Source: Erysipelotrichaceae bacterium (GTDB lineage Bacteria; Bacillota_I; Bacilli_A; Erysipelotrichales; Erysipelotrichaceae). From it: 64,000 nt of DNA. Below are positions 1 to 64,000 of this stretch, piece after piece. The notes under the pieces are model-generated. The model was not told where the DNA came from and searched no databases. It worked only from the letters and a program-made list of their open reading frames with translations. The position numbers and the translations under genes are program-made. The stretch's first letter is position 1. The number at the start of each line of letters is the position of its first letter. The stretch spans positions 1-64,000 of the forward strand of contig JAFOLW010000034.1 in the NCBI GenBank assembly GCA_017419165.1. Direction: 5' to 3'.

Positions 1-44
1 AGCTGAAGAAACGCTCTTCAGCACAAAACGTGACAGAATAAGAA

Positions 45-85
45 AACCATCTGCATCACAGATCTTCTCTGTAAAACAGATGGTT
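45..85 (-). terminator. Putative rho-independent terminator downstream of the phosphoesterase
   Basis: AACCATCTG (45-53) pairs with CAGATGGTT (77-85), with a smaller nested CAGA/TCTG hairpin inside. Read on the minus strand the stem is followed by a T-rich stretch. It lies about 85 bases past the stop codon of the gene at 170-1636, so it is the likely end of that transcript. The remainder of 1-169 shows no gene. Confidence 0.5.
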
Positions 86-169
86 GTCCTATACACTGAG
101 ATTTAATTATTTCCTTTGTCTACTTGACGGGGAAGGTATCACATCTTATGACGATACCGTTTCTTTCTT

Positions 170-1636
170 TCAATCCAGAACGGTGATCCTGCCTTCGACA
201 TGAGCATCGACATTGTTCATGGAAGACAAGAGTTCTTCGAAGATCGAGAAATCTTCGGTGATGACCATGCGCGGCTTCTTGTTGGCGCAGACTTCTTCGA
301 ACGGAACATTGAAGAATTCGCTGAAGTTCTTGAAATGATAATCCTGCAGGGCGATCCTGATGATCTGGTCATCTTCGATCGCTTTTTCATTGAGCGAGAA
401 TTCCAGCAGCTCGTGCCGGGAGCGGGAATAGACGATCTTCATGCCTTTGGAGACCTGATAGAACTCGGTGTGGGCATCCGGGGAGAAAGCCTCGTCCCGC
501 AGCATGAACAAGATCATCCGCCTGAACTGGCTGCCCGTGACTTCCAGCATCCAGACCGGGGCGTTGAACGGCAGACATTCCTTGAGCTCCTGATACTGGA
601 CGATCGGTCCCATCTGTTTCAGGCGTATCGATCCCGATCCCATCAGCATGACTTCGAAGGAAGAGTCCACCTGTAAGAGGTCGGCGAACAGATTGCCCAG
701 TTCGGTCTCCTGATAGCGGCTCGGATGGGTGAGGGTCCTGTTGAAGTTGGTGATGATGCGCATGTATTTCTCATCGGTCCTGGTCTTATAGGAGCGCAGG
801 ACGCTTTCCAATACCGGGTCAGTTTCGCAGTTTTTCGAAGTGATCGGTATGCATTTCCAGTCATAGGAAAGCATCTTATGTTCGTCGGTATCGATCATGA
901 TGTCGAAGCGGCCGATCTGGTCGGTCCCGACGCCGACCTGGACGATCGGGATGCCGTTGACGATACACGGCTCTTCTAATAGGGTATGGGTATGTCCGCC
1001 GATGATCAGGTCGACGCCCCAGTTGGGATCGAGAAGTTTCGCGAGTTCCTGATCCTGATCGAAACCGATGTGCGTCAGCAAGACCGTCAGATCGACGCGG
1101 GTCGTCTTGTAGTTGTCGATGATGACACCGACTTGTTTGGCGGCCTGCCAGACATCGATGAAGGAACCGATGATCTCTTCGCTCCTGGTGGAGTTGAGCA
1201 CTTCTTCGGTGATGATGCCGATAAACATGACCTTCAGACCGTTGACATCGAGGATCTTATACGGTTCAAAGAGCCTTGCGTGATTGGATTTGATGTACAT
1301 GTTGGCGTTGACGACCGGGAATTTGGCGCAGCGTTCAAGAAACAGCAGATGAGCCAGTCCGTAGTCGACTTCGTGATTTCCCAATGTGACGATGTCCGGA
1401 GACAGAAAATTCATGAGTTCGATCGTAGAAAAGCCTCTGTATTCCGAATCGATGATCGAACCGCGGAACATATCGCCGGCGATCGCAAACAAGACGTTGT
1501 CTTCTTCGCTGCGCACTTTGCGGATGAATCCCGAAAGCAGGGGGACACCGCCTTCGTGGAAACCTTCTTTGGGTTCCGCAAGAAAGTCGCCGTGCATGTC
1601 GTTGGAATGCAAAAGAACCAGTTTTTCCGTTGCCAC
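170..1636 (-). CDS. Bifunctional metallophosphatase / 5'-nucleotidase family protein
   Basis: About 488 residues with the two-domain UshA-like layout: an N-terminal calcineurin-type metallophosphoesterase with the metal-binding motifs SNDMHGDF, AGDMFRG, LGNHEVDYG and GGHTHTLLE, and a C-terminal 5'-nucleotidase domain from about residue 300. There is no signal peptide, so it probably acts in the cytoplasm on nucleotides or related phosphate esters. The start is taken as the GTG at 1636 because AAAGGAG lies a few bases upstream; a TTG 21 bases earlier would overlap that ribosome-binding site. The substrate cannot be told from sequence. Confidence 0.85.
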   Translation of the reverse strand: MATEKLVLLHSNDMHGDFLAEPKEGFHEGGVPLLSGFIRKVRSEEDNVLFAIAGDMFRGSIIDSEYRGFSTIELMNFLSPDIVTLGNHEVDYGLAHLLFLERCAKFPVVNANMYIKSNHARLFEPYKILDVNGLKVMFIGIITEEVLNSTRSEEIIGSFIDVWQAAKQVGVIIDNYKTTRVDLTVLLTHIGFDQDQELAKLLDPNWGVDLIIGGHTHTLLEEPCIVNGIPIVQVGVGTDQIGRFDIMIDTDEHKMLSYDWKCIPITSKNCETDPVLESVLRSYKTRTDEKYMRIITNFNRTLTHPSRYQETELGNLFADLLQVDSSFEVMLMGSGSIRLKQMGPIVQYQELKECLPFNAPVWMLEVTGSQFRRMILFMLRDEAFSPDAHTEFYQVSKGMKIVYSRSRHELLEFSLNEKAIEDDQIIRIALQDYHFKNFSEFFNVPFEEVCANKKPRMVITEDFSIFEELLSSMNNVDAHVEGRITVLD

Positions 1637-1672
1637 AAAAACTCCTTTCGTTGTCAATGAATGTAATAAAAA

Positions 1673-1704
1673 GCCTTATATCTCAATTATATAAGATATA
1701 AGGC
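1673..1704 (-). terminator. Rho-independent terminator of the lipoprotein gene
   Basis: GCCTTATATCT and AGATATAAGGC form a perfect 11-bp stem, followed on the minus strand by TTTTTATTA. It lies between the stop of the 1711-2574 gene and the start of the 170-1636 gene, so the two are probably transcribed separately. Confidence 0.75.
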
Positions 1705-1710
1705 GATTTT

Positions 1711-2574
1711 TTACAGATTCAGGAGTTTGATCAGCTCATTCCAGAGCGACAGCGTCCACTTTTCGGCGCTTTGTGCGATCTTGAGGAAATCGTAGTCGGG
1801 ATCATCGACCGTTTCGCCGAAACAGATCCTGACATATTCGACGGCCTGCTTGCCCAAAGCATAGACTTTCTCGGCATCCTCGCCTTCGAGGTCTTCCATA
1901 TAATATCTGAGGGCAACACCGGCTTCATAGACCGCATCGGCATTGGCCATGTGTTCTTCCAGAACACCGTCCCTGATCAGCGGATAGTTGTTCAGGATGG
2001 TGTTTTTATATCCTTCCAGGTCCGTTTCTGAGAGCTGCGATGCCCGAGGCAGAGCGTCGATCGTATCGGACTCCAATGCTTCAAAATGGCTTTCCACGTC
2101 TGCCCAGTGCAGTGTCCGTTTCTTTTCGACCAGGCCCCAGTCTTCATCGCTCCAGCTTTCGATCTCTCCCTGACGGGCTGCGATCGAGGCCTTGAGATCG
2201 TCGAGTTTTCCTTTTTCGTAAGCCGCTTCGATCAGGGCAGTCACATCTTCGCAAAGCAGGTTGAGCGTATTGGACTGGATGGAATTGGAACAGGAAGCCA
2301 GCTGCTGAAGGAAGATTGCATCCTTATATAAGGATAAGAGACCCTCTTCATCTTCTTCCCTGACACCGGAAGAGACCTGCGATGCTTCGGCCAGGACTTT
2401 GTCCGTCAGCTGTTTGAACTCATCGATCGAATAGGAATCGTAGGCATTTGCCGTTTCGACAGTCTGTTTATATGCGTCATCGTATTTTGCCCGGGCGTCT
2501 TGCCAGGAGACCGTCTTGGCGCCGCAGCCGGATATGAATATCAGGATCAGTGATAAGGTCAGAATCTTTTTCAT
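1711..2574 (-). CDS. Lipoprotein of unknown function
   Basis: 287 residues. The N-terminus MKKILTLSLILIFISGCG is a clear type II signal peptide with lipobox ISGC, so the mature protein should be a lipoprotein on the outer face of the membrane. The rest is acidic, helical in character and rich in Tyr and Glu, without a motif I recognise. AAAGGAGG precedes the ATG and a TATAAT -10 box lies at 2611-2616 on the minus strand. It has its own terminator (1673-1704), so it is probably monocistronic. Confidence 0.75.
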   Translation of the reverse strand: MKKILTLSLILIFISGCGAKTVSWQDARAKYDDAYKQTVETANAYDSYSIDEFKQLTDKVLAEASQVSSGVREEDEEGLLSLYKDAIFLQQLASCSNSIQSNTLNLLCEDVTALIEAAYEKGKLDDLKASIAARQGEIESWSDEDWGLVEKKRTLHWADVESHFEALESDTIDALPRASQLSETDLEGYKNTILNNYPLIRDGVLEEHMANADAVYEAGVALRYYMEDLEGEDAEKVYALGKQAVEYVRICFGETVDDPDYDFLKIAQSAEKWTLSLWNELIKLLNL

Positions 2575-2665
2575 CGATGTCCTCCTTTGAATGTTTTTTG
2601 ATATGGTTTCATTATACTATGAATGCTTTTTTACAAAAGCCGGAATTGTCGGATGGAAAAAGAAA

Positions 2666-2683
2666 AAGTCCCTTGCGGGACTT
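2666..2683 (-). terminator. Terminator of the tRNA-Leu transcript
   Basis: AAGTCCC and GGGACTT flank a TTGC loop and are followed on the minus strand by TTTTTC and further Ts, starting 12 bases past the encoded CCA of the tRNA. Confidence 0.8.
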
Positions 2684-2694
2684 CATTTTTGAAG

Positions 2695-2779
2695 TGGTGC
2701 ACCGAACAGGACTTGAACCTGCACGAGTCGCCCCATATGAACCTGAATCATACGCGTCTGCCAATTCCGCCATCGGTGC
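2695..2779 (-). tRNA. tRNA-Leu, anticodon CAG
   Basis: Read on the minus strand the acceptor halves are GCACCGA and TCGGTGC, with CCA encoded. The D-arm GCGGAATTGGCAGACGC is typical of tRNA-Leu. The anticodon stem TATGA/TCATA encloses TTCAGGT, giving anticodon CAG (template positions 2743-2745). The long variable arm expected of a class II tRNA and a T-arm with TTCAAGT are present. It is a single tRNA, not part of a cluster here. Confidence 0.95.
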
Positions 2780-2787
2780 ATATGAAT

Positions 2788-2816
2788 ATTCTAACACAAA
2801 ATTCTTGAAACTCAAA
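2788..2816 (-). promoter_or_regulatory. Promoter of tRNA-Leu
   Basis: On the minus strand TTTGAG is followed by 17 bases and TAGAAT (2788-2793), with TGT directly upstream of the -10 (extended -10). Transcription would begin close to the mature tRNA 5' end. It overlaps the divergent typA promoter. Confidence 0.65.
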
Positions 2817-2832
2817 CGTTAAATGATAAAAT
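2805..2832 (+). promoter_or_regulatory. typA promoter, probably leaderless
   Basis: TTGAAA (2805-2810), 16 bases, then TAAAAT (2827-2832) with TGA in front (extended -10). Only 8 bases separate the -10 from the typA ATG and no Shine-Dalgarno site is present, so the transcript should start at or next to the start codon. Confidence 0.65.
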
Positions 2833-2840
2833 AATCTAGT

Positions 2841-4676
2841 ATGGAATTTAAAAAGATTATCAACGTGGCGGTGATCGCCCATGTAGATGCCGGTAAGTCG
2901 ACTTTGGTCGATGCTTTTCTGGCGCAGTCACATGTTTTTTCCGAACATGAGGAAGTCGTCTCACAGGTCATGGATTCCAACGATCTGGAAAGAGAAAGAG
3001 GCATCACGATCTATTCCAAAAACTGTTCGATCGTTTACCAGGATTATAAGATCAATATCGTCGATACACCGGGACATGCCGATTTCTCAAGTGAAGTCGA
3101 GCGCATCATCAAGACGGTCGATACCGTCATCCTGCTGGTGGACTCTTCCGAAGGCCCGATGCCGCAGACCCGTTTCGTATTGAAGAAATCGCTGGAAGCC
3201 GGATTGCGTCCGATCCTTCTGATCAACAAGATCGATAAGAAGGACGCCAGGATCAACGAAGTCATCGATGAAGTCTACGACCTGTTCCTGGACCTCAACG
3301 CCAATGACGATCAGCTGGATTTCCCGATCTTATACGGCATTGCCAGGAACGGCATCGTCCGTTACAATCCGTCGGATTCCAACGACGATATCAATCCGCT
3401 GTTTGAGACGATCGTCTCCCATGTCAAGCCATATCCCGATAAGACGGATGAACCGCTGGTCATGCAGGTATCGGCGCTGGCTTATGACGACTACATCGGA
3501 AGGATCGGCGTGGGCCGCGTCTATTCCGGCATCATCAGACAGAACGCGATGATCTCCGTATGCAACAACGGCGGCAAAAAAGAAAACCGCAAGATCGCCA
3601 ATCTTTACAACTACCAGGGTCTGAAACGTACTGCCATCGCCGAAGCACAGTGCGGTGACATCGTGATGATCTCGGGTATCGAAAACATCGAGATCGGTGA
3701 TACGATCGGTCCGGAAGGCGTCTTTGAACCGCTCCCGCAGATCGACATCGAAGAACCGACTCTTTCCATGAACTTCATGGTCAACACTTCTCCGTTCCAG
3801 GGCAAGTCCGGCAAGTACGTGACCAGCCGCAACATCAAGGAAAGACTTGAAAGGGAACTGGAGACCAACGTCGGACTTCGCGTCGAGACGACAGCGACGA
3901 CCGATACCTTCAAAGTTTCCGGCAGAGGCGAGCTTCATCTTTCGATCTTGCTGGAAAACATGAGAAGAGAAGGTTATGAGATCGCCGTCAGCCGTCCGGA
4001 AGTCATCTTCAAGAAGATCGACGGCAAGCTCAATGAACCGATCGAAGAAGTGATCTGCTCGGTCCCGAACGATTATTCCGGTACCGTCATCAATAAGCTC
4101 AATCTGCGCAAAGGACAGATGATCGACATTCAGGATGAGGGTTCCTACACCAGGATCATCTACCATGTCTCGACCAGAGGTCTCCTGGGTTATCGCAGTG
4201 AATTCATCAACGATACCAAGGGCGAAGGCGTCATGGTCAGAAAATTCATCCAGTATGAACCGTTCGTCGGTGAGATCCCGCAGAGGACCAACGGCGCTCT
4301 GATCTCCATGGCTTCCGGCAAGGCGATGACCTATGCCTTGTGGAACCTGCAGGAGAGAGGCCAGCTGTTCGTCACGCCGCAGACGGAAGTCTATGAGGGC
4401 ATGATCATCGGCGTCTCTTCCAAGACGCAGGATATCGAAGTCAACCCGACCGTCAACAAGAAGATGACGGCGATCCGTTCGACCGGCAACGATGAGGCGA
4501 TGAAACTGGTTCCGGCGAGAGTCTTCTCTTTGGAAGAAGCGCTGGAATTCATCAACGACGATGAGCTCGTTGAGATCACGCCGGATGCCATCCGTCTGAG
4601 AAAGAGATATCTGACCAACCTCGACCGCCGCAGACATATGCGTGCCGTCGCCAAAGAAGCCAGCAAACAGGACTGA
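2841..4676 (+). CDS. typA: Ribosome-associated GTPase TypA/BipA
   Basis: 611 residues, normal length for TypA. The translation-factor GTPase motifs are present: G1 [10 protein letters not shown]2 RGITI, G3 DTPGHADF, G4 NKID. The TypA-typical [20 protein letters not shown] and C-terminal [13 protein letters not shown] follow. TypA binds the 70S ribosome and supports assembly and growth at low temperature or under stress. G1 reads VDAGKS where TypA usually has VDHGKT, as in EF-G. It stands alone between its own promoter and terminator, and appears to be translated from a leaderless mRNA. Confidence 0.95.
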
Positions 4677-4697
4677 TATGACCGGTCCTGTTTTTTT
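4668..4697 (+). terminator. typA terminator overlapping the stop codon
   Basis: CAGGAC (4668-4673) pairs with GTCCTG (4685-4690), followed by seven Ts. The left arm contains the last codons of typA. Confidence 0.8.
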
Positions 4698-4800
4698 ATC
4701 CGATCTCCCGAAAATAAAAAACATGGTTTCTGTGATAGAGTAGAGATAGTTTCATAAGAAAAAAAGAAAGATGTTCGATCCGCTGTAAGTGAGGTTTTCT

Positions 4801-5361
4801 ATGTTGAAAAAAGCATTTCTGTTATTTATCAATACCTTTTCCATCTCGATGACGGCCAATTCGGGCTATGCGATGTTAGGCGTCATCAAAAACCGCTTCG
4901 TCGACAAGTATCAGTGGTTCACGAAAGAGGAGATGGAAGACTATATCGCACTGGCACAGAGCTGTCCGGGACCGATCGCCTGTTCCTCGTCGATGATCAT
5001 CGGTTATCAGTCCAGCGGGATCCTTGGAGCTTTGGCAGCCGTGCTCGGCGTCATCCTGCCGCCGTTTCTCATGATGGCTCTCGTGACTTATTTCTATACG
5101 TTCATTTCGACCAATGCCTATGTCAGGATCTTCATCACCGGCATGCAGGCGGGAGTCTGTGCGATGCTGCTGGATGTCGTGCTGGGCTTGTTCGGCGGCG
5201 TGGTCAAGATGAACAGACCGTTTTATTACATCATGGTCGTCTTATCGTTCCTCTATGTACGTCTGACACCGTATTCGATCTTCTTCCTGGCTCTGATCTG
5301 CATCGGCATCGCCGTTTTGAAAACACTGCTGTTCAAAAAAGAAACGGAGGAAAAGGCATGA
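4801..5361 (+). CDS. Chromate transporter family protein, first half
   Basis: 186 residues, a short-chain CHR family membrane protein. It has several hydrophobic helices and the family motif region ALAQSCPGPIACSSSMIIGY. Short-chain CHR proteins work as pairs, and the partner follows with an ATGA overlap. The ATG at 4801 is preceded by GTGAGG. Members export chromate or transport other anions; the real substrate here is unknown. Confidence 0.85.
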   Translation: MLKKAFLLFINTFSISMTANSGYAMLGVIKNRFVDKYQWFTKEEMEDYIALAQSCPGPIACSSSMIIGYQSSGILGALAAVLGVILPPFLMMALVTYFYTFISTNAYVRIFITGMQAGVCAMLLDVVLGLFGGVVKMNRPFYYIMVVLSFLYVRLTPYSIFFLALICIGIAVLKTLLFKKETEEKA

Positions 5362-5915
5362 TCTCCATTCTTGATATTTTTCTCAATTTCTTAAAGATCG
5401 GCGTCTTTGCCTTCGGCGGAGCCTATGCGGTCATCCCGCTGATCGAGGAACAGATGGTCACCAATACAAAATGGATGAGTTTTGCGGAATTCTCGGATCT
5501 GCTGGCGATCGATGAGCTCACTCCCGGTCCGATCATCGTCAATGCTTCGACTTTTATCGGAATGAAGCTTGCCTCTCTGCCCGGTGCCATCGCTGCGACT
5601 TTGGGCTGTGTGATACCCGGCTGTATCATCGCTTTGATCCTGATCCACTTGTATCAGAGATATAAACAGATCCCTCTGATCTCAGAGTCGATCCGCGTCC
5701 TCAAGTGTATGTCAGTAGCCCTGATCTTTTCGGTGCTGATCAAGATGTTTCTCAAGGCAGTGTTCCCGCAGGGTTCCTATGCATTGAAAGAGATGAACAT
5801 CCTTTCTCTTGTCATGGTCTGTGTCTCTTTCTATGCCTTGAAGAAGTTTCGTCTCAATCCGATGATCGTCATGATCTGCTGCGGCTGTATCAGCCTGTTG
5901 GCTTCGTTCATATGA
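5358..5915 (+). CDS. Chromate transporter family protein, second half
   Basis: 185 residues, the partner of the preceding gene, starting at an ATG that overlaps its stop (ATGA) after GGAGG. It shows FAFGGAYAVIPLIEEQ near the N-terminus and DELTPGPIIVNASTFIG, the CHR signature, followed by hydrophobic helices. The two proteins are expected to assemble in opposite membrane orientations. Co-translation fits a two-protein transporter. Confidence 0.85.
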   Translation: MISILDIFLNFLKIGVFAFGGAYAVIPLIEEQMVTNTKWMSFAEFSDLLAIDELTPGPIIVNASTFIGMKLASLPGAIAATLGCVIPGCIIALILIHLYQRYKQIPLISESIRVLKCMSVALIFSVLIKMFLKAVFPQGSYALKEMNILSLVMVCVSFYALKKFRLNPMIVMICCGCISLLASFI

Positions 5916-5945
5916 CCGGAAAAGATCAAAGATCATCATATGCAG

Positions 5946-5970
5946 GCATCCGTCTTGACGGGTGCTTTTT
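5946..5970 (+). terminator. Terminator after the chromate-family pair
   Basis: GCATCCGTC (5946-5954) pairs with GACGGGTGC (5957-5965, one wobble pair), followed by TTTTT. Confidence 0.75.
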
Positions 5971-6000
5971 CTTAAGATGAATTTTATGCGTATTTTACAG

Positions 6001-6006
6001 TAAAAT
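6001..6006 (+). promoter_or_regulatory. -10 box of the U32/SPOUT operon, probably leaderless
   Basis: TAAAAT lies 9 bases before the ATG at 6016. No Shine-Dalgarno site and no convincing -35 box are visible. Confidence 0.5.
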
Positions 6007-6015
6007 AGAAGTAGT

Positions 6016-6888
6016 ATGGAACTATTGTTCACTTTGCGGAAACTCGAACCGCTGGAAAAACTGCTGCCGTTTGCCGACGGCGTGATCGCCGGAAAGCATT
6101 TCACGACCGGTTATCATCTTTCTTTGGAAGAGATGAGACAGGCTGCCCGTTTCTGCAAGACCTTTCATAAAAAGTTTTACATCGCGATGGATGATTTCAT
6201 CTGTGAAGATGAGAAGATGCTGATGTACGACTATCTGGATTTCATCGATTCCATCGATGCCGACGGGATCTTTTTTCATGATCTCGGCGTATACAATGCC
6301 GCCAAATCCTACGGCATGCTGTCGAAGCTGATCTATGACGGCAAGACGGTCTTGTGCAATTCGTTCGATTCGGCATTCTTTCTGGAGAAGGGCATCGATT
6401 CCGTGGTGTTTTCCAGAGAACTGACCCTTGAAGAAGTCAAAGGGATCGTGCATAATCTTCCGGGAAGAGTCGACATGCAGATCTTCGGTCATCTGCGCAT
6501 GTCGTATTCCAAGCGCAATTTTTTGACCAATTACTTCCGTCAGATCGGTAGAGACTATGATTTCAAGGGCAAAGAGACCCTGACTTTGGTCGAGGAACAA
6601 AGAGAATACAAGATGCCGATCGTGGAAGATGAAGACGGCACCTATATCTATACGGACTACATCTTCGAGATGTTCTCGGAGATCGCCGAACTGAAAGACG
6701 GACTCAAGCGGGGCATCGTGGATACCCTGTTCATCGAGGATGATGCTTTGATCGCACAGGTCCTGAGGGACTACAAGCGGGTCTCGTCTTCCAACGCCGG
6801 TTTCATCAGAGATTCTTTCCTGCACAATCATCCGGGGAACTATTCTTCCGGTTACTTATATCAGAAGACCAATATCGTCAAAGAATGA
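6016..6888 (+). CDS. U32-family protein, first subunit (TrhP1/YrrN-like)
   Basis: 290 residues, resembling the shorter member of the YrrN/YrrO pair of U32 proteins. In Bacillus subtilis this pair (TrhP1/TrhP2) takes part in hydroxylation of tRNA uridine-34; earlier annotation as peptidase or collagenase is probably misleading. Features are an N-terminal TIM-barrel-like region (FADGVIAG, DADGIFFHDLG) and QIFGHLRMSYSKRNFL near residue 155. It overlaps the longer U32 gene by 4 bases. The role is inferred from the family and from the pairing. Confidence 0.75.
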   Translation: MELLFTLRKLEPLEKLLPFADGVIAGKHFTTGYHLSLEEMRQAARFCKTFHKKFYIAMDDFICEDEKMLMYDYLDFIDSIDADGIFFHDLGVYNAAKSYGMLSKLIYDGKTVLCNSFDSAFFLEKGIDSVVFSRELTLEEVKGIVHNLPGRVDMQIFGHLRMSYSKRNFLTNYFRQIGRDYDFKGKETLTLVEEQREYKMPIVEDEDGTYIYTDYIFEMFSEIAELKDGLKRGIVDTLFIEDDALIAQVLRDYKRVSSSNAGFIRDSFLHNHPGNYSSGYLYQKTNIVKE

Positions 6889-8093
6889 ATAAGATCGAAC
6901 TGTTAGCACCCGCGAAGGACCTGGAGAAGGCCAAGATCGCGATCATGTACGGAGCGGATGCCGTCTATGTGGGCGGCAAGTTTTACTCACTTCGTTCCCG
7001 CGCTTCCAATTTTTCGCTTGAGGATCTCAAGGAACTTTCGCAGTTCGCCAAGAGATACGGCGCCAAGGTCTTCGTGACCGTCAACATCGTTTTTCATGAC
7101 GATGACTATCAGGGGATACGGGAGTATCTGCGTTATCTTGATAAGATCGGCATCGATGCGGTCATCATCTCCTCCCTCGCTCTCATACCGGAAGTGAAGA
7201 AGGAAGCGCCGCACATCGAATGTCACATCTCGACGCAGCTGTCTTCTTTGAATTCTTCCGCCGTACGGACTTTGAAAGAATTCGGTGCGGACCGCATCGT
7301 CTTGGGCAGAGAGGCGTCCATGGCACAGATCGAACAGATCGCCAAAAAGGTCTCCGTTCCTCTGGAAGTCTTCATTCACGGCGGCATGTGTTCCAATTAT
7401 TCGGGCAGATGCGTGCTGTCCAACCGCATGACCCTGCGTGATGCCAACCGGGGCGGCTGTGCCCATTCCTGCCGCTGGAAATATCATCTTTATGACGGCG
7501 ACAGGGAGATCTCGGAAAAAGACTGTCTTCTGTCGATGTCTTCCAAGGACCTGAGGGCTTCCGCTTATGTGGAGAGGATGATCCGCGCGGGCATCGCTTC
7601 ATTGAAGATCGAAGGGCGCATGAAATCGGAATACTATATCGGTCAGGTCGTCAAGACGTACCGGAAGATGATCGATGAGATCTATGAAAAGGGAAGTCTT
7701 TCTTTCGACCGTCTGCAGTACTATGACCTCGAACTTTCCAAAGCCGAGAACCGTCCCGCCGATGACGGTTTCCTTTCGGGGGATTGCGACAATACGAAAC
7801 ATCTTTACGGTGTCAACGGCGCCGGTGTGACCCATGACTACGTAGGCTTCATCCACGATTTCGACCCGCGGCGCAATATTGCCTTCGTCGAAGTCAAAAA
7901 CGTTTTTGCCAGAGGAGATGAGCTGGAAGTCTTCGGACCGAAGATCGACAACCGGAGGTTCATTGCCGAGGTCATGTTCGATGAGGATTATGAACCTGTG
8001 GAACTGGCCAACCGGCCGACCCAGCTGCTGATGGTGCGGATGCCTTTTGCGGCGGAAAAGGGCGACATGATACGAAAGGCGGCGAAACGATGA
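6885..8093 (+). CDS. U32-family protein, second subunit (TrhP2/YrrO-like)
   Basis: 402 residues, with the full U32 signature: ELLAPAKDLEKAKIAIMYGA at the N-terminus, VFIHGGMCSNYSGRC near residue 165 and NRGGCAHSCRWKY near 190. The Cys residues of the last two motifs are the conserved iron-sulfur ligands of the family. LKIEGRMKSEYY follows at about 240. It is the larger partner of the preceding protein and likely works with it in tRNA wobble-uridine hydroxylation. Two RNA methyltransferase genes follow, each with a 4-base overlap, which supports an RNA-modification role. Confidence 0.85.
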   Translation: MNKIELLAPAKDLEKAKIAIMYGADAVYVGGKFYSLRSRASNFSLEDLKELSQFAKRYGAKVFVTVNIVFHDDDYQGIREYLRYLDKIGIDAVIISSLALIPEVKKEAPHIECHISTQLSSLNSSAVRTLKEFGADRIVLGREASMAQIEQIAKKVSVPLEVFIHGGMCSNYSGRCVLSNRMTLRDANRGGCAHSCRWKYHLYDGDREISEKDCLLSMSSKDLRASAYVERMIRAGIASLKIEGRMKSEYYIGQVVKTYRKMIDEIYEKGSLSFDRLQYYDLELSKAENRPADDGFLSGDCDNTKHLYGVNGAGVTHDYVGFIHDFDPRRNIAFVEVKNVFARGDELEVFGPKIDNRRFIAEVMFDEDYEPVELANRPTQLLMVRMPFAAEKGDMIRKAAKR

Positions 8094-8791
8094 TCATCGA
8101 AGGCGCGATCTCGGTCAAAGCCGCTTTGTTGAATAAGAAAAGGAAAGTCTTCCGAGTCTATATCGACAAAGAAAAGCGGACCAAAGACTTCAATTTCATC
8201 AGAAAGATCGTGAAAGCGGAAGATATCGAGCTGAACGAGATGGGAAGGGAAGAACTTGCCGCCGTACTTACCGGCAAGAGCCACGGCGGTGTCGGGGCGG
8301 AGGTCTCTTCAAGAGAGGAAGACGGATTCGAAGACGGAGATATCTTTTATCTCGACGGGATCGAAGATCCTTTCAATCTGGGCTATTCATTAAGAAGCCT
8401 TTATGCCCTGGGCGTGAAGAACGTCTTATTGTCGAAGCGGGACTATTCCTTGATGGAAGCGCAGCTGCTGAAATCTTCGGCCGGGGCTTATGACATGATC
8501 CGTCTGCGGATCGCAGAGGATCCGGTCGAGCTGATGAAAGGATTCAAAAAGGAAGGTTACCGTCTATACGGCTTATACAGAGGGGAAGATTCAACGGACA
8601 TCTTTGATGTCCGGTTTGCCGAGAAGGCTTTGTTTATGCTGGGCGGGGAGAAACGCGGGATCTCAGGCGAACTGCTGGATCTGTGCGATGAGCACCTCTA
8701 TATCTCGTACGGTTCGGATTTCCGCAATGCCTTGAATGCCTGTGCGGCACTGGATGTCGTGGTGACATTATTGAGAAAACAGAGAAGATGA
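8090..8791 (+). CDS. TrmH/SpoU (SPOUT) family RNA 2'-O-methyltransferase, copy 1
   Basis: 233 residues. A short N-terminal substrate-binding part is followed by the SPOUT knot: motif 1 LDGIEDPFNLGYSLRSL, motif 2 FMLGGEKRGIS, motif 3 YGSDFRNALNACAALDVVV. Motif 3 is less canonical (ALNA instead of the usual SLNV), so the target may differ from RlmB or TrmH. SPOUT enzymes transfer a methyl group from S-adenosylmethionine to ribose 2'-OH in rRNA or tRNA. It overlaps both neighbours by 4 bases. Confidence 0.85.
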   Translation: MIIEGAISVKAALLNKKRKVFRVYIDKEKRTKDFNFIRKIVKAEDIELNEMGREELAAVLTGKSHGGVGAEVSSREEDGFEDGDIFYLDGIEDPFNLGYSLRSLYALGVKNVLLSKRDYSLMEAQLLKSSAGAYDMIRLRIAEDPVELMKGFKKEGYRLYGLYRGEDSTDIFDVRFAEKALFMLGGEKRGISGELLDLCDEHLYISYGSDFRNALNACAALDVVVTLLRKQRR

Positions 8792-9501
8792 TCACATCAC
8801 TGGAAAATAAAACGGTCAAACAGTTATGCAAGCTTCACATGAAGAAGTACCGTGAAGATTCTTTTCTTCTGACTGAGGAAGAGATGATCCGCAAGGCAAA
8901 AGAAAAGGGCTTTTTGAAAAAGCTCGTCTATACCGGGGATCTGCCTTTTGATTTCGGCGATGTCCTGGAGGTGAGTCCGGAAGTCCTGGACAAGATCGCG
9001 GAAAAGGAAGGTCTTTCTTATATCGGTGTCTCCAAGATGATCGATGAAGTCCGTGCTCCGCAAAGACGCGTCCTTCTTTTGGACCGTCTGCAGGATCCTT
9101 TGAACATCGGCCGCATCATGGAAGCGGCACAGCTGTTCGGTTTCGACTCCCTGATCCTTTCCGGGGAATGCGCCGATATCTACAACGAAAAATGCCTCGA
9201 TGCCTGCGCATGCGGGATCTATGAACTGAATATCAGCCACGGAGACCTTCTGGAAGAGGTGCGGAAGCTGAAAGATGAAGGCTTCTATGTCTGTGCGACG
9301 GGACTTCGTGACAACACATATGAGATGCACGAGGTGGAAACAAGAGACAGGATGGCGTTCATTCTGGGGAACGAGGGCAGCGGCGTCCTGAAAGAGCTCA
9401 TGGATGCTTCCGACTGCATCATGAAGATCGATATGCGCAATATCGATTCGCTCAATGTCGGGATGGCGGCGTCCATCATCATGTACCGCTTCAGAATCTG
9501 A
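8788..9501 (+). CDS. TrmH/SpoU (SPOUT) family RNA 2'-O-methyltransferase, copy 2
   Basis: 237 residues with canonical motifs: motif 1 LLDRLQDPLNIGRIMEAA, motif 2 FILGNEGSGV, motif 3 MRNIDSLNVGMAASIIMYRF. It is a diverged paralogue of the preceding gene and overlaps it by 4 bases (ATGA). The last 11 bases overlap the end of the convergent acylphosphatase gene. The methylated nucleotide cannot be assigned from sequence. Confidence 0.88.
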   Translation: MITSLENKTVKQLCKLHMKKYREDSFLLTEEEMIRKAKEKGFLKKLVYTGDLPFDFGDVLEVSPEVLDKIAEKEGLSYIGVSKMIDEVRAPQRRVLLLDRLQDPLNIGRIMEAAQLFGFDSLILSGECADIYNEKCLDACACGIYELNISHGDLLEEVRKLKDEGFYVCATGLRDNTYEMHEVETRDRMAFILGNEGSGVLKELMDASDCIMKIDMRNIDSLNVGMAASIIMYRFRI

Positions 9502-9757
9502 CGGAAAAGTTTTTCTCGTTTTCTTTGAGCGGGATCTCTTTTACGGAATAATCGAATACATTGATGAAACGGTCGCCGGCGATCGTTTCTTTTACGAAGA
9601 GATCGACTTCTTCTCCCTGGACTTCACATTCCACATCGCCGTTGGCAGCGTTCCGGACGTGACCGGTGAGACGGTGTTTTCTGGCACACTGGATGGCTTT
9701 GCCGCGGAATCCGACGCCCTGGACGATCCCTCTGTAGATGATGAAATATCTCTTCAT
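9491..9757 (-). CDS. acyP: Acylphosphatase
   Basis: 88 residues, normal for the family. The phosphate-binding loop YRGIVQGVGFR supplies the catalytic Arg, and HVRNAANGDVE supplies the catalytic Asn. It hydrolyses acyl phosphates such as acetyl or carbamoyl phosphate in the cytoplasm. The start MKRYFIIYRG is the ATG at 9757, which follows a -10 box by 6 bases and has no ribosome-binding site, so it is probably leaderless. Confidence 0.93.
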   Translation of the reverse strand: MKRYFIIYRGIVQGVGFRGKAIQCARKHRLTGHVRNAANGDVECEVQGEEVDLFVKETIAGDRFINVFDYSVKEIPLKENEKNFSVRF

Positions 9758-9763
9758 AACTTT

Positions 9764-9769
9764 ATTGTA
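9764..9769 (-). promoter_or_regulatory. acyP -10 box, leaderless arrangement
   Basis: TACAAT on the minus strand, 6 bases before the acyP ATG, directly after the terminator of the upstream flavodiiron gene. Confidence 0.6.
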
Positions 9770-9773
9770 TAAG

Positions 9774-9798
9774 AAAAGAGGCTTTCTGAGCCTCTTTT
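9774..9798 (-). terminator. Terminator of the flavodiiron protein gene
   Basis: AAAAGAGGC and GCCTCTTTT form a perfect 9-bp stem (9774-9782 / 9790-9798) 6 bases past the stop; the Ts of the stem and the downstream TTTTCTT form the U-tract on the minus strand. Confidence 0.85.
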
Positions 9799-9803
9799 GA
9801 AGT

Positions 9804-11594
9804 TTATTTGATCTCTTCGAAATCGCTGACGCCGTGCTTGCAAAGCGGACAGATGAAGTCATCCGGCAGCGTATCGCCTTCGTAGACATAGCCGCAGACT
9901 TTGCAGACGAAGCCTTTCTTGCCTTCGGTCTTCGGTCTCGGTTTGACGTTCTTCTGGTAATAGGTGTAGGTCATCGTTTCGGCATTGTTGATGACACGCG
10001 CTTCCGTGACGGAACAGATGAACATGCCGTGCGTTCCGAGATCTTTGTAGTCTTCGACTTTCAGAGAGAAGAAGGCATTGATGTAGCGGGACAGGAAGGC
10101 GAGCCCGTTGTCGGAACGGAGGATCGTCTCACCTTTGAACTTGTCGGTGTTCCTGCCGGACTGGAAGCCGAACTGCTCGAAGACTTTGAACGGTGCTTCG
10201 ACGCTCAGACAGTTGACGTTCATGATCCCGGTCTGTTTGATGATGTGGTGCGAATAGTTGTTCTTGTTGATGGAGACCATGACACGGAACGGATTGTCGG
10301 TGAGCTGAACGACGGTGTTGACGATCAGACCGTTGTCTTTCTTTCCGTCGTTGGAGGTGACGACATACAAGCCGTAGCCGATGGAGAACAGCGCCTTCAT
10401 ATCGGACTTGTTGGCTTTCTTTTCATCTCTGGCGACATAGTCGATGCAGATGGCTTTGGCGAGCTCTTCGATCTGTTTCTTATTGTCATCGTTCATTGCC
10501 GACCGGATCGTAACGACCGGATCGATGAAAGTGAGGTTGGCAGACTTGCTCAGCATGTCTTTCATCGTCTTGGCGGCCAAAGGCGCCCAGGATCCGTTTT
10601 CGATGAAGCCGACCTTGCGGTTGCAGAAATTGCGCTCCGTCAGATGATGGATGAATTCTTTCATGAACGGGTAGATGTCGGCGTTATAGGTCGTCGTCGC
10701 CAGGACGAGCTTGCCGTAAGCGAAAGCGGCAGCGACGGCTTCCGACATATCGCATCTTGCCAGATCGAAGACTTTGACTTCCGGTGCGTTGGAAGCTTTG
10801 AGTTCTTCTGCCAGTTTATCAACGGCCGCTTTGGTATGGCCGTAAACGGAGGTGTAGCAGATCACGACGCCGTCTTTTTCCACGTCATAGGAGGACCAGG
10901 TGTTATACAGATCCAGGTAGTAAGGAAGGTTCTTGTAAAGGAACGGTCCGTGCAGCGGCAGGATCATCTGGATCGGCAGATCGGCTGCTTTCTTTAAGAC
11001 GGCCTGAACTTGTCTTCCGTATTTGCCGACGATGCCGATGTAGTAGCGTCTGGCTTCATCGACCCAGTCTTCTTGCACATCGAGAGCGCCGAATTTGCCG
11101 AAACCGTCGGCAGAGAACAGAGCTCTTTCGTATGAATCGTAGGTCATCATGACTTCCGGCCAGTGGACCATCGGTGCGGCAACGAAATGCAGGACATGTT
11201 TGCCGAGCGTGAGTTCATCGCCTTCTTTGATGACCAGACGGCGCTCTTCATAAGCCGTACCGAAATAGTTGGCCATCATGGCGAACGCCTTGTCGGAGGC
11301 AACGACGGTCGCTTTATCGTAGATCTTCAGGAAGTTGGCGATGTTGGCGGAGTGGTCGGGTTCCATATGCTGAACGATCAGATAGTCCGGCTGCCTGCCG
11401 TTCAGGGCATTCTGAATGTTGTCGAGCCATTCGTGAGTGAAATTCTGATCGACGGTATCCATGACGGCGGTCTTTTCATCGAGAATGACATAGGAATTGT
11501 AGGACATGCCGTTAGGAACTTTGTACTGACCTTCAAAAAGGTCGATCCTGTGGTCGTTGACGCCTACGTATTTGATCGTATTGGTGATTTCCAT
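9804..11594 (-). CDS. Flavodiiron protein with fused flavin reductase and rubredoxin domains
   Basis: 596 residues with four domains. An N-terminal metallo-beta-lactamase-like diiron domain has ligand motifs HMEPDH, PMVHW, FSADGFG and LPLHGPF. A flavodoxin domain has the FMN loop CYTSVYGHTKAA near residue 255. A flavin-reductase-like domain occupies about 400-550. A C-terminal rubredoxin carries CKVCGYVYEG and CPLCKHG. Flavodiiron proteins reduce O2 or NO to protect anaerobes; the fused rubredoxin and flavin reductase would deliver electrons from NAD(P)H within one chain. AAGGAGA precedes the ATG. Monocistronic. Confidence 0.92.
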   Translation of the reverse strand: MEITNTIKYVGVNDHRIDLFEGQYKVPNGMSYNSYVILDEKTAVMDTVDQNFTHEWLDNIQNALNGRQPDYLIVQHMEPDHSANIANFLKIYDKATVVASDKAFAMMANYFGTAYEERRLVIKEGDELTLGKHVLHFVAAPMVHWPEVMMTYDSYERALFSADGFGKFGALDVQEDWVDEARRYYIGIVGKYGRQVQAVLKKAADLPIQMILPLHGPFLYKNLPYYLDLYNTWSSYDVEKDGVVICYTSVYGHTKAAVDKLAEELKASNAPEVKVFDLARCDMSEAVAAAFAYGKLVLATTTYNADIYPFMKEFIHHLTERNFCNRKVGFIENGSWAPLAAKTMKDMLSKSANLTFIDPVVTIRSAMNDDNKKQIEELAKAICIDYVARDEKKANKSDMKALFSIGYGLYVVTSNDGKKDNGLIVNTVVQLTDNPFRVMVSINKNNYSHHIIKQTGIMNVNCLSVEAPFKVFEQFGFQSGRNTDKFKGETILRSDNGLAFLSRYINAFFSLKVEDYKDLGTHGMFICSVTEARVINNAETMTYTYYQKNVKPRPKTEGKKGFVCKVCGYVYEGDTLPDDFICPLCKHGVSDFEEIK

Positions 11595-11652
11595 AATAAA
11601 AGATTCTCCTTATCTTCATTATAAAAGAAGGAAGGAGAAAATCCGATGAAAA

Positions 11653-11958
11653 CTAAAAGAAGAGTTCCAAGATCAGCACACTGAAACAGCAGATCAGCGT
11701 GACTTTGAAAAGACCCATCTGCCGATAAGCGGCGATGATCCCGGCAAACAAGGCGAAGAGTCCGGCATAGGGGTTCTTTGTCGCGTCGATGATGGCCGGA
11801 AAGGTCATGACGGAGAGCGTCACATAGGGGACGTAATAAAGAAAATCGCGGATGAAACGGTTCTTGATCGGCTTGCGGATCAGCGTCAGCGGCAGGACTC
11901 TTATGGCGAAGACACTGATGCCCATGACCAGAAGGTAGATGTAAAAGTTATGTTTCAT
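11653..11958 (-). CDS. azlD: AzlD-type branched-chain amino acid exporter subunit
   Basis: 101 residues, mostly hydrophobic with three to four predicted membrane helices; the early motif FAIRVLPLTLIRKP is typical of AzlD. It overlaps the azlC gene by 11 bases and follows it in the operon. AzlCD pairs export branched-chain amino acids or analogues. Expression should depend on coupling to azlC. Confidence 0.88.
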   Translation of the reverse strand: MKHNFYIYLLVMGISVFAIRVLPLTLIRKPIKNRFIRDFLYYVPYVTLSVMTFPAIIDATKNPYAGLFALFAGIIAAYRQMGLFKVTLICCFSVLILELFF

Positions 11959-12643
11959 CGTTTCCTCCTTTCACCGGGAACAGGATCGCACCGAGACCGG
12001 AGATGAGTATCGTTAAGACGATCGTGACGGTCGACTGCGACAAAGAGGTGAATCTCGACAAAAGAAAGCTTGAAACAAAACTTAAGACGATCAGGATGAG
12101 GATCGGCCGGGAAGTGCGGACCGGCGGGATGATGATCGCCAGGAACATGCCGAACAATGCGACGGATAAAGCGGAGACGATCCTTGCCGGCAGGATGTTG
12201 CCCATCAGGATGCCGAGCGCCGTCCCCAGTGCCCAGCAAGGCGCTGCGAAACTGATCGCTCCGTAGGAGAAGAACGGATCGCAATAGGGTTCCTGCGAAA
12301 CGGCGAGCGCGAAGTACTCATCGGTCAGAAAGAAACCCAGCAGGAAGCGGTGGATCATCTTTGCTTGCGGATCGATCTTCTGTGACAGGGCGAAGGACAT
12401 CAGGACATAGCGGATATTGGAAACGACGGTGATGAGCGCCATCTGCAGATAGGGGACGGCTTCTTTCATGGCAATGAAAGCGGCGTTCTCTCCGGCAGAC
12501 GCATTCATGACCGCCGAGGTCAGGAAACCCTGAAAGGGATCCAGCCCGGCAGAAGCGGCGGCGATGCCCAAAGAAAAAGCGACTGCGAAATATCCCAGTC
12601 CGATCGGTATACCGGTCTTAAATCCTTCTCTGAATCCTCTCAT
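11948..12643 (-). CDS. azlC: AzlC-type branched-chain amino acid exporter subunit
   Basis: 231 residues, a multi-helix membrane protein starting FREGFKTGIPIGLGYFAVAF with MNASAGENAAFIAM near residue 46, both typical of AzlC. It is the major subunit of the AzlCD exporter. No ribosome-binding site is visible before the ATG, which lies only about 10 bases after the darA terminator, so the exact start or promoter is uncertain. Confidence 0.87.
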   Translation of the reverse strand: MRGFREGFKTGIPIGLGYFAVAFSLGIAAASAGLDPFQGFLTSAVMNASAGENAAFIAMKEAVPYLQMALITVVSNIRYVLMSFALSQKIDPQAKMIHRFLLGFFLTDEYFALAVSQEPYCDPFFSYGAISFAAPCWALGTALGILMGNILPARIVSALSVALFGMFLAIIIPPVRTSRPILILIVLSFVSSFLLSRFTSLSQSTVTIVLTILISGLGAILFPVKGGNDET

Positions 12644-12653
12644 GTAATTTGAA

Positions 12654-12677
12654 AAAGGATCGGTTCACCGATCCTTT
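12654..12677 (-). terminator. darA terminator
   Basis: AAAGGATCGG and CCGATCCTTT form a perfect 10-bp stem with a TTCA loop and a T-run on the minus strand. One arm overlaps the darA stop codon. Confidence 0.85.
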
Positions 12678-12999
12678 AAAGTTTTCTGAAATCCTCAACG
12701 TTCAGTACGAAGACCGTGGCACCTCCGACCTCCACTTCGATCGGGTAGGATACCAGAGAAGACATATCAGTCGAGATGGTCGTCGGAACGGCTTCTTTTC
12801 TTCTCTGTGATTCGCTGCCGATGATCTCGATGGCTTTTTCGACTTCCTTGTCTTCACAGCCGATGATCAGTGTCGTGTTTCCCGATGAGAGGAAACCGCC
12901 GGTGGTCGCCAAACGCGTGACATGGAAAGAAGCTCTGTTGAGAGCGGAAATGCATGCCTTGGTATCATCAGTCGAGATTATAGCCAGAATAAGTTTCAT
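12676..12999 (-). CDS. darA: Cyclic-di-AMP receptor DarA (PII-like, PstA)
   Basis: 107 residues, exact family length. The PII-like fold signature is RLATTGGFLSSGNTTLIIG at about 30-47, whose residues line the cyclic-di-AMP pocket in DarA/PstA. It starts MKLILAIISTDD at the ATG after GAGGAGG. DarA is a trimeric cytosolic sensor of c-di-AMP whose partner is not well known. In many Bacillota it sits by tmk or holB; here it stands divergent from ftsE. Confidence 0.92.
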   Translation of the reverse strand: MKLILAIISTDDTKACISALNRASFHVTRLATTGGFLSSGNTTLIIGCEDKEVEKAIEIIGSESQRRKEAVPTTISTDMSSLVSYPIEVEVGGATVFVLNVEDFRKL

Positions 13000-13024
13000 A
13001 TATCTGCCTCCTCTTACTATCAAT

Positions 13025-13033
13025 ATTTTATCA
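13025..13033 (-). promoter_or_regulatory. darA extended -10 promoter
   Basis: On the minus strand TGA precedes TAAAAT (13025-13030), about 25 bases before the darA ATG. This promoter does give a leader with GAGGAGG, unlike the leaderless genes. Confidence 0.55.
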
Positions 13034-13072
13034 TCAATCTTCCGATTTGGGGAAAATTCAGTATCCCTTTGT

Positions 13073-13101
13073 TTGTGGGCATAATTCAATAGTGGTACAA
13101 T
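13073..13101 (+). promoter_or_regulatory. ftsE operon promoter, probably leaderless
   Basis: TTGTGG (13073-13078), 17 bases, TACAAT (13096-13101), with TGG before the -10. Nine bases separate the -10 from the ftsE ATG and no Shine-Dalgarno site is present. Confidence 0.65.
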
Positions 13102-13110
13102 GATAAAAGT

Positions 13111-14079
13111 ATGATAGAATTCAAAAACGTTTCCAAGAAATACAAGAACGGAACACACGCACTGGAAAACATCAATCTCAAAGTCAATGACGGCGAGTTC
13201 GTCTACATCATGGGACCGACCGGTTCGGGCAAATCGACCTTGATCAAACTGCTGGACGGCGAAGAGGTGCCGACTGCCGGAAGCGTCACGGTCAACGGCA
13301 TCAATGTAGGCAGACTGCGCAAATCCAAAGTCTATCTCTACAGACGCAAGATCGGCGTCGTTTTTCAGGATTACCGGCTGCTTCCGGAAAAGACGGTCTT
13401 TGAAAACGTCGCTTATGCCTTAGAGGTCCTCGATCTGCCGACCGACAAGATCCGCAAGCGTACCAGAGAAGTGCTCAAGCTCGTCGATCTTGCCGATAAG
13501 GCCAACGTGAAGCCGAGAGAGCTTTCCGGCGGACAGCAGCAGCGTGTCGCGATCGCCAGAGCCATCGCCAAGCGGCCGACCATTCTGATCGCCGATGAGC
13601 CGACGGGAAATCTCGACCCTTCAATGACCGACGAAATGATCACGCTTCTTGAAAAGATCAATACCGAAGAAAAGACGACGCTTTTAGTCGTCACCCATAA
13701 CGACGTCATGGTCGAGTACCATCCGAAACGGACGATCCGTATCGATTCGGGTCATATCGTCAATGACGGAAGCCGGACTTTGAGTTTCTATAAGCAGAAT
13801 CTCGGTGAAGTCAAAGGCGAGGCCAAAAAGCAAGAGCCGGCAGATGCGGCTGCTTTGAAACAGGAAACGGAGGCTCAGGTGCCTTCGGCAGAAGAGAAGC
13901 AGGCGCAGGCGGCTTTGGAAAACGCAAAACACGTCAAGGATGACGGAGCGGTCAAATACGATGAGCGTCCGATCAAAGAGCGTCATCTTTCCAAAGAAGA
14001 AGCACAGGATGAGATGATCAACGAGATCACGATGCAGCTTGATGCGATCAAAGAGATCAGCGAAGGAGGAAGAGAATAA
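13111..14079 (+). CDS. ftsE: Cell-division ATP-binding protein FtsE with long C-terminal tail
   Basis: 322 residues. The ABC ATPase core (about 1-225) has Walker A GPTGSGKST, Q-loop VVFQDYRLL, signature [14 protein letters not shown] and Walker B LIADEPTGNLDP. FtsE energises FtsX to activate a peptidoglycan hydrolase at the septum. FtsE normally ends near residue 228; here about 95 extra residues follow, charged and rich in Ala, Glu, Lys and Gln, probably disordered or coiled. The stop overlaps the ftsX ATG by one base. Confidence 0.95.
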   Translation: MIEFKNVSKKYKNGTHALENINLKVNDGEFVYIMGPTGSGKSTLIKLLDGEEVPTAGSVTVNGINVGRLRKSKVYLYRRKIGVVFQDYRLLPEKTVFENVAYALEVLDLPTDKIRKRTREVLKLVDLADKANVKPRELSGGQQQRVAIARAIAKRPTILIADEPTGNLDPSMTDEMITLLEKINTEEKTTLLVVTHNDVMVEYHPKRTIRIDSGHIVNDGSRTLSFYKQNLGEVKGEAKKQEPADAAALKQETEAQVPSAEEKQAQAALENAKHVKDDGAVKYDERPIKERHLSKEEAQDEMINEITMQLDAIKEISEGGRE

Positions 14080-14981
14080 TGGTCATCTTCCGTCGTTTTT
14101 TCCGGCATCTGCGGGAAGGTTTCATCGGTGTCAAACGCCATTTCGGTATGGCGTTTTCGGCATCTTCCGCCGTGACGATCACACTGCTGCTGGTCGGTGT
14201 TTTCGGTGTCTTTGCCGTCAACATGGCATATCTTACTCAGGAGATCGAATCATCGATCTCTCTGGTCGCTATGATCGATTATGATGTGACCGATCCTTCC
14301 GCGATCACGAATATGAAGAAAAAGGTCGAAGACATGGAAGAAGTCGACCGTGTCATCTACCGCACAAAAGACGAAGAATTCGACTTCTACAATCAGGAAT
14401 ATCCGGACATGGTGGAATTCTCCGAGAACTACCGTGCCGAGAATCCGTTCCACGATACGTTTTTGATCTATGTCAAAGACGGCATGGACATGGAGAATGT
14501 CAAGAATGCGGTCGCTTCGATGAACGGCATCGATTCCGTTCAGGACGGCGGCAATAACACCTACACGCTGATCAACATCCTGCATACCATGCGTAATGCC
14601 GGAGGCATCCTGATCCTTTCTCTGGTCGCTCTGGCGGTCTATCTGATCTACAATACGATCAAGATCACGATCGCGACAAGAAAAGACGAGATCTGGATCA
14701 TGCGCAATGTCGGTGCCAAGAATTCCTATATCCGCGCTCCTTTCCTGGTGGAAGGGATCATCATCGCGATCATCGGTTCGATCCTTCCGATCGGCCTGAT
14801 CGTCTACGGTTACTATAAGCTTTATACTATGACCGGCGGCGTCCTGGCCGGCGTCATCACTCTGATCCCGGTCCTTCCGTTCATCATCTATGTGGCGGCC
14901 GGACTTCTGGCGATCGGCATCTTCGTCGGATTCATGGGTTCCTATATCTCCGTATGCAAGTACCTGAGGCTCACTCGATGA
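14079..14981 (+). CDS. ftsX: Cell-division permease-like protein FtsX
   Basis: 300 residues with the FtsX layout: one N-terminal membrane helix after HFGMAFSASSAVTITLLLVG, an extracellular domain (about 60-165), then three C-terminal helices ending in SVCKYLRL. It pairs with FtsE and transmits ATP hydrolysis across the membrane to an extracellular hydrolase, most likely the M23 protein encoded next. The ATG overlaps the last base of the ftsE stop. Confidence 0.95.
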   Translation: MVIFRRFFRHLREGFIGVKRHFGMAFSASSAVTITLLLVGVFGVFAVNMAYLTQEIESSISLVAMIDYDVTDPSAITNMKKKVEDMEEVDRVIYRTKDEEFDFYNQEYPDMVEFSENYRAENPFHDTFLIYVKDGMDMENVKNAVASMNGIDSVQDGGNNTYTLINILHTMRNAGGILILSLVALAVYLIYNTIKITIATRKDEIWIMRNVGAKNSYIRAPFLVEGIIIAIIGSILPIGLIVYGYYKLYTMTGGVLAGVITLIPVLPFIIYVAAGLLAIGIFVGFMGSYISVCKYLRLTR

Positions 14982-16354
14982 AACGAAAAAAGCTTTTGAA
15001 CATCTTTCTCGTGCTTCTTTTAGTCTTACCGCTTTGCAGTAAGACAAGTTTTATTTATGCCGACGAAGATGAAGAGTACGAGGAATACGAAGGATACGAA
15101 GAAGAGACCGAAGAAAAGACGGATTATGAAAAATGCGTCTACGACAATGACAAAGCGGCCTGCCGGGCGATCGCCAAGAATGCCCAGTCTTCTTTGAAAG
15201 AGATCGAGGAACAGATCGCCGCAGCCCAGGATAACAGAGAAGCGGCTGCCGCACTGGCAAATGAATATGCGGTCAAGGCGCAGGCTTACCAGGGCGAGAT
15301 CGATACTCTGAAGATACAGATCGACGAACTGAAAGACCGGATCGAAGAACTCACGGTCCAGATCGCCGAGAACGAATCCAAGGTCGAAGCGCTGAATACC
15401 CGTGTCAAGAACCGGATGGTCGAGACACAGAAATCCATGCATTTCAACGGTTATCTCGAATTCATCCTGGGTTCCAAATCGTTTACCGACATGTTGTCGA
15501 GAGTCTACGGCGTGGAAGCCATCGTCTCCAAAGACAAGTCCGACCGTGAGATGCTGCTGAGCGTCATCGAACAGCTGAGCAAAGACAAAGCGGAACTCGA
15601 CGCATCCAAGAAAGAACTGGATGAGAAATATGACGAGATCGTCGCCAAACAGGCGGAACTGATCGCCATGCAGGAGTTCTATGAGGAAGAAGCTCTCAGG
15701 ATCTCCGAAGAACTCGATGCGATGACCGAAGCCAGAGACAATATCTACAATACGTTCGATGACCTGCGCGAAGCCTTGAAGGCGACCGGCGTGACGGTCT
15801 CGGACGGTTTCGTTCCGGCGGTCCACAATTCCTGGATCTCGGCAAGTGTCTGGAACTATGACAATGACTTTTTAGGCGGCGCATGGCACTTAGGTGTCGA
15901 CTATGCCGCATCAAGAGGCAGAGAGATCCACGCACCGGCGGGCGGTGTCGTCATCCGTGCGGATGACGGCTGTTCCGATCCGGGTTATCTGGGATCTTCC
16001 TGCGGCGCCTGGATCTCCGGCGGCGGAAGCCAGGTCTATATGATGTGTGAAGTGGATGGCAGCATCTACGGCTTCATCTTCTTCCATCTCAATACGGTCT
16101 ACGTCTCCTATGGCGATTATCTCCTGCAGGATGATGTGATCGGCCTTGTCGGTTCTTCCGGTTCTTCGACCGGTCCGCACTGCCATATCGAGATGTATTA
16201 TCTGGGAGACGGCGAACTTCTGGACTATCTGTCGATGGGCTGGAATGCGACCTTCTCCGTCGGAAGAGGCCGCACGGCTTACAACAACCGCTGTGAAAAC
16301 GGCACTCCGGCACCTTGTATCCTGAATCCGGAGTATTATCTGCCGGCGAACTGA
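14978..16354 (+). CDS. PcsB/EnvC-like coiled-coil protein with LytM (M23) domain
   Basis: 458 residues. A signal peptide (1-28) is followed by a very acidic stretch, a long coiled coil (about 60-260) and a C-terminal M23 peptidase domain with Zn-ligand motifs HLGVDYA and HCHIEM. It starts at the ATG overlapping the ftsX stop (ATGA). By analogy with EnvC and PcsB the coiled coil should dock on FtsX, making this the hydrolase or hydrolase activator of the system. All three Zn ligands (His, Asp, His) are present, so it may be a peptidoglycan endopeptidase in its own right. Confidence 0.88.
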   Translation: MKRKKLLNIFLVLLLVLPLCSKTSFIYADEDEEYEEYEGYEEETEEKTDYEKCVYDNDKAACRAIAKNAQSSLKEIEEQIAAAQDNREAAAALANEYAVKAQAYQGEIDTLKIQIDELKDRIEELTVQIAENESKVEALNTRVKNRMVETQKSMHFNGYLEFILGSKSFTDMLSRVYGVEAIVSKDKSDREMLLSVIEQLSKDKAELDASKKELDEKYDEIVAKQAELIAMQEFYEEEALRISEELDAMTEARDNIYNTFDDLREALKATGVTVSDGFVPAVHNSWISASVWNYDNDFLGGAWHLGVDYAASRGREIHAPAGGVVIRADDGCSDPGYLGSSCGAWISGGGSQVYMMCEVDGSIYGFIFFHLNTVYVSYGDYLLQDDVIGLVGSSGSSTGPHCHIEMYYLGDGELLDYLSMGWNATFSVGRGRTAYNNRCENGTPAPCILNPEYYLPAN

Positions 16355-16363
16355 TAAAACACG

Positions 16364-17854
16364 ATGAGAGACGATAACGAAGAAAAAGTACTGATCGATC
16401 TTAAAAGGATGCCTTTGGCTTCGGAGAGAAGAGAGATCGCCGAACGAAGAAAGAAGAGATTCCTTCTGGTTTTGGCTTGCCTCTTTTTCTTTCTTCTGGG
16501 CTGTCTGATCACCAGGATCTTCTTCCCGGCTTCCAATGTCATTTACAACAGCGGCACGGCACAAAGCTCCGGCGTCGGCGAGATCGAGCAGATCATGGAA
16601 CGCTACTGGCTGTACGGCGACCGTTATGAAGATCTGCATCAGGAACTGGAAGATAAAGCGCAGTACGGCATGACGTCTTTCGACTTTGATCCGTACACAT
16701 CTTATATGTCGCTTGAAGAGATGAATTCATTCTCCGATTCGATCAACCGTTCCTATGTCGGTATCGGCGTCGAATATTCTTATGTCAACGATGCGGCTTT
16801 GATCATGCGTGTCTTCAAGTCTTCTCCCGCCGAAGCGGCAGGACTCAAGGCAGGCGACATCATCGTTTCCGTTGAGGGGACTTCCGTTGCCGGGCTCAGC
16901 AGCGATCAGATCAAAGAGCTGGTCCTCGGGGAAGAGGGCACCGTCGTCACTTTAGGCGTCGAGACCGACGGCGTGACAAGAGAAGTGAAGGTCACCCGCG
17001 GTGTCGTCAGTTTCACGGTCTTCGCTTACACGCAAGATGACTTCATCATCATGGAACTTGACAGTTTCGGTGAAACGACGGCACAGGAAGTCGAAAGATA
17101 TCTCGATGAGTTCTCCGATTATGAGAAGATCATCATCGACCTGCGTTCCGATTCCGGCGGTTATCAGACGGCGGTCAGAGACATCTCCGGTCTTTTCATC
17201 GGTCCGAATGAAGTCTACCTGCGCCAAAAGGGCATCGACGGTGTCGAAATGGTTGATGCCACGCCGTCCGGCAGCAGGAAATATGACAATCTGAAAAAGA
17301 TCGTCGTCCTCACTTCCAAAGACACGGCTTCCGCAGCGGAAGTATTGGCGATCACCTTAAGGGAAAAATGCGATGCGATCCTGGTCGGAGATACGACCTA
17401 TGGCAAGGGCGTCATTCAGACCAATCGCATTTTACGAAACGGCGGCGTACTGAAACTGACGACCTACTACTGGTACTCACCTGAAGGAGTGTCGATCGAT
17501 CAGGTCGGCATCGTTCCGGATGAAGAAGTACGGATGCCCGAGATCTACTATGAATACTATTCCGATCTGGAAGACGATGAGACGTATGCCTATGATTCCG
17601 TATCGGATGCCGCGGCAACGGTGCAGAAAGCCCTCGATTATCTGGGCTACGATGTTTCCCGCTTCGACGGCTATTTCGATGAACGGACGCTGAATGCGAT
17701 CGATGCCTACAAGTCCGATCACGGGCTCGGCAATCAGGGGATCCTCGATCAGGAGACCTACACCAGCATCATTTCGGAAGCTCAGCGGCAGCTCGCCGAT
17801 CCCGAAAAAGATCCGCAGCTTTTAAGAGCGATCGAGATCATGAAAGAAGAGTGA
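16364..17854 (+). CDS. S41 C-terminal processing peptidase (CtpA/CtpB-like)
   Basis: 496 residues. A membrane anchor at about 30-52 is followed by a PDZ domain (about 120-200), the S41 catalytic core with the nucleophile Ser in KDTASAAEVLA and the general-base Lys in TTYGKGVIQ, and a C-terminal peptidoglycan-binding domain (about 415-485). It would cleave exported substrates at the cell surface. Its place 9 bases after the PcsB-like gene suggests it processes that hydrolase or another division protein; that link is inference. Confidence 0.9.
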   Translation: MRDDNEEKVLIDLKRMPLASERREIAERRKKRFLLVLACLFFFLLGCLITRIFFPASNVIYNSGTAQSSGVGEIEQIMERYWLYGDRYEDLHQELEDKAQYGMTSFDFDPYTSYMSLEEMNSFSDSINRSYVGIGVEYSYVNDAALIMRVFKSSPAEAAGLKAGDIIVSVEGTSVAGLSSDQIKELVLGEEGTVVTLGVETDGVTREVKVTRGVVSFTVFAYTQDDFIIMELDSFGETTAQEVERYLDEFSDYEKIIIDLRSDSGGYQTAVRDISGLFIGPNEVYLRQKGIDGVEMVDATPSGSRKYDNLKKIVVLTSKDTASAAEVLAITLREKCDAILVGDTTYGKGVIQTNRILRNGGVLKLTTYYWYSPEGVSIDQVGIVPDEEVRMPEIYYEYYSDLEDDETYAYDSVSDAAATVQKALDYLGYDVSRFDGYFDERTLNAIDAYKSDHGLGNQGILDQETYTSIISEAQRQLADPEKDPQLLRAIEIMKEE

Positions 17855-17875
17855 CGGTACGTTCGTACCGTTTTC
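17854..17875 (+). terminator. Terminator of the ftsE operon
   Basis: ACGGTACG and CGTACCGT form a perfect stem (17854-17861 / 17864-17871) followed by TTTTC, overlapping the stop codon of the protease gene. Confidence 0.75.
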
Positions 17876-17910
17876 TTATGATCTCTGCAAAAGACTCTTA
17901 TCCGCATACG

Positions 17911-17919
17911 TGTTATGAT
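17911..17919 (+). promoter_or_regulatory. Extended -10 of the zinc uptake operon, leaderless
   Basis: TGT precedes TATGAT (17914-17919), 7 bases before the ATG at 17927. I looked for a Zur- or AdcR-type palindrome here and did not find a convincing one. Confidence 0.5.
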
Positions 17920-17926
17920 ATTGAAT

Positions 17927-18229
17927 ATGATGAAAAGACAGCGGGGAAAAGATCTGCTTAAGATAATGTGCATCGTACTGATCGTTTTCGTATCGCTTCT
18001 TTCTTATGCCTATGCCGCCGGGCATGCCGATCACGAGTGTGAGGAAGGACATTGTATGATCTGTTCTTCGATCGGTTTTGCGCTGTCCGGGATCGAAAAA
18101 CGGGCCGTCTTGTCGTTCGTTGTTCATGCGGCTGTCTGTTCTTTGTTTCTGATGCGGGTCTTTTCTTCATCGGGAACGCCTGTGAAGATCGAAAGACGGA
18201 CTCTTTTATATATAAGGATGAATGAATGA
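17927..18229 (+). CDS. Small membrane protein with a His/Cys cluster, zinc-operon associated
   Basis: About 100 residues. A first hydrophobic helix (about 12-30) is followed by the short external segment HADHECEEGHCMIC, a second helix around residues 55-75 and a basic tail. The cluster of three His and three Cys is a plausible metal site. It opens the zinc ABC operon, so a role in metal capture is likely but unproven. ATG 17927 was chosen because the upstream in-frame ATG at 17915 lies inside the -10 box. Confidence 0.65.
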   Translation: MMKRQRGKDLLKIMCIVLIVFVSLLSYAYAAGHADHECEEGHCMICSSIGFALSGIEKRAVLSFVVHAAVCSLFLMRVFSSSGTPVKIERRTLLYIRMNE

Positions 18230-18281
18230 GCACTTTCTGTATCTTTTTTGACAGATCATAAAAAAGAAACAGGAGGTATGA

Positions 18282-19235
18282 ATGAATAGGATAAAAAAGA
18301 TCATGATGGTCTTGTTGATCCTGGTGATGACTGCAGGCTGTGCTGCCGGGGGAAAACAAGAGGAAGAGAATATTGCGGAAGAGCTGAAGATCGCGGTGAC
18401 GGTCTTCCCGCTCTACGACTGGTGCAGAGAGCTTTCTGCCGGAGCTGAGAACGTCAGACTGACGCAGATCGTATCGCGAAGCAGTGACCTGCACAGCTAC
18501 CAGCCGACGGCAAAGGACATCAGGGAGATCGCGGAAAGCGACATCTTCATCTATGTCGGCGGAGAATCGGATGAATGGGTGGAAGACATCCTGCAACAGA
18601 CCGAAAAGGAAGACCGGCAGGTGATCTGCCTGATGGATGAACTCGGAACCAGGATCCTGCAGGAAGAAGAAAAAGAAGGCATGGAAAAAGAGGATCACGA
18701 GGAAGAGACAGAGAACGACGAACATGTCTGGCTGTCGCTGAAAAATGCACAGCTGTCCTGCGAAAAGATCGCCGAAGTGCTTGAAGGCAAGGACGATACG
18801 CATGCATCCTTGTATGCGGAAAATCTTTCTTCTTATCTGAAGAAGCTTGAGGATCTCGATGAGGCGTATCGGGAGGCTGCTGCATCTTCGGACAAAAAGG
18901 TCCTGTTGTTTGCGGACCGCTTCCCGTTCCTGTATCTGTGCAGGGATTACGGTCTGGATTATTATGCGGCTTTCAAGGGCTGTTCGGCGGAAACGGAAGC
19001 TTCGTTCGAGACGATCCGTTTTCTGGCGGAAAAAGCGGATGAATGCGGACTGGCGGTCATCTTCTGTCTGGAAGAGGGCAATGTGAAGATCGCTGAGACC
19101 GTCAAAGAAAATATGAAAAACAAGGATGCCGTCATCATGAAGATGGATTCCATGCAGTCGGGCATGTCGGAACAAGACACGTATCTTTCGCTGATGGAAG
19201 CGAATCTGGAGACTTTGAAACAAGCTCTGAAATAG
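18282..19235 (+). CDS. Metal (zinc-type) ABC transporter substrate-binding lipoprotein
   Basis: 317 residues. The signal MNRIKKIMMVLLILVMTAGC has its lipobox at TAGC. The cluster A-I (ZnuA/AdcA-like) fold is shown by DLHSYQPTAKDI (first His ligand), an acidic His-containing loop, NDEHVWLS (second His), and ADRFPFLYLCRDYGLDYYAAF. In the last motif the usual third His ligand is replaced by Ala. It would capture Zn2+ outside the cell and pass it to the permease. AGGAGG precedes the ATG. Confidence 0.9.
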   Translation: MNRIKKIMMVLLILVMTAGCAAGGKQEEENIAEELKIAVTVFPLYDWCRELSAGAENVRLTQIVSRSSDLHSYQPTAKDIREIAESDIFIYVGGESDEWVEDILQQTEKEDRQVICLMDELGTRILQEEEKEGMEKEDHEEETENDEHVWLSLKNAQLSCEKIAEVLEGKDDTHASLYAENLSSYLKKLEDLDEAYREAAASSDKKVLLFADRFPFLYLCRDYGLDYYAAFKGCSAETEASFETIRFLAEKADECGLAVIFCLEEGNVKIAETVKENMKNKDAVIMKMDSMQSGMSEQDTYLSLMEANLETLKQALK

Positions 19236-19243
19236 GAGAGAAA

Positions 19244-19933
19244 ATGATATCCATAGAAGTAAAAGACCTGAGTCTGGGCTATGAAAAACAGGTCGTCGTC
19301 AAAGATCTGAACTTCACCGTCCATGAAGGAGATTATCTGTGCATCGTCGGTGAGAACGGTTCGGGCAAGACGACTTTATTGAAGACCTTGCTGTCTCTGA
19401 ACGAACCGTTGCAGGGTTCGATCGTTTTTTCCGGCGGTCTGAAACGTAACGAGATCGGCTATCTTCCCCAGCAAAGCAACGTGCAGAGAGACTTCCCGGC
19501 GACCGTGGAAGAGATCGTCATGTCGGGTTTTGCGGGAAAGAACAGCAGAAGATTTTTTCACGATGAAAGCCAGAAAAAGACGGCAAAAGAGAACATGGAG
19601 AAGATGAGGGTCGCTGACCTTTCCTCTTCTTCCTTCTCTCATTTGTCCGGCGGTCAGCAGCAAAGAGTCTTGCTGGCAAGAGCTCTGTGTGCGACGGAAA
19701 AGGTCCTGCTGCTGGATGAACCGGTGGCCGGACTCGATCAGCAGTCGAGCACGTCGATGTATGGGCTGATCCGGGATCTTAACAGGGAAGGCATGACGAT
19801 CATCATGATCACTCACGATATCGAAGATGTGCTGCAGGATGCCACCCACGTCCTGCAGATCGGTCACACGAACCGTTTCACGGACATCAAAACGTTCCGG
19901 TCGGGCAGAAAGGAGGAAGATCATGTTGGCTGA
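19244..19933 (+). CDS. Metal (zinc-type) ABC transporter ATP-binding protein
   Basis: 229 residues with Walker A GENGSGKTT, signature [15 protein letters not shown] and Walker B VLLLDEPVAGLD, plus the H-loop in MITHDIE. It matches ZnuC/AdcC. It lies 8 bases after the substrate-binding gene and overlaps the permease gene by 11 bases. Confidence 0.92.
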   Translation: MISIEVKDLSLGYEKQVVVKDLNFTVHEGDYLCIVGENGSGKTTLLKTLLSLNEPLQGSIVFSGGLKRNEIGYLPQQSNVQRDFPATVEEIVMSGFAGKNSRRFFHDESQKKTAKENMEKMRVADLSSSSFSHLSGGQQQRVLLARALCATEKVLLLDEPVAGLDQQSSTSMYGLIRDLNREGMTIIMITHDIEDVLQDATHVLQIGHTNRFTDIKTFRSGRKEEDHVG

Positions 19934-20753
19934 GCTTTCTCTGTACCTGAGTTTTCCGTTCGTCCGCTATGCGTTGATCGTTTCCGTTTTGATCGCGCTT
20001 TGTTCCTCTCTGCTGGGAGTGATCCTGGTATTGAGGAGGTTCTCCCATCTCGGTGACGGCCTTTCCCATGTCGCCTTCGGTGCCATGGCTGCCGCTTCGG
20101 TCGCCGGACTGAAGAACGACATGGCGATCGTGCTTCCTGTCACTGTCGCAACGGCCGTTTTCCTTCTGAAGAACGGGAAACGGGGCATGATCAAGGGGGA
20201 TGCGGCGATCGCGATGCTTTCGACTGCCGCCCTGGCCTTCGGTTATCTGATGATGAATCTATTCCCGACATCGGGCAACATCTCGGGGGATGTCTGCACG
20301 ACGCTGTTTGGCTCCACTTCGATCCTGACATTGAAGAGAAGCGATGTGGTCTTGTGCAGTGCACTGTCGTTTGCCGTATTGCTGATCTACATCCTGTTTT
20401 ATGAGAAGATCTTTGCGATCACTTTCGATGAGGACTTTGCCAAAGCGACCGGTGTGGATACGGCACGCTATAATCTGCTGATCGCCGTCGTGATCGCTGT
20501 CGTCGTCGTACTGGCGATGAATCTGGTCGGAAGCCTTCTGATCTCGGCCTTGCTGGTATTCCCGGTCTTGTCGGCGATGCGCTTGTTTGCCAGTTTCCGC
20601 AATGTCTCCGTCTTTGCGGCACTGATCTCGGTGTTCTGCGCCGTGGCAGGCATCCTGATCTCGATCCTGGCCTCGACACCGGTCGGTTCGACGATCGTCG
20701 CCTGTGACTTCGTCATCTTCCTTCTGTGCACGGTCTTCGGGAGGAACGGATGA
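19923..20753 (+). CDS. Metal (zinc-type) ABC transporter permease
   Basis: 276 residues with about eight membrane helices. The ABC-3 family signature is shown by LRRFSHLGDGLSHVAFGAMA near the N-terminus and AMNLVGSLLISALLVFPVL in the second half. It forms the channel of the ZnuABC/AdcABC-type importer. GGAGG precedes the ATG at 19923, inside the end of the ATPase gene. Its stop overlaps the next ATG. Confidence 0.92.
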   Translation: MLAELSLYLSFPFVRYALIVSVLIALCSSLLGVILVLRRFSHLGDGLSHVAFGAMAAASVAGLKNDMAIVLPVTVATAVFLLKNGKRGMIKGDAAIAMLSTAALAFGYLMMNLFPTSGNISGDVCTTLFGSTSILTLKRSDVVLCSALSFAVLLIYILFYEKIFAITFDEDFAKATGVDTARYNLLIAVVIAVVVVLAMNLVGSLLISALLVFPVLSAMRLFASFRNVSVFAALISVFCAVAGILISILASTPVGSTIVACDFVIFLLCTVFGRNG

Positions 20754-21193
20754 AAAAACCGTTTTTGATCTTTCTGCTGGTTTTCATGTGCGGCTGTTCC
20801 GCCAAGAAGGAAGAAGTTCCGCCTGCGGAAAAGGAAGAAGAAGTCGAAGAGACTGAGACCACAGACGTCGATCTGAGCTTCGGTTCGCAGACGATCACCT
20901 ATGCCACGATCTCCAATATCCTGGAAGATCCGCAAGAGTATATGGGGCGGACGGTCAAGATGCTGGGGACCTACCGGCAGTTTTATTCCGAAACGTATGA
21001 TACGTATTATTATGTCTGCATGGTGACCGACGCGACGGCCTGCTGCTCACAGGGGATGGAATTCAAGCTGAAAGAGGGATCTTCCTACCCGCTCGACGGG
21101 CAGCAGATCATCCTGCAGGGGACTGTCGATGTGTATCAGGAAGGCGACTACTGGTATGCGTTTTTAAAGGATGCGGATTATAAGGTATATTAA
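20750..21193 (+). CDS. Zinc-operon lipoprotein A with CCxQGxEF motif
   Basis: 147 residues. The lipoprotein signal MKKPFLIFLLVFMCGC ends at Cys16, followed by an acidic linker of about 30 residues. The folded part has NILEDPQEYMGRTVKMLGTY and TDATACCSQGMEFKLK, which are shared with the next gene, and looks like a small beta-barrel (OB-like) domain. The adjacent Cys pair suggests a metal or redox role. ATGA overlap with the permease gene ties it to zinc uptake. I do not recognise a named family. Confidence 0.7.
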   Translation: MKKPFLIFLLVFMCGCSAKKEEVPPAEKEEEVEETETTDVDLSFGSQTITYATISNILEDPQEYMGRTVKMLGTYRQFYSETYDTYYYVCMVTDATACCSQGMEFKLKEGSSYPLDGQQIILQGTVDVYQEGDYWYAFLKDADYKVY

Positions 21194-21198
21194 ATAGG

Positions 21199-21606
21199 AT
21201 GAAGAAACGGTTCATGGTCATCGCATTGCTGCTGCTATGCGGCTGCGCATCGAAAAGCCCGGACAAGGAAGTCCTTGATCTGAGCCTTTTGAATGACACC
21301 ATGGCCTATTCGCAGCTGATCAATATCATCAAGGATCCCGAAGGATATCTCGGTACACCGGTCATCGTCAAGGGCATCTATACGGCACCGTTCAACGGCT
21401 TCACGCATGAATACAACCGCACGGTGACCATACAGGACAACACCCAATGCTGTGCACAGGGGATCGAATTTCTTTTGAAGAAAGAAAGCGATCTTGAAAA
21501 GCTGCCGGAAGAAGGAGAGACTCTCAAGATCGAAGGCGTCCTGGAACTTTTTGAAGAAGGGAAGCATTCTTACTGCATCATCTCCGATGCACAGATCATC
21601 GAGTGA
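21199..21606 (+). CDS. Zinc-operon lipoprotein B with CCxQGxEF motif
   Basis: 135 residues and clearly a paralogue of the preceding lipoprotein: lipobox LLCGC, then NIIKDPEGYLGTPVIVKGIY, QDNTQCCAQGIEFLLKK and a similar C-terminal beta-rich part (LKIEGVLELFEEG). The two probably arose by tandem duplication and then diverged. It is the last gene of the operon. The function is unknown; exposure on the cell surface and context suggest metal handling. Confidence 0.7.
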   Translation: MKKRFMVIALLLLCGCASKSPDKEVLDLSLLNDTMAYSQLINIIKDPEGYLGTPVIVKGIYTAPFNGFTHEYNRTVTIQDNTQCCAQGIEFLLKKESDLEKLPEEGETLKIEGVLELFEEGKHSYCIISDAQIIE

Positions 21607-21642
21607 TCAGGATATTGAAAATGAGCGTTTAAAATATTAAGA

Positions 21643-21834
21643 TTAAGGAGTAATCTTCAGAAACAGTAGTTCTGATCCGACGCACAGAGAGCCGGTGGGC
21701 GGTGGAAACCGGCGGGAGGGTGAGGATGAACTCGTCTGATAAAGTGATTAATCGCAGTTCGGCGTTAACGACGAAGAGTTAGAAATTAAGGTGGTACCGC
21801 GCATTGCGCCCTTTGTTATCACCTTTTTATTTTT
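21643..21834 (+). promoter_or_regulatory. T-box leader of leuS, specifier CUC
   Basis: A T-box riboswitch. It has the stem I elements AGTA and AGAGAGCCGGTGGGCGGTG, a specifier loop reading GAA-CTC (CTC at 21731-21733, a Leu codon, after the conserved GAA), and the T-box sequence AAGGTGGTACCGCG at 21789-21802, which would pair with the uncharged tRNA 3' end. A terminator formed by GGTG and CACC followed by TTTTTA ends at about 21830. Uncharged tRNA-Leu(GAG) should allow read-through into leuS. Confidence 0.9.
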
Positions 21835-21845
21835 TGGAGGACAAG

Positions 21846-24242
21846 ATGAGCGTATTTGATTTTAAGACGATCGAAAAGAAATGGCAGAAGTTCTGGGAAG
21901 ACAATCAGACATTCAAGACCGATGTGAATGATTTTTCCAAGCCGAAATTCTATGCACTGGATATGTTCCCGTATCCGTCCGGTGTCGGTCTTCATGCCGG
22001 ACATCCGGAAGGTTATACGGCGACCGATGTCGTCAGCCGTTACAAGAGGATGAAAGGCTTCAATGTCCTGCACCCGATGGGTTTTGACTCTTTCGGTCTG
22101 CCGGCAGAACAGTATGCGATACAGACCGGCAATCATCCGGCCGGATTCACAAAAAAGAACATCGATCACTTTACCGAACAGCTCAAGGGGCTTGGTTTCT
22201 CCTATGACTGGTCAAAGGTCGTTTCAACGTCCGATCCGGACTACTACAAGTGGACGCAATGGATCTTCAAGCAGCTGTTCTTGGACGGTTACGCGAGATG
22301 CGTCGAGATGCCGGTCAACTGGTGTGAAGAGCTCGGCTGTGTCCTGGCCAACGATGAGGTCATCGACGGCAAGTCGGAACGCGGCGGCTATCCGGTCATC
22401 CGCAAGAACATGAAGCAATGGATCATCGATATCCCGGCTTATGCCGAGAGACTTCTGGATAATCTGGAGACGATCGACTGGCCGGAATCGACCAAAGAGA
22501 TACAGCGCAACTGGATCGGCAAATCGATCGGTGCGGAAGTCGATTTCAGGATCGACGGAACGAAAGAGAGCTTCACCGTTTTCACGACGCGCTGCGATAC
22601 GCTGTTTGGTGCGACGTACTGTGTCTTATCGCCGGAGCATCCTCTGGTCGACAAGATCGTCAGTGAAGACAAGAAAGCGGAAGTGGAAGCTTACAAGAAA
22701 GAATGTGCTTCCAAGTCCGAAATGGAAAGGACCGAGCTCAACAAGGATAAGACCGGTGTGTTCATCGGTGCTTATGCGATCAATCCGGTCAATGACAAGA
22801 AGATCCCGATCTGGATCTCCGACTACGTCCTGATGACTTACGGTACCGGTGCCATCATGGCGGTCCCGGCTCACGATGAGCGTGACTATGAATTTGCCAG
22901 AAAGTTTGACATCGACATCATCCCGGTCCTGGAAGGCGGAGACATTTCCAAGGAAGCCTGGACGAAAGACGGCATCCACATCAACTCCGGTTTCATGAAC
23001 GGCATGAACAAGGAAGATGCGATCAACGCGATGCTTGCGTGGCTCGAAGAAAAAGGCATCGGCAAGAAGAAAGTCAACTACAAGCTCAGAGAATGGATCT
23101 TTGCCAGACAGCGTTACTGGGGCGAGCCGATCCCGGTCATCCACTATGAAGACGGCACGGTCGGTGTCCTTGATGACGAAGACCTGCCTTTGATCCTGCC
23201 GGAGCTCGACGACTACGGTCCGAGCAAGACCGGTGCGCCGCTCGACAAGGCGACGGAATGGGTCAATGTGGAATATCACGGCAAGAAGGGCAAGAGAGAA
23301 ACATCGACGATGCCCGGTTCCGCCGGTTCTTCCTGGTATTTCCTGCGCTATATCGATCCGCATAACGACAAGGAATTCGCGGATAAGAAACTGCTTGAAC
23401 ACTGGATGCCGGTCGATCTTTATATCGGCGGTCCGGAACACGCGGTCGGCCATCTGCTGTATTCCAGGATGTGGAACAATTATCTCTATGACAAAGGTCT
23501 GGTCCCTTGTGCGGAACCGTTCCAGAAACTGGTCCATCAGGGTTACATCCTTGGTTCCAACGGCATCAAGATGGGCAAACGTTTCCCGGAATATGTCGTC
23601 AATCCGAGCGATATCGTCGAACGGTACGGTGCCGACACACTGCGTCTCTATGAGATGTTCATGGGACCGCTCGAAGCAGACAAGCCTTGGTCGACGCAGG
23701 GCATCGAAGGTGCCCACAGATGGCTGGAGAGAGTCTACCGTCTGATGGCCGACAAGGAAAAGGTCACGGCAGAGAACGACGGCAAGCTCGACTATTCCTA
23801 CAACTTCACCGTGAAGAAAGTTTCCGAAGACATCGAGAACCTGCGTCTGAATACCGCGATCTCCCAGATGATGATCTTCATCAATGACTGTTACAAGGAA
23901 GGCAAGGTCTTCAAGGACTATGCCGTCGACTTCATCCAGATGCTGTCGGTCTTTGCGCCGCACTTGGGATCCGAGATGTACCAGATGCTGACGGGAAAGG
24001 ATGATCTGGCTTACCGTCCTTGGCCGGCATATGACGAAAGCAAGCTGGTGGTCGAAGAGAAAGAGATCGCCGTGCAGGTCAACGGCAAACTCAGGGCAAA
24101 GTTCTCGATCTCCGCCGATGCGGACGACGAGGAAGTTTATCAGACGGCGCTCAAGCAGGAAAATGTCATAAAATACGTGGAAGGCAATCAGATCAAAAAG
24201 CACTTCGTCATCCGCGGCAGAGTCGTCAATATCGTCATTTAA
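21846..24242 (+). CDS. leuS: Leucyl-tRNA synthetase
   Basis: 798 residues, class Ia synthetase. The HIGH-type motif is HAGH in [14 protein letters not shown] (about 45-60), the editing domain (CP1) lies around 220-420 with [16 protein letters not shown], and the KMSKS-type loop reads [11 protein letters not shown], a variant. An anticodon-binding domain and the C-terminal domain follow. The start is the ATG after TTGGAGGAC; an upstream in-frame TTG lies inside the T-box terminator and is rejected. Confidence 0.96.
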
Positions 24243-24267
24243 AAGAATGGTTCAAACCATTCTTTTT
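24243..24267 (+). terminator. leuS terminator
   Basis: AAGAATGGTT and AACCATTCTT form a perfect 10-bp stem, directly after the stop codon and followed by a T-run. Confidence 0.85.
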
Positions 24268-24285
24268 CAAGGAAAGGAACTGTCT

Positions 24286-25659
24286 ATGACTGCATTGCTG
24301 AACTGGATCGATAACAATATCATGTGGGGACCTTTGATGATCCTGTTTCTGCTGGGGACCCATATCTATCTGACATTCAAAACCGGCTTCATACAGAAAG
24401 AAGTCTTCAAAGGCGTCGGGGAATCTTTGAAAAAAGACGCTTCCGAAAAGGGGGATCTTTCGATCTTCGGATCGCTGATGACGGCTCTGTCTTCGACGAT
24501 CGGCACGGGAAACATCATCGGTGTCGGTACTGCTATCACGATCGGCGGTGCCGGTGCCGTGTTCTGGACCTGGATCGGCGGGATCTTCGGGATCGCTACG
24601 AAGTATTGCGAATCTTATATCGCCGTCAAATACCGCCGGAGAAGAAAAGACGGTTCCTATATGGGCGGGGCGATGACGGCTTTCGAGCATCTTAAGATGC
24701 CTTTGATGGCCAAAGTCTTTGCCTGGTGCTGTGCTCTGGGCGCTTTCGGCATCGGCTGTTCTTCGCAGTCCAAAGCGATCGTCGATGTCGTCTCCGGCAA
24801 TTTCGGGATCGATGCGGTCTTCGTCGGCATCTTCATCTGTGTGCTGACGGCTCTGGTCATCTTCGGGGGACTGCATGCGATCGCCGGTGTTTGCGAACGT
24901 CTGGTCCCGTTCATGTCGATCGTCTATGTGATCGGCTGTCTGATCATCCTTTTGATCAATATCGCTTATCTGCCGGAAACGCTCGCACTGATCCTTTCTT
25001 CCGCCTTTACGGCAAGGGCGGCAGCGGGCGGTTTCATCGGGACCGGAATCATGGCAGCAGCCAGAGCCGGTATTGCCAGAGGCTTGTTCTCCAACGAAGC
25101 CGGAATGGGCTCGGCACCGCAGGCGACCGCTGCATCGGTCGCAAAGAACGCCGTCAAGCCGGCTTTGATCGCTTCGACCGGCGTCTTCTGGGATACGGTC
25201 GTCGTGTGTCTGATGACCGGGCTGGTCCTGGTCTCAAGCATCATCGGCAGCGAACAGGTCTCCTGCATCCTGGCGGACGGAAGCATCATCTCCGGTTCGG
25301 GACTGGTCTCCGCCTGCTTTTCACAGATCCCTGTCCTGGGAAAGGTCCTTCTGACGTTCGGCATCCTGACTTTTGCCTATTCGACGATCCTGGGCTGGAG
25401 CTACTATGGAGAGAATTGCATCCGTTATCTGTTCTCGGATAAGGCCATTGTTTATTACCGGATCGCCTGGATCGCCGTGATCTTCATCGGGGCGGTCGTA
25501 TCGGAAGCTGCCGTCTGGACTCTGGCCGATATCCTCAATGCGGCGATGTGCATCCCGAACGTCATTGCCGTCCTCCTTTTGAGAAATGAAATGACGAAGG
25601 ATACGGTCCACTATCTTTACGGAGGTCATCTGGAAGAAGAAGACAGAGATCTGCAATGA
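24286..25659 (+). CDS. Sodium:alanine/glycine symporter (AGCS family)
   Basis: 457 residues with about ten membrane helices. The AGCS signatures GTGNIIGVGTAI (about residue 75) and GLFSNEAGMGSAPQATA (about 265) are both present. It imports alanine or glycine with Na+. The start is the ATG at 24286 after AAGGAAAGGAAC; an in-frame GTG-type start at 24247 falls inside the leuS terminator. Confidence 0.92.
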   Translation: MTALLNWIDNNIMWGPLMILFLLGTHIYLTFKTGFIQKEVFKGVGESLKKDASEKGDLSIFGSLMTALSSTIGTGNIIGVGTAITIGGAGAVFWTWIGGIFGIATKYCESYIAVKYRRRRKDGSYMGGAMTAFEHLKMPLMAKVFAWCCALGAFGIGCSSQSKAIVDVVSGNFGIDAVFVGIFICVLTALVIFGGLHAIAGVCERLVPFMSIVYVIGCLIILLINIAYLPETLALILSSAFTARAAAGGFIGTGIMAAARAGIARGLFSNEAGMGSAPQATAASVAKNAVKPALIASTGVFWDTVVVCLMTGLVLVSSIIGSEQVSCILADGSIISGSGLVSACFSQIPVLGKVLLTFGILTFAYSTILGWSYYGENCIRYLFSDKAIVYYRIAWIAVIFIGAVVSEAAVWTLADILNAAMCIPNVIAVLLLRNEMTKDTVHYLYGGHLEEEDRDLQ

Positions 25660-25691
25660 TCAAATATCACCATTTTTTCATACTGTCGCTT

Positions 25692-25697
25692 TAAAAT
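25692..25697 (+). promoter_or_regulatory. -10 box of the CBS gene, leaderless arrangement
   Basis: TAAAAT, 6 bases before the ATG at 25704, with no ribosome-binding site. Confidence 0.5.
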
Positions 25698-25703
25698 GAA
25701 ATC

Positions 25704-26114
25704 ATGGAAAGAAGAAACGTATTGTTCCTGCTGACGCCCAAGACACAAGTTGCGTGTCTGAAAGAAAACATGAATGTGCGTCAGGCTCTTGAAAAGATGC
25801 GCGCCCACGGCTATTCGGCGATCCCGTTGATCGCAGAAGACGGAAGATATCTCGGAACGGTCTCGGAAGGCGACCTGCTGTGGTACATCGTACAGAACGA
25901 TAAGATCACCATGGAAGGGCTCGAAGACGTGGGGATCACGCAGCTGCTGCAGAAAAACAGAGTCCCGGCCGTCAAAGTCGATGCGGATGCCGCCGAACTT
26001 GCCGGCATGATCACCAATCAGAACTTCGTTCCGGTCGTCGATGACCGAAACGTGCTGATGGGCATCGTGACCAGAAAACGGGTCATGCAGGAACTTTTCT
26101 CCAAAGGTTCTTAA
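25704..26114 (+). CDS. Stand-alone CBS-pair protein, DarB/CbpB-like
   Basis: 136 residues made of two CBS motifs (about 12-65 and 78-130), with HGYSAIPLIAEDGRYLGTVS and NQNFVPVVDDRNVLMGIVTR. Size and arrangement resemble the CBS proteins DarB/CbpB, which bind cyclic-di-AMP and report it to the stringent response and to pyruvate carboxylase. That assignment is inference; an adenine-nucleotide sensor of another kind is possible. Monocistronic. Confidence 0.75.
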   Translation: MERRNVLFLLTPKTQVACLKENMNVRQALEKMRAHGYSAIPLIAEDGRYLGTVSEGDLLWYIVQNDKITMEGLEDVGITQLLQKNRVPAVKVDADAAELAGMITNQNFVPVVDDRNVLMGIVTRKRVMQELFSKGS

Positions 26115-26150
26115 GGAAGAGAAAAACATCAGAAAATAAGGCGATTATTG

Positions 26151-26179
26151 TTGAAACTTGGGCCGAAATCCCATATAAT
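26151..26179 (+). promoter_or_regulatory. rplM-rpsI promoter
   Basis: TTGAAA (26151-26156), 17 bases, TATAAT (26174-26179): a near-perfect vegetative promoter, suited to ribosomal protein genes. Confidence 0.85.
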
Positions 26180-26185
26180 AATTAT

Positions 26186-26235
26186 TGCCTTATTTTTTAA
26201 CATTTAAGCCCCGGAAACTTAAAAGGAGAAAAAAT
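26186..26235 (+). promoter_or_regulatory. Candidate L13 leader with hairpin abutting the ribosome-binding site
   Basis: TTTAAG (26203-26208) and CTTAAA (26218-26223) form a short hairpin whose right arm runs into AAAAGGAG. Bacillota rplM transcripts often carry an autoregulatory L13 leader; this small hairpin is in the right place, but I cannot confirm the family consensus. Confidence 0.4.
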
Positions 26236-26664
26236 ATGCGTCAAACGACTATGCTGAAACCAGCAGAAGTTAAAAAAGACTGGTATGTAGTTGATGCTAG
26301 TGGAAAGACTCTCGGTAGATTGGCAACACAGTGTGCTGCGATCTTAAGAGGCAAACACAAGCCGACTTTCACACCGAATGTCGATTGCGGCGACTACGTG
26401 ATCATCACGAACGCTGCAAAGGTCGTCTACACAGGCGATCAGGAAAACAAGAAGATCTACTATCACCATTCCATGTATCCGGGAGGATTGAAAGCAAGAT
26501 CGATCGGTAAGATGAAGAGAGAATATCCTGTTGAGTTAGTGGAAAAAGCAGTCCAAGGTATGCTTCCACACAACAAACTGGGTGATCGCATGAGAACCCA
26601 TCTGTATGTCTATGAAGGTGCTGAGCATCCTCATACCGCTCAAAAACCAATTGAGCTTAAATAA
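26236..26664 (+). CDS. rplM: 50S ribosomal protein L13
   Basis: 142 residues, usual length. Typical motifs are [35 protein letters not shown] and [11 protein letters not shown]. The start is the ATG after AAAAGGAG. Followed 11 bases later by rpsI, the conserved pairing in bacteria. Confidence 0.97.
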
Positions 26665-26675
26665 GGAGAAAATCA

Positions 26676-27080
26676 ATGCCTAAAAAGAAATCAAATGTCA
26701 GTTACCTTGGAACAGGAAGACGTAAATCTTCCGTTGCCCGCGTCTATATGACTCCGGGTACCGGCAAGATCATGGTCGGTGAAAAGACTCTCGAAGAATA
26801 TCTGCCGCAGGAGATCTTAAGAATGGTCGTCAAATCGCCGTTAGTCGAAACAGGAACAGAAGGCCAGTATGATGTCTTCATCAATGTTTACGGCGGCGGT
26901 ATGACAGGTCAGGCCGGTGCAATGAGACACGGTATCGCCCGTGCGTTGCTCGAAGTCGGTGAAGACTTCAGACCGGTCCTCAAGAAAGCAGGCTTCTTGA
27001 CTCGTGATTCCAGAGTGAAGGAACGTAAGAAGTACGGCTTAAGAGGAGCTCGTAGAAGACCTCAGTACTCAAAACGTTAA
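26676..27080 (+). CDS. rpsI: 30S ribosomal protein S9
   Basis: 134 residues. The motifs [33 protein letters not shown] and the conserved C-terminal tail RRPQYSKR, which reaches the P-site tRNA, are all present. Co-transcribed with rplM, with AAGGAG before the ATG. Confidence 0.97.
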
Positions 27081-27100
27081 TTTACAGGATTGCGTTTCAA

Positions 27101-27130
27101 AAAACACTCCCTTATCGGAGTGTTTTTTCT
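27101..27130 (+). terminator. Bidirectional terminator between rpsI and the convergent methyltransferase
   Basis: AACACTCC (27103-27110) and GGAGTGTT (27117-27124), with T-runs on both strands (TTTTTT on + and the complement of the A-run at 27098-27104 on -). Confidence 0.85.
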
Positions 27131-27132
27131 TT

Positions 27133-28467
27133 TTACTGATAACGGTAATTGGCGGGATACCTGTTTTTCAGGATCCCGTTTTTTGCTTCGCCGAAACCCA
27201 GAGGGAAGTGATCGACACAGACTAACAGCGTCCCTTCAAGGGAAGTGTCATCGATCTTCAATGTTTCGCATTTCAGATACTTCAGTACCCGTTCATCCTT
27301 CAGAGGCAGATCGAGGATCCTGTCGTATTTATGAAGTGACAGGCTCATCGCCAGTGCCTGGCTCGGCCGGAAGCGGCCGTGTTTCATCTCGCCCGCCAGC
27401 AGGCCCGAACGCAGGATGCGCGCATTTCCCAAGGGGAGGTCATAGGGCGGAAGCAGGTAAAGTCTGTCCTTGCGAAGGACGAGGTCGCCGTTTTGAAGCG
27501 ATCTATGAAAACCGTCCGGGATCAGATCGAGGAGTTTTTTGTCGACAGACGGGATGTGCGGAAAAGCTTTTCTTTTTTCGCCCTGTTTTTCCAGGAGAGC
27601 GACGAAGTGGCCTTCGCCCTTGATGCGGTGCGGATAGAGGCGCACGCAGTCTTTCGTTGCCGGCGTGATGCCTTCGCAGAAACCTTCGCATCTTTCGATG
27701 GGCAGGACTCTGAGCTCTTTGCACAGGCCCAAAGCGTATTCGATGATCTCTTCATCTTCCTTTGGATCGAAGGTGCAGGTCGAGTAGACCATCTTGCCGC
27801 CCGGTTTCAGCATGCCGATCGCTGCCTCGATGATCTTTTTCTGTAACGGAACATAGGCATCGCTGCCTCTTTCTTCATAGGAGCGGATCAGATCGCTGTC
27901 CTTGCGGAACATCCCCTGTCCGGAACACGGGGCATCGATCAGGATCTTGTCGAAGCATTCATGGAGCTGCTGCAGCCCGCAGATGTCTTCCGCCATGACA
28001 TAGGCGTTCTCAACGCCCTGATTCTCCAACGTCTTCAGCAGGACCTGAGCGCGGCTGACCGAGATGTCGTTGGCGACCAGGACGCCTGTTTTGTTGAGCT
28101 TGTTCGCCAGTTTCGAAGACTTGCCGCCCGGTGCGGCGCAGGCATCCAGGACAAGATCGCCTTCTTCGACCGGCAGGACTTGTGCCGGAAGCATGGCGGA
28201 AGCTTCCTGCAGATAATAGAGGCCCGCAAAATAATAGGGGTGTTTGGCCGGCCTGTCTTCTTCCTTATAATAAAAGCCGTCCTGTGTCCAGGGGATCTTT
28301 TCGATCTTGAACGGACAGATCTTCACAAAGTCTTCCACGGAGATCTTGGAAGTATTGACGCGAAGTCCGAAGTTCCTTTCTTCTTCAAAAGAGGCAAGAT
28401 AGTCTTCGTATTCTTCTTTCAGCAGCCGCTTCATCATGGAAAGATAGTCTTCGGGCAGTTTGTTCAT
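27133..28467 (-). CDS. RsmB/NOP2-family rRNA cytosine-C5 methyltransferase (RsmF-like)
   Basis: 444 residues. The SAM motif DACAAPGGKSSKLA lies near residue 108, followed by ILIDAPCSGQGMFRK and MVYSTCTFDPKEDEE, which hold the two catalytic Cys residues of m5C methyltransferases. The C-terminal part, with an RsmF-type extension, may bind rRNA. Likely target is 16S rRNA, by family. The gene has a -10 box 6 bases before its ATG and no Shine-Dalgarno site. Confidence 0.88.
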   Translation of the reverse strand: MNKLPEDYLSMMKRLLKEEYEDYLASFEEERNFGLRVNTSKISVEDFVKICPFKIEKIPWTQDGFYYKEEDRPAKHPYYFAGLYYLQEASAMLPAQVLPVEEGDLVLDACAAPGGKSSKLANKLNKTGVLVANDISVSRAQVLLKTLENQGVENAYVMAEDICGLQQLHECFDKILIDAPCSGQGMFRKDSDLIRSYEERGSDAYVPLQKKIIEAAIGMLKPGGKMVYSTCTFDPKEDEEIIEYALGLCKELRVLPIERCEGFCEGITPATKDCVRLYPHRIKGEGHFVALLEKQGEKRKAFPHIPSVDKKLLDLIPDGFHRSLQNGDLVLRKDRLYLLPPYDLPLGNARILRSGLLAGEMKHGRFRPSQALAMSLSLHKYDRILDLPLKDERVLKYLKCETLKIDDTSLEGTLLVCVDHFPLGFGEAKNGILKNRYPANYRYQ

Positions 28468-28473
28468 ACCTTT

Positions 28474-28482
28474 AGTGTAACA
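28474..28482 (-). promoter_or_regulatory. Extended -10 of the methyltransferase gene, leaderless
   Basis: On the minus strand TGT precedes TACACT (28474-28479), with a 6-base spacer to the ATG. Confidence 0.6.
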
Positions 28483-28553
28483 AAATTGTATATTTCTTAT
28501 GGAAAAAATAGGAATCGGTCCTTTTTCTTACAAATAATGTATAGGAGGGCAAG

Positions 28554-29687
28554 ATGAAGTGCTTGAGATGCAACAACGAAGATCCGACTTATTTTTATAA
28601 AGGATCGAAGGGCTACTATTGCCGCAGATGCATCCGTTTTTCCAGAGTTCTGCTGGAAGAAGAGCTGAAGAGCTTCGATTATCAGATCGCTCCGGATGCC
28701 GGAGAATACAGCTTTTCCTATGAGCTGACCGATACACAGAAACAGATCTCGGAAAAATGCCTTGAAGCATTGAAAAAGAGCGATGTCCTTTTGCATTGCG
28801 TATGCGGGGCGGGCAAGACGGAGATCACCGTGCAAAGCATCGCTCACTATCTCGAACAGGGATACAAGGTGGCGTATGCGATCTCCCGCAAGGAAGTCGT
28901 CATCGAACTTGCGAAAAGGTTTCAGGACATCTTCCGCAAGGCAAAAGTCACGGCGGTCTACGGCGGCCATCACGAATGTCTGAAAGGTGATCTGATCGTC
29001 TGTACCTGCCATCAGCTTTTCCGCTACTACAGGAGTTTCGATCTGCTGGTCATCGACGAAGCGGATGCTTTTCCTTTGAAAGGGGATGAGACGTTGATGA
29101 ACATCGCCTTGAACTCCTGCAGAGGAAGGCTGATCTTCTCCACGGCGACGGTCGATGAACAGCTTGCCAAGATCCTGAAAAAGAGGGAAGTCTGTACCTT
29201 GAAGCTCTACGTCAGGCCTTCCCGGAAGCCTCTGTCGGTCCCGCAGGTGATCTGCCTTCCGGAAGCTGCCGCTGTCTTTTATCTGTTTCGGCTGATGACA
29301 CTGACGGCCAACCGGTGCATCATCTTCGTTTCCGCTAAAAGAAAATGCGAGCAGCTCTATAAGATCGCCTCCCGTTTCTTTTCCTGTACCTATGTGTATT
29401 CCGACCTGAAACAAAGAAAGGAGAACATCGCCGCTTTCCGGGAGAAGAAGTATCGCTTTCTGATCTCGACGACCGTGATGGAAAGAGGGATCACGATCCC
29501 CGAAGTCTCGGTGATCATCCTTCATTATGACGGGGTCTTCGATGAAGGGAATCTCGTGCAGATGCTCGGCCGGGTCGGCCGCGGCGTGGGATACGAAGAG
29601 GGAAGATCCTATCTGTTCTGCGCCTATAAAGACCGGCAGGTGAGAAAGACGGTCGCCTATCTGAAGGAGGCGAATTCTCATTTGTGA
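28554..29687 (+). CDS. comFA: Competence helicase ComFA
   Basis: 377 residues. An N-terminal four-Cys zinc finger (Cys3, Cys6, Cys23, Cys26) is followed by a superfamily 2 helicase core: Walker A CVCGAGKTE, DEAD box VIDEADAF, motif III STAT, motif VI QMLGRVGRG. ComFA is the cytoplasmic motor that draws single-stranded DNA through ComEC during transformation. AGGAGGG precedes the ATG. It overlaps comFC by 4 bases. Confidence 0.93.
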   Translation: MKCLRCNNEDPTYFYKGSKGYYCRRCIRFSRVLLEEELKSFDYQIAPDAGEYSFSYELTDTQKQISEKCLEALKKSDVLLHCVCGAGKTEITVQSIAHYLEQGYKVAYAISRKEVVIELAKRFQDIFRKAKVTAVYGGHHECLKGDLIVCTCHQLFRYYRSFDLLVIDEADAFPLKGDETLMNIALNSCRGRLIFSTATVDEQLAKILKKREVCTLKLYVRPSRKPLSVPQVICLPEAAAVFYLFRLMTLTANRCIIFVSAKRKCEQLYKIASRFFSCTYVYSDLKQRKENIAAFREKKYRFLISTTVMERGITIPEVSVIILHYDGVFDEGNLVQMLGRVGRGVGYEEGRSYLFCAYKDRQVRKTVAYLKEANSHL

Positions 29688-30286
29688 GATGTCTGTTTTG
29701 CGACCGTCCGATCGAATCCTACAGCCTTGCTTCGCTGTTTCTTAAAACGGATGAACTATGCCCGAAATGCCGGCGCCGGCTGTCTTTAAAAAGAAAGAAG
29801 ATCCCGCTCGGCGGATTTGAAGTCAAGACGTTTTTCAGCTATGACGGCTTTTTCCGCGACCTGTTATTGCAGTATAAGGAATGCCATGACGAGGCACTGA
29901 AGGACGTCTTTCTCTATGGGCTGAAGGAGTATCTTGAACTGCGCTATCACGGTTATCATCTGCTGTGCATACCGAGTACCGGGAAAAAGCTCGAAGAAAG
30001 AGGCTTTGACCATCTGAAAGAGATGTTCCGATTGGTACAATTGAAGAAGATCTGCTGCCTGAAGATGAAGGAGGAGATCACGCAGGAAGGAAAAGATCTG
30101 AGAGAAAGACGGAAAATGGAGACCAATTATGCCTATATTGGGCCAGATGTGGACAAAATACTGATCGCCGACGACGTTATGACGACCGGTTCGACCTTAA
30201 AAGGGGCATTTTCGGCTGTCAAATGTCATGCCAAAATGGTAAAAGTTATATCACTGGCTTACAAAAACATTACTTTACATCTTTAA
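29684..30286 (+). CDS. comFC: ComFC, phosphoribosyltransferase-like competence protein
   Basis: 200 residues. An N-terminal four-Cys zinc finger (CLFC and CPKC) is followed by a phosphoribosyltransferase fold with the PRPP loop ILIADDVMTTGST near residue 160. It works with ComFA in DNA uptake. It starts at a GTG overlapping the comFA stop (GTGA), with GGAGG about 13 bases upstream, so translation is probably coupled. Confidence 0.92.
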   Translation: MRCLFCDRPIESYSLASLFLKTDELCPKCRRRLSLKRKKIPLGGFEVKTFFSYDGFFRDLLLQYKECHDEALKDVFLYGLKEYLELRYHGYHLLCIPSTGKKLEERGFDHLKEMFRLVQLKKICCLKMKEEITQEGKDLRERRKMETNYAYIGPDVDKILIADDVMTTGSTLKGAFSAVKCHAKMVKVISLAYKNITLHL

Positions 30287-30295
30287 AATAAAGTA

Positions 30296-30304
30296 TGATA
30301 GAAT
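30296..30304 (+). promoter_or_regulatory. csp promoter (extended -10)
   Basis: TGA precedes TAGAAT (30299-30304) just after the comFC stop; a short leader with AAAGGAG follows. Confidence 0.6.
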
Positions 30305-30330
30305 AGAATTCATAAAAGGAGAATAAGGAA

Positions 30331-30534
30331 ATGTTAGGCAAGGTTAAGAGATTCAACAAGGTTAAGGGATTTGGCTTCATTACAGCAGATGATGGTCGTG
30401 ATGTCTTTTTCCATTATTCTCAATTGATCATGGATGGTTACAAAACCATCAATGAGGGTGCACCGGTTGAATTTGATTTAATTGAAGGTGATCGAGGTCT
30501 TCAAGCTCACAATATAAAAGAGATTCAAGAATAA
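30331..30534 (+). CDS. Cold-shock protein, CspA family
   Basis: 67 residues, a single cold-shock domain with RNP1 KGFGFITADD and RNP2 DVFFHYS. A nucleic-acid chaperone that melts RNA secondary structure. It has its own promoter and terminator and strong ribosome-binding site AAAGGAG. Confidence 0.96.
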   Translation: MLGKVKRFNKVKGFGFITADDGRDVFFHYSQLIMDGYKTINEGAPVEFDLIEGDRGLQAHNIKEIQE

Positions 30535-30550
30535 TCGAGAAACACAAAAG

Positions 30551-30576
30551 AAGTTGGCCGCCGGTCAGCTTTTTTT
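30551..30576 (+). terminator. csp terminator
   Basis: AAGTTGGCC (30551-30559) and GGTCAGCTT (30563-30571) pair with one mismatch and one wobble, followed by Ts. Confidence 0.75.
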
Positions 30577-30588
30577 GTTACGTTGTAT

Positions 30589-30594
30589 TATAAT
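30589..30594 (+). promoter_or_regulatory. -10 box of secA
   Basis: TATAAT 22 bases before the secA ATG; the short leader holds TTGGAG. Confidence 0.55.
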
Positions 30595-30616
30595 AGTATG
30601 GTATTGGAGAAAAATA

Positions 30617-32953
30617 ATGGGTTTATTTGACAGATTATTCAATAGTGATAAAAGGATCCTTGATGAGGTCGAAAAGGGCACCGTCCCCGTCGAAAAACTG
30701 AAAGACGAGATGGCGGCTTTGAGCGACGAACAGCTCAAACACAAGACCGTAGAATTCAAGGAACGTCTTGCCAAAGGCGAGACCCTGGACGATATCCGGG
30801 TGGAAGCTTTTGCGGTAGCCAGGGAAGCGGCGAAGCGCGTGATCGGTGAGTACCCGTTCTTCTGCCAGCTGGAAGGCGCTTATGTGCTTCACAGAGGCGA
30901 CATCGCCGAGATGAAGACCGGTGAAGGCAAGACCCTGACCTCCGTCATGGCGGTCTATCTGAATGCACTGGAAGGAAAAGGTGTTCACGTCGTCACCGTC
31001 AACGAATATCTGGCGGAACGTGACAGTGAATGGATGGGACAGATCCACCGTTTTCTTGGCCTGAGTGTCGGCCTGAACCTGCGTGCTTTGACGCCGGCGC
31101 AGAAACGGGCGGCTTACGAATGTGACATCACCTATACGACCAACTCGGAGGTCGGTTTCGACTATCTGCGCGACAACATGGTCACCCGTGTGGAAGACCG
31201 CGTCCTGCGTGAACTCAACTATGCGCTGGTCGACGAAGTCGACTCGATCCTGATCGATGAGTCCAGGACGCCTTTGATCATCTCCGGCGGTGAGCGCAAG
31301 ACAGCCAATCTGTATATCAATGCCGACCGCTTCGTCAAGCGTCTGAAGAAAGAAGAGGATTACGTCATCGACGTCAAGGACAGGAATGTCCAGCTGACCG
31401 AAGAGGGCGTTCATAAAGGTGAGAAGGCGTTCGGTGTCGAGAACCTTTACGATATCGACAATACGTCTCTGGTCCACTATATCGCACAGGCTTTGAAAGC
31501 CAACTACATCATGACCAGAGATGTGGAATATGTCGTGGAAGAAAACGAAGTCATCATCGTCGATCAGAACACCGGCCGAAAGATGCCGGGCAGAGAATAC
31601 TCGGACGGTCTGCATCAGGCGATCCAGGCCAAGGAAGGCGTACCGATCAAACAGGAAACGACGACCTGGGCGACGATCACCTATCAGAACTTCTTCCGTC
31701 TTTACAACAAGCTCGCCGGCATGACCGGTACGGCCAAGACCGAGGAAGAAGAATTCCTCTCGATCTACAACATGCGTGTCGTCGAGATCCCGACCAACCG
31801 TCCGGTCGCCAGGATCGATTATCCGGATCTGGTCTTCGGCACCAAGAAAGCCAAATACAACGCACTTCTGGAAGAAGTGAAAGAATTATATGCCAAGGGA
31901 CAGCCGGTCCTGGTCGGCACGATCTCGGTCGAGACTTCGGAACTGATCTCCCGCATGTTCAAGCAAGCCAGGATCCGTCATGAAGTCCTCAACGCCAAGA
32001 ACCATGCCAGAGAAGCGGAGATCATCGCCAAAGCCGGCAGAGAAGGCTCCGTCACGATCGCGACCAACATGGCCGGCCGTGGTACCGATATCAAGCTGAC
32101 CGACCGTTCCAGGGAACTGGGAGGTCTCGTGGTCCTGGGATCGGAGCGTCATGAATCGAGACGTATCGACAATCAGCTGCGCGGCCGTTCCGGCCGACAG
32201 GGCGATCCGGGTTATTCCCGTTTCTATGTCTCTCTGGAAGATGACCTGATGGTCCGTTTCGGATCCGAGCGCATCTCTTCGCTGTTTGAACAGATGGGCG
32301 ATATCCCGATCGAAAACAAGACCGTCTCCAAAGCGATCTCTTCGGCGCAGAAGCGTGTCGAAGGTCTCAACTTCGATGTCCGTAAAGCTCTGCTGGATTA
32401 TGACGACGTCATGCGCCAGCAGCGTGAGACGATGTATGCCCAGCGCAACTACATCCTGGAGAACGAGGATATCCACTCGGTGATCGAAAACATGTTCGAA
32501 CGTGTCTGCGAGAATATCGTCAGTTCCAACGTCTCGGTCGACGGCAAGAAGGAGGTCATCGACTATGCTTCGATCGCCAAGCGTCTCGAGACGATGGGCG
32601 TTCCTTCTTTCGGACCGGAAGGGATCGAGGGTCTCGGCAAAGAGGAGACGATCGCCCGATGCAAGGATGCATCATTCTCCGCTTACGAAGACAAGATCAA
32701 GCCGGTCAAAAATCAGATCATGCCGGTGGAGAGAACGATGGTCCTTCGTCTGATGGACCGCGCATGGCAGAATCAGATCGATGTCATGTCCAAGCTCAGA
32801 GAGGGCATCCATCTGCGTTCATATGCACAGAACAATCCTTTGCAGGCATATGTCGAAGAAGGCTACGAATTGTTTGAAAACATGATGAATACGATCTCTT
32901 CGGATGTCGTTACGTTCTGTAACAATCTGAAGATCGTCATAAAGGAAAAGTAG
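30617..32953 (+). CDS. secA: Preprotein translocase ATPase SecA
   Basis: 778 residues. It starts MGLFDRLFNSDKR after TTGGAG; an earlier in-frame start upstream would run through the promoter and is rejected. Motifs include Walker A MKTGEGKTLTS, DEVDSILIDE (DEAD-like), GTDIKL and QLRGRSGRQGDPG. It drives protein export through SecYEG. It ends without the C-terminal SEC-C zinc finger, as in several Bacillota. Two bases separate it from prfB. Confidence 0.97.
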   Translation: MGLFDRLFNSDKRILDEVEKGTVPVEKLKDEMAALSDEQLKHKTVEFKERLAKGETLDDIRVEAFAVAREAAKRVIGEYPFFCQLEGAYVLHRGDIAEMKTGEGKTLTSVMAVYLNALEGKGVHVVTVNEYLAERDSEWMGQIHRFLGLSVGLNLRALTPAQKRAAYECDITYTTNSEVGFDYLRDNMVTRVEDRVLRELNYALVDEVDSILIDESRTPLIISGGERKTANLYINADRFVKRLKKEEDYVIDVKDRNVQLTEEGVHKGEKAFGVENLYDIDNTSLVHYIAQALKANYIMTRDVEYVVEENEVIIVDQNTGRKMPGREYSDGLHQAIQAKEGVPIKQETTTWATITYQNFFRLYNKLAGMTGTAKTEEEEFLSIYNMRVVEIPTNRPVARIDYPDLVFGTKKAKYNALLEEVKELYAKGQPVLVGTISVETSELISRMFKQARIRHEVLNAKNHAREAEIIAKAGREGSVTIATNMAGRGTDIKLTDRSRELGGLVVLGSERHESRRIDNQLRGRSGRQGDPGYSRFYVSLEDDLMVRFGSERISSLFEQMGDIPIENKTVSKAISSAQKRVEGLNFDVRKALLDYDDVMRQQRETMYAQRNYILENEDIHSVIENMFERVCENIVSSNVSVDGKKEVIDYASIAKRLETMGVPSFGPEGIEGLGKEETIARCKDASFSAYEDKIKPVKNQIMPVERTMVLRLMDRAWQNQIDVMSKLREGIHLRSYAQNNPLQAYVEEGYELFENMMNTISSDVVTFCNNLKIVIKEK

Positions 32954-32955
32954 AT

Positions 32956-34053
32956 TTGGAACTGTATGAAATGAGACAAAGCCTGAATGCTTCCTTGAAA
33001 AAGCTGAAGGATTTGGGCGAATCACTGGATCTGGAAGAGATCGGCAGGCAGATCGAAGAACTTGAACGGCAGCAGAACGAAGAGAACTTCTGGTCCGACC
33101 AGAAGAAAGCGCAGAGCGTCATCAAGGAAGTCAACAAGCTGAAAGATCTCAAGTCCAGATACGAACAAAACAAGGCAGGCATCGAAGGGATCCTGAAAGA
33201 GCTCGATGAGCTCAACAAGAATTACGATGCGGAGCTTTTCGAATTGCTGGAAGAGGAATACGAACAGATCAACGCGGATTTCGAGGAATTCGAGATCAAG
33301 GTCCTCTTGTCCAACGACTACGATCATTCCAATGCGCTGCTGGAGATCCATCCGGGAGCCGGCGGTACGGAATCCCAGGACTGGGCGGAGATGCTTTTCA
33401 GGATGTATCAGCGCTATGCCCAGAACAACGGCTATGGTTTTGAAGTGATCTCTTATGAAGAAGCGGACGAGGCAGGCATCAAGTCCTGTCTGGTCGCCAT
33501 CAAAGGCGATATGGCTTATGGCTATCTGAAGGGGGAGAGCGGTGTCCACCGTCTGGTGCGCATCTCGCCGTTCGATGCATCGAGCCGCCGTCATACCTCG
33601 TTTGCCTCCGTCGAAGTGCTTCCGGAATTCAACAACGAGATCGAGATCGAGATCCGCGATGAGGATCTGGAAGTCGATACGATGCGTTCTTCCGGCGCCG
33701 GCGGCCAGCATATCAACAAGACCGATTCGGCCGTACGCATGAAACACATCCCGACCGGGCTGATGGCCTTCTCGCAGTCGGAACGTTCACAGATCCTCAA
33801 CCGGGAAAAGTGTCTGGCGATCTTGAAGGCAAAGCTCTATCAGAAAGCGATCGAAGACCGTGAAAACGAGAAGCGGGCGCTTAAGGGCGAACAGCGAAAG
33901 ATCGAATGGGGTTCGCAGATCCGCTCCTATGTCTTCTGTCCTTATACACTGGTCAAAGACCACCGCACCAATTACGAAGAAGGAAATGTCGATAAGGTCA
34001 TGAATGGGGAGATCAACAACTTCCTGTTCGCTTATCTGAAATCACAGATCTAG
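32956..34053 (+). CDS. prfB: Peptide chain release factor 2
   Basis: 365 residues. The stop-codon recognition motif SPF is in ISPFDASSRRHTS and the peptidyl-hydrolysis motif GGQ is in GAGGQHINKTDSAV. It recognises UGA and UAA. It starts at a TTG after AAAGGAAAAG. The reading frame is continuous: where most prfB genes have an in-frame TGA and a +1 programmed frameshift (after GESL), the sequence reads straight into DLEEI, so that autoregulation is missing. Confidence 0.96.
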   Translation: MELYEMRQSLNASLKKLKDLGESLDLEEIGRQIEELERQQNEENFWSDQKKAQSVIKEVNKLKDLKSRYEQNKAGIEGILKELDELNKNYDAELFELLEEEYEQINADFEEFEIKVLLSNDYDHSNALLEIHPGAGGTESQDWAEMLFRMYQRYAQNNGYGFEVISYEEADEAGIKSCLVAIKGDMAYGYLKGESGVHRLVRISPFDASSRRHTSFASVEVLPEFNNEIEIEIRDEDLEVDTMRSSGAGGQHINKTDSAVRMKHIPTGLMAFSQSERSQILNREKCLAILKAKLYQKAIEDRENEKRALKGEQRKIEWGSQIRSYVFCPYTLVKDHRTNYEEGNVDKVMNGEINNFLFAYLKSQI

Positions 34054-34054
34054 T

Positions 34055-35230
34055 ATGAAAAGAAATATCAGTTTATCAACACTGGTCTTCCTTGCCCTGG
34101 GGATCCTCTCAGGGCTTTTTGTAAAGCCGCTCGTTTTATCGACGGCGTTCATCGGTTCGATCTACATCAATCTGCTGAAGTTTTTGATCGCTCCGATCGT
34201 CTTTTGTTCGATCGTTCCGACGATCTATCATTCTTCAAAGAAGAAAGATGATACGCTGAGGAAAGCCGTCTTCACCTACATGGCGATGTTTGTTGCAACA
34301 TTCCTGCTGACATCTTTGGCGATCTCTCTGTTGGATCCGGCAAAAGGCTTCAGTTTCCCTTCCCAGGACTGGAACGGCAACGTGCAGTCTCTGTCGGTGC
34401 AGGAGATCATCGTCAATCTCTTTCCGAACAATCTGGTCACGATCTTTGCGGAGACGAAACTGTTTGCGATCATCCTGTTCGCCTACATGCTTGGCTATTG
34501 CGCCGGCAAGGTGAACAAGGGAGGTCAGGTCATCGAAGCCATCGAGATCCTGCGGGACATCTTCTTCAGGATCCTGGAATATGTCATGTATCTGACGCCG
34601 CTTGCCGTCTTCTCTCTGATCGGCAATACGGTCGCTTCCTACGGAGCGGTGATCATCGGCGTCGGTCTGCGTTATATCGCAACGGCTTATCTGTGCGGTT
34701 TGCTGACGGTGATCTTCGTCATGATCCTGCCGGTCCGGCTGATCTTGAAGATCGCACCGTCCGACTATCTGAAGAAAGTCTATAAAGTCTGGCTGGTCTC
34801 GCTGACGACCTGTTCCTCGGCGGCGACGCTTCCGACGACCATGAAAGTCTGCGAAGAGGAATTCGGCGTATCGAAGAAGATCGTCGACATCGTTTCGCCT
34901 CTGGGCTGTACCATCCACATGTGCGGCGGCGCGGTATCCTTTGCCTTGCTGGGACTGTTCTGTTCGAAGATGTACGGCGTGCAGGTCGGCGCTGTCGATT
35001 ATCTTGTGATGATCCTCTCCGCCTTGCTGATCAACATGTCGGCACCGGGCATCCCCAACGGCGGCGTGGTGATCGGAGCGACGTACCTTTCGCTTCTGGG
35101 CATCCCGCTGGATTTCATCGGTTTCTACAGCGGCATCTACAAGATCCTGGATATGTTGTACACGACGCTCAATGTCACCGGGAACATCACGGCCAACGTC
35201 ATATTGGATCATCTTAAGAAAGAGTTATGA
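34055..35230 (+). CDS. Dicarboxylate/amino acid:cation symporter (DAACS/GltP family)
   Basis: 391 residues with about eight helices plus hairpins. The Ser-rich motif LTTCSSAATLPTTMK near residue 235 is the first re-entrant loop signature, and LDMLYTTLNVTGN near the end matches the substrate and cation-binding helix. It imports glutamate, aspartate or a C4-dicarboxylate with Na+ or H+. It follows prfB by one base, without a clear ribosome-binding site. Confidence 0.88.
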   Translation: MKRNISLSTLVFLALGILSGLFVKPLVLSTAFIGSIYINLLKFLIAPIVFCSIVPTIYHSSKKKDDTLRKAVFTYMAMFVATFLLTSLAISLLDPAKGFSFPSQDWNGNVQSLSVQEIIVNLFPNNLVTIFAETKLFAIILFAYMLGYCAGKVNKGGQVIEAIEILRDIFFRILEYVMYLTPLAVFSLIGNTVASYGAVIIGVGLRYIATAYLCGLLTVIFVMILPVRLILKIAPSDYLKKVYKVWLVSLTTCSSAATLPTTMKVCEEEFGVSKKIVDIVSPLGCTIHMCGGAVSFALLGLFCSKMYGVQVGAVDYLVMILSALLINMSAPGIPNGGVVIGATYLSLLGIPLDFIGFYSGIYKILDMLYTTLNVTGNITANVILDHLKKEL

Positions 35231-35245
35231 TTTCTTACGCTGTTA

Positions 35246-35254
35246 TGTTAGAAT
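35246..35254 (+). promoter_or_regulatory. metG promoter (extended -10)
   Basis: TGT precedes TAGAAT (35249-35254), giving a leader of about 210 bases before metG. Confidence 0.55.
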
Positions 35255-35261
35255 AAAGGTG

Positions 35262-35456
35262 TTTTGATGGATAGATCGTCTTTGAATGCTTTCAGAGAGC
35301 CGGCGGCTGGTGAAAGGCGGCAGCGGACATGGACGAAGATGGATCCTGAACATCCCCGTCGATAGGTAGGCCGGGACGTAGTTCTGCGTTAAAGAAAATG
35401 AAGAGATAAATCAAGGTGGTACCGCGCTCATGCGCCCTTCATATCACCTTTTTTAT
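35262..35456 (+). promoter_or_regulatory. T-box-like leader of metG
   Basis: The T-box AAGGTGGTACCGCG (35413-35426) and the terminator formed by GGTG and CACC with a T-run are clear, and the stem I apical motif AGAGAGCCGGCGGCTGGTG is present. The specifier is not: the best GAA-NNN position reads GAA-CAT (35349-35354), not ATG. Other candidates (GAA-GAT, or ATC with one-base shift) do not give Met either. The leader almost surely controls metG, but the sensed tRNA is uncertain. Confidence 0.8.
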
Positions 35457-35470
35457 TTTAGGAGGCATTT

Positions 35471-37396
35471 ATGGAAAACAAGGGAAAATACTACATCACT
35501 ACAGCGATCGCCTATGCCAGCGGTAAACCGCATATCGGCAACACCTATGAGATCATCATGGCCGATGCGATCGCCCGTTACAAGAGGATGCTCGGATACG
35601 ATGTCTATTTCCAGACCGGTACTGACGAACACGGCCAGAAGATCGAAGAAAAGGCAAAGGCCGAAGGCATCTCGCCCAAGGAGTTCGTCGACCGTCAGGC
35701 AGCCGAGATCAAGCGCATCTGGGATCTGATGAACACTTCCTATGACCGCTTCATCCGTACGACCGATGAGGATCATGAACGCCAGGTCAAGAAGATATTC
35801 AAGAAGCTTTACGATCAGGGAGATATCTATAAGAGCGAATACGAAGGCTGGTATTGCACGCCTTGCGAATCGTTCTGGACGGATTCCCAGCTGGTCGACG
35901 GCAAGTGCCCGGACTGCGGCAGGGAAGTCCATAAGGAAAAAGAAGAATCTTACTTTTTCAAGCTTTCCAAGTATCAGAAAGCATTGGAAAAATACATCGA
36001 AGAGAACGATTTCATCGAACCGGAATCCAGGAAGAACGAGATGATCAACAACTTCCTCAAACCGGGTCTTCAGGATCTCTGCGTTTCCCGTACTTCCTTT
36101 AAATGGGGCATTCCGGTCGATTTCGACCCCAAGCACGTCGTCTATGTCTGGATCGATGCGCTGTCGAATTATATCACGGGCCTCGGTTACGATGTCGACG
36201 GTGATCACGGCGATCTGTACAAGAAATACTGGCCGGCCGATCTGCATCTGATCGGCAAGGACATCATCCGTTTTCACACGCTGTACTGGCCGATCATGCT
36301 GCTGGCTTTGGATGTTCCGCTTCCGAAGCAGGTCTTTGGTCATCCGTGGATGCTGGTGGGTGAAGACAAGATCTCCAAGTCGAGAGGCAACGCGATCTAT
36401 GCCGATGATCTGGTGAAGTTCTTCGGTGTCGATGCCGTGCGTTATTATGTCCTGCACGAGATGCCGTTCGCTCAGGACGGTACCATCACCTGGGAGCTGG
36501 TCATCGAGAGGATCAATTCCGATCTGGCCAACGTCTACGGCAACCTGGTGAACCGTACCGTTGCGATGACCAACAAATACTTCGGCGGACAGCTGAACAA
36601 GGATTTCGTCAGCGAAGCGCTGGATGAAGAATTCAAGGGATTCATTCTGGACAGCGTGAAGACGGTGGAAGCCAAGATGGAACAACTGCGGGTCGGTGAT
36701 TCGATCGAGGCCATCATGGAGATCTTCAGACGATGCAACAAATACATCGATGAGACGGCTCCCTGGGTATTGGCGAAAGACGAAGAAAAGAAGGCAAGAC
36801 TCAACACGGTCTTATATAACCTTCTCGAAGGCATCCGTATCGGTGCCGTGCTGATGGAACCGTTCATGCCTGAGACCAGCAGAAAAGTCTTTGAGCAGAT
36901 CAATACGAAGCAGACTTCTTATGATTCTCTGCTGAGCTTCGGTGCTTACGAGTGCAACAAAGTCACGGAAAAACCGGAAGCGCTCTTCGGCAGGCTCGAT
37001 CCGGAAAAGACAATGGAAGAGGTCCACGCTTATCTGGGCAAGCGGGAAGAAAAAGTGGAACACAAGGAAGCCATCGAATTCGCCGATTTTGAAAAAGTCG
37101 AGATGGTCGTCGGTCAGGTCCTTTCCTGCGAGAAACATCCGAATGCCGACAAGATCTTAGTCTTCAACGTCGATTTCGGCTATGAGAAGAGGCAGATCCT
37201 TTCCGGTGTCGCCGCTTACTACAAACCGGAAGAACTGATCGGAAAGAAAGTCATCGCCGTCATGAACCTGAAACCGCGCAAGATCCGCGGTCTGGATTCC
37301 AACGGCATGCTGCTGTCGGCGGTAAAACAGAAAGACGGCAAGGAAGTCCTCGAACTGCTGTCTTCCGACATGGAAGTCGGTTCGATCGTCTGCTAG
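35471..37396 (+). CDS. metG: Methionyl-tRNA synthetase
   Basis: 641 residues. HIGH-type motif HIGN in GKPHIGNTYE, a zinc site formed by CTPC and CPDC around residues 127-150, KMSKS-type loop KISKSRGN near 300, an anticodon-binding helical domain, and a C-terminal EMAP/Arc1p-type tRNA-binding domain (about 540-641, VVGQVLSCEKHPNADKI). GGAGG precedes the ATG. Regulated by the T-box-like leader. Confidence 0.97.
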   Translation: MENKGKYYITTAIAYASGKPHIGNTYEIIMADAIARYKRMLGYDVYFQTGTDEHGQKIEEKAKAEGISPKEFVDRQAAEIKRIWDLMNTSYDRFIRTTDEDHERQVKKIFKKLYDQGDIYKSEYEGWYCTPCESFWTDSQLVDGKCPDCGREVHKEKEESYFFKLSKYQKALEKYIEENDFIEPESRKNEMINNFLKPGLQDLCVSRTSFKWGIPVDFDPKHVVYVWIDALSNYITGLGYDVDGDHGDLYKKYWPADLHLIGKDIIRFHTLYWPIMLLALDVPLPKQVFGHPWMLVGEDKISKSRGNAIYADDLVKFFGVDAVRYYVLHEMPFAQDGTITWELVIERINSDLANVYGNLVNRTVAMTNKYFGGQLNKDFVSEALDEEFKGFILDSVKTVEAKMEQLRVGDSIEAIMEIFRRCNKYIDETAPWVLAKDEEKKARLNTVLYNLLEGIRIGAVLMEPFMPETSRKVFEQINTKQTSYDSLLSFGAYECNKVTEKPEALFGRLDPEKTMEEVHAYLGKREEKVEHKEAIEFADFEKVEMVVGQVLSCEKHPNADKILVFNVDFGYEKRQILSGVAAYYKPEELIGKKVIAVMNLKPRKIRGLDSNGMLLSAVKQKDGKEVLELLSSDMEVGSIVC

Positions 37397-37423
37397 TCTT
37401 TGCTGCAGACCTTATAAAAAAAC

Positions 37424-37458
37424 AATGCCATCGGTTCGATGAACGGATGGCATTTTTC
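37424..37458 (+). terminator. metG terminator
   Basis: AATGCCATC (37424-37432) and GATGGCATT (37446-37454), with an inner GTTC/GAAC extension and TTTTTC after the stem. The rest of 37459-37576 holds a probable TAAAAT -10 near 37515 and no gene. Confidence 0.8.
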
Positions 37459-37576
37459 TGTTTGTGCCAAAAGGCAGGCGAAGCCGGGGCTTTCATCTTT
37501 TGCGGCTCATGGAATAAAATGGAAAAGAAGAGACGGCGGACCGTTTTTATCCGTACAGACGGGAAAAGGAGAAATC

Positions 37577-38671
37577 ATGAAATATCGCATCCATCGCAAG
37601 ACGGGAGACAGGATCTCGCAGATCGGTATCGGCTCATCCTACATGTATGAAGCCGGCGAAGAAGAAGCGATCAGGGCTTTACGAAGGGCTTATGAAGGCG
37701 GGATCAATTATTTCGATCTGGCAGCCGGTCACGGTGACAGCTTTGCGATCTATGGGAAAGCGCTTCACGATGTCCGGGACAGGATCTTTTATCAGATCCA
37801 TTTCGGCGCCGATTATACTTCGGGGGATTACGGCTGGACTCTGGATCTCGAACAGATCAAAAAGTCGGTCCGCTGGATGCTGGAGAGACTGCAGACAGAC
37901 TACATCGACTACGGGTTCATCCATTGTCAGGATGAATTGAGCGACTGGGAGACTTACAAGAACAACGGTGTCTATGACTACATCTGCGAATTGAAAAAGC
38001 AGGGGACCGTGAAACACATCGGTCTTTCTTCCCATACGCCAAGCGTCATCAACAGGATCCTGGATGAGGTGGATATCGACATGCTGATGTTTTCGGTCAA
38101 CGCCGGATATGACTACGGCGAAGGTGAATATGCTTACGGTGAAGTCGACGAACGGATGAAGATCTACCAGAGATGCGAAAAGGAAGGCATCGGCATCTCC
38201 GTCATGAAGCCTTTTTCCGGCGGTCAGCTCCTCGATGAGAAGACTTCGCCGTTCGGCAAGGCACTGAGCGTCCATCAGTGTCTTCGCTATGTCCTCGACA
38301 AGCCGGGCGTACTGGTCGCCCTGCCCGGAGCGCAGAGCGTCGCTCAGGTGGAAGAACTGCTCGACTATGAAAACAAGAGCGAAGAAGAGACGGATTATTC
38401 TGTGATCTCCGGTCTTGAGAAAGTGAAGACTGCCGGAAAATGTGTCTATTGCAACCACTGCAAGCCTTGCCCGATGGGCATCGATATCGGTCTGGTCAAC
38501 AAGTATTTCGATCTGTGCGAGGCCGGTGACGAGATGGCACGGCAGCACTACCTGTCGCTGGAAAAGAAGGCCGGTGACTGCATTTCGTGCGGACACTGCG
38601 ATTCAAGATGTCCGTTCGGCGTGAACCAGTCCGAAAAGATGCAAAAGATCCTGTCATATTTCGGCGAATAG
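37577..38671 (+). CDS. Aldo/keto reductase with C-terminal ferredoxin-type 4Fe-4S domain
   Basis: 364 residues. A TIM-barrel aldo/keto reductase (about 1-280, FDLAAGHGDSFAIYGKAL at the position of the usual D and Y active residues) is followed by two Cys clusters, CVYCNHCKPCP and CISCGHCDSRCP, for iron-sulfur centres. This fusion is common in anaerobes. The catalytic Tyr is not obvious (His in its place), so the reaction is uncertain. GGAG precedes the ATG. Confidence 0.85.
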   Translation: MKYRIHRKTGDRISQIGIGSSYMYEAGEEEAIRALRRAYEGGINYFDLAAGHGDSFAIYGKALHDVRDRIFYQIHFGADYTSGDYGWTLDLEQIKKSVRWMLERLQTDYIDYGFIHCQDELSDWETYKNNGVYDYICELKKQGTVKHIGLSSHTPSVINRILDEVDIDMLMFSVNAGYDYGEGEYAYGEVDERMKIYQRCEKEGIGISVMKPFSGGQLLDEKTSPFGKALSVHQCLRYVLDKPGVLVALPGAQSVAQVEELLDYENKSEEETDYSVISGLEKVKTAGKCVYCNHCKPCPMGIDIGLVNKYFDLCEAGDEMARQHYLSLEKKAGDCISCGHCDSRCPFGVNQSEKMQKILSYFGE

Positions 38672-38711
38672 GACAGAGACCTGCATAAAGTCGGAAACAG
38701 ATATGTCAGAA

Positions 38712-38736
38712 AAAGAGTGATGCACTCTTTTTCTTT
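38712..38736 (+). terminator. Terminator of the aldo/keto reductase gene
   Basis: AAAGAGTG and CACTCTTT form a perfect 8-bp stem with an ATG loop, followed by TTCTTT. Confidence 0.75.
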
Positions 38737-38739
38737 AGC

Positions 38740-38745
38740 TATAAT
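38740..38745 (+). promoter_or_regulatory. murT-gatD -10 box, leaderless
   Basis: TATAAT 6 bases before the murT ATG, immediately after the preceding terminator. Confidence 0.6.
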
Positions 38746-38751
38746 AAGGTT

Positions 38752-40077
38752 ATGAGAAAATTTCTAGCGATCATTATATGTAAAATCACCAAAAAGATCT
38801 GCAAGTATTTCGGAAGGGGATCTTCATTCCCCGGCCAGCTTGCTTTGAAGATCTGCCCGGACATCCTTTCAAGAGTCAGGCTTCCGGAAAACATCATCGC
38901 CGTTTCCGGTTCCAACGGCAAGACTTCGACGGTCGAAATGATCCACGGGATCGTTGAGAATGCCGGCCTGAGCCTGGCTTACAACTATGAGGGCTCCAAT
39001 CAGATCGAAGGCGTGACGACCCTTGTTTTGTCCAATTGCGACAATGCGGGAAGATTTCAGAAAGACGTCCTGCTGATCGAAGCCGATGAGAGATATGCGA
39101 AGTATATCTTTTCCTACATCACGCCGAAGTATTATGTCATCAACAATCTCTATCGTGACCAGATGACCAGGAACGGTCATCCCGAATATGTGCTCTCCGA
39201 TATCGCCAAGTCGATCCGTGAGGGCAGTACACTGGTCTTGAATGCCGATGATCCTCTGATCTCTTCCCTGTCGGTACGTTTCGATAACGATGCCGTCTTT
39301 TTCGGCATCGAAGAAAACCCTTATGTCTCGGAAGTCTGCAAGAGCGTTTATGATGACGGTTATTACTGCCCGGTCTGCAAGAAGAAGATGGTCTATGAAT
39401 ACCGGCAGTTTTCTCATGTGGGAAATTACGAATGCGCAAGCTGCGGCTTCAAGAGGCCGGATCCGAATTATAAGATCACCGATCTCGATCTGGAAAAAGG
39501 AAGGATCACGATCAACGATCGCACGTCGATCGACCTGGCTTTGCATACGATCTTCAATGCCTATAACGTGCTGGCTGCGTATTCGATCGGCTCTTTGCTG
39601 GGGATCGAAGAGAAGATCATCATCGATACTCTGAATGATTATCTGATCGCTAACGGGAGGATCAAGCGCTTCAAGATCGAAGACAAAGAAGGAACCCTGC
39701 TCATATCCAAACACGAGAACACCATCTCTTATGACCGCAACATTGAATATGTGACTTCCAAGGAAAAGATCACGCTGCTGCTGATCATCGATGATATTTC
39801 CCGGAAATATTTTACTTCCGATACTTCCTGGCTCTGGGACATCCGTTTTGAGATGCTCGGCAAAGAAAACGTGGCAAAGATCGTCGTTGCCGGAAAATAC
39901 ATCTCCGATGTGGCGATCCGTCTGCAATATGCCGGTGTCGACATGGAAAAGGTCGTCTTGTTCCGGCATACGGCGGATGCGGTGAACTATCTCAAGGATC
40001 AAAGCGAGGGCGAACTGTATGCTTTGACCTGCTTCTCCGATGAAGGAAAGCTTCTCAAGGAGGTCGTGACGTTATGA
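38752..40077 (+). CDS. murT: Lipid II isoglutaminyl synthase subunit MurT
   Basis: 441 residues, Mur-ligase fold. The ATP loop is AVSGSNGKTSTVEM near residue 52; MurT's zinc ribbon is seen as CPVCKKK and CASCGFKRPD around 205-240; DTSWLWDIRFE near 355 holds the conserved Asp thought to be catalytic. MurT activates the D-Glu carboxylate of lipid II for amidation, and normally receives ammonia from GatD. All key motifs of MurT look intact. It overlaps gatD by 4 bases. The mRNA appears leaderless. Confidence 0.93.
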   Translation: MRKFLAIIICKITKKICKYFGRGSSFPGQLALKICPDILSRVRLPENIIAVSGSNGKTSTVEMIHGIVENAGLSLAYNYEGSNQIEGVTTLVLSNCDNAGRFQKDVLLIEADERYAKYIFSYITPKYYVINNLYRDQMTRNGHPEYVLSDIAKSIREGSTLVLNADDPLISSLSVRFDNDAVFFGIEENPYVSEVCKSVYDDGYYCPVCKKKMVYEYRQFSHVGNYECASCGFKRPDPNYKITDLDLEKGRITINDRTSIDLALHTIFNAYNVLAAYSIGSLLGIEEKIIIDTLNDYLIANGRIKRFKIEDKEGTLLISKHENTISYDRNIEYVTSKEKITLLLIIDDISRKYFTSDTSWLWDIRFEMLGKENVAKIVVAGKYISDVAIRLQYAGVDMEKVVLFRHTADAVNYLKDQSEGELYALTCFSDEGKLLKEVVTL

Positions 40078-40760
40078 GGATCTTGCATCTTTACCCGAAT
40101 CTGATGAATCTGTACGGAGACTACGGGAACCTGAGCGTTCTCAAGAAACACCTGGAAGACCAGGGAGCGGATGTTCAGATCGACAGGAAAGAGGTCGAAG
40201 AGAGTATCGATCTTTCTCTGTATGACATGATCTATATGGGGTCGGGGACCGAATCCGCGCAGCTGATCGCCTTGAACGATCTGATGAAATACCGTCATCA
40301 TCTGAAAAAGGCCGTTGATGAAGGCAAGGTCGTCTTGTTTACCGGCAACGCCATGGAGCTTGCCGGAAAGAAGATCGATGAACATCCGGCACTGGATCTG
40401 GCGGATTTTGAAACGGAAACGGGCGAGAAACGTTATACCGGTGATGTCATCGTCCGGAACGAACAGATCGGCGAAGTCGTCGGCTTCATCAACAAATCGA
40501 CATCGATCAAGGGCGGGGAGACCAATAAGCTTTTTGATTATGTCTTCCGCCATGTCACACTGAAGGACAACGAATATGAGGGCTTCCGGATCAAAAACTT
40601 CTTCGGGACGCATATCATCGGTCCGGTCTTAGTCAAGAATCCGTGTTTCATGGACTGCATCGTCGGGCTCCTTGTGAAGGATGAATACAAACAGTTCAGC
40701 TATCCTTATGAGGAAGATGCCTATGCGACGACTCTGGAAGAGCTGAAAAAGAGAAAATAG
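40074..40760 (+). CDS. gatD: GatD-like protein lacking glutaminase catalytic residues
   Basis: 228 residues, full length. Overall the match to GatD is clear: LYPNLMNLYGDYGNL, GSGTESAQLIAL, KRYTGDVIV and NFFGTHIIGPVLVKNP. But where GatD has the nucleophile elbow ICGGYQ the sequence reads FTGNAMELAGKK, with no Cys, and the catalytic His of GTYxHGP is Ile (GTHIIGP). The nearby NHGGRTYH segment is also lost. Glutamine hydrolysis should be impossible by the known mechanism. The frame is intact and co-translated with murT, so the protein is probably made and kept as a partner of MurT. Confidence 0.85.
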   Translation: MRILHLYPNLMNLYGDYGNLSVLKKHLEDQGADVQIDRKEVEESIDLSLYDMIYMGSGTESAQLIALNDLMKYRHHLKKAVDEGKVVLFTGNAMELAGKKIDEHPALDLADFETETGEKRYTGDVIVRNEQIGEVVGFINKSTSIKGGETNKLFDYVFRHVTLKDNEYEGFRIKNFFGTHIIGPVLVKNPCFMDCIVGLLVKDEYKQFSYPYEEDAYATTLEELKKRK

Positions 40761-41675
40761 ATGAGTATGGCCTTTCGGTTCGAATGGGAGAGCGTTCTCA
40801 TTCTCTGCCTGCAGGAACTCATTGCCAAGTGGCCTTTCATGAAAGGCCTTTTCATATTCTTCACTTATTTCGGCGAACCTGTTTTTGCGATCGCCGTCGT
40901 CGGTTTTCTTTACTGGGGTTATAAAAAAGAATGGGGAAGGTATCTGATCTTGTGCGTCATGGGGACGCAGCTATTCACGAATATGCTGAAAAACACGTTT
41001 CTGAGGATCCGGCCTTATATGGCCGATGAGAGGATCACTTGTCTCAAGGCACCGGAATCACAGACCGATCTGTACGATCCTTATGTTCAGGGCTTTTCTT
41101 TCCCGAGCGGGCACAGTGCCTGCATCTCTTCATTTGCCGCTGCGCTGCACCTGCATCTGAAAAACAAGAGAGTGGATCTTGTGATGTTCATCCTGACGTT
41201 CTTGGTCGGGATCTCCCGCATCGCCTTGGGAGTGCATTATCCAACCGACGTGCTCGCAGGTATCCTTCTGGGGATCGTATGCGTGTCTTTGATCGGCCGT
41301 CTCTATAAGAAGGTGAAGATCGAAACGCTTTATCTTCTCATCCTTTCAGTCGGCATTGCCGGAACGCTTTTTTGCCGCAGCGAAGACTTTTTTTCGGTCT
41401 TCGGCCTTTCTTTGGGATTCATGGCCGGCGAACGTTTTGAAGAACGCTTCATCGGTTTCAGGAATACGGCCGATCCGATCAGGATGCTTCTGCGTACAGC
41501 CATCGGTGCAGCGATCTTTCTGGCTGTGGATCTGTCATGCAAGAGCTTGTTTGCACGGATCGCTGCCGATCAGGAGATGATCGTCCTCCTTCTGCGGAGC
41601 CTTCGCTATGCGCTCTCCTGTTTCGCTGTGATGGGACTCTATCCGTATCTGTTTTCTTATGGATTCCTGAAATAA
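40761..41675 (+). CDS. PAP2-family membrane phosphatase
   Basis: 304 residues with multiple membrane helices. The three PAP2 motifs are present: KNTFLRIRP, PSGH in FSFPSGHSA, and SRIALGVHYPTDV, carrying the catalytic His residues. It dephosphorylates a lipid phosphate, perhaps undecaprenyl pyrophosphate given its position directly after murT-gatD (stop and ATG adjacent). About 100 C-terminal residues add further helices. Substrate is inferred. Confidence 0.85.
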   Translation: MSMAFRFEWESVLILCLQELIAKWPFMKGLFIFFTYFGEPVFAIAVVGFLYWGYKKEWGRYLILCVMGTQLFTNMLKNTFLRIRPYMADERITCLKAPESQTDLYDPYVQGFSFPSGHSACISSFAAALHLHLKNKRVDLVMFILTFLVGISRIALGVHYPTDVLAGILLGIVCVSLIGRLYKKVKIETLYLLILSVGIAGTLFCRSEDFFSVFGLSLGFMAGERFEERFIGFRNTADPIRMLLRTAIGAAIFLAVDLSCKSLFARIAADQEMIVLLLRSLRYALSCFAVMGLYPYLFSYGFLK

Positions 41676-41679
41676 AAAA

Positions 41680-41701
41680 GATAGTGACGTCGGTCACTAT
41701 C
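41680..41701 (-). terminator. Terminator of the minus-strand aldo/keto reductase
   Basis: GATAGTGAC (41680-41688) and GTCACTATC (41693-41701) form a perfect stem, followed by TTTTTT on the minus strand; it overlaps the stop codon. Confidence 0.85.
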
Positions 41702-42656
41702 GGTTGCAGGTGATGGGGTGAGGAAGGTAAAGCTCCTCGAGATAGGAGACATCTTCATCGCTCAGCCGAACATCAAAGGCTTGCAAGGCATCATCGATGT
41801 ATTTCTCTTTGGTGATGCCGATGATCGGGGCGGCAACGCCTTTTTTATATTGCCAGGCCAGGTTGATGTCTGCCATGGAGACGCCGTATTTTTGTGAAAG
41901 ATCATAGACTCTTGCGGCGATCTTCCGGTCGTAGTCTTCGTTCTTGTCGTAACGTGTTCCTTCTTTCGCATCCAGAAGGAAACGTTTGGAATCGCCGTCC
42001 CAGTCTTTTCTGGTCAGACGGCCGGCGGCATAAGGAGCGAAGGATGTGCGGGAGACACCGAACTGTTCGGCGACCGGGATCAGGTCGCGTTCGTCTTCCC
42101 GATAGATCAGATTGTAATGGTTCTGCAGGGTGGTAAAGGGCTGAAAGCCTTTTTCTTTTGCAGTGTAGCAGTACTCGGCAAACTGGTAGCCGTACATCGA
42201 GCTGGCACCGTAATAGCGGATATGGCCGGCTTTGACTTCTTCGTTGAGCGCAGTGAGCGTTTCTTCCACCGGTGTGTCGTAATCGTAGCGGTGCAGTACC
42301 AGCAGATCGATGTGATCGGTGCCGAGCCGTTTCAGGGAAGCTTCCACTTCCCGATGTATCGCCTCCGCGGACAGTTTCCCGGGGTTGAAGTAACATTTCG
42401 TGGCGATCACGACGTTGTCTCTGCCGAGCTGTCTGACGGCTTTCCCCAGGAAGATCTCGGAAGTCCCGTTGGAATAATTGTTGGAGGTATCGAAAAAGTT
42501 GATGCCGGCTTCATAAGCCTTAAGGATGATCTTTTCGGAATCCTGATAGTCAAGTGTCCATTGATACTGACCTTCCTTCGCTTCACCGAAGGACATACAG
42601 CCAAGAGCGAGCCTGGAAACCTTCAGATCCGAATTGCCTAATGTGATATATTCCAT
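41697..42656 (-). CDS. Aldo/keto reductase
   Basis: 319 residues. The canonical signature is complete: FDTSNNYSNGTSE (Asp and Tyr), IATKCYFNPG (Lys) and LVLHRYDYDTP (His). It is an NADPH-dependent aldehyde or ketone reductase of the YdjG/IolS type; the substrate is unknown. It starts at the ATG 6 bases after a TACAAT box, so it is probably leaderless, and is divergent from the next gene with only 37 bases between. Confidence 0.9.
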   Translation of the reverse strand: MEYITLGNSDLKVSRLALGCMSFGEAKEGQYQWTLDYQDSEKIILKAYEAGINFFDTSNNYSNGTSEIFLGKAVRQLGRDNVVIATKCYFNPGKLSAEAIHREVEASLKRLGTDHIDLLVLHRYDYDTPVEETLTALNEEVKAGHIRYYGASSMYGYQFAEYCYTAKEKGFQPFTTLQNHYNLIYREDERDLIPVAEQFGVSRTSFAPYAAGRLTRKDWDGDSKRFLLDAKEGTRYDKNEDYDRKIAARVYDLSQKYGVSMADINLAWQYKKGVAAPIIGITKEKYIDDALQAFDVRLSDEDVSYLEELYLPHPITCNR

Positions 42657-42693
42657 AAAATCATTGTACTATCGTCTATGATAAAATAGTCTT
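42657..42693. promoter_or_regulatory. 37-base divergent double leaderless promoter
   Basis: The minus -10 TACAAT (42663-42668) lies 6 bases before the aldo/keto reductase ATG; the plus -10 TAAAAT (42682-42687, with TGA before it) lies 6 bases before the ATG at 42694. The two -10 boxes are 13 bases apart, so each -35 region falls in the other gene's promoter or start. Confidence 0.65.
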
Positions 42694-43101
42694 ATGAAGC
42701 TTATATTTCAATATAATGATCTGGTCACAAGACAAAAAACAGAGCTTTTGAATGAAGAGGGAGTCCTTCTTTATTACGGGATCTATGACTTTTCTTACAA
42801 GTACCGTACGAGGATCTTCGATCAGGAGGGTATCGAAGTCTCTTATGTGGAGAAACAGATCACCGCGGAAAGAGACACCGTATGTTTCTATGCGGCAGAC
42901 GGGACCAAGAGCGGTGCTTTGATCAGGAAAGAAGGAAAGCTTGTTTCGGAAGACGGGGATCTGGTGTATGAAGGCGATCTGCGGAAGGGGAAGATCGAGG
43001 GGCTGATGGAAGTATCCGACGGCTGTCTGAAGATCGAAAAGGAAGAAGAAGTCCTGAAATGTCTGCAGATCCTGTTTTCTCTTGTGGAGATCGACAGGTA
43101 G
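42694..43101 (+). CDS. Uncharacterised protein, possibly LURP-one-like
   Basis: 135 residues, no signal or membrane segment. It is beta-rich with repeated short strands (LLNEEGVLLYYGIYDFSYK, TRIFDQEGIEVSYVEKQ), which recalls the LURP-one/Tubby-like barrel, but I cannot assign it firmly. It is probably co-transcribed with the hydrolase 8 bases downstream. Its transcript looks leaderless. Confidence 0.6.
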   Translation: MKLIFQYNDLVTRQKTELLNEEGVLLYYGIYDFSYKYRTRIFDQEGIEVSYVEKQITAERDTVCFYAADGTKSGALIRKEGKLVSEDGDLVYEGDLRKGKIEGLMEVSDGCLKIEKEEEVLKCLQILFSLVEIDR

Positions 43102-43109
43102 GAGGCGCT

Positions 43110-44042
43110 ATGAAAAAGAATGAATTCCGTTTCTCTTCCAGCAGCGGAGACGTCGATATCCGGGCAATGGAGTATGTTCCGGAAGGAAAGATCAGCGGGA
43201 TCCTGCAGATCGCACACGGGATGGTCGAATTCATCGACCGTTATGAAGACTTTGCGGGATATCTGAATTCCAAGGGAATCCTGGTCGTCGGCAATGACCA
43301 CCTCGGTCACGGAGGCTCGGTAAAGAGTGAAGAGGACTGGGGCTATTTTGGCGAAGACGGCAACCGCCACGTGTTGGAGGATATGCACGAGCTCACGCTC
43401 CTGACCAAGAAAAAATATCCGGGTCTTCCTTATTTCCTCCTGGGACATTCGATGGGTTCTTTCTATGCAAGACAGTATCTTTTCGATTACGGGAAAGAGC
43501 TGGACGGCGTGATCATCATGGGGACCGGTTTCGAACCTTTGTATAAGGTGAAAGCCGGCATGTTCCTCTGCAGGACCATCGCTTTATTCAAGGGCTGGAG
43601 ATACCGTTCCGATCTGGTCAACGATATCGCTTTCGGTTCTTACGGCAAGAAGTTCGAGCCGCTGCGTACCAGGGCAGACTGGCTCAGCAAGGATGAGAAG
43701 CTGGTCGACTGGTATGTCAATGAGCCTCGCTGCAGCTTCAAATTCACACTCAACGGTTATTATTCGATGTTTGAAGGCATTGCCCGTCTGCATGATAAGG
43801 CGCTGCTGGCGAAGATGCCGAAGGATCTTCCGGTCTTCTTCGTTTCCGGAAAAGACGATCCGGTCGGCTCGTTCGGCAAAGAGGTCGAAGCATCCGTGCA
43901 ATCATTCAAAGAAGCCGGCATGAATGACGTCCGCATGAAACTGTACGAAAACGACCGTCACGAGATCCTGAATGAAACGGACAAGCAGACGGTCTACGAG
44001 GATCTTTACGTTTTCATCAAAGAACATATCAAGGGGGAATGA
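43110..44042 (+). CDS. Alpha/beta hydrolase, monoacylglycerol-lipase/lysophospholipase type
   Basis: 310 residues. The nucleophile elbow GHSMGS, acid residue region GKDDPVG and catalytic His in NDRHEIL complete the triad; QIAHGMVEFIDRY and GNDHLGHGGS form the typical N-terminal hydrolase pattern. It probably hydrolyses lysophospholipids or monoacylglycerols. GGAGG precedes the ATG. Confidence 0.9.
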   Translation: MKKNEFRFSSSSGDVDIRAMEYVPEGKISGILQIAHGMVEFIDRYEDFAGYLNSKGILVVGNDHLGHGGSVKSEEDWGYFGEDGNRHVLEDMHELTLLTKKKYPGLPYFLLGHSMGSFYARQYLFDYGKELDGVIIMGTGFEPLYKVKAGMFLCRTIALFKGWRYRSDLVNDIAFGSYGKKFEPLRTRADWLSKDEKLVDWYVNEPRCSFKFTLNGYYSMFEGIARLHDKALLAKMPKDLPVFFVSGKDDPVGSFGKEVEASVQSFKEAGMNDVRMKLYENDRHEILNETDKQTVYEDLYVFIKEHIKGE

Positions 44043-44064
44043 GTTCCTCCTTTTTTATGAAAAA

Positions 44065-44086
44065 AGCAGCAGTTCATTCTGCTGCT
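44065..44086 (-). terminator. Terminator of the zinc-export operon
   Basis: AGCAGCAG and CTGCTGCT form a perfect stem (44065-44072 / 44079-44086) with TTTTT on the minus strand, overlapping the repressor's stop codon. Confidence 0.85.
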
Positions 44087-44375
44087 ATTCCTGTACGTGT
44101 TCGATGCCCTGGGAGATGATGTTGTAGACGTGATCATCGTCCAGCGAATAATAGATCGTCTTGCCATCGCGGCGGTTTTTGACGAGTTTGGAGTTTTTCA
44201 GGAAACGGAGCTGATGCGAGATGGCCGACTGATTCATTTTCAGCAGTTCGGCGATCTCCGTCACGCTGCGTTCTTTTTCAAAGAGACAGTACAAGATGCG
44301 GATCCTTGTCGAATCGGAAAAGTTCTTGAAGAGTTCCGCCGTGTCGTATAAAGTGTTCTCGTCGATCTTTTTCAT
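44085..44375 (-). CDS. SmtB/ArsR-family zinc-responsive repressor
   Basis: 96 residues, winged-helix ArsR fold with recognition helix MNQSAISHQLRFLKNSKLV. The C-terminal helix holds Asp80, His82, His93 and Glu96, spaced as in the alpha-5 zinc site of SmtB (D-x-H-x10-H-x2-E); Glu96 is the last residue. The CadC-type N-terminal Cys are absent, so zinc or cobalt, rather than cadmium or lead, is the likely signal. The ATG overlaps the ATPase stop. It should bind the palindrome at 46482-46505 and autoregulate the operon. Confidence 0.9.
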   Translation of the reverse strand: MKKIDENTLYDTAELFKNFSDSTRIRILYCLFEKERSVTEIAELLKMNQSAISHQLRFLKNSKLVKNRRDGKTIYYSLDDDHVYNIISQGIEHVQE

Positions 44376-46246
44376 CACAGATCTTTCACCCCCAATGCAC
44401 GGATCGCGTTGAGCACGGCGATCACCATGACTCCAACATCGGCGAAGATCGCCATCCACATCTCCGCCATGCCCAAGGCCGAGAAGACCAGTGCGATCAG
44501 TTTGACGCCGATGGCAAAGATGATGTTTTCATAGACGATGTTCATGCATTTGCGGGCGATCCGGATCGCTTTGGGAACTTTGATCGGATCGTCGTCCATC
44601 AGGACGATATCGGCAGCTTCGATCGCCGCATCGGAACCCAGGGTCCCCATGGCGATGCCGACATCGGCCAGGGAGATGACCGGAGCATCATTGATGCCGT
44701 CACCGACGAAGGCGACCGTTTCGTTCTCGTTTTTGCGCTGCAGGATCTGTTCCAGACAGCCGACTTTATCCTGCGGGAGCAGTCCGGCGAAGACTTCATC
44801 GATGCCGATGCTTTCGGCGACTTTTCTTGCCGATGTTTCTTCGTCCCCCGTCAGCATGATGGTCTTTTTCACGCCGCTTTCCTTCAGCTCAGCGATCGAA
44901 CTTGCGGCATTCTCTTTGATGCGGTCACCGACATGGATGTGACCTTTGTATGTGTTATCGATCGCAACGTGGACGATCGTTCCGTCTTCCTGACATTCCT
45001 GTATCGGGATGTTGTGGTCATTCATCAGTTTTTCGTTGCCGATGAAGATGCTCTTATCATCGATGAGAGCTTCGATGCCTTTTCCGGCGATCTCTTTGAC
45101 GGAAACGATGCGGTCTTTGTCGATCGTCTTCCCGTATTCCTTCAGGATCGAACGGGCGATCGGATGATTGGACAGCGCTTCGCAATATGCGGCATATTCC
45201 AGCAGTTCTTCCCGGTTCAGGCCGCTGTTGTGGATGGTCGTCACTTCAAAGACGCCTTTGGTCATCGTACCGGTCTTGTCGAAAGCGACATAACGGGCTT
45301 TGGACAGAGCTTCCAGATAATTGGAACCTTTGATCAGAACACCTGCTTTTGAAGCACCGCCGATCCCCGCAAAGAACGTCAGCGGGATCGAAATGACCAG
45401 CGCGCACGGGCAGGAGATGACCAGGAAGGTCAAAGCACGGAAGATCCAGGTGCCGAAACTTGATTCACCGTGTAAGATGAAGCGGATGAACAAGGGCGGA
45501 AGGATCGCCAGAGCCAGGGCGCTGTAGCAGACGGCCGGCGTATAATAGCGGGCAAACTTGGTGATGAAGTCTTCCGACTTCGATTTGTTGGATGTGGCGT
45601 TCTCGATCATATCGAGGACTTTGGCCACTGTGGAATCATCGTAAAGTTTTTCCGCTTTGATCTTGATCGGTGAGGTCATGTTGATGCAGCCGCTGATGAC
45701 CGCATCGCCGACCGTGACGTCTTTCGGCTTGGATTCGCCGGTCAGAGCGGAAGTATTCAAAGAAGTGCTTCCCTGGGTGATCGTACCGTCAAGCGGGATC
45801 TTTTCGCCGACTTTGACGACGAGGATATCGCCGATCCGCGCTTCACCCGGATCGATCTCCTCGATTCCGTCTTCCGTTTCCCGGTTGGCGTATTGAGGAG
45901 TGATGTCCATGAGCTCAGTGATGTTTCTTCTCGATTTTCCGACAGCGTAGGATTGAAACCATTCACCGATCTGGTAGAACAGCATGACTTCCACGCCTTC
46001 CTGGTATTCTCCCAGAAGGATCGCGCCGATCGTGGCGACAGCCATCAGGAAATTTTCATCGAAGGGTTCCCTGTTTTTGACGCTGAAGAATGCTTTATAC
46101 AGGATATCGTAGCCTACGATGAGGTAGGGGACCATGTATAAGGCAAAACGGATCGCCTCGTTTCCGACGGGAACGAAGCGAAGAACGATCATCAGAGCAA
46201 GCGAAACAAGGATCCTGGTCAGGTTCCGTTTCTGCTTCTTGTTCAT
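44375..46246 (-). CDS. P1B-type heavy-metal ATPase (Zn/Cd/Pb exporter type)
   Basis: 623 residues. The membrane motif SCPCAL, phosphorylation site FDKTGTMT, hinge VGDGINDAP, and the late-helix GVKLIALVF and FADVGVMV place it with ZntA/CadA (CPC...K...DG type), which export Zn2+, Cd2+ and Pb2+. It lacks the N-terminal metal-binding domain usual in the family; a separate HMA protein is encoded just upstream with a 3-base overlap. Confidence 0.93.
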   Translation of the reverse strand: MNKKQKRNLTRILVSLALMIVLRFVPVGNEAIRFALYMVPYLIVGYDILYKAFFSVKNREPFDENFLMAVATIGAILLGEYQEGVEVMLFYQIGEWFQSYAVGKSRRNITELMDITPQYANRETEDGIEEIDPGEARIGDILVVKVGEKIPLDGTITQGSTSLNTSALTGESKPKDVTVGDAVISGCINMTSPIKIKAEKLYDDSTVAKVLDMIENATSNKSKSEDFITKFARYYTPAVCYSALALAILPPLFIRFILHGESSFGTWIFRALTFLVISCPCALVISIPLTFFAGIGGASKAGVLIKGSNYLEALSKARYVAFDKTGTMTKGVFEVTTIHNSGLNREELLEYAAYCEALSNHPIARSILKEYGKTIDKDRIVSVKEIAGKGIEALIDDKSIFIGNEKLMNDHNIPIQECQEDGTIVHVAIDNTYKGHIHVGDRIKENAASSIAELKESGVKKTIMLTGDEETSARKVAESIGIDEVFAGLLPQDKVGCLEQILQRKNENETVAFVGDGINDAPVISLADVGIAMGTLGSDAAIEAADIVLMDDDPIKVPKAIRIARKCMNIVYENIIFAIGVKLIALVFSALGMAEMWMAIFADVGVMVIAVLNAIRALGVKDL

Positions 46247-46461
46247 AGGAAGATCTCGCAGTCGGATTCTGCTTTCTTGCAGTTTTTGAGGACTTCGTTC
46301 ATGACGTCGGAGACATTTGCGCCTTCTTCGAATTCGACAGTCATCTTTAAGGTCATGAAATTGACGACGGCATTTTTGACGCCGGCTGTCTTCTTGGCAG
46401 CTTCTTCCATCTTATTGGCGCAGTTTGCGCAGTCGACATCGATCTTATAAGTTTTTTTCAT
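46243..46461 (-). CDS. Stand-alone HMA (heavy-metal-associated) domain protein
   Basis: 72 residues forming one ferredoxin-like HMA domain with the metal site DCANCANKM (CxxC). It starts MKKTYKIDV after GGAGG. It is the first gene of the export operon and probably serves as the detached metal-binding domain or a chaperone for the ATPase. An acidic C-terminal tail (ESDCEIF) adds a third Cys. Confidence 0.9.
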   Translation of the reverse strand: MKKTYKIDVDCANCANKMEEAAKKTAGVKNAVVNFMTLKMTVEFEEGANVSDVMNEVLKNCKKAESDCEIFL

Positions 46462-46481
46462 ATCTTCTTCCTCCATAATGA

Positions 46482-46511
46482 ACATATGAACATTTGTTCA
46501 TATGTATTATA
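46482..46511 (-). promoter_or_regulatory. SmtB/ArsR operator and promoter of the zinc-export operon
   Basis: ACATATGAACA (46482-46492) and TGTTCATATGT (46495-46505) form a perfect inverted repeat with a TT centre, matching the 12-2-12 operators of SmtB/CzrA regulators. On the minus strand the -10 box TATAAT (46506-46511) adjoins it, so the start of transcription falls in the operator and bound repressor would block RNA polymerase. Confidence 0.88.
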
Positions 46512-46609
46512 CCTCCGGATCTGCACGATATACAATATGAAATTGAAATAATCTTTCCAAAGATGAGGACTTGCAGTCTGATGAATGGGGAAAAATAGTC
46601 TCAAATTGG

Positions 46610-46615
46610 TATAAT
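46610..46615 (+). promoter_or_regulatory. Extended -10 of the DUF2974-like gene
   Basis: TGG precedes TATAAT, 24 bases before the ATG at 46640; the short leader has AAGAAAG. The interval 46512-46609 shows no other feature. Confidence 0.55.
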
Positions 46616-46639
46616 AAAACCGTAAGAAAGAAGATTTTT

Positions 46640-47845
46640 ATGAATGCGTTGGATTATATAAAAGAAAGAGGAGACTTGAGCTTCAAAGCGGATCCGTTCA
46701 ACGAGGTCGACAACCTCGTCTTTTCACAGCTGATCTATGCGAATTTCGACCGCATCTTGAAGAAGGACGACCGTCTCAGCATTCAGCAGCTGGGTGAACT
46801 CTATCTTAAGGAAACGGAAAAGAATCTGAAACTCTCCCAGATCTTCGGCATGGATGGCTTGAGAGTCTTGAAGACGATGATGAATACCGTCCGTTATAAG
46901 GACTGTATGCTGTACAACTACGAATCGCTCCTTCATGCCGATACGGCGGAACAGTTCGCTGCCTGCATGATCGATCTGCCCGACCGCACGACGGTCATCT
47001 GTTTCAAGGGAACGGATGAGTCTTTGATCGGCTGGAAGGAAGACTGCTATCTTTCTTATAAGAAGATCGCTTCGCAGGACGATGCCGTCCTATATCTCAA
47101 TCAGCATTGCAGCATCTTCCGCAAATACCGGATCATCGGTCATTCCAAGGGCGGGAATCTTGCCATCTATGCGGCACTTCATTGCAAGCCTCTGCTCAGG
47201 AACCGGATCATCCAGGTCATTTCCAATGACGGACCGGGCCTGCGTCCGGGATCTTATGATGAGAAGGAATATGAAAAGATCAAGGACCGCTATGAACTGA
47301 TCGTTCCGGAAAAAGACGGTGTCGGCACGATCTTTGAAATGGCACCGAAACGGACGATCGCCAAAGTCCTGACAAGAAACATCGTTGAAGCTCACAGCAT
47401 CCTCAGCTGGCAGGTCCGGGCCAACCGGATCGAGCGGGCAAATGCCGATTCGTTCCAGACCGACAAGACCAGGATCGCTTTATTGAGATTCCTCAATGAT
47501 TCCACGGACGAACAGAAAGAGATCTTCACCGAGGAGCTTTTCAAAGCTATGAAGGAAGCCGGCATCGAATCGGTGACCCAGCTGGCGTCCGGCGGTCTTC
47601 CGGTCTTTCTGAAGGTGATCAAGGAGCTTGCGGAAATGGATTCGGTCGCCCGCGGTATCGCGATCGATCTGGCCAAGACCTTCTCGATCTCCGTATCCAG
47701 CGGTCTCAGGCTGACAAAAAAAGTCCATGAGAGCGCAGGCAACATCAAGGCAAAGGCGAAACACGTCGAAATGTCTCTGGCTTCAAAGCTGATCGAAGAC
47801 TATCTGAACGAGATGAAAGAAAACGAAAAAAAGAAAGAAAAGTAA
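46640..47845 (+). CDS. Mbeg1-like (DUF2974) lipase-fold protein
   Basis: 401 residues. VICFKGTDESLIGWKEDCYL and the elbow IIGHSKGGNLAIYAA match the DUF2974/Mbeg1 group of alpha/beta-hydrolase proteins, with Ser as likely nucleophile. The C-terminal third is Lys-rich and helical. No signal peptide, so cytoplasmic. The substrate is unknown. Confidence 0.82.
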   Translation: MNALDYIKERGDLSFKADPFNEVDNLVFSQLIYANFDRILKKDDRLSIQQLGELYLKETEKNLKLSQIFGMDGLRVLKTMMNTVRYKDCMLYNYESLLHADTAEQFAACMIDLPDRTTVICFKGTDESLIGWKEDCYLSYKKIASQDDAVLYLNQHCSIFRKYRIIGHSKGGNLAIYAALHCKPLLRNRIIQVISNDGPGLRPGSYDEKEYEKIKDRYELIVPEKDGVGTIFEMAPKRTIAKVLTRNIVEAHSILSWQVRANRIERANADSFQTDKTRIALLRFLNDSTDEQKEIFTEELFKAMKEAGIESVTQLASGGLPVFLKVIKELAEMDSVARGIAIDLAKTFSISVSSGLRLTKKVHESAGNIKAKAKHVEMSLASKLIEDYLNEMKENEKKKEK

Positions 47846-47846
47846 A

Positions 47847-47869
47847 AAGAAGACGGTGTCTTCTTTTTT
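47847..47869 (+). terminator. Bidirectional terminator between convergent genes
   Basis: AAGAAGAC (47847-47854) and GTCTTCTT (47858-47865) with TTTT after the stem on +, and an A-run before it that serves the minus strand. Confidence 0.8.
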
Positions 47870-48184
47870 CTAACAGCTTTTGGAATCAATGGAACAAGCC
47901 GGACCGGTCTCCTCGTAGAAGGGTTCAAACCCCTGACTGCGAAGATAGTCTGCCCAATCCAAGGTCAGGCTCCCGTCTTCCCTGACAAGTGCCGGGATGC
48001 CGATCTGGCCTCCTTTTTTGGCGGGAGCGAATACCGGATCTTCGTCCCGAAGCCTGAGGAATTCCTTGAGGGCTTTCAGGCTTTCGTTGATGTCGATGAG
48101 TTCGTATCCGATCCGGCAGCGATCGAGATTCTTTTTGAGATCCCGGCAATCGGGACACATGCGGCTGCTGTAGACTTTGATCAT
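47870..48184 (-). CDS. Glutaredoxin-like protein
   Basis: 104 residues. A thioredoxin fold starts MIKVYSSRMCPDCRDLKK with the redox motif CPDC; IGIPALV holds the cis-Pro. The C-terminus carries an extra Cys pair (CSIDSKSC). It probably reduces disulfides or low-molecular-weight thiol adducts in the cytoplasm. GAGG precedes the ATG. Confidence 0.85.
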   Translation of the reverse strand: MIKVYSSRMCPDCRDLKKNLDRCRIGYELIDINESLKALKEFLRLRDEDPVFAPAKKGGQIGIPALVREDGSLTLDWADYLRSQGFEPFYEETGPACSIDSKSC

Positions 48185-48203
48185 ATTTTTTTACCTCGAT
48201 TAC

Positions 48204-48212
48204 AGTATATCA
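48204..48212 (-). promoter_or_regulatory. Extended -10 of the glutaredoxin-like gene
   Basis: TGA precedes TATACT (48204-48209) on the minus strand, about 20 bases before the ATG. Confidence 0.55.
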
Positions 48213-48245
48213 GTTACGGATAACGGGCAAGTGTTTCATGCAATG

Positions 48246-48274
48246 TTGAAAAAAAGAGAGTTTGAACGTAGAAT
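48246..48274 (+). promoter_or_regulatory. Promoter of the E2-like gene
   Basis: TTGAAA (48246-48251), 17 bases, TAGAAT (48269-48274), then a leader with AAAAGGGG. Confidence 0.8.
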
Positions 48275-48300
48275 GGAATAGTTATTAAAAGGGGTATTTT

Positions 48301-49176
48301 ATGGACAGATTTGATGCCAAATATTTGAAAGACTGTGATTCCATGCATTTCATCATGCCTTTCATGTTTCCGGACCGCTGCGACAATCAGACGTATTTCA
48401 CCTTTCAGATCGACCTCACGAATCTGAATGAATTTCTGAAGAAAAAGAACGCAGAGAATCCGGACTACAAGTACAATATGTTCCAGTGCATCGTGACCGG
48501 TGTCTTGAAGATCGTCACGCTCCGTTCCAAGCTTTCGCTGTTCATTCACGACAGGAAGATGTACAGAAGGAACGAAGTCTCTGCCGCTTTCACGGTCAAA
48601 CAGGAGTTTGCGGATAACGGCGGCGAAGTCCTCGCCTTCATCCATTCCAAGCCGGAATGGAACATCGACGATGTGCACAATGAATTGAGAAGACAGCTGC
48701 TGAAGCTGAAAAACAAATCCTATGTCGATGAGTCGACCGGATTCATGGATAAATTCAACAAGCTTCCGAAGTTCATCTCCCGTCCGGTGCTCCGTTTCGT
48801 CTGCTGGCTGGAGAAACACAGCTGGATCCCGAAGGCGCTGGTCGAGACCGACCCGTATCATTCTTCCGTCGTTCTGGCGAATCTGGGTTCCATCGGTCTT
48901 CCGGACGGTTACCACCATCTGACCAACTGGGGCACGACATCGATGTTCGTCGTCATCGGTCAGTCCGGCAAGATGCCGTTCTTCGAGAACGAACAGGTCG
49001 TCTTCAAAGATGCCGTCAAGCTCGGCTTTACCGTCGATGAAAGGATCGCCGACGGTTATTACTTCTCCAAGTCGATCAAGATGCTCAAACTGTTTTTGGA
49101 GAATCCGGAACTTCTCGAACGTCCGTTAAACGAAAAGCTTTCGGATGAACTTTGGGCAAAGATCAATATGAAATAA
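48301..49176 (+). CDS. Acyltransferase-like protein of the 2-oxoacid dehydrogenase E2 catalytic fold
   Basis: 291 residues corresponding to the E2/CAT catalytic domain only; the lipoyl and subunit-binding domains are missing. HSSVVLANLGSIGLPDGYHH and GQSGKMPFF match the fold, but the active-site motif HRxxDG reads ERIADG, so the catalytic His is Glu. No pyruvate dehydrogenase genes are nearby. It may be a non-classical acyltransferase or have lost catalysis. It ends 14 bases inside the convergent gene. Confidence 0.75.
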   Translation: MDRFDAKYLKDCDSMHFIMPFMFPDRCDNQTYFTFQIDLTNLNEFLKKKNAENPDYKYNMFQCIVTGVLKIVTLRSKLSLFIHDRKMYRRNEVSAAFTVKQEFADNGGEVLAFIHSKPEWNIDDVHNELRRQLLKLKNKSYVDESTGFMDKFNKLPKFISRPVLRFVCWLEKHSWIPKALVETDPYHSSVVLANLGSIGLPDGYHHLTNWGTTSMFVVIGQSGKMPFFENEQVVFKDAVKLGFTVDERIADGYYFSKSIKMLKLFLENPELLERPLNEKLSDELWAKINMK

Positions 49177-49717
49177 GAGTATCGCCGTAGATACTCTTTT
49201 CTGTAATGATCAGATCCAGAGGAACATCATGTTCCTGTTTCAGATCGAGATCTGTTTTCTGCAGTTCATAAGCGACACCGATCTTCAAAGCATCGGTGTT
49301 TTTTAAATAGCGGTCGTAATAGCCGCCGCCGTAACCCAGACGCTGCCGGTCTTGATCAAATGCCAGCAGCGGCACGATGATGACCTGAAGCTCGTTTTGT
49401 CGGATGAGGGTGCTGCAGGAAGGATCCGGTTCTCTGATCTGATACTTGTTGATCAGGAAGCAGTCGTTCTTCGGAAGCAGGGCATCCATCTTCTTATCTT
49501 CTCTGATGTGCGGATAGGCGACATCAAAGATCTCATTGATACGGGAAACATCGACTTCGCTTCTGATCGGGGCATAGGAAAGGATCTTCTTTCCTTCAAG
49601 ATAAGGAAGAAGCTTTTCACAGATGATCTTTGAGTATTTCTGCCGTTCTTCTTCACAAAGGGCATCCCGCAGGGAAGAATAGTGCCGGCGCAGCTTGTTT
49701 TTATCTTCTTTGTTCAT
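49163..49717 (-). CDS. 5-formyltetrahydrofolate cyclo-ligase
   Basis: 184 residues. The C-terminal signature RQRLGYGGGYYDRYL is diagnostic; RRHYSSLRDAL lies at the N-terminus. It converts 5-formyl-THF to 5,10-methenyl-THF with ATP. Its ATG lies inside the end of a 31-codon upstream ORF and has no Shine-Dalgarno site, so translation is probably coupled to that small ORF. Confidence 0.9.
   Translation of the reverse strand: MNKEDKNKLRRHYSSLRDALCEEERQKYSKIICEKLLPYLEGKKILSYAPIRSEVDVSRINEIFDVAYPHIREDKKMDALLPKNDCFLINKYQIREPDPSCSTLIRQNELQVIIVPLLAFDQDRQRLGYGGGYYDRYLKNTDALKIGVAYELQKTDLDLKQEHDVPLDLIITEKSIYGDTLISY
49175..49201 (+). terminator. Terminator shared by convergent genes
   Basis: AAGAGTATC (49175-49183) and GATACTCTT (49190-49198) followed by TT; it overlaps the stop codon of the E2-like gene and lies inside the 3' end of the opposite cyclo-ligase gene. 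Confidence 0.75.
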
Positions 49718-49796
49718 GATGTGACAGAAAGCAGGCGATCAGCTTGGAAAGAACGGCATCGATGATCTGTTTTGTTTTCCGAAGGATCTTCTTCAT
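49701..49796 (-). CDS. 31-residue small ORF upstream of the cyclo-ligase
   Basis: Encodes MKKILRKTKQIIDAVL, a basic amphipathic start, followed by SKLIACFLSHHEQRR. It has a leaderless promoter: TGC then TAGAAT ending 6 bases before the ATG, the same layout as confirmed genes here. It overlaps the start of the cyclo-ligase gene by 17 bases. It could be a short membrane-active peptide, a translational-coupling leader, or both. Confidence 0.5.
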   Translation of the reverse strand: MKKILRKTKQIIDAVLSKLIACFLSHHEQRR

Positions 49797-49802
49797 GATT
49801 TC

Positions 49803-49811
49803 ATTCTAGCA
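49803..49811 (-). promoter_or_regulatory. Extended -10 before the small ORF and cyclo-ligase
   Basis: On the minus strand TGC precedes TAGAAT (49803-49808), 6 bases before the ATG at 49796. Confidence 0.6.
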
Positions 49812-49843
49812 TCAAAAAGAAAAGATCTTCGTTTCGAAGATCT
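49812..49843 (-). terminator. Terminator of the queuosine operon
   Basis: AGATCTTCG (49823-49831) and CGAAGATCT (49835-49843) form a perfect stem followed on the minus strand by TTTC and TTTTT, overlapping the queH stop. Confidence 0.85.
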
Positions 49844-50432
49844 AGCGCATCGAATAGATACAGCCGCAGTAGTCCTGATGATAGAGCTGCAGTTCTTTGT
49901 TGAGCCGATCGTTTTCCGTGATGCCGTCGCCTTTTTTGAAATCGGCATACAGATACGTCGTTCCCGGGTATTTTTTCTGCAGCTTTTCACCGATCTCGTT
50001 GATCCAGTTGGCATTCTTGCGGTTGGAGATCGACATGACCGTCGTGCAGTAATCGTAGTTGTGTTTTTCCGCGTAGGCAAAGACTTTTTCCATACGCTTC
50101 TCATAGCAGAGCTTGCAGCGCTTTCCGCCTTCCGGTTCCTCCTTGAAAACGGAAAGATCTTTCATATAGGAAACATTGTCGTAACGATCCTCGATCAGCC
50201 GGATCGAATCGTCGTTCAAGTATGTCAGATACTGTTTCAAGGCACCGAGCCTTTTTTCATATTCCTCATAAGGATAGATGTTGGAATTGGAAAAGAAGAC
50301 CGTGACATCGAAATAGCGTCTCAGATACTGCAGGGGATAGACCGAACAGACGCCGCAGCAGATGTGGATCAGCAGCTGAGGTCTTCCCTTCAAAGAGGCG
50401 ATCTGCTGCAGATGTTTCTGATAATTATTCAT
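49842..50432 (-). CDS. queH: Epoxyqueuosine reductase QueH
   Basis: 196 residues. The Cys motifs HICCGVCS near the N-terminus and CKLCYEKR in the middle are the iron-sulfur and metal ligands of QueH, the non-QueG epoxyqueuosine reductase. It performs the last step of queuosine synthesis in tRNA. It starts MNNYQKHL at 50432, overlapping queA by 8 bases; operon order tgt-queA-queH supports the role. Confidence 0.92.
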
Positions 50433-51449
50433 TGTCGATGAACATCGAATCGCCGAAAGAGAAGAAGCGGTATCGTTCTTCGACGGCGATCTTGTAGGCA
50501 TTTAGGATCATCTGCCTGGAACACTGAGCGGCGATCATCATGATCAGCGTCGATTTCGGCAGATGGAAATTGGTGATCTGGGCATCGATGCTTTTGAAAG
50601 TGTAAGGCGGATAGATGAAGATCGAGGTGTTGCCGCAGCATTTCCTGAATTCCCCGTACTGGTTGATGATGGTCTCCAATGTCCTGGTCGAGGTCGTTCC
50701 GACCGCAATGATCCTTCTGCCTTCTTTCTTGGCCAGGTTGAGCCTCTCGGCGGTATATTCATCCATCTCGTAGTATTCCGAATGCATGACGTGGTCTTCG
50801 ATCTCTTCTTCCTTGACCGGTTTGAAGGTACCGAGTCCCACATGGAGGGTGACATCGAGGATCTCGACGCCTTTGTCTCTGATCTTAGTCAGCAGTTCTT
50901 CCGTGAAGTGAAGTCCCGCGGTCGGACAGGCGGCAGAGCCGTTGATCTTCGCGTAGATGTTGTTGTAACGGGAATTGTCTTTCAGCTTCTCGTGGATGTA
51001 CGGCGGTGTCGGCATGCTTCCGACTTCGTTGAGCACTTCCAGGAAGATGCCTTCATAGTGCATGCGGAAGATGCGGATGCCTTCTTCTTTTCGTTCGATG
51101 CATTCTCCGTACAGCTTGTCGGAGAAGTCGATGATGGTCCCGGTCTTGATGGCTTTGGCGTTTCCGCAAAGACATTCGCAGACATCTTCATCCCGTTTCA
51201 GGATGAGCACTTCGACCTTCGCACCGGTGTTTCGTTTCGTTCCGTACAGCCTGGCCGGAATGACCTTGGAGTTGTTGCGGACCAGAACATCGCCGGGATG
51301 CAGATAGTCGATGATGTCGTAAAAATGGCGGTGTTCGATCTCACCGGTGTTTTTATGTAAGACCATGAGTCTGGACTCATCCCGTCTCTCGCAGGGGTGC
51401 TGGGCGATCAGTTCCTCAGGCAGTTCAAAATCAAAATCACTTAACTTCA

Positions 51450-51450
<1 letters not shown>
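50425..51450 (-). CDS. queA: S-adenosylmethionine:tRNA ribosyltransferase-isomerase
   Basis: 341 residues. Family motifs include [19 protein letters not shown] at the start, [26 protein letters not shown] and [12 protein letters not shown]. QueA transfers the ribosyl part of SAM to preQ1 at tRNA position 34 to form epoxyqueuosine. The ATG overlaps the tgt stop by one base. Confidence 0.96.
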
Positions 51451-52620
<1,170 letters not shown>

Positions 52621-53061
52621 ATGAAATCCAAGGAGCTCAAGACTTATAATCTTCCGGAAGATTCCGTGCTGGTGGCACAGATCGATGCCAAGCCGTCATC
52701 GCTTTTCGGTGTGATGGTGACCCTCGGTTTTTTCCTGCTGCTCCCTTCGATCCCGAAGATCTACGGCATCGTGCTGATCCTTTTCTCCCTGTGTCTTCTG
52801 ATCTACACGCCGCGGGTCGTCCTGATGGAATTCTATAATGACTATCTCGTCGTCTATAACCGTGCGGATAAGACCAAGTGTGTCCTGATCTATTACGAAG
52901 ACGTGCTGTCCTGGTACTACAGCAGAGGAACGAGCCGTGATTATCTGTACATCGAGCTCGAAGAAGGGAAACAGGAGCGGATCGAAGCCTTCTCCAAGCC
53001 TGTCTTCGAGAGCAATATGAACCGTTTTCTGAAAGGGAAAAACCGGAAGAACATCCAATGA
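52621..53061 (+). CDS. Small membrane protein with PH-like cytoplasmic domain
   Basis: 146 residues. Two adjacent membrane helices (about 29-65) are followed by a beta-rich domain with LMEFYNDYLVVYNRAD and CVLIYYEDVLSWYYSR, resembling bacterial PH domains. Function unknown. It overlaps the exonuclease gene by 4 bases. The ATG at 52621 is favoured by the -10 box just upstream. Confidence 0.7.
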   Translation: MKSKELKTYNLPEDSVLVAQIDAKPSSLFGVMVTLGFFLLLPSIPKIYGIVLILFSLCLLIYTPRVVLMEFYNDYLVVYNRADKTKCVLIYYEDVLSWYYSRGTSRDYLYIELEEGKQERIEAFSKPVFESNMNRFLKGKNRKNIQ

Positions 53062-53612
53062 AGATCGTCGCTCTTGATTTCGAAACGGCAAACTCTTCTT
53101 TTGCGTCCGCCTGCAGCCTTGGTGTTGCGGTCTATGAGGAAGGGGAGATCCTGGATAATTTCGAATGGTATTTCCGGCCGCCGCACCGTTACAACTATTT
53201 CACCAACTCCCATATCCACGGCATCCGCAAGGAAGACGTGGAGAACGAAGAGGAGTTCGTTTATTATTATGAGGAACTTGCGGCGCTGCTGGACGGTTCT
53301 TTGATCGCTGCCCATAATGCGATGTTCGATCTTTCGGTGCTCAATGCGATGTGCGACGCCTACGGGCTCGATCATCTGAAGAATCCGTATATCGATACGG
53401 TCACTCTCTCGCGGAAAGTCTATCCGGAACTCTACAATCATAAGCTGGATACGGTCTGCAATTATCTGGATATCGATCTGCATCATCACAACGGCAAATC
53501 GGATGCGTTCGGCTGCTTGATGATCCTGCTCAAGGCGATGGAAGCCTATGAGCTTTACGATATCGATGCTTTCCTTTCCAGGGCGGGGATACGGATCCGA
53601 TATAATATGTAA
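53058..53612 (+). CDS. 3'-5' exonuclease, DnaQ/epsilon-like (DEDDh)
   Basis: 184 residues. ExoI is ALDFETANS (Asp and Glu), ExoII is AAHNAMFDLSVL, and ExoIII is HHHNGKSDAFGC with the DEDDh His and Asp. It may proofread or trim nucleic acid ends; similar stand-alone proteins are common in Bacillota. ATGA overlap with the preceding membrane-protein gene. Confidence 0.88.
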   Translation: MKIVALDFETANSSFASACSLGVAVYEEGEILDNFEWYFRPPHRYNYFTNSHIHGIRKEDVENEEEFVYYYEELAALLDGSLIAAHNAMFDLSVLNAMCDAYGLDHLKNPYIDTVTLSRKVYPELYNHKLDTVCNYLDIDLHHHNGKSDAFGCLMILLKAMEAYELYDIDAFLSRAGIRIRYNM

Positions 53613-53622
53613 ATATTTACAT
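53607..53622. other. 16-bp perfect palindrome at the end of the exonuclease gene
   Basis: ATGTAAATATTTACAT, overlapping the stop codon; TTTACA recurs 12 bases later as the -35 box of the next promoter. It may be an operator or part of a weak terminator. Confidence 0.4.
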
Positions 53623-53634
53623 TTTTAGAAAAAG

Positions 53635-53663
53635 TTTACAATGAAGCGTTATTAGCTTATAAT
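53635..53663 (+). promoter_or_regulatory. Promoter of the pyrophosphatase-like gene
   Basis: TTTACA (53635-53640), 17 bases, TATAAT (53658-53663), then a leader with CGGAGTG. Confidence 0.8.
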
Positions 53664-53697
53664 TTAAATAATCTTATTTTTCGGAGTGTATTAAGAA

Positions 53698-54084
53698 ATG
53701 AAAGAATTTGAAAACAACGCTTACTTTTGGCAGAAAGTCGACACTTTGTATTCTTCGGGAGATTTTAAGGTCGTCTGTAAAAAAGGAAGTACACACAAGA
53801 TGTATCCTTCTTTGACCTACCCCTGCGATTTCGGCTATGTCGAGACTCTGTCTTCCGATACGGATACTCCGATGGAAGTCTTCCGTTCGGACAAGAAAGG
53901 GAGCGTCGATGCGATCGCGATCTGTGCCGATATCATCGATAAACGTTTCGAAGTCAAAGCCCTGGTGGGACTGAGCGAAGACGAATGTCTTGAAGTGCTT
54001 CATTTCCTCAATTGTACGGACTATCAGAAGTCGGTGCTCTTGAGAAGAGGGAAGCAGATCCCTTCGTGGAGTGAAACAGAGTAG
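53698..54084 (+). CDS. Inorganic-pyrophosphatase-fold protein with altered active site
   Basis: 128 residues, shorter than the usual 160-180 of family I pyrophosphatases. YPSLTYPCDFGYVETL matches the core strand motif and KRFEVKALVGLSEDE the later helix, but the metal-binding DxDPxD region reads SSDTDTPMEVF. Catalysis as a normal pyrophosphatase is doubtful. Monocistronic. Confidence 0.65.
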   Translation: MKEFENNAYFWQKVDTLYSSGDFKVVCKKGSTHKMYPSLTYPCDFGYVETLSSDTDTPMEVFRSDKKGSVDAIAICADIIDKRFEVKALVGLSEDECLEVLHFLNCTDYQKSVLLRRGKQIPSWSETE

Positions 54085-54099
54085 CATCCGCTACTTTTT
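54080..54099 (+). terminator. Terminator of the pyrophosphatase-like gene
   Basis: AGTAGC and GCTACT (54080-54085 / 54090-54095) followed by TTTT, overlapping the stop codon. Confidence 0.7.
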
Positions 54100-54112
54100 C
54101 ATTTGCCCGATT

Positions 54113-54121
54113 TGGTAAAAT
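54113..54121 (+). promoter_or_regulatory. Extended -10 of the AI-2E family gene, leaderless
   Basis: TGG precedes TAAAAT (54116-54121), 6 bases before the ATG at 54128. Confidence 0.6.
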
Positions 54122-54127
54122 AAAGAT

Positions 54128-55240
54128 ATGGATAAAAGAAAAGAGTTTATCATCAACGCCTTATATATCGCCGTCATCTTTGCGATCATCTATATCAGCG
54201 TCAATTATCTGCTTGCGGCGATCTTTCCGTTTCTGCTCGGTTTTCTTTTCGCTTATTTTGCGTTAAAACTGCGGAAACGCTTTTTTGCGGAAGATGCCAA
54301 ATGGAAACGCTGCGTCGTACTGTTCGGTCTGTATATCGCAACGATCCTGATCCTGGTCCTTCTGATCTCCTTGGGTGTGACCAAGCTGGGAGATTTCATC
54401 AAGACGCTGCCGGGATTCTATAAGAACACCCTGGAACCGTACATCGGCCAGATCGAAAGTTCCTTGCTGGCGATCGGCGAATCTCTGCCTGACAGCATCT
54501 CCATCGTCTTTGCCAACATCACGGACGGCATCTTCGAGGGCTTGAAGACCTTGCTGACGAGGGTGACGACGCTTTTGGTCAATGCGACGACTTCGATCAT
54601 CACTTCCGCTCCGGAAACACTGATCTCTTTCGTCGTCATGATCGTTTCCTCTTTCTATATGGTCTCCGACTACGAGAACATCTCAAGATGGTTCACCGGC
54701 GTCATGCCCGACAAGGTCCTGGCTGTCTTGCTGGATGTGAGAGATTTCTGTGAGAACACCCTGTTCAAGATCATCGGCTCCTATGCAGCGATCATGGGTC
54801 TGACGTTCATCGAACTGCTGATCGGCCTGACGGTGATCGGCATCTCGAATTCCGGCATGTGGGCAGCCATCATCTCGGTCCTGGATATCTTACCGGTCTT
54901 GGGTGTCGGTACGGTCCTGATCCCCTGGGGCATTTCCGGACTGATCACCGGCAAGATCCTTCTGGGTCTGGAGATCTTAGGCATCTATGTGATCATCACC
55001 CTGATCCGCAACATCGTGGAACCGCGTCTGGTCGGTACCAACCTGGGCTTACATCCGCTGGCGACGCTGATTGCGATGATCTGCGGTGTCCGTCTCTTCG
55101 GGGCGATCGGAATGTTCGGCTTGCCGCTGTCTCTGTCGTTCCTGGTCTCTCACAACAAGGACAACCCGATCCTGCTGCGGCCACAGCAGCCGGTCAAAGA
55201 GAAGAAGACCAAGACAAAGAAAAAGAAAAAACAGACGTGA
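54128..55240 (+). CDS. AI-2E family (YtvI/YueF-like) membrane transporter
   Basis: 370 residues with about eight helices in the AI-2E exporter-family pattern; IISVLDILPVLGVGTVLIPW and IVEPRLVGTNLGLHPLATL are signature segments. The tail is a run of Lys and Thr. Substrates vary in this family (autoinducer-2, Na+/H+); none can be assigned. The stop is immediately followed by the stop of the convergent gene. Confidence 0.87.
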   Translation: MDKRKEFIINALYIAVIFAIIYISVNYLLAAIFPFLLGFLFAYFALKLRKRFFAEDAKWKRCVVLFGLYIATILILVLLISLGVTKLGDFIKTLPGFYKNTLEPYIGQIESSLLAIGESLPDSISIVFANITDGIFEGLKTLLTRVTTLLVNATTSIITSAPETLISFVVMIVSSFYMVSDYENISRWFTGVMPDKVLAVLLDVRDFCENTLFKIIGSYAAIMGLTFIELLIGLTVIGISNSGMWAAIISVLDILPVLGVGTVLIPWGISGLITGKILLGLEILGIYVIITLIRNIVEPRLVGTNLGLHPLATLIAMICGVRLFGAIGMFGLPLSLSFLVSHNKDNPILLRPQQPVKEKKTKTKKKKKQT

Positions 55241-55903
55241 TCATCTGTTCATTCCTTCGATGAGCTTTACCGCCTGTGACAGATCGTCCAGGACGGCGAA
55301 GCTTTTTTCTTTGACTTCATCGGCCACATCTGCCAGATCGGGGATGTGGACGACTTTAAGTCCGGCTGAAACGGCTGACAGGATGCCGTTGCCGGAATCT
55401 TCAAACGCCAGGATCTCTTCCTTCTTATAAGGGAAGGCGGCTGCCGCTTTCAGATAGATCTCCGGACGCGGTTTGGACTCCTTGAGATCGTCACCGTAGA
55501 CGATATGATCGAAACGTCCGTCAAGTCCCACGCTTTTCAGATACTGATCGGCATAGTAACGCTGTGTCGAAGTGGCGACAGCTTTGGCGATCTTCTCTTT
55601 TTCAAGATAAGACAGAAGTTCATCGACGCCTTTTTTCTTTTCCATCGGATGATGCAGAAGATAGTCCTGATGGATCACCCATTCTTTTTCCAGAAATTCA
55701 TCGAAAGGAAAATCGCCGCCCATCGTCTGCAGGAAACGGTTCTTGGTCTCAGCCTCGTTGTTGCCCATCGTCCTGTAGATCAGTTCTTCCGGGATCCGAT
55801 AGCCGTATTTTTCGCTGCAGGCCAAAGCACTGAACAGATAGATCTTTTCCGAGTCGATCAAAAGACCGTCCATATCGAAAATACAGAGTTTGATCTTGTC
55901 CAT
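55241..55903 (-). CDS. HAD-superfamily hydrolase (beta-phosphoglucomutase/phosphatase type)
   Basis: 220 residues. Motif I is FDMDGLLIDSE, motif II ATSTQR, motif III Lys in KESKPRPEIY, motif IV AFEDSGNGI; the helical cap follows motif I. Substrate could be a sugar phosphate or nucleotide. It starts MDKIKLCIF at an ATG 6 bases after TACAAT, another leaderless gene. Confidence 0.88.
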   Translation of the reverse strand: MDKIKLCIFDMDGLLIDSEKIYLFSALACSEKYGYRIPEELIYRTMGNNEAETKNRFLQTMGGDFPFDEFLEKEWVIHQDYLLHHPMEKKKGVDELLSYLEKEKIAKAVATSTQRYYADQYLKSVGLDGRFDHIVYGDDLKESKPRPEIYLKAAAAFPYKKEEILAFEDSGNGILSAVSAGLKVVHIPDLADVADEVKEKSFAVLDDLSQAVKLIEGMNR

Positions 55904-55909
55904 GTCTGC

Positions 55910-55915
55910 ATTGTA
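55910..55915 (-). promoter_or_regulatory. -10 box of the HAD hydrolase, leaderless
   Basis: TACAAT on the minus strand with a 6-base spacer to the ATG. Confidence 0.55.
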
Positions 55916-56020
55916 GAAGAAGCAACGGTGCTTTTCAAGGGCTTCCGATACAGATCGGATCTGCCCGGTCTGAGAATGACAAAAAAGAAGAAAGAACTTG
56001 AAAAAAACAGAGCCGATTCG

Positions 56021-56049
56021 TTGCATGTCGCACACAGATTATCTAAAAT
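56021..56049 (+). promoter_or_regulatory. Promoter of the ABC/BtpA operon
   Basis: TTGCAT (56021-56026), 17 bases, TAAAAT (56044-56049). The interval 55916-56020 shows no gene. Confidence 0.75.
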
Positions 56050-56064
56050 TGAATTAAGGAGAAT

Positions 56065-56098
56065 CTCAGGAACATCATTCGGATATGCGTTTCCTGAG
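56065..56098 (+). promoter_or_regulatory. Leader hairpin before the substrate-binding protein gene
   Basis: CTCAGGAA (56065-56072) pairs with TTCCTGAG (56091-56098) in the 5' leader, without a T-run. It may stabilise the mRNA or take part in regulation. Confidence 0.45.
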
Positions 56099-56132
56099 GA
56101 ACAATTCAGATTTCAAAGAAAGGAAGAAGAAA

Positions 56133-56972
56133 ATGAAAAAAGGGATTACATTACTGTTCGTTTTTATCCTGATCGCATCGCTGTTCACAGGCTGTGCCAA
56201 GAAGGAAGAACCGGCACCTGAACCGGAAGCGGAAGCCGAGATCAATGACCAGCTCGCCGACATTCAGAAGGCCGGAAAGCTCGTCGTCGGTATCGAAGGA
56301 ACTTATCCTCCGTTCAATTTCGTCGATGATAACGGAAATTATGCCGGTTATGATATTGATGTCGCCACAGCCGTAGCGGAATACATCGGTGTCGATGTCG
56401 AATTCGTCATGGCGGAATGGGATGCCTTGCTGGTAGGTATCGACTCCAAGCGCTGGGATACCGTCATCGCCGATGTCACGGCAACGGATGAGAGAAGAGA
56501 GAAATATGATTTCTCCGATCCGTATCTCTACACAGGCAGACAGGTCGTCGTCAAGAAGGGCAATGCAGTCAATATGCACACTCTCGATGACATCAACGGC
56601 AAGAAGGTCGCGACCAATACGACCAACAGCTGGGCAAGCAAACTGGAAGAATTAGGCGCAACGATCGTTCCGATCGACAACACCGACCAGTGCGCACAGG
56701 CCGTCATCAACGGCTCTGCCGATTTCTGCATGTTCAACAACATCGTCATGGGCGAATATCTCGCCAACCATCCGGAAGCAGAACTGGAAGTCGCATTCGT
56801 CATCGATACGGATGTCAATGAAGTTTCCATTCCTTGCCGCAAGGGCGAAGAAAGATTATTGAATGCTTACAATGAAGCTCTTGCACAGCTCAGAGAAAGC
56901 GGCAAGCTTGCCGAACTCTCTGTGAAATGGTTCTATGATGATCTGACCAACAATCCTTTGGCAAAGAATTAG
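56133..56972 (+). CDS. Polar-amino-acid-type ABC transporter substrate-binding lipoprotein
   Basis: 279 residues. The signal MKKGITLLFVFILIASLFTGC ends in a lipobox, followed by an acidic linker and a type II periplasmic-binding fold. GTYPPFNFVDDNGNYAGYDI and TATDERREKYDFSDPY (ligand-carboxylate Arg) are typical. The usual Asp that holds the ligand amino group is Asn here (DFCMFNNIVM), so the ligand may not be a standard alpha-amino acid. ATG chosen after AGGAAGAAG. Confidence 0.87.
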   Translation: MKKGITLLFVFILIASLFTGCAKKEEPAPEPEAEAEINDQLADIQKAGKLVVGIEGTYPPFNFVDDNGNYAGYDIDVATAVAEYIGVDVEFVMAEWDALLVGIDSKRWDTVIADVTATDERREKYDFSDPYLYTGRQVVVKKGNAVNMHTLDDINGKKVATNTTNSWASKLEELGATIVPIDNTDQCAQAVINGSADFCMFNNIVMGEYLANHPEAELEVAFVIDTDVNEVSIPCRKGEERLLNAYNEALAQLRESGKLAELSVKWFYDDLTNNPLAKN

Positions 56973-56997
56973 TCTGATCATACCATCACTATCACCG

Positions 56998-57034
56998 ATC
57001 AGCGATAGAAACTTCTTTTATCGCTGATTTTTTT
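56998..57034 (+). terminator. Intra-operon terminator between binding protein and permease genes
   Basis: ATCAGCGATA (56998-57007) and TATCGCTGAT (57019-57028) form a perfect 10-bp stem, followed by seven Ts. It would reduce transcription of the downstream genes relative to the binding protein. Confidence 0.9.
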
Positions 57035-57049
57035 CAGGAGGATATATCT

Positions 57050-57817
57050 ATGTTAGTTTTGAGCGATCGTTTCTTCCGTATCGTCCGGATCCTGATCGAA
57101 TCATTTCCGAAACTGCTGGTCCCTTGTCTGAAGATCACGATCACACTGACGCTGCTGTCGTTTTTCTTCGGTCTGATCCTGGCGCTGATCATCGCACTGG
57201 TGCAGGTCGCCGATATCAAAGGGCTCAAGCAGCTGGCACGTTTCTACGTCTGGATCTTCCGCGGTACGCCGCTGATGCTTCAGCTGTTCATCATCTTCTA
57301 CGGCCTGCCGTCGTTCGGTATCTTTTTCAACGGTTATGTCGCAGCGGTCCTCGCTTTCTCTTTGAACCTGGCGGCCTACAATTCCGAGATCATCCGTTCG
57401 GCGATACAGGCAGTCCCTGCCGGACAGACGGAAGCCGGTTATATGATCGGCCTCAATTATTTCCAGGTCATGAGCAGGATCGTCCTGCCTCAGGCGGCAA
57501 GGATCGCTTTCCCGCCGCTGTTCTCTTCCCTGATCGGTCTGACCAAGGATACTTCCCTGGCTTCTTCGATCACGGTCATCGAGATGATGTCGGTGGCCAA
57601 AAGGGTCGCAGCGGTCTACTACGAGCCGTTCTGGATGTATATGGAAGCCGGCTTCATCTATCTGATGATCTGTACGATCCTGACCAGGCTGCAGACGATG
57701 TTCGAGCGGAAGATGGAATGGAAACAGCCGGATGAGGTCAAAGCGGAGATGGATATCGCAAAAAGTGAGAATATGAAAGAAAAGGGCAGATTTCCCGGAG
57801 GGAACGAAGCATGTTAG
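57050..57817 (+). CDS. Amino-acid-type ABC transporter permease (HisM/GlnP family)
   Basis: 255 residues. About five helices with FRGTPLMLQLFIIFYG and the EAA loop EAGYMIGLNYFQVMSRIVLP, which contacts the ATPase. Likely works as a homodimer since only one permease gene is present. The C-terminal cytoplasmic tail of about 30 residues is longer than usual. GGAGG precedes the ATG. It overlaps the ATPase gene by 7 bases. Confidence 0.92.
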   Translation: MLVLSDRFFRIVRILIESFPKLLVPCLKITITLTLLSFFFGLILALIIALVQVADIKGLKQLARFYVWIFRGTPLMLQLFIIFYGLPSFGIFFNGYVAAVLAFSLNLAAYNSEIIRSAIQAVPAGQTEAGYMIGLNYFQVMSRIVLPQAARIAFPPLFSSLIGLTKDTSLASSITVIEMMSVAKRVAAVYYEPFWMYMEAGFIYLMICTILTRLQTMFERKMEWKQPDEVKAEMDIAKSENMKEKGRFPGGNEAC

Positions 57818-58560
57818 GCGTAAAGAATCTGCATAAGTCCTTCGGATCCAATCAGGTCCTGAAGGGCATCGATTTTGAGATCAACAAAGGTGAAGTCATT
57901 GCCATCATCGGTTCTTCCGGTTCGGGCAAGACGACCTTATTGAGATGTATGGCTTTCCTGGAACAGGCGAATGACGGCATCTTTATCTTCGACGATCTTT
58001 CCAAGGACATCCGGTCCATCTCCAAGAAGGAGATCAAAGAGATCCGCATGAAGATGGGTTTCGTCTTTCAGAACTTCAATCTGTTCCGCAACATGACTGC
58101 TCTTCAAAATGTGATGGAAGGCCTGACGGTCGCCAGGAAGATGCCTGCCGAGAAGGCAAGACAGAAATCCCTGGAGATGCTGAAGAAGGTCGGCATGCTG
58201 GACCGGGCGAATTATTATCCCGATCAGCTTTCCGGCGGACAGCAGCAGCGTGTGGCGATCGCCCGTGCGCTTGCGACCGATCCGGAAGTCATCCTCTTTG
58301 ATGAACCGACCTCGGCTCTGGACCCGGAACTGACCGGTGAAGTCCTTGAGGTCATGGTCAAACTGGCAAGAGAGGGAACGACGATGGTCGTCGTCACTCA
58401 TGAGATGGAATTTGCCAGGAACGTCGCCGATAAAGTCATCTTCATGGAAAACGGCGTCGTCGTCGAAGAAGGATCGGCCGAAGAGGTCTTATCCGATCCG
58501 AAGCAGGAGGCGACCAGACGTTTCTTGAAGAGGATACTTCGCAAAGAAGAAGAAGAGTAA
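57811..58560 (+). CDS. Amino-acid-type ABC transporter ATP-binding protein (GlnQ family)
   Basis: 249 residues. Walker [11 protein letters not shown]-loop [12 protein letters not shown], signature [15 protein letters not shown], Walker [14 protein letters not shown] and H-loop VVTHEMEFA are complete. It energises the importer encoded by the two preceding genes. GGAG precedes the ATG. Confidence 0.94.
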
Positions 58561-58580
58561 AAACAACGATTTGATTTTGG

Positions 58581-58604
58581 CCGGTCCTGCTGCAGTGAGA
58601 CCGG
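58581..58604 (+). promoter_or_regulatory. Intergenic hairpin between transporter and enzyme genes
   Basis: CCGGTC (58581-58586) and GACCGG (58599-58604) with outer GG/CC pairing; no T-run follows, so it is probably an mRNA-processing or stability element rather than a terminator. Confidence 0.4.
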
Positions 58605-58629
58605 AGCCGATAAAGGAGGAAGGATTATT

Positions 58630-59004
58630 ATGAGAATCAGCAATGTCGGACTTATGGTGAAAGATCTGGAAGCTGCCAGAGCTTTCTTTGAGAACTATTT
58701 CGGGGCCAGTGTCCATGCGGAGTATTCCGAAGACAACGGATACAAGTCGTATATCATGAAATTCGATGAGAACCCCAAGATCGAGCTCATGACCAAGCCG
58801 GAAGTCATCGATGCAAAAAAAGACAAGAACAATGCGGGTTTCATCCACATCTGCATCAAAGTCGACAGCAAGGAAAAGTTCGAAGAGATCTTAGGCAAAG
58901 TCAAGGCGGACGGCTATGAGATCCTTTATGAACCGGCAACGGTCGGCGGGACTGAGTTCCGCGCCGTCACGTTCGAAGACAATATCATCGAAGTCTGTTA
59001 CTAA
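58630..59004 (+). CDS. VOC-superfamily (glyoxalase/dioxygenase fold) protein
   Basis: 124 residues, two beta-alpha-beta-beta-beta modules. It starts ISNVGLMVKDLEAARAFFEN; possible metal ligands are Glu in IELMTK, His in GFIHICIKV and Glu near the end in NIIEVCY. The first-module His usual in glyoxalase I is Asn. It may be a lyase, isomerase or epimerase. Membership of the operon ties it to the transported compound. AGGAGG precedes the ATG. Confidence 0.85.
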   Translation: MRISNVGLMVKDLEAARAFFENYFGASVHAEYSEDNGYKSYIMKFDENPKIELMTKPEVIDAKKDKNNAGFIHICIKVDSKEKFEEILGKVKADGYEILYEPATVGGTEFRAVTFEDNIIEVCY

Positions 59005-59016
59005 GGGTAGTTGAAG

Positions 59017-59805
59017 ATGAACCTGTTCAGAAAAGTATTCGGTGACAAAAAGCCGGTCATCGGCATGGTCCATCTGCTTCCTTTGCCGGGATCTCCCGGT
59101 TATCGGGGAAGCATGGAAGAGATCTATGAAGCCGCACATCAGGATCTGCAGAATCTGATCGCCGGCGGAGCGGATGCGGTGATCGTCGAGAACTTCGGAG
59201 ACATCCCTTACGCGAAAGTTAATGAGCTGATCACGAATACCGCTTTTGCGGCGATCGCTTCAAGACTGAGAAAGGAATGCGAGCTGCCGATGGGGATCAA
59301 CGTCCAGTTCGACAATGTGGAAGCCGAATGGGCGATCGCTTATTCCTGCGGCTATGATTTCATACGCAGCGAAGTATTTGCGGAAAACCGCATGGGTCCC
59401 AACGGTGTTTTCATTGCCTCCGGTCCTGAGATCATGAGGCTCAAAGCGAGATACCCGAAGGACATCGCTCTGCTGGCGGACGTCAACGTCAAACATACGT
59501 TCCCGATCGCGGAACAGCCTCTGGACTTTACGATCGAGTCGATCATTGAAGGAGGGGCGGACTGTCTGATCTGCACAGGCGTGATGACGGGAAAATCTCC
59601 GGGGATCGAAGATGTGAAACTGATGAAGAAGATCGCGGGAGATTTCCCGGTGATCGTCGGCAGCGGCGTGAATGACAGAACGGTAAAAGACTATTTCGAA
59701 GCAGCGGACGGTGCGATCATCGGCTCCTATTTCAAGGTAAACGGAGATGTCATGCAGCCGATCGATCCGGACCGGGTCAGGAAGCTGACAGAGAAGATCG
59801 GATGA
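59017..59805 (+). CDS. BtpA/SgcQ-family TIM-barrel protein, copy 1
   Basis: 262 residues. The BtpA pattern is clear: PVIGMVHLLPLPGSPGY at the start, ADAVIVENFGDIPYAK, and the phosphate-binding-like IVGSGVNDRTVKDYF with GAIIGSYFK near the end. BtpA proteins have a phosphate-binding TIM-barrel fold but no settled reaction; SgcQ of Escherichia coli sits in a sugar operon. ATG at 59017 is preceded by AAGGG. A second copy lies two genes on. Confidence 0.88.
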   Translation: MNLFRKVFGDKKPVIGMVHLLPLPGSPGYRGSMEEIYEAAHQDLQNLIAGGADAVIVENFGDIPYAKVNELITNTAFAAIASRLRKECELPMGINVQFDNVEAEWAIAYSCGYDFIRSEVFAENRMGPNGVFIASGPEIMRLKARYPKDIALLADVNVKHTFPIAEQPLDFTIESIIEGGADCLICTGVMTGKSPGIEDVKLMKKIAGDFPVIVGSGVNDRTVKDYFEAADGAIIGSYFKVNGDVMQPIDPDRVRKLTEKIG

Positions 59806-59808
59806 TCG

Positions 59809-60564
59809 ATGGATAAGAAGATATGTATCGTTACCGGTGCTTCCGGAGGGATCGGCATCAAGATCGTCCGGAAGTTCATTGAAGAAGACTATTTCGTCAT
59901 CATGGCGGATCTGGATGCCGCTAAGATGTCTTTCGCAGCGGCAGCAAACGGATTGAATGAAGATTCGTACCGGATCTGCCCCCTGGATATCACGAAAGAA
60001 GAGACGGTACGGGACACACTGGCCGGTCTGCATAGCGAATACGGACGTTTTGACGTCTTGATCAACGCCGCAGGGGTCTGCGGACAGTACAGCAAGACGA
60101 TCGAATATTCCTTCGACAATTTCCGGAAGATCTATGAAGTCAACGTATTCGGGACCTTCCTGATGATGAAATATGTCCTTCCTTATATGACGGAACAAAA
60201 GGAAGGTGCGATCGTCAATTTCGGCTCGGTCTCCGGTATGAGGGGCTACCCGTATGAGATCGGTTACGGTTCCAGCAAATGGGCGGTGATCGGCATGAGC
60301 GAGAACGTGGCCAGTGAATACGGCGGCGAAGGCATCCGCTGCAACTCGGTCTCGCCGGGATGGGTGGATACGCCGATGATGAAAAAGACGATCGATAACT
60401 ATCAGAAGATCGACGATCCGCAGAAATGTGTCAGCTACGGATCGATCCGGCGTGCCGCACGGCCGGAAGAGATCGCCGATGCGGTATACTACCTCTGTTC
60501 GCAGCAGGCATCCTTCATCAACGGGACCAACCTGACTGTTGACGGCGGGATGATCATTCAATAA
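59809..60564 (+). CDS. Short-chain dehydrogenase/reductase
   Basis: 251 residues. The cofactor motif TGASGGIGIK, NAAG in LINAAGVCG, catalytic Ser in NFGSVSGM and YxxxK in YGSSKWAVIG are complete, and PGWVDTPM follows. A classical NAD(P)-dependent SDR of the FabG/KduD type. It lies between the two BtpA genes, so it probably oxidises or reduces an intermediate of the same pathway. Confidence 0.93.
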   Translation: MDKKICIVTGASGGIGIKIVRKFIEEDYFVIMADLDAAKMSFAAAANGLNEDSYRICPLDITKEETVRDTLAGLHSEYGRFDVLINAAGVCGQYSKTIEYSFDNFRKIYEVNVFGTFLMMKYVLPYMTEQKEGAIVNFGSVSGMRGYPYEIGYGSSKWAVIGMSENVASEYGGEGIRCNSVSPGWVDTPMMKKTIDNYQKIDDPQKCVSYGSIRRAARPEEIADAVYYLCSQQASFINGTNLTVDGGMIIQ

Positions 60565-60574
60565 GGAGAAAAAG

Positions 60575-61354
60575 ATGAAAGATTTTTTTGACGGAAAGAA
60601 AAAAGTGATCGGTATGGTCCATCTGCTCGCCTTGCCGGCGAATGCCGCCTACAAAGGCGACAAGGATCGGATCGTTCGATTCGCATTGGAAGACGCAAAG
60701 ACATTGATCGACTGCGGTGTCGATGCGATCATGCTGGAAAACTTCAACGACTGGCCCCAATACGCCGATGAGATCCCGATGGAATCTTATACGCTGATGA
60801 CGGCTGTCGCTTCCAAGATCCGGGACATCTGTCCGATCCCGTTCGGCGTCAATGTCGAAATGAACGCCTGGCAGCAGGAATGGATCATGGCCTGGGCAGT
60901 GAATGCGGATTTCATCCGCCTGGAAGCGTTCGTCGACAACCGGGCAGGATCTTTCGGTTATATCCCGGCATGTTCCACACCGCTGTCGAAAGTCATGAAA
61001 GACTACCCGGCAGATGTCAAACTGTTTACGGACGTTCATACGGCCGAGACTTACGGAAATCCGGATGTTCCGATCAATGAACTGGCGCACAACGCCATAG
61101 GCCACGATGCCGATGCGATCATCGTCACCGAGAACGATCAATGCAAGAGGATCACGGTGGAAGATGTGAGATCGATGAGAGAAGACATCGGTGACTTCCC
61201 GATCATCGTCGGTTCCGGCGTCAAAGCCAATAATGTCCTGGATTACTTTGAATATGCCGATGCGGTCATCGTCGGCCGCGGCTTCAAGACAGGCGACCGT
61301 ATCGATCCGGCAAAGGTCAGAGAATTCATGGATGTCGTCCGAAGCAAATACTGA
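60575..61354 (+). CDS. BtpA/SgcQ-family TIM-barrel protein, copy 2
   Basis: 259 residues and diverged from copy 1: KVIGMVHLLALPANAAY, VDAIMLENFNDWPQYA, FGVNVEMNAW and IVGSGVKANNVLDYF with AVIVGRGFK. Both keep the barrel core and phosphate site but differ in loops, suggesting two related reactions or substrates rather than a redundant pair. GGAG precedes the ATG. Last gene of the operon. Confidence 0.88.
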   Translation: MKDFFDGKKKVIGMVHLLALPANAAYKGDKDRIVRFALEDAKTLIDCGVDAIMLENFNDWPQYADEIPMESYTLMTAVASKIRDICPIPFGVNVEMNAWQQEWIMAWAVNADFIRLEAFVDNRAGSFGYIPACSTPLSKVMKDYPADVKLFTDVHTAETYGNPDVPINELAHNAIGHDADAIIVTENDQCKRITVEDVRSMREDIGDFPIIVGSGVKANNVLDYFEYADAVIVGRGFKTGDRIDPAKVREFMDVVRSKY

Positions 61355-61380
61355 TCTTCAGAAATATTACACAGACTGAT

Positions 61381-61407
61381 AAAGAGCTGCAAAAACAGCT
61401 CTTTTCT
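61381..61407 (+). terminator. Terminator of the ABC/BtpA operon
   Basis: AAAGAGCTG (61381-61389) and CAGCTCTTT (61396-61404) followed by TTC. Confidence 0.85.
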
Positions 61408-61408
61408 A

Positions 61409-61438
61409 TTGAAAAAATGAAAATATGAAATGTATAAT
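61409..61438 (+). promoter_or_regulatory. Promoter of the FliB-like gene
   Basis: TTGAAA (61409-61414), 18 bases, TATAAT (61433-61438), 11 bases before the ATG; no Shine-Dalgarno site. Confidence 0.65.
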
Positions 61439-61449
61439 TTTCTTAAAAA

Positions 61450-62484
61450 ATGAGAAAAGAAAAATGGTTCGTACCGGACTATTATCCCGGATTCCGCTGC
61501 AAAACCGACCGCTGCCGCCATACCTGCTGCAGCAGCTGGCGCATCCCCATCAGTAAGAAAGAGTACCAGAAACTGATCACGATGGACTGTTCGAAAGAAC
61601 TGGACCGTGCCGTACAGAATGCTTTTGTAGTCCCTGAGACGGTCAGCGATGATGTGTACCGTTATGTCTCGTTCAACTGGCTGGGACAGTGCCCGATACA
61701 GAAGGACGGTCTGTGTTCCTTACATATGGAAAAAGGAGAAAGCTATCTTCCGAAGGTCTGCAAGCTCTATCCGCGAAGCTTAAAGAAGGTCGGTCCTCAT
61801 CTCGTCGCTTCCTGCTCGAGTTCCTGTGAACGGGTCGTGGAGATGCTTTACGAGATGAAGGAATTCAGGATCGTCGAGACGGAAATGGAGGAGGAAGCTC
61901 AGCTGTTTTATGAGATCGGTGAACGGGAAACGGAACAGATCCTGCTTTTTCAGACTCTGCTCAAAGATCGAAATACGTCTCTGGCGGAAAGCATCTGTGA
62001 CATCTGCAGACGGATCAACGAAAAAGAATTCCTTCGCGATCTGAATTCAAAAGAAGATCCTTTGAGTGATGCTATCAGGCTTTTGAGCCGCTTCAAGGAC
62101 CAGAACAACTTTTTCGGTGAGATCGCCGGGGCGGTCGTTCACAGATATCGGGACGATCTTTCTCTGTTTGAGACCGACCGGAAAAAGTTTGAAGAAGACT
62201 TTCCGGACTGGATGGGTCTGTTTGAACGGGTGATCAACAATTCGATGGTCTATGAGTGTTTCCCGTTCGTAGACAAGAGAGCGGATCAGACCTCCGTCTA
62301 CAAGGGGCTTTGTCTGTGCTACGGGCTCCTGCGGCTGGTCGGTATCGGCTATCATGCGCTTCATGATAAAAAAGAAGACCTGATCGATGCGATCGCGGCT
62401 TTGTTTCACCTGATCGATCATACGGCCTTCTACTATAATGCGCCGTTCATCGTCGATAATGCGGCGGTCTTCTTAAAACTGTGA
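61450..62484 (+). CDS. FliB-like Cys-rich protein (flagellin lysine-N-methylase family)
   Basis: 344 residues. The N-terminal half has the Cys pattern FRCKTDRCRHTCCSSW, CPIQKDGLCSLHMEKG, LPKVCKLYPRSLKK and CSSSCERVV, as in FliB and YkgJ-type metal-cluster proteins. FliB methylates flagellin lysines, but no flagellar gene is seen here and many family members occur in non-flagellated Bacillota, so the true substrate may differ. The C-terminal half is helical. Confidence 0.8.
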   Translation: MRKEKWFVPDYYPGFRCKTDRCRHTCCSSWRIPISKKEYQKLITMDCSKELDRAVQNAFVVPETVSDDVYRYVSFNWLGQCPIQKDGLCSLHMEKGESYLPKVCKLYPRSLKKVGPHLVASCSSSCERVVEMLYEMKEFRIVETEMEEEAQLFYEIGERETEQILLFQTLLKDRNTSLAESICDICRRINEKEFLRDLNSKEDPLSDAIRLLSRFKDQNNFFGEIAGAVVHRYRDDLSLFETDRKKFEEDFPDWMGLFERVINNSMVYECFPFVDKRADQTSVYKGLCLCYGLLRLVGIGYHALHDKKEDLIDAIAALFHLIDHTAFYYNAPFIVDNAAVFLKL

Positions 62485-62505
62485 CAGGTCAGACGGCCTG
62501 TTTTT
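62484..62505 (+). terminator. Terminator of the FliB-like gene
   Basis: ACAGG (62484-62488) and CCTGT (62497-62501) followed by TTTTC; it sits in the 3' end of the convergent lyase gene. Confidence 0.55.
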
Positions 62506-63655
62506 CTTTGATGAATTTTTTCAGACTTCTGACGGCTTTTCTGATGTTAGCCATCGATGTGGCCAGGTTGATCCTGGCCCAGGTCTCATAACCCGGCGCA
62601 AAGCTTTCGCCCGCATTGGCCAGGATCTGGCACTCCTTGATCAAAGTCTCAAAGGCAGTCGATCCTTCCGCATACGGACCAAGGTCGACGAAAAGCAGAT
62701 ATGTGCCTTCCAAGGAAGTCATCTTCAGATAGGGAGACAGTTCCTTGCGGAAATAGGCATAGTTTTCATCGATCACATTGTTTAAGGCATCCAGCCACTC
62801 ATCTCCGTATTTGAAACAATAGTAAGTCGATAAGGCGTTGGCGACATTGACGGAACCCGTATGGGTGTGTCTTTGATAGGCGATGAACTTCCTGCGCAGA
62901 GAAGCGTTCGGGATGATCACGTGGCAATGGGAGAAGACCGCCAGCGAGAAGGTCTTGGCGACGGCGGAGATGCTGACGATGTTTCTGCGGTATTTTTCGA
63001 AGGAAAGGGCAGGCAGGAACTCCTGATCGGGCAGGACGATGTCGGCGTGGACTTCATCGGCGCAGACCAGAACATCGTATTTCCGGCATAATTCGAAGAG
63101 CTCTTCCAGTTCGCCTTTTTTGAATACCCGGCCCAAAGGGTTGTGCGGCGAACATAACATGAACATCCTGGTCTTTCCTTTCGAGAACTTCTTTTCGATG
63201 TCTTTGTAGTCGAAAGTGAAATAGCCGTCATTGTCGATCATATCGGTGACGAAGAGTTTCCTGCCGCTCTCTTTGACCGTGGAATAAAACGGCGGATATG
63301 CCGGTGCGGCGATCAGTATGCCGTCGTTTTCTTCGGTCAGAGAATAGATGATCTGATACATCGCGTCGATGGCGCCTTTCGTGAAACGGATCCATTCCTG
63401 TTCGTAGCGGATCTTGTGTCTTCTCTCATGAAAATCGGTGAAGACCTGATAATAGTCTTTGGGAAGATTGACATATCCGTAATCGCCTTTTTCGATGAAT
63501 GTCTTCAATGCATCGATGACTCTTTCTTCGGGCTTGAAGTCCATGTCGGCGATCCACATCGGCAGGCAGTTCATTTTGATCCCTCTTTGCCATTTGACGG
63601 AATCGTTCTTTCTCCGGTCGATGTAATATCTTTTCGTAAACTGTTCGCTGTTCAT
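62489..63655 (-). CDS. MalY/PatB-family PLP-dependent C-S lyase / aminotransferase
   Basis: 388 residues, fold-type I. MWIADMDFKPEERVIDAL at the N-terminus and CSPHNPLGRVF (Asn for PLP) are typical of MalY/PatB cystathionine beta-lyases; ADEVHADIVL holds the PLP Asp and SAVAKTFSLAVF the PLP Lys. It likely cleaves cystathionine or cysteine conjugates. Start taken at ATG 63655; it follows the DJ-1 gene by 5 bases. Confidence 0.9.
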   Translation of the reverse strand: MNSEQFTKRYYIDRRKNDSVKWQRGIKMNCLPMWIADMDFKPEERVIDALKTFIEKGDYGYVNLPKDYYQVFTDFHERRHKIRYEQEWIRFTKGAIDAMYQIIYSLTEENDGILIAAPAYPPFYSTVKESGRKLFVTDMIDNDGYFTFDYKDIEKKFSKGKTRMFMLCSPHNPLGRVFKKGELEELFELCRKYDVLVCADEVHADIVLPDQEFLPALSFEKYRRNIVSISAVAKTFSLAVFSHCHVIIPNASLRRKFIAYQRHTHTGSVNVANALSTYYCFKYGDEWLDALNNVIDENYAYFRKELSPYLKMTSLEGTYLLFVDLGPYAEGSTAFETLIKECQILANAGESFAPGYETWARINLATSMANIRKAVRSLKKFIKEKQAV

Positions 63656-63660
63656 GGTAG

Positions 63661-64000
63661 TCAATACTGCACTTTCGCAAGGACTTCTTTGGCTTTTTCT
63701 TCGTTCACCAGTGCCTTGATGATCTCATAGGAGAATTCGAAAGCGGCGCCGAGGCCTTTGCCGGTGATGAATTTCCCGTCTCTGACGGCTTTTGCGTTTT
63801 CCGGCGTCTTTCCGGATTCGAATCCCGGGAAGCAGACGAACTTTCTGTGATCGAGCAGTCCCTTATGCAGCAGGATGGACGGAGCGGCGCAGATCGCGGC
63901 GATGTAACGGTCTTTTTCGACGAAGAGATCGATGAGCTTCTGCACGCGTTCATCGTTTTCCAGGTTCAGCGTGCCGGGCATGCCTCCGGGCAGGATGAGA
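63661..64000 (-). CDS. DJ-1/PfpI family protein, 5' end beyond the window
   Basis: At least 112 residues are visible; the gene continues past position 64000, where the preceding residues read LILPGG before MPGTLNL. The nucleophile elbow AAICAAPSILLHKG holds the conserved Cys, and TGKGLGAAFEFSYEI is typical of the ThiJ/DJ-1 clade. Such proteins are glyoxalases or deglycases or stress proteins. Co-transcribed with the lyase gene downstream. Confidence 0.9.
   Translation of the reverse strand, partial: LILPGGMPGTLNLENDERVQKLIDLFVEKDRYIAAICAAPSILLHKGLLDHRKFVCFPGFESGKTPENAKAVRDGKFITGKGLGAAFEFSYEIIKALVNEEKAKEVLAKVQY

Follow-up and report, generated by a model that had tools for sequence, protein, structure and literature searches.

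A Cys- and His-less branch of the MurT/GatD family as a candidate for the enzyme that starts a rare type of peptidoglycan cross-bridge

The window, a stretch of 64,000 nucleotides from an Erysipelotrichaceae bacterium (contig JAFOLW010000034.1), encodes a MurT/GatD pair in which GatD has neither the catalytic Cys nor the catalytic His and MurT has changed in step with it. Judged by sequence, MurT*/GatD*, names that we coined for the Cys/His-less branch of MurT/GatD, is a coherent, neofunctionalised branch of this family (Table 1). We give an even chance to the reading that MurT*/GatD* would be an ATP-dependent ligase that couples lipid-linked D-Glu with an amino acid, GatD* being retained as a partner without catalytic function. 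The pair, relatives of which occur in many gut and acetogenic bacteria, is a candidate for the enzyme that starts a rare cross-bridge type.

Table 1. The murT*-gatD* locus of the window: genes, motifs and adjoining gene
Feature	Position	Strand	Remarks
murT*	38752..40077	+	Mur-ligase subunit, 441 aa: middle domain, zinc ribbon, MurT C-terminal domain
ATP P-loop GSNGKTST, MurT residues 53-60	38908..38931	+	G53-S59 invariant in 26 sequences
MurT interface loop RDQMTRNGH, residues 135-143	39154..39180	+	Classical form RDQMDRFGE
Zinc-ribbon cysteines C206, C209, C228, C231	39367..39444	+	Invariant in the alignment of KHEN-type MurT
K320-H321-E322-N323, altered C-terminal loop	39709..39720	+	Replaces K-N-P; two residues longer; invariant (26 sequences)
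DTSWLWD	39820..39840	+	Equivalents of S. aureus D349 and of the interface Trp (PMC6113224, PMC6085368)
ATGA, 4-base overlap of murT* stop and gatD* start	40074..40077	+	
gatD*	40074..40760	+	Subunit of class-I-amidotransferase fold without catalytic Cys or His, 228 aa
Former nucleophile elbow TGNAMEL, residues 90-96	40341..40361	+	Gly91 at the Cys94 position
GatD* Arg120	40431..40433	+	Equivalent of S. aureus Arg128, kept; invariant in the GatD* alignment
GTHII, GatD* residues 178-182	40605..40619	+	Ile at the His189 position
PAP2-family membrane phosphatase	40761..41675	+	ATG immediately after the gatD* stop

The window GatD belongs to the GATase_3 family (E 7e-11) and aligns with the GatD proteins of Staphylococcus aureus and Streptococcus pneumoniae across most of its length. 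Compared with S. aureus GatD, the elbow ICGGYQF has become TGNAMEL, with Gly for Cys94, and GTYLHGP has become GTHIIGP, with Ile for His189; ENHGGRTYH is gone and RYTGD is present. This alignment bears out the sequence-only reading, which had described a GatD devoid of Cys and His that lost NHGGRTYH and kept the KRYTGD strand; the 4-base overlap with murT that it reported is likewise there (ATGA, 40074-40077). The AF2 model of GatD* (pLDDT 95.3) matches the S. aureus GatD structure with a Z score of 28.9, and the score against the NCBIfam equivalog is 97 bits vs the cut-off of 450 bits. MurT*/GatD* should not hydrolyse glutamine. The residues invariant in the GatD* alignment are M11-G15, Y17-N19, G56, G58, T59, E60, T90, G91, N92, R120, N140, T179, G183, P184 and N189, among which T90, G91, N92, E60, N140 and T179 are new. 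The R120 position is Arg in 77 of the 87 divergent pairs described below, and its S. aureus counterpart, Arg128, captures glutamine (PMC6085368). This kept arginine suggests that the rebuilt pocket of GatD* may still hold an amino acid; binding of ammonia or glutamine would also be consistent with this arginine and the kept negative gate.

The window MurT matches the Pfam families Mur_ligase_M and MurT_C, scores 233 bits with the NCBIfam MurT model vs an equivalog cut-off of 800 bits, and yields an AF2 model (pLDDT 86.6) whose best PDB match is Streptococcus pyogenes MurT (Z 33.7). The sequence-only reading had called this MurT intact, which is half right: the ATP site, the four zinc cysteines and the DTSW.WD region are retained, whereas two loops, the C-terminal KNP loop and the one at the interface, have altered together with GatD. 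The conserved KNPxG motif of the C-terminal loop, which is thought to contact the ATP ribose, is lost and now reads SKHENTIS, two residues longer, and in the RDQM loop, the interface loop of MurT (PMC6085368), RDQMDRFGE has become RDQMTRNGH. Among 26 MurT sequences of the KHEN type, the P-loop, the zinc cysteines and K320-H321-E322-N323 are invariant, and so are the metal ligands (Glu and Asp-Glu), the Asn for the acceptor and the Trp at the interface, residues whose roles are taken from PMC6085368 and PMC6113224. More broadly, the P-loop Lys (Lys59 equivalent) is present in 85/85 readable divergent pairs, the Mg-binding Glu and the acceptor-carboxylate Asn are found in all readable MurT* sequences, and the gate and interface residues are retained in MurT*/GatD*. 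The Mg-coordinating His that other Mur ligases require in the middle-domain loop (PMC6085368) is absent from MurT*, with Gln or Ser at that site. In profile alignments that include one MurD sequence, each of the three MurT* groups has its K-x-x-N loop in register with SKATN of MurD, which adds D-Glu; classical MurT does not fit this register. In Mur ligases, the incoming amino acid is held by the C-terminal domain, and an amino-acid pocket is described for MurE.

These changes extend far beyond the window. A first scan of species genomes gave 33 loci; in all the close ones, which come from Erysipelotrichaceae and Clostridia, the elbow is of the TGN type and the His is missing. A MurT_C survey of the window's family divided its genomes into 34 with high-scoring, 19 with low-scoring and 25 without matches, and the two score classes reappear among sampled genomes of the class and of Clostridia. 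After the loci were read, 170 pairs were classified: 87 combine the long K-x-x-N loop of MurT with a GatD that lacks both Cys and His, 79 combine the short K-N-P loop with Cys (78 of these also with His), and four fall outside both kinds, two being of a third kind (G117, G106) and two broken or aberrant. None of the 170 classified pairs joins the long loop to a GatD with Cys. The 87 long-loop pairs have Gly (84) or Asn (3) at the Cys position and never His at the His position. In the MurT tree, built by a quick search with no bootstrap, a single branch parts both kinds (SH-aLRT 96; 0 of 500 shuffles as low). By loop signature, MurT* falls into three or more subgroups, KHEN, K[DG].N and KQENP.

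Alignment of homologues, which the sequence-only reading had proposed for mapping Cys and His, yielded losses common to the 87 related pairs and to 12 same-genus loci; all 12 of these loci that were read carry the altered pair with a full-length GatD without Cys. Taken together, related pairs with this loss number more than 100 and come from Erysipelotrichaceae, other Bacilli and Clostridia and from a single actinobacterial genome, and the homologues exclude a sequencing error or a shift of Cys and His to nearby positions. That the pair is functionless, as the missing catalytic residues of GatD might intimate, is scarcely conceivable: its frames are open in more than 100 genomes, the ligase residues are invariant, GatD* has acquired invariant residues of its own, and dN is far below dS in both murT* and gatD* (for a close gatD* pair, dS is about 0.8 vs dN of 0.03). 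Purifying selection on both genes is strong, and conservation together with dN vs dS rules out gene decay.

Several loci depart from the two main kinds. In the third kind (L083/L084, from G117 and G106), the MurT loop reads K--NATSLS and GatD has Glu in place of Cys and Arg in place of His; in the tree, this MurT is a neighbour of the classical type, and in L084 the pair is followed by a MurJ-like protein. One genome (G360) carries an intact classical pair (L164) and a second copy (L179) with a classical-type GatD in which Cys is replaced by Gly and His is kept, and a MurT with C-terminal motifs that are not alignable. At another locus (L105, from G065), the gene order is reversed, with gatD* upstream of murT*.

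Since MurT changed in exactly those pairs in which GatD is Cys-less, and since the altered loop falls in the MurD register, the nucleophile would no longer be ammonia and would most simply be an amino acid. MurT*, like classical MurT, would phosphorylate the alpha-carboxyl of D-Glu at stem position 2 of the lipid-linked peptidoglycan precursor, and an amino acid, rather than ammonia supplied through GatD, would then attack the acyl phosphate with its amino group. As the opening residue of a group B interpeptide bridge, the amino acid would be glycine or a diamino acid; alternatively, it would form a similar substituent of the alpha-carboxyl. GatD* would be retained in a structural role, its pocket having been rebuilt. 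Complex formation, the acceptor carboxyl, the nucleophile and the role in group B or similar walls are what we infer.

The distribution of the two kinds of pair bears on the product. A classical and a MurT* pair occur together in 0 of 53 genomes in the window's family and in 0 of 28 genomes reached via MurT* loci; such near-exclusion fits two enzymes competing for one carboxyl. Strict mutual exclusion is rejected: two Eubacteriaceae genomes (G667 and G668; L222 and L223) carry a KQEN-type MurT* together with a classical MurT, a classical GatD having been read in L226. This coexistence speaks for a product other than D-iGln. The sequence-only reading had listed a new role for the pair among its possibilities, and it is the one that we favour, because MurT*/GatD* forms a separate branch and coexists with the classical pair in G667 and G668. 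In addition, six genomes (G317, G320, G323, G325, G326 and G332; L107-L113) hold a KHEN pair and a pair of the second subgroup, and one (G072) holds three MurT*/GatD* pairs. These multiple pairs, along with the three or more subgroups with distinct loop signatures, are also what could be expected if the enzymes acted on a different envelope acceptor or made a different product, such as another lipid-linked precursor or a second substituent, with specificities that differ among subgroups. We regard this alternative as quite unlikely, given that the acceptor-side residues (Asn of GSN/GAN and the Asp-Glu pair) are as in classical MurT, that one operon includes mraY and murD, and that MurT* and classical MurT nearly exclude each other.

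That operon, in G064, has the order mraY-murD-murT*-gatD*; in G023, a flippase-family gene is followed by murT*, gatD*, two unrelated genes and murC, and in G072, murT*-gatD* is accompanied by a gene for a MurJ-like flippase. These contexts place the pair in precursor assembly. In the window, the gene for the PAP2-family phosphatase is probably cotranscribed with gatD*, and its product could serve in recycling of the lipid carrier. A PAP2-family protein also adjoins gatD* in 12 relatives, and the start of this gene right behind gatD* is an arrangement that recurs in many relatives.

The main rival to an amino acid ligase is ammonia-dependent amidation: the pair would still make D-isoglutamine, from free cytoplasmic ammonia, and GatD* would be kept since MurT is inactive alone. 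Free ammonia as the source of the amide had also been raised by the sequence-only reading, and we rate this rival as unlikely overall while taking it seriously. Ammonia is plentiful in the gut and rumen, from which many of the carriers come, Gly replaces Cys in 84/87 pairs, and the gate and interface residues are conserved. In S. aureus, the C94G mutation of GatD, at the same position, abolishes glutamine use, MurT with GatD C94G retains the use of ammonia at pH 8.5, and neither subunit is active alone (PMC3266927). At pH 7.5, however, ammonia is used by neither the wild type nor C94G (PMC3266927), and this behaviour implies that the change from Cys to Gly alone would produce an ammonia-dependent amidase that is of questionable use when the pH is neutral. 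Moreover, amidation with free ammonia leaves unexplained why the KNP loop has changed universally and in linkage with GatD and why it matches MurD, as well as the genomes with two MurT* pairs and those with MurT* beside a classical pair.

It is very improbable that another amidotransferase feeds ammonia to MurT* in trans, as the sequence-only reading had suggested. An asparagine-synthase-type amidotransferase gene does adjoin murT*-gatD* in one genome (L104, G036), but this is one locus only, and the window's close relatives have no conserved amidotransferase neighbour. On the other side of the pair, this locus carries an Asp/Glu racemase and a protein of a carbamoyl-phosphate-synthase-like family. 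A second gatD was not found in the 73%-complete genome of the window, where the only other GATase_3 match is HisH; with that match and the Cys-less GatD of all 12 same-genus loci, the suggestion goes unsupported.

The amino acid ligase reading, to which we now return, points to walls of group B. Cross-bridges of group B peptidoglycan begin at the D-Glu alpha-carboxyl, the very group that MurT activates, and what is joined there is an amino acid, not ammonia (Schleifer and Kandler scheme); we know of no ligase identified for this step. Group B walls occur in Acetobacterium woodii and Eubacterium limosum and, within the window's own family, in Erysipelothrix and Holdemania. The scheme of peptidoglycan types is reviewed in PMC11382707, which lists wall type B 2-alpha for Eubacterium, a genus related to A. 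woodii, and PMC4156110 treats a Gly-D-Glu peptide as a hallmark of walls of the B type. Among the genomes analyzed, G434 has an RnfC identical at 443/443 positions to 9eri_C, deposited for the A. woodii Rnf complex (PMC11889175), which identifies the genome as that of A. woodii or of an extremely near relative. Its single MurT found is a MurT*, with the motif RIKQENPDTLQ, and its GatD* contains LVTGTTISLFG and IFTNTLGPIL. In its family, 28 genomes have the KQEN type only, 6 the classical type only, 2 both and 4 neither, as judged by motif in the listed loci and by score in the remainder. With one named carrier, the link to group B bridges is suggestive and not a test. Somewhat short of even confidence, we propose that MurT*/GatD* would start group B bridges, that the dead glutaminase would now be an amino-acid-binding partner, and that the subgroups would select different amino acids. 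Our literature search, mostly of openly accessible papers, found no description of a GatD without Cys or of a gene for group B bridges.

Several Actinomycetota show weak MurT_C matches. One actinobacterial genome (G969; 1.6 Mb, GC 0.50) encodes a Cys-less, His-less pair (L308:12661-14851), with SKGENDTATS in MurT and SGNVADLLG and ATWIIGP in GatD, adjoining an amino-acid-kinase-family gene, probably for a carbamate kinase. A cytochrome oxidase motif was not found in G969, which looks like an anaerobe. This genome, considered as a second test of the group B link, in Actinobacteria, was set aside because an anaerobe-like organism is no test of the group B Microbacteriaceae.

The available family models would at best label the pair as lipid II isoglutaminyl synthase, despite the missing residues for glutamine use. 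If MurT*/GatD* is an amino acid ligase, the gene for the group B bridge step would be in hand and the wall type would become readable from the genome; many gut bacteria should then have no D-iGln, part of the NOD2 ligand, or an altered form of it. If the pair uses ammonia instead, nature would have provided an example of an amidotransferase that abandoned its glutaminase. Either reading is now testable in A. woodii.

Among the closest known systems, MurT*/GatD* resembles the MurT/GatD lipid II isoglutaminyl synthase of S. aureus, S. pneumoniae and S. pyogenes, with which it shares an overlapping gene pair and the same folds, as well as the zinc ribbon, the ATP site, the acceptor Asn, the interface Trp and Gly, and the glutamine-capturing Arg. 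Unlike the classical enzyme, it combines a GatD* without catalytic Cys and His with a MurT* in which a longer K-x-x-N loop replaces KNP, and both subunits are far under the NCBIfam equivalog cut-offs. With MurD and the other amino-acid-adding Mur ligases, MurT* would share, by homology, ATP-dependent acyl-phosphate chemistry, and the loop is in the SKATN register. In contrast to MurC-MurF, MurT* has no match to the N-terminal UDP-MurNAc-binding domain (the Pfam matches being only Mur_ligase_M and MurT_C) and, like classical MurT, no Mg-coordinating His, whereas a zinc ribbon and a GatD-like partner are present. The archaeal pseudomurein ligase pMurC (6vr7), named as a peptide ligase, has a MurT-like cysteine ribbon and a profile match of 129 bits over the middle domain, but is a single protein with its own N-terminal domain that acts in pseudomurein and has no GatD partner. 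The MurT-like proteins of the archaeal Methanopyrales and Methanobacteriales (PMC11915815) are similar to MurT* in having no active glutaminase partner; in these archaea GatD is absent, whereas the branch described here has kept GatD* without its catalytic residues.
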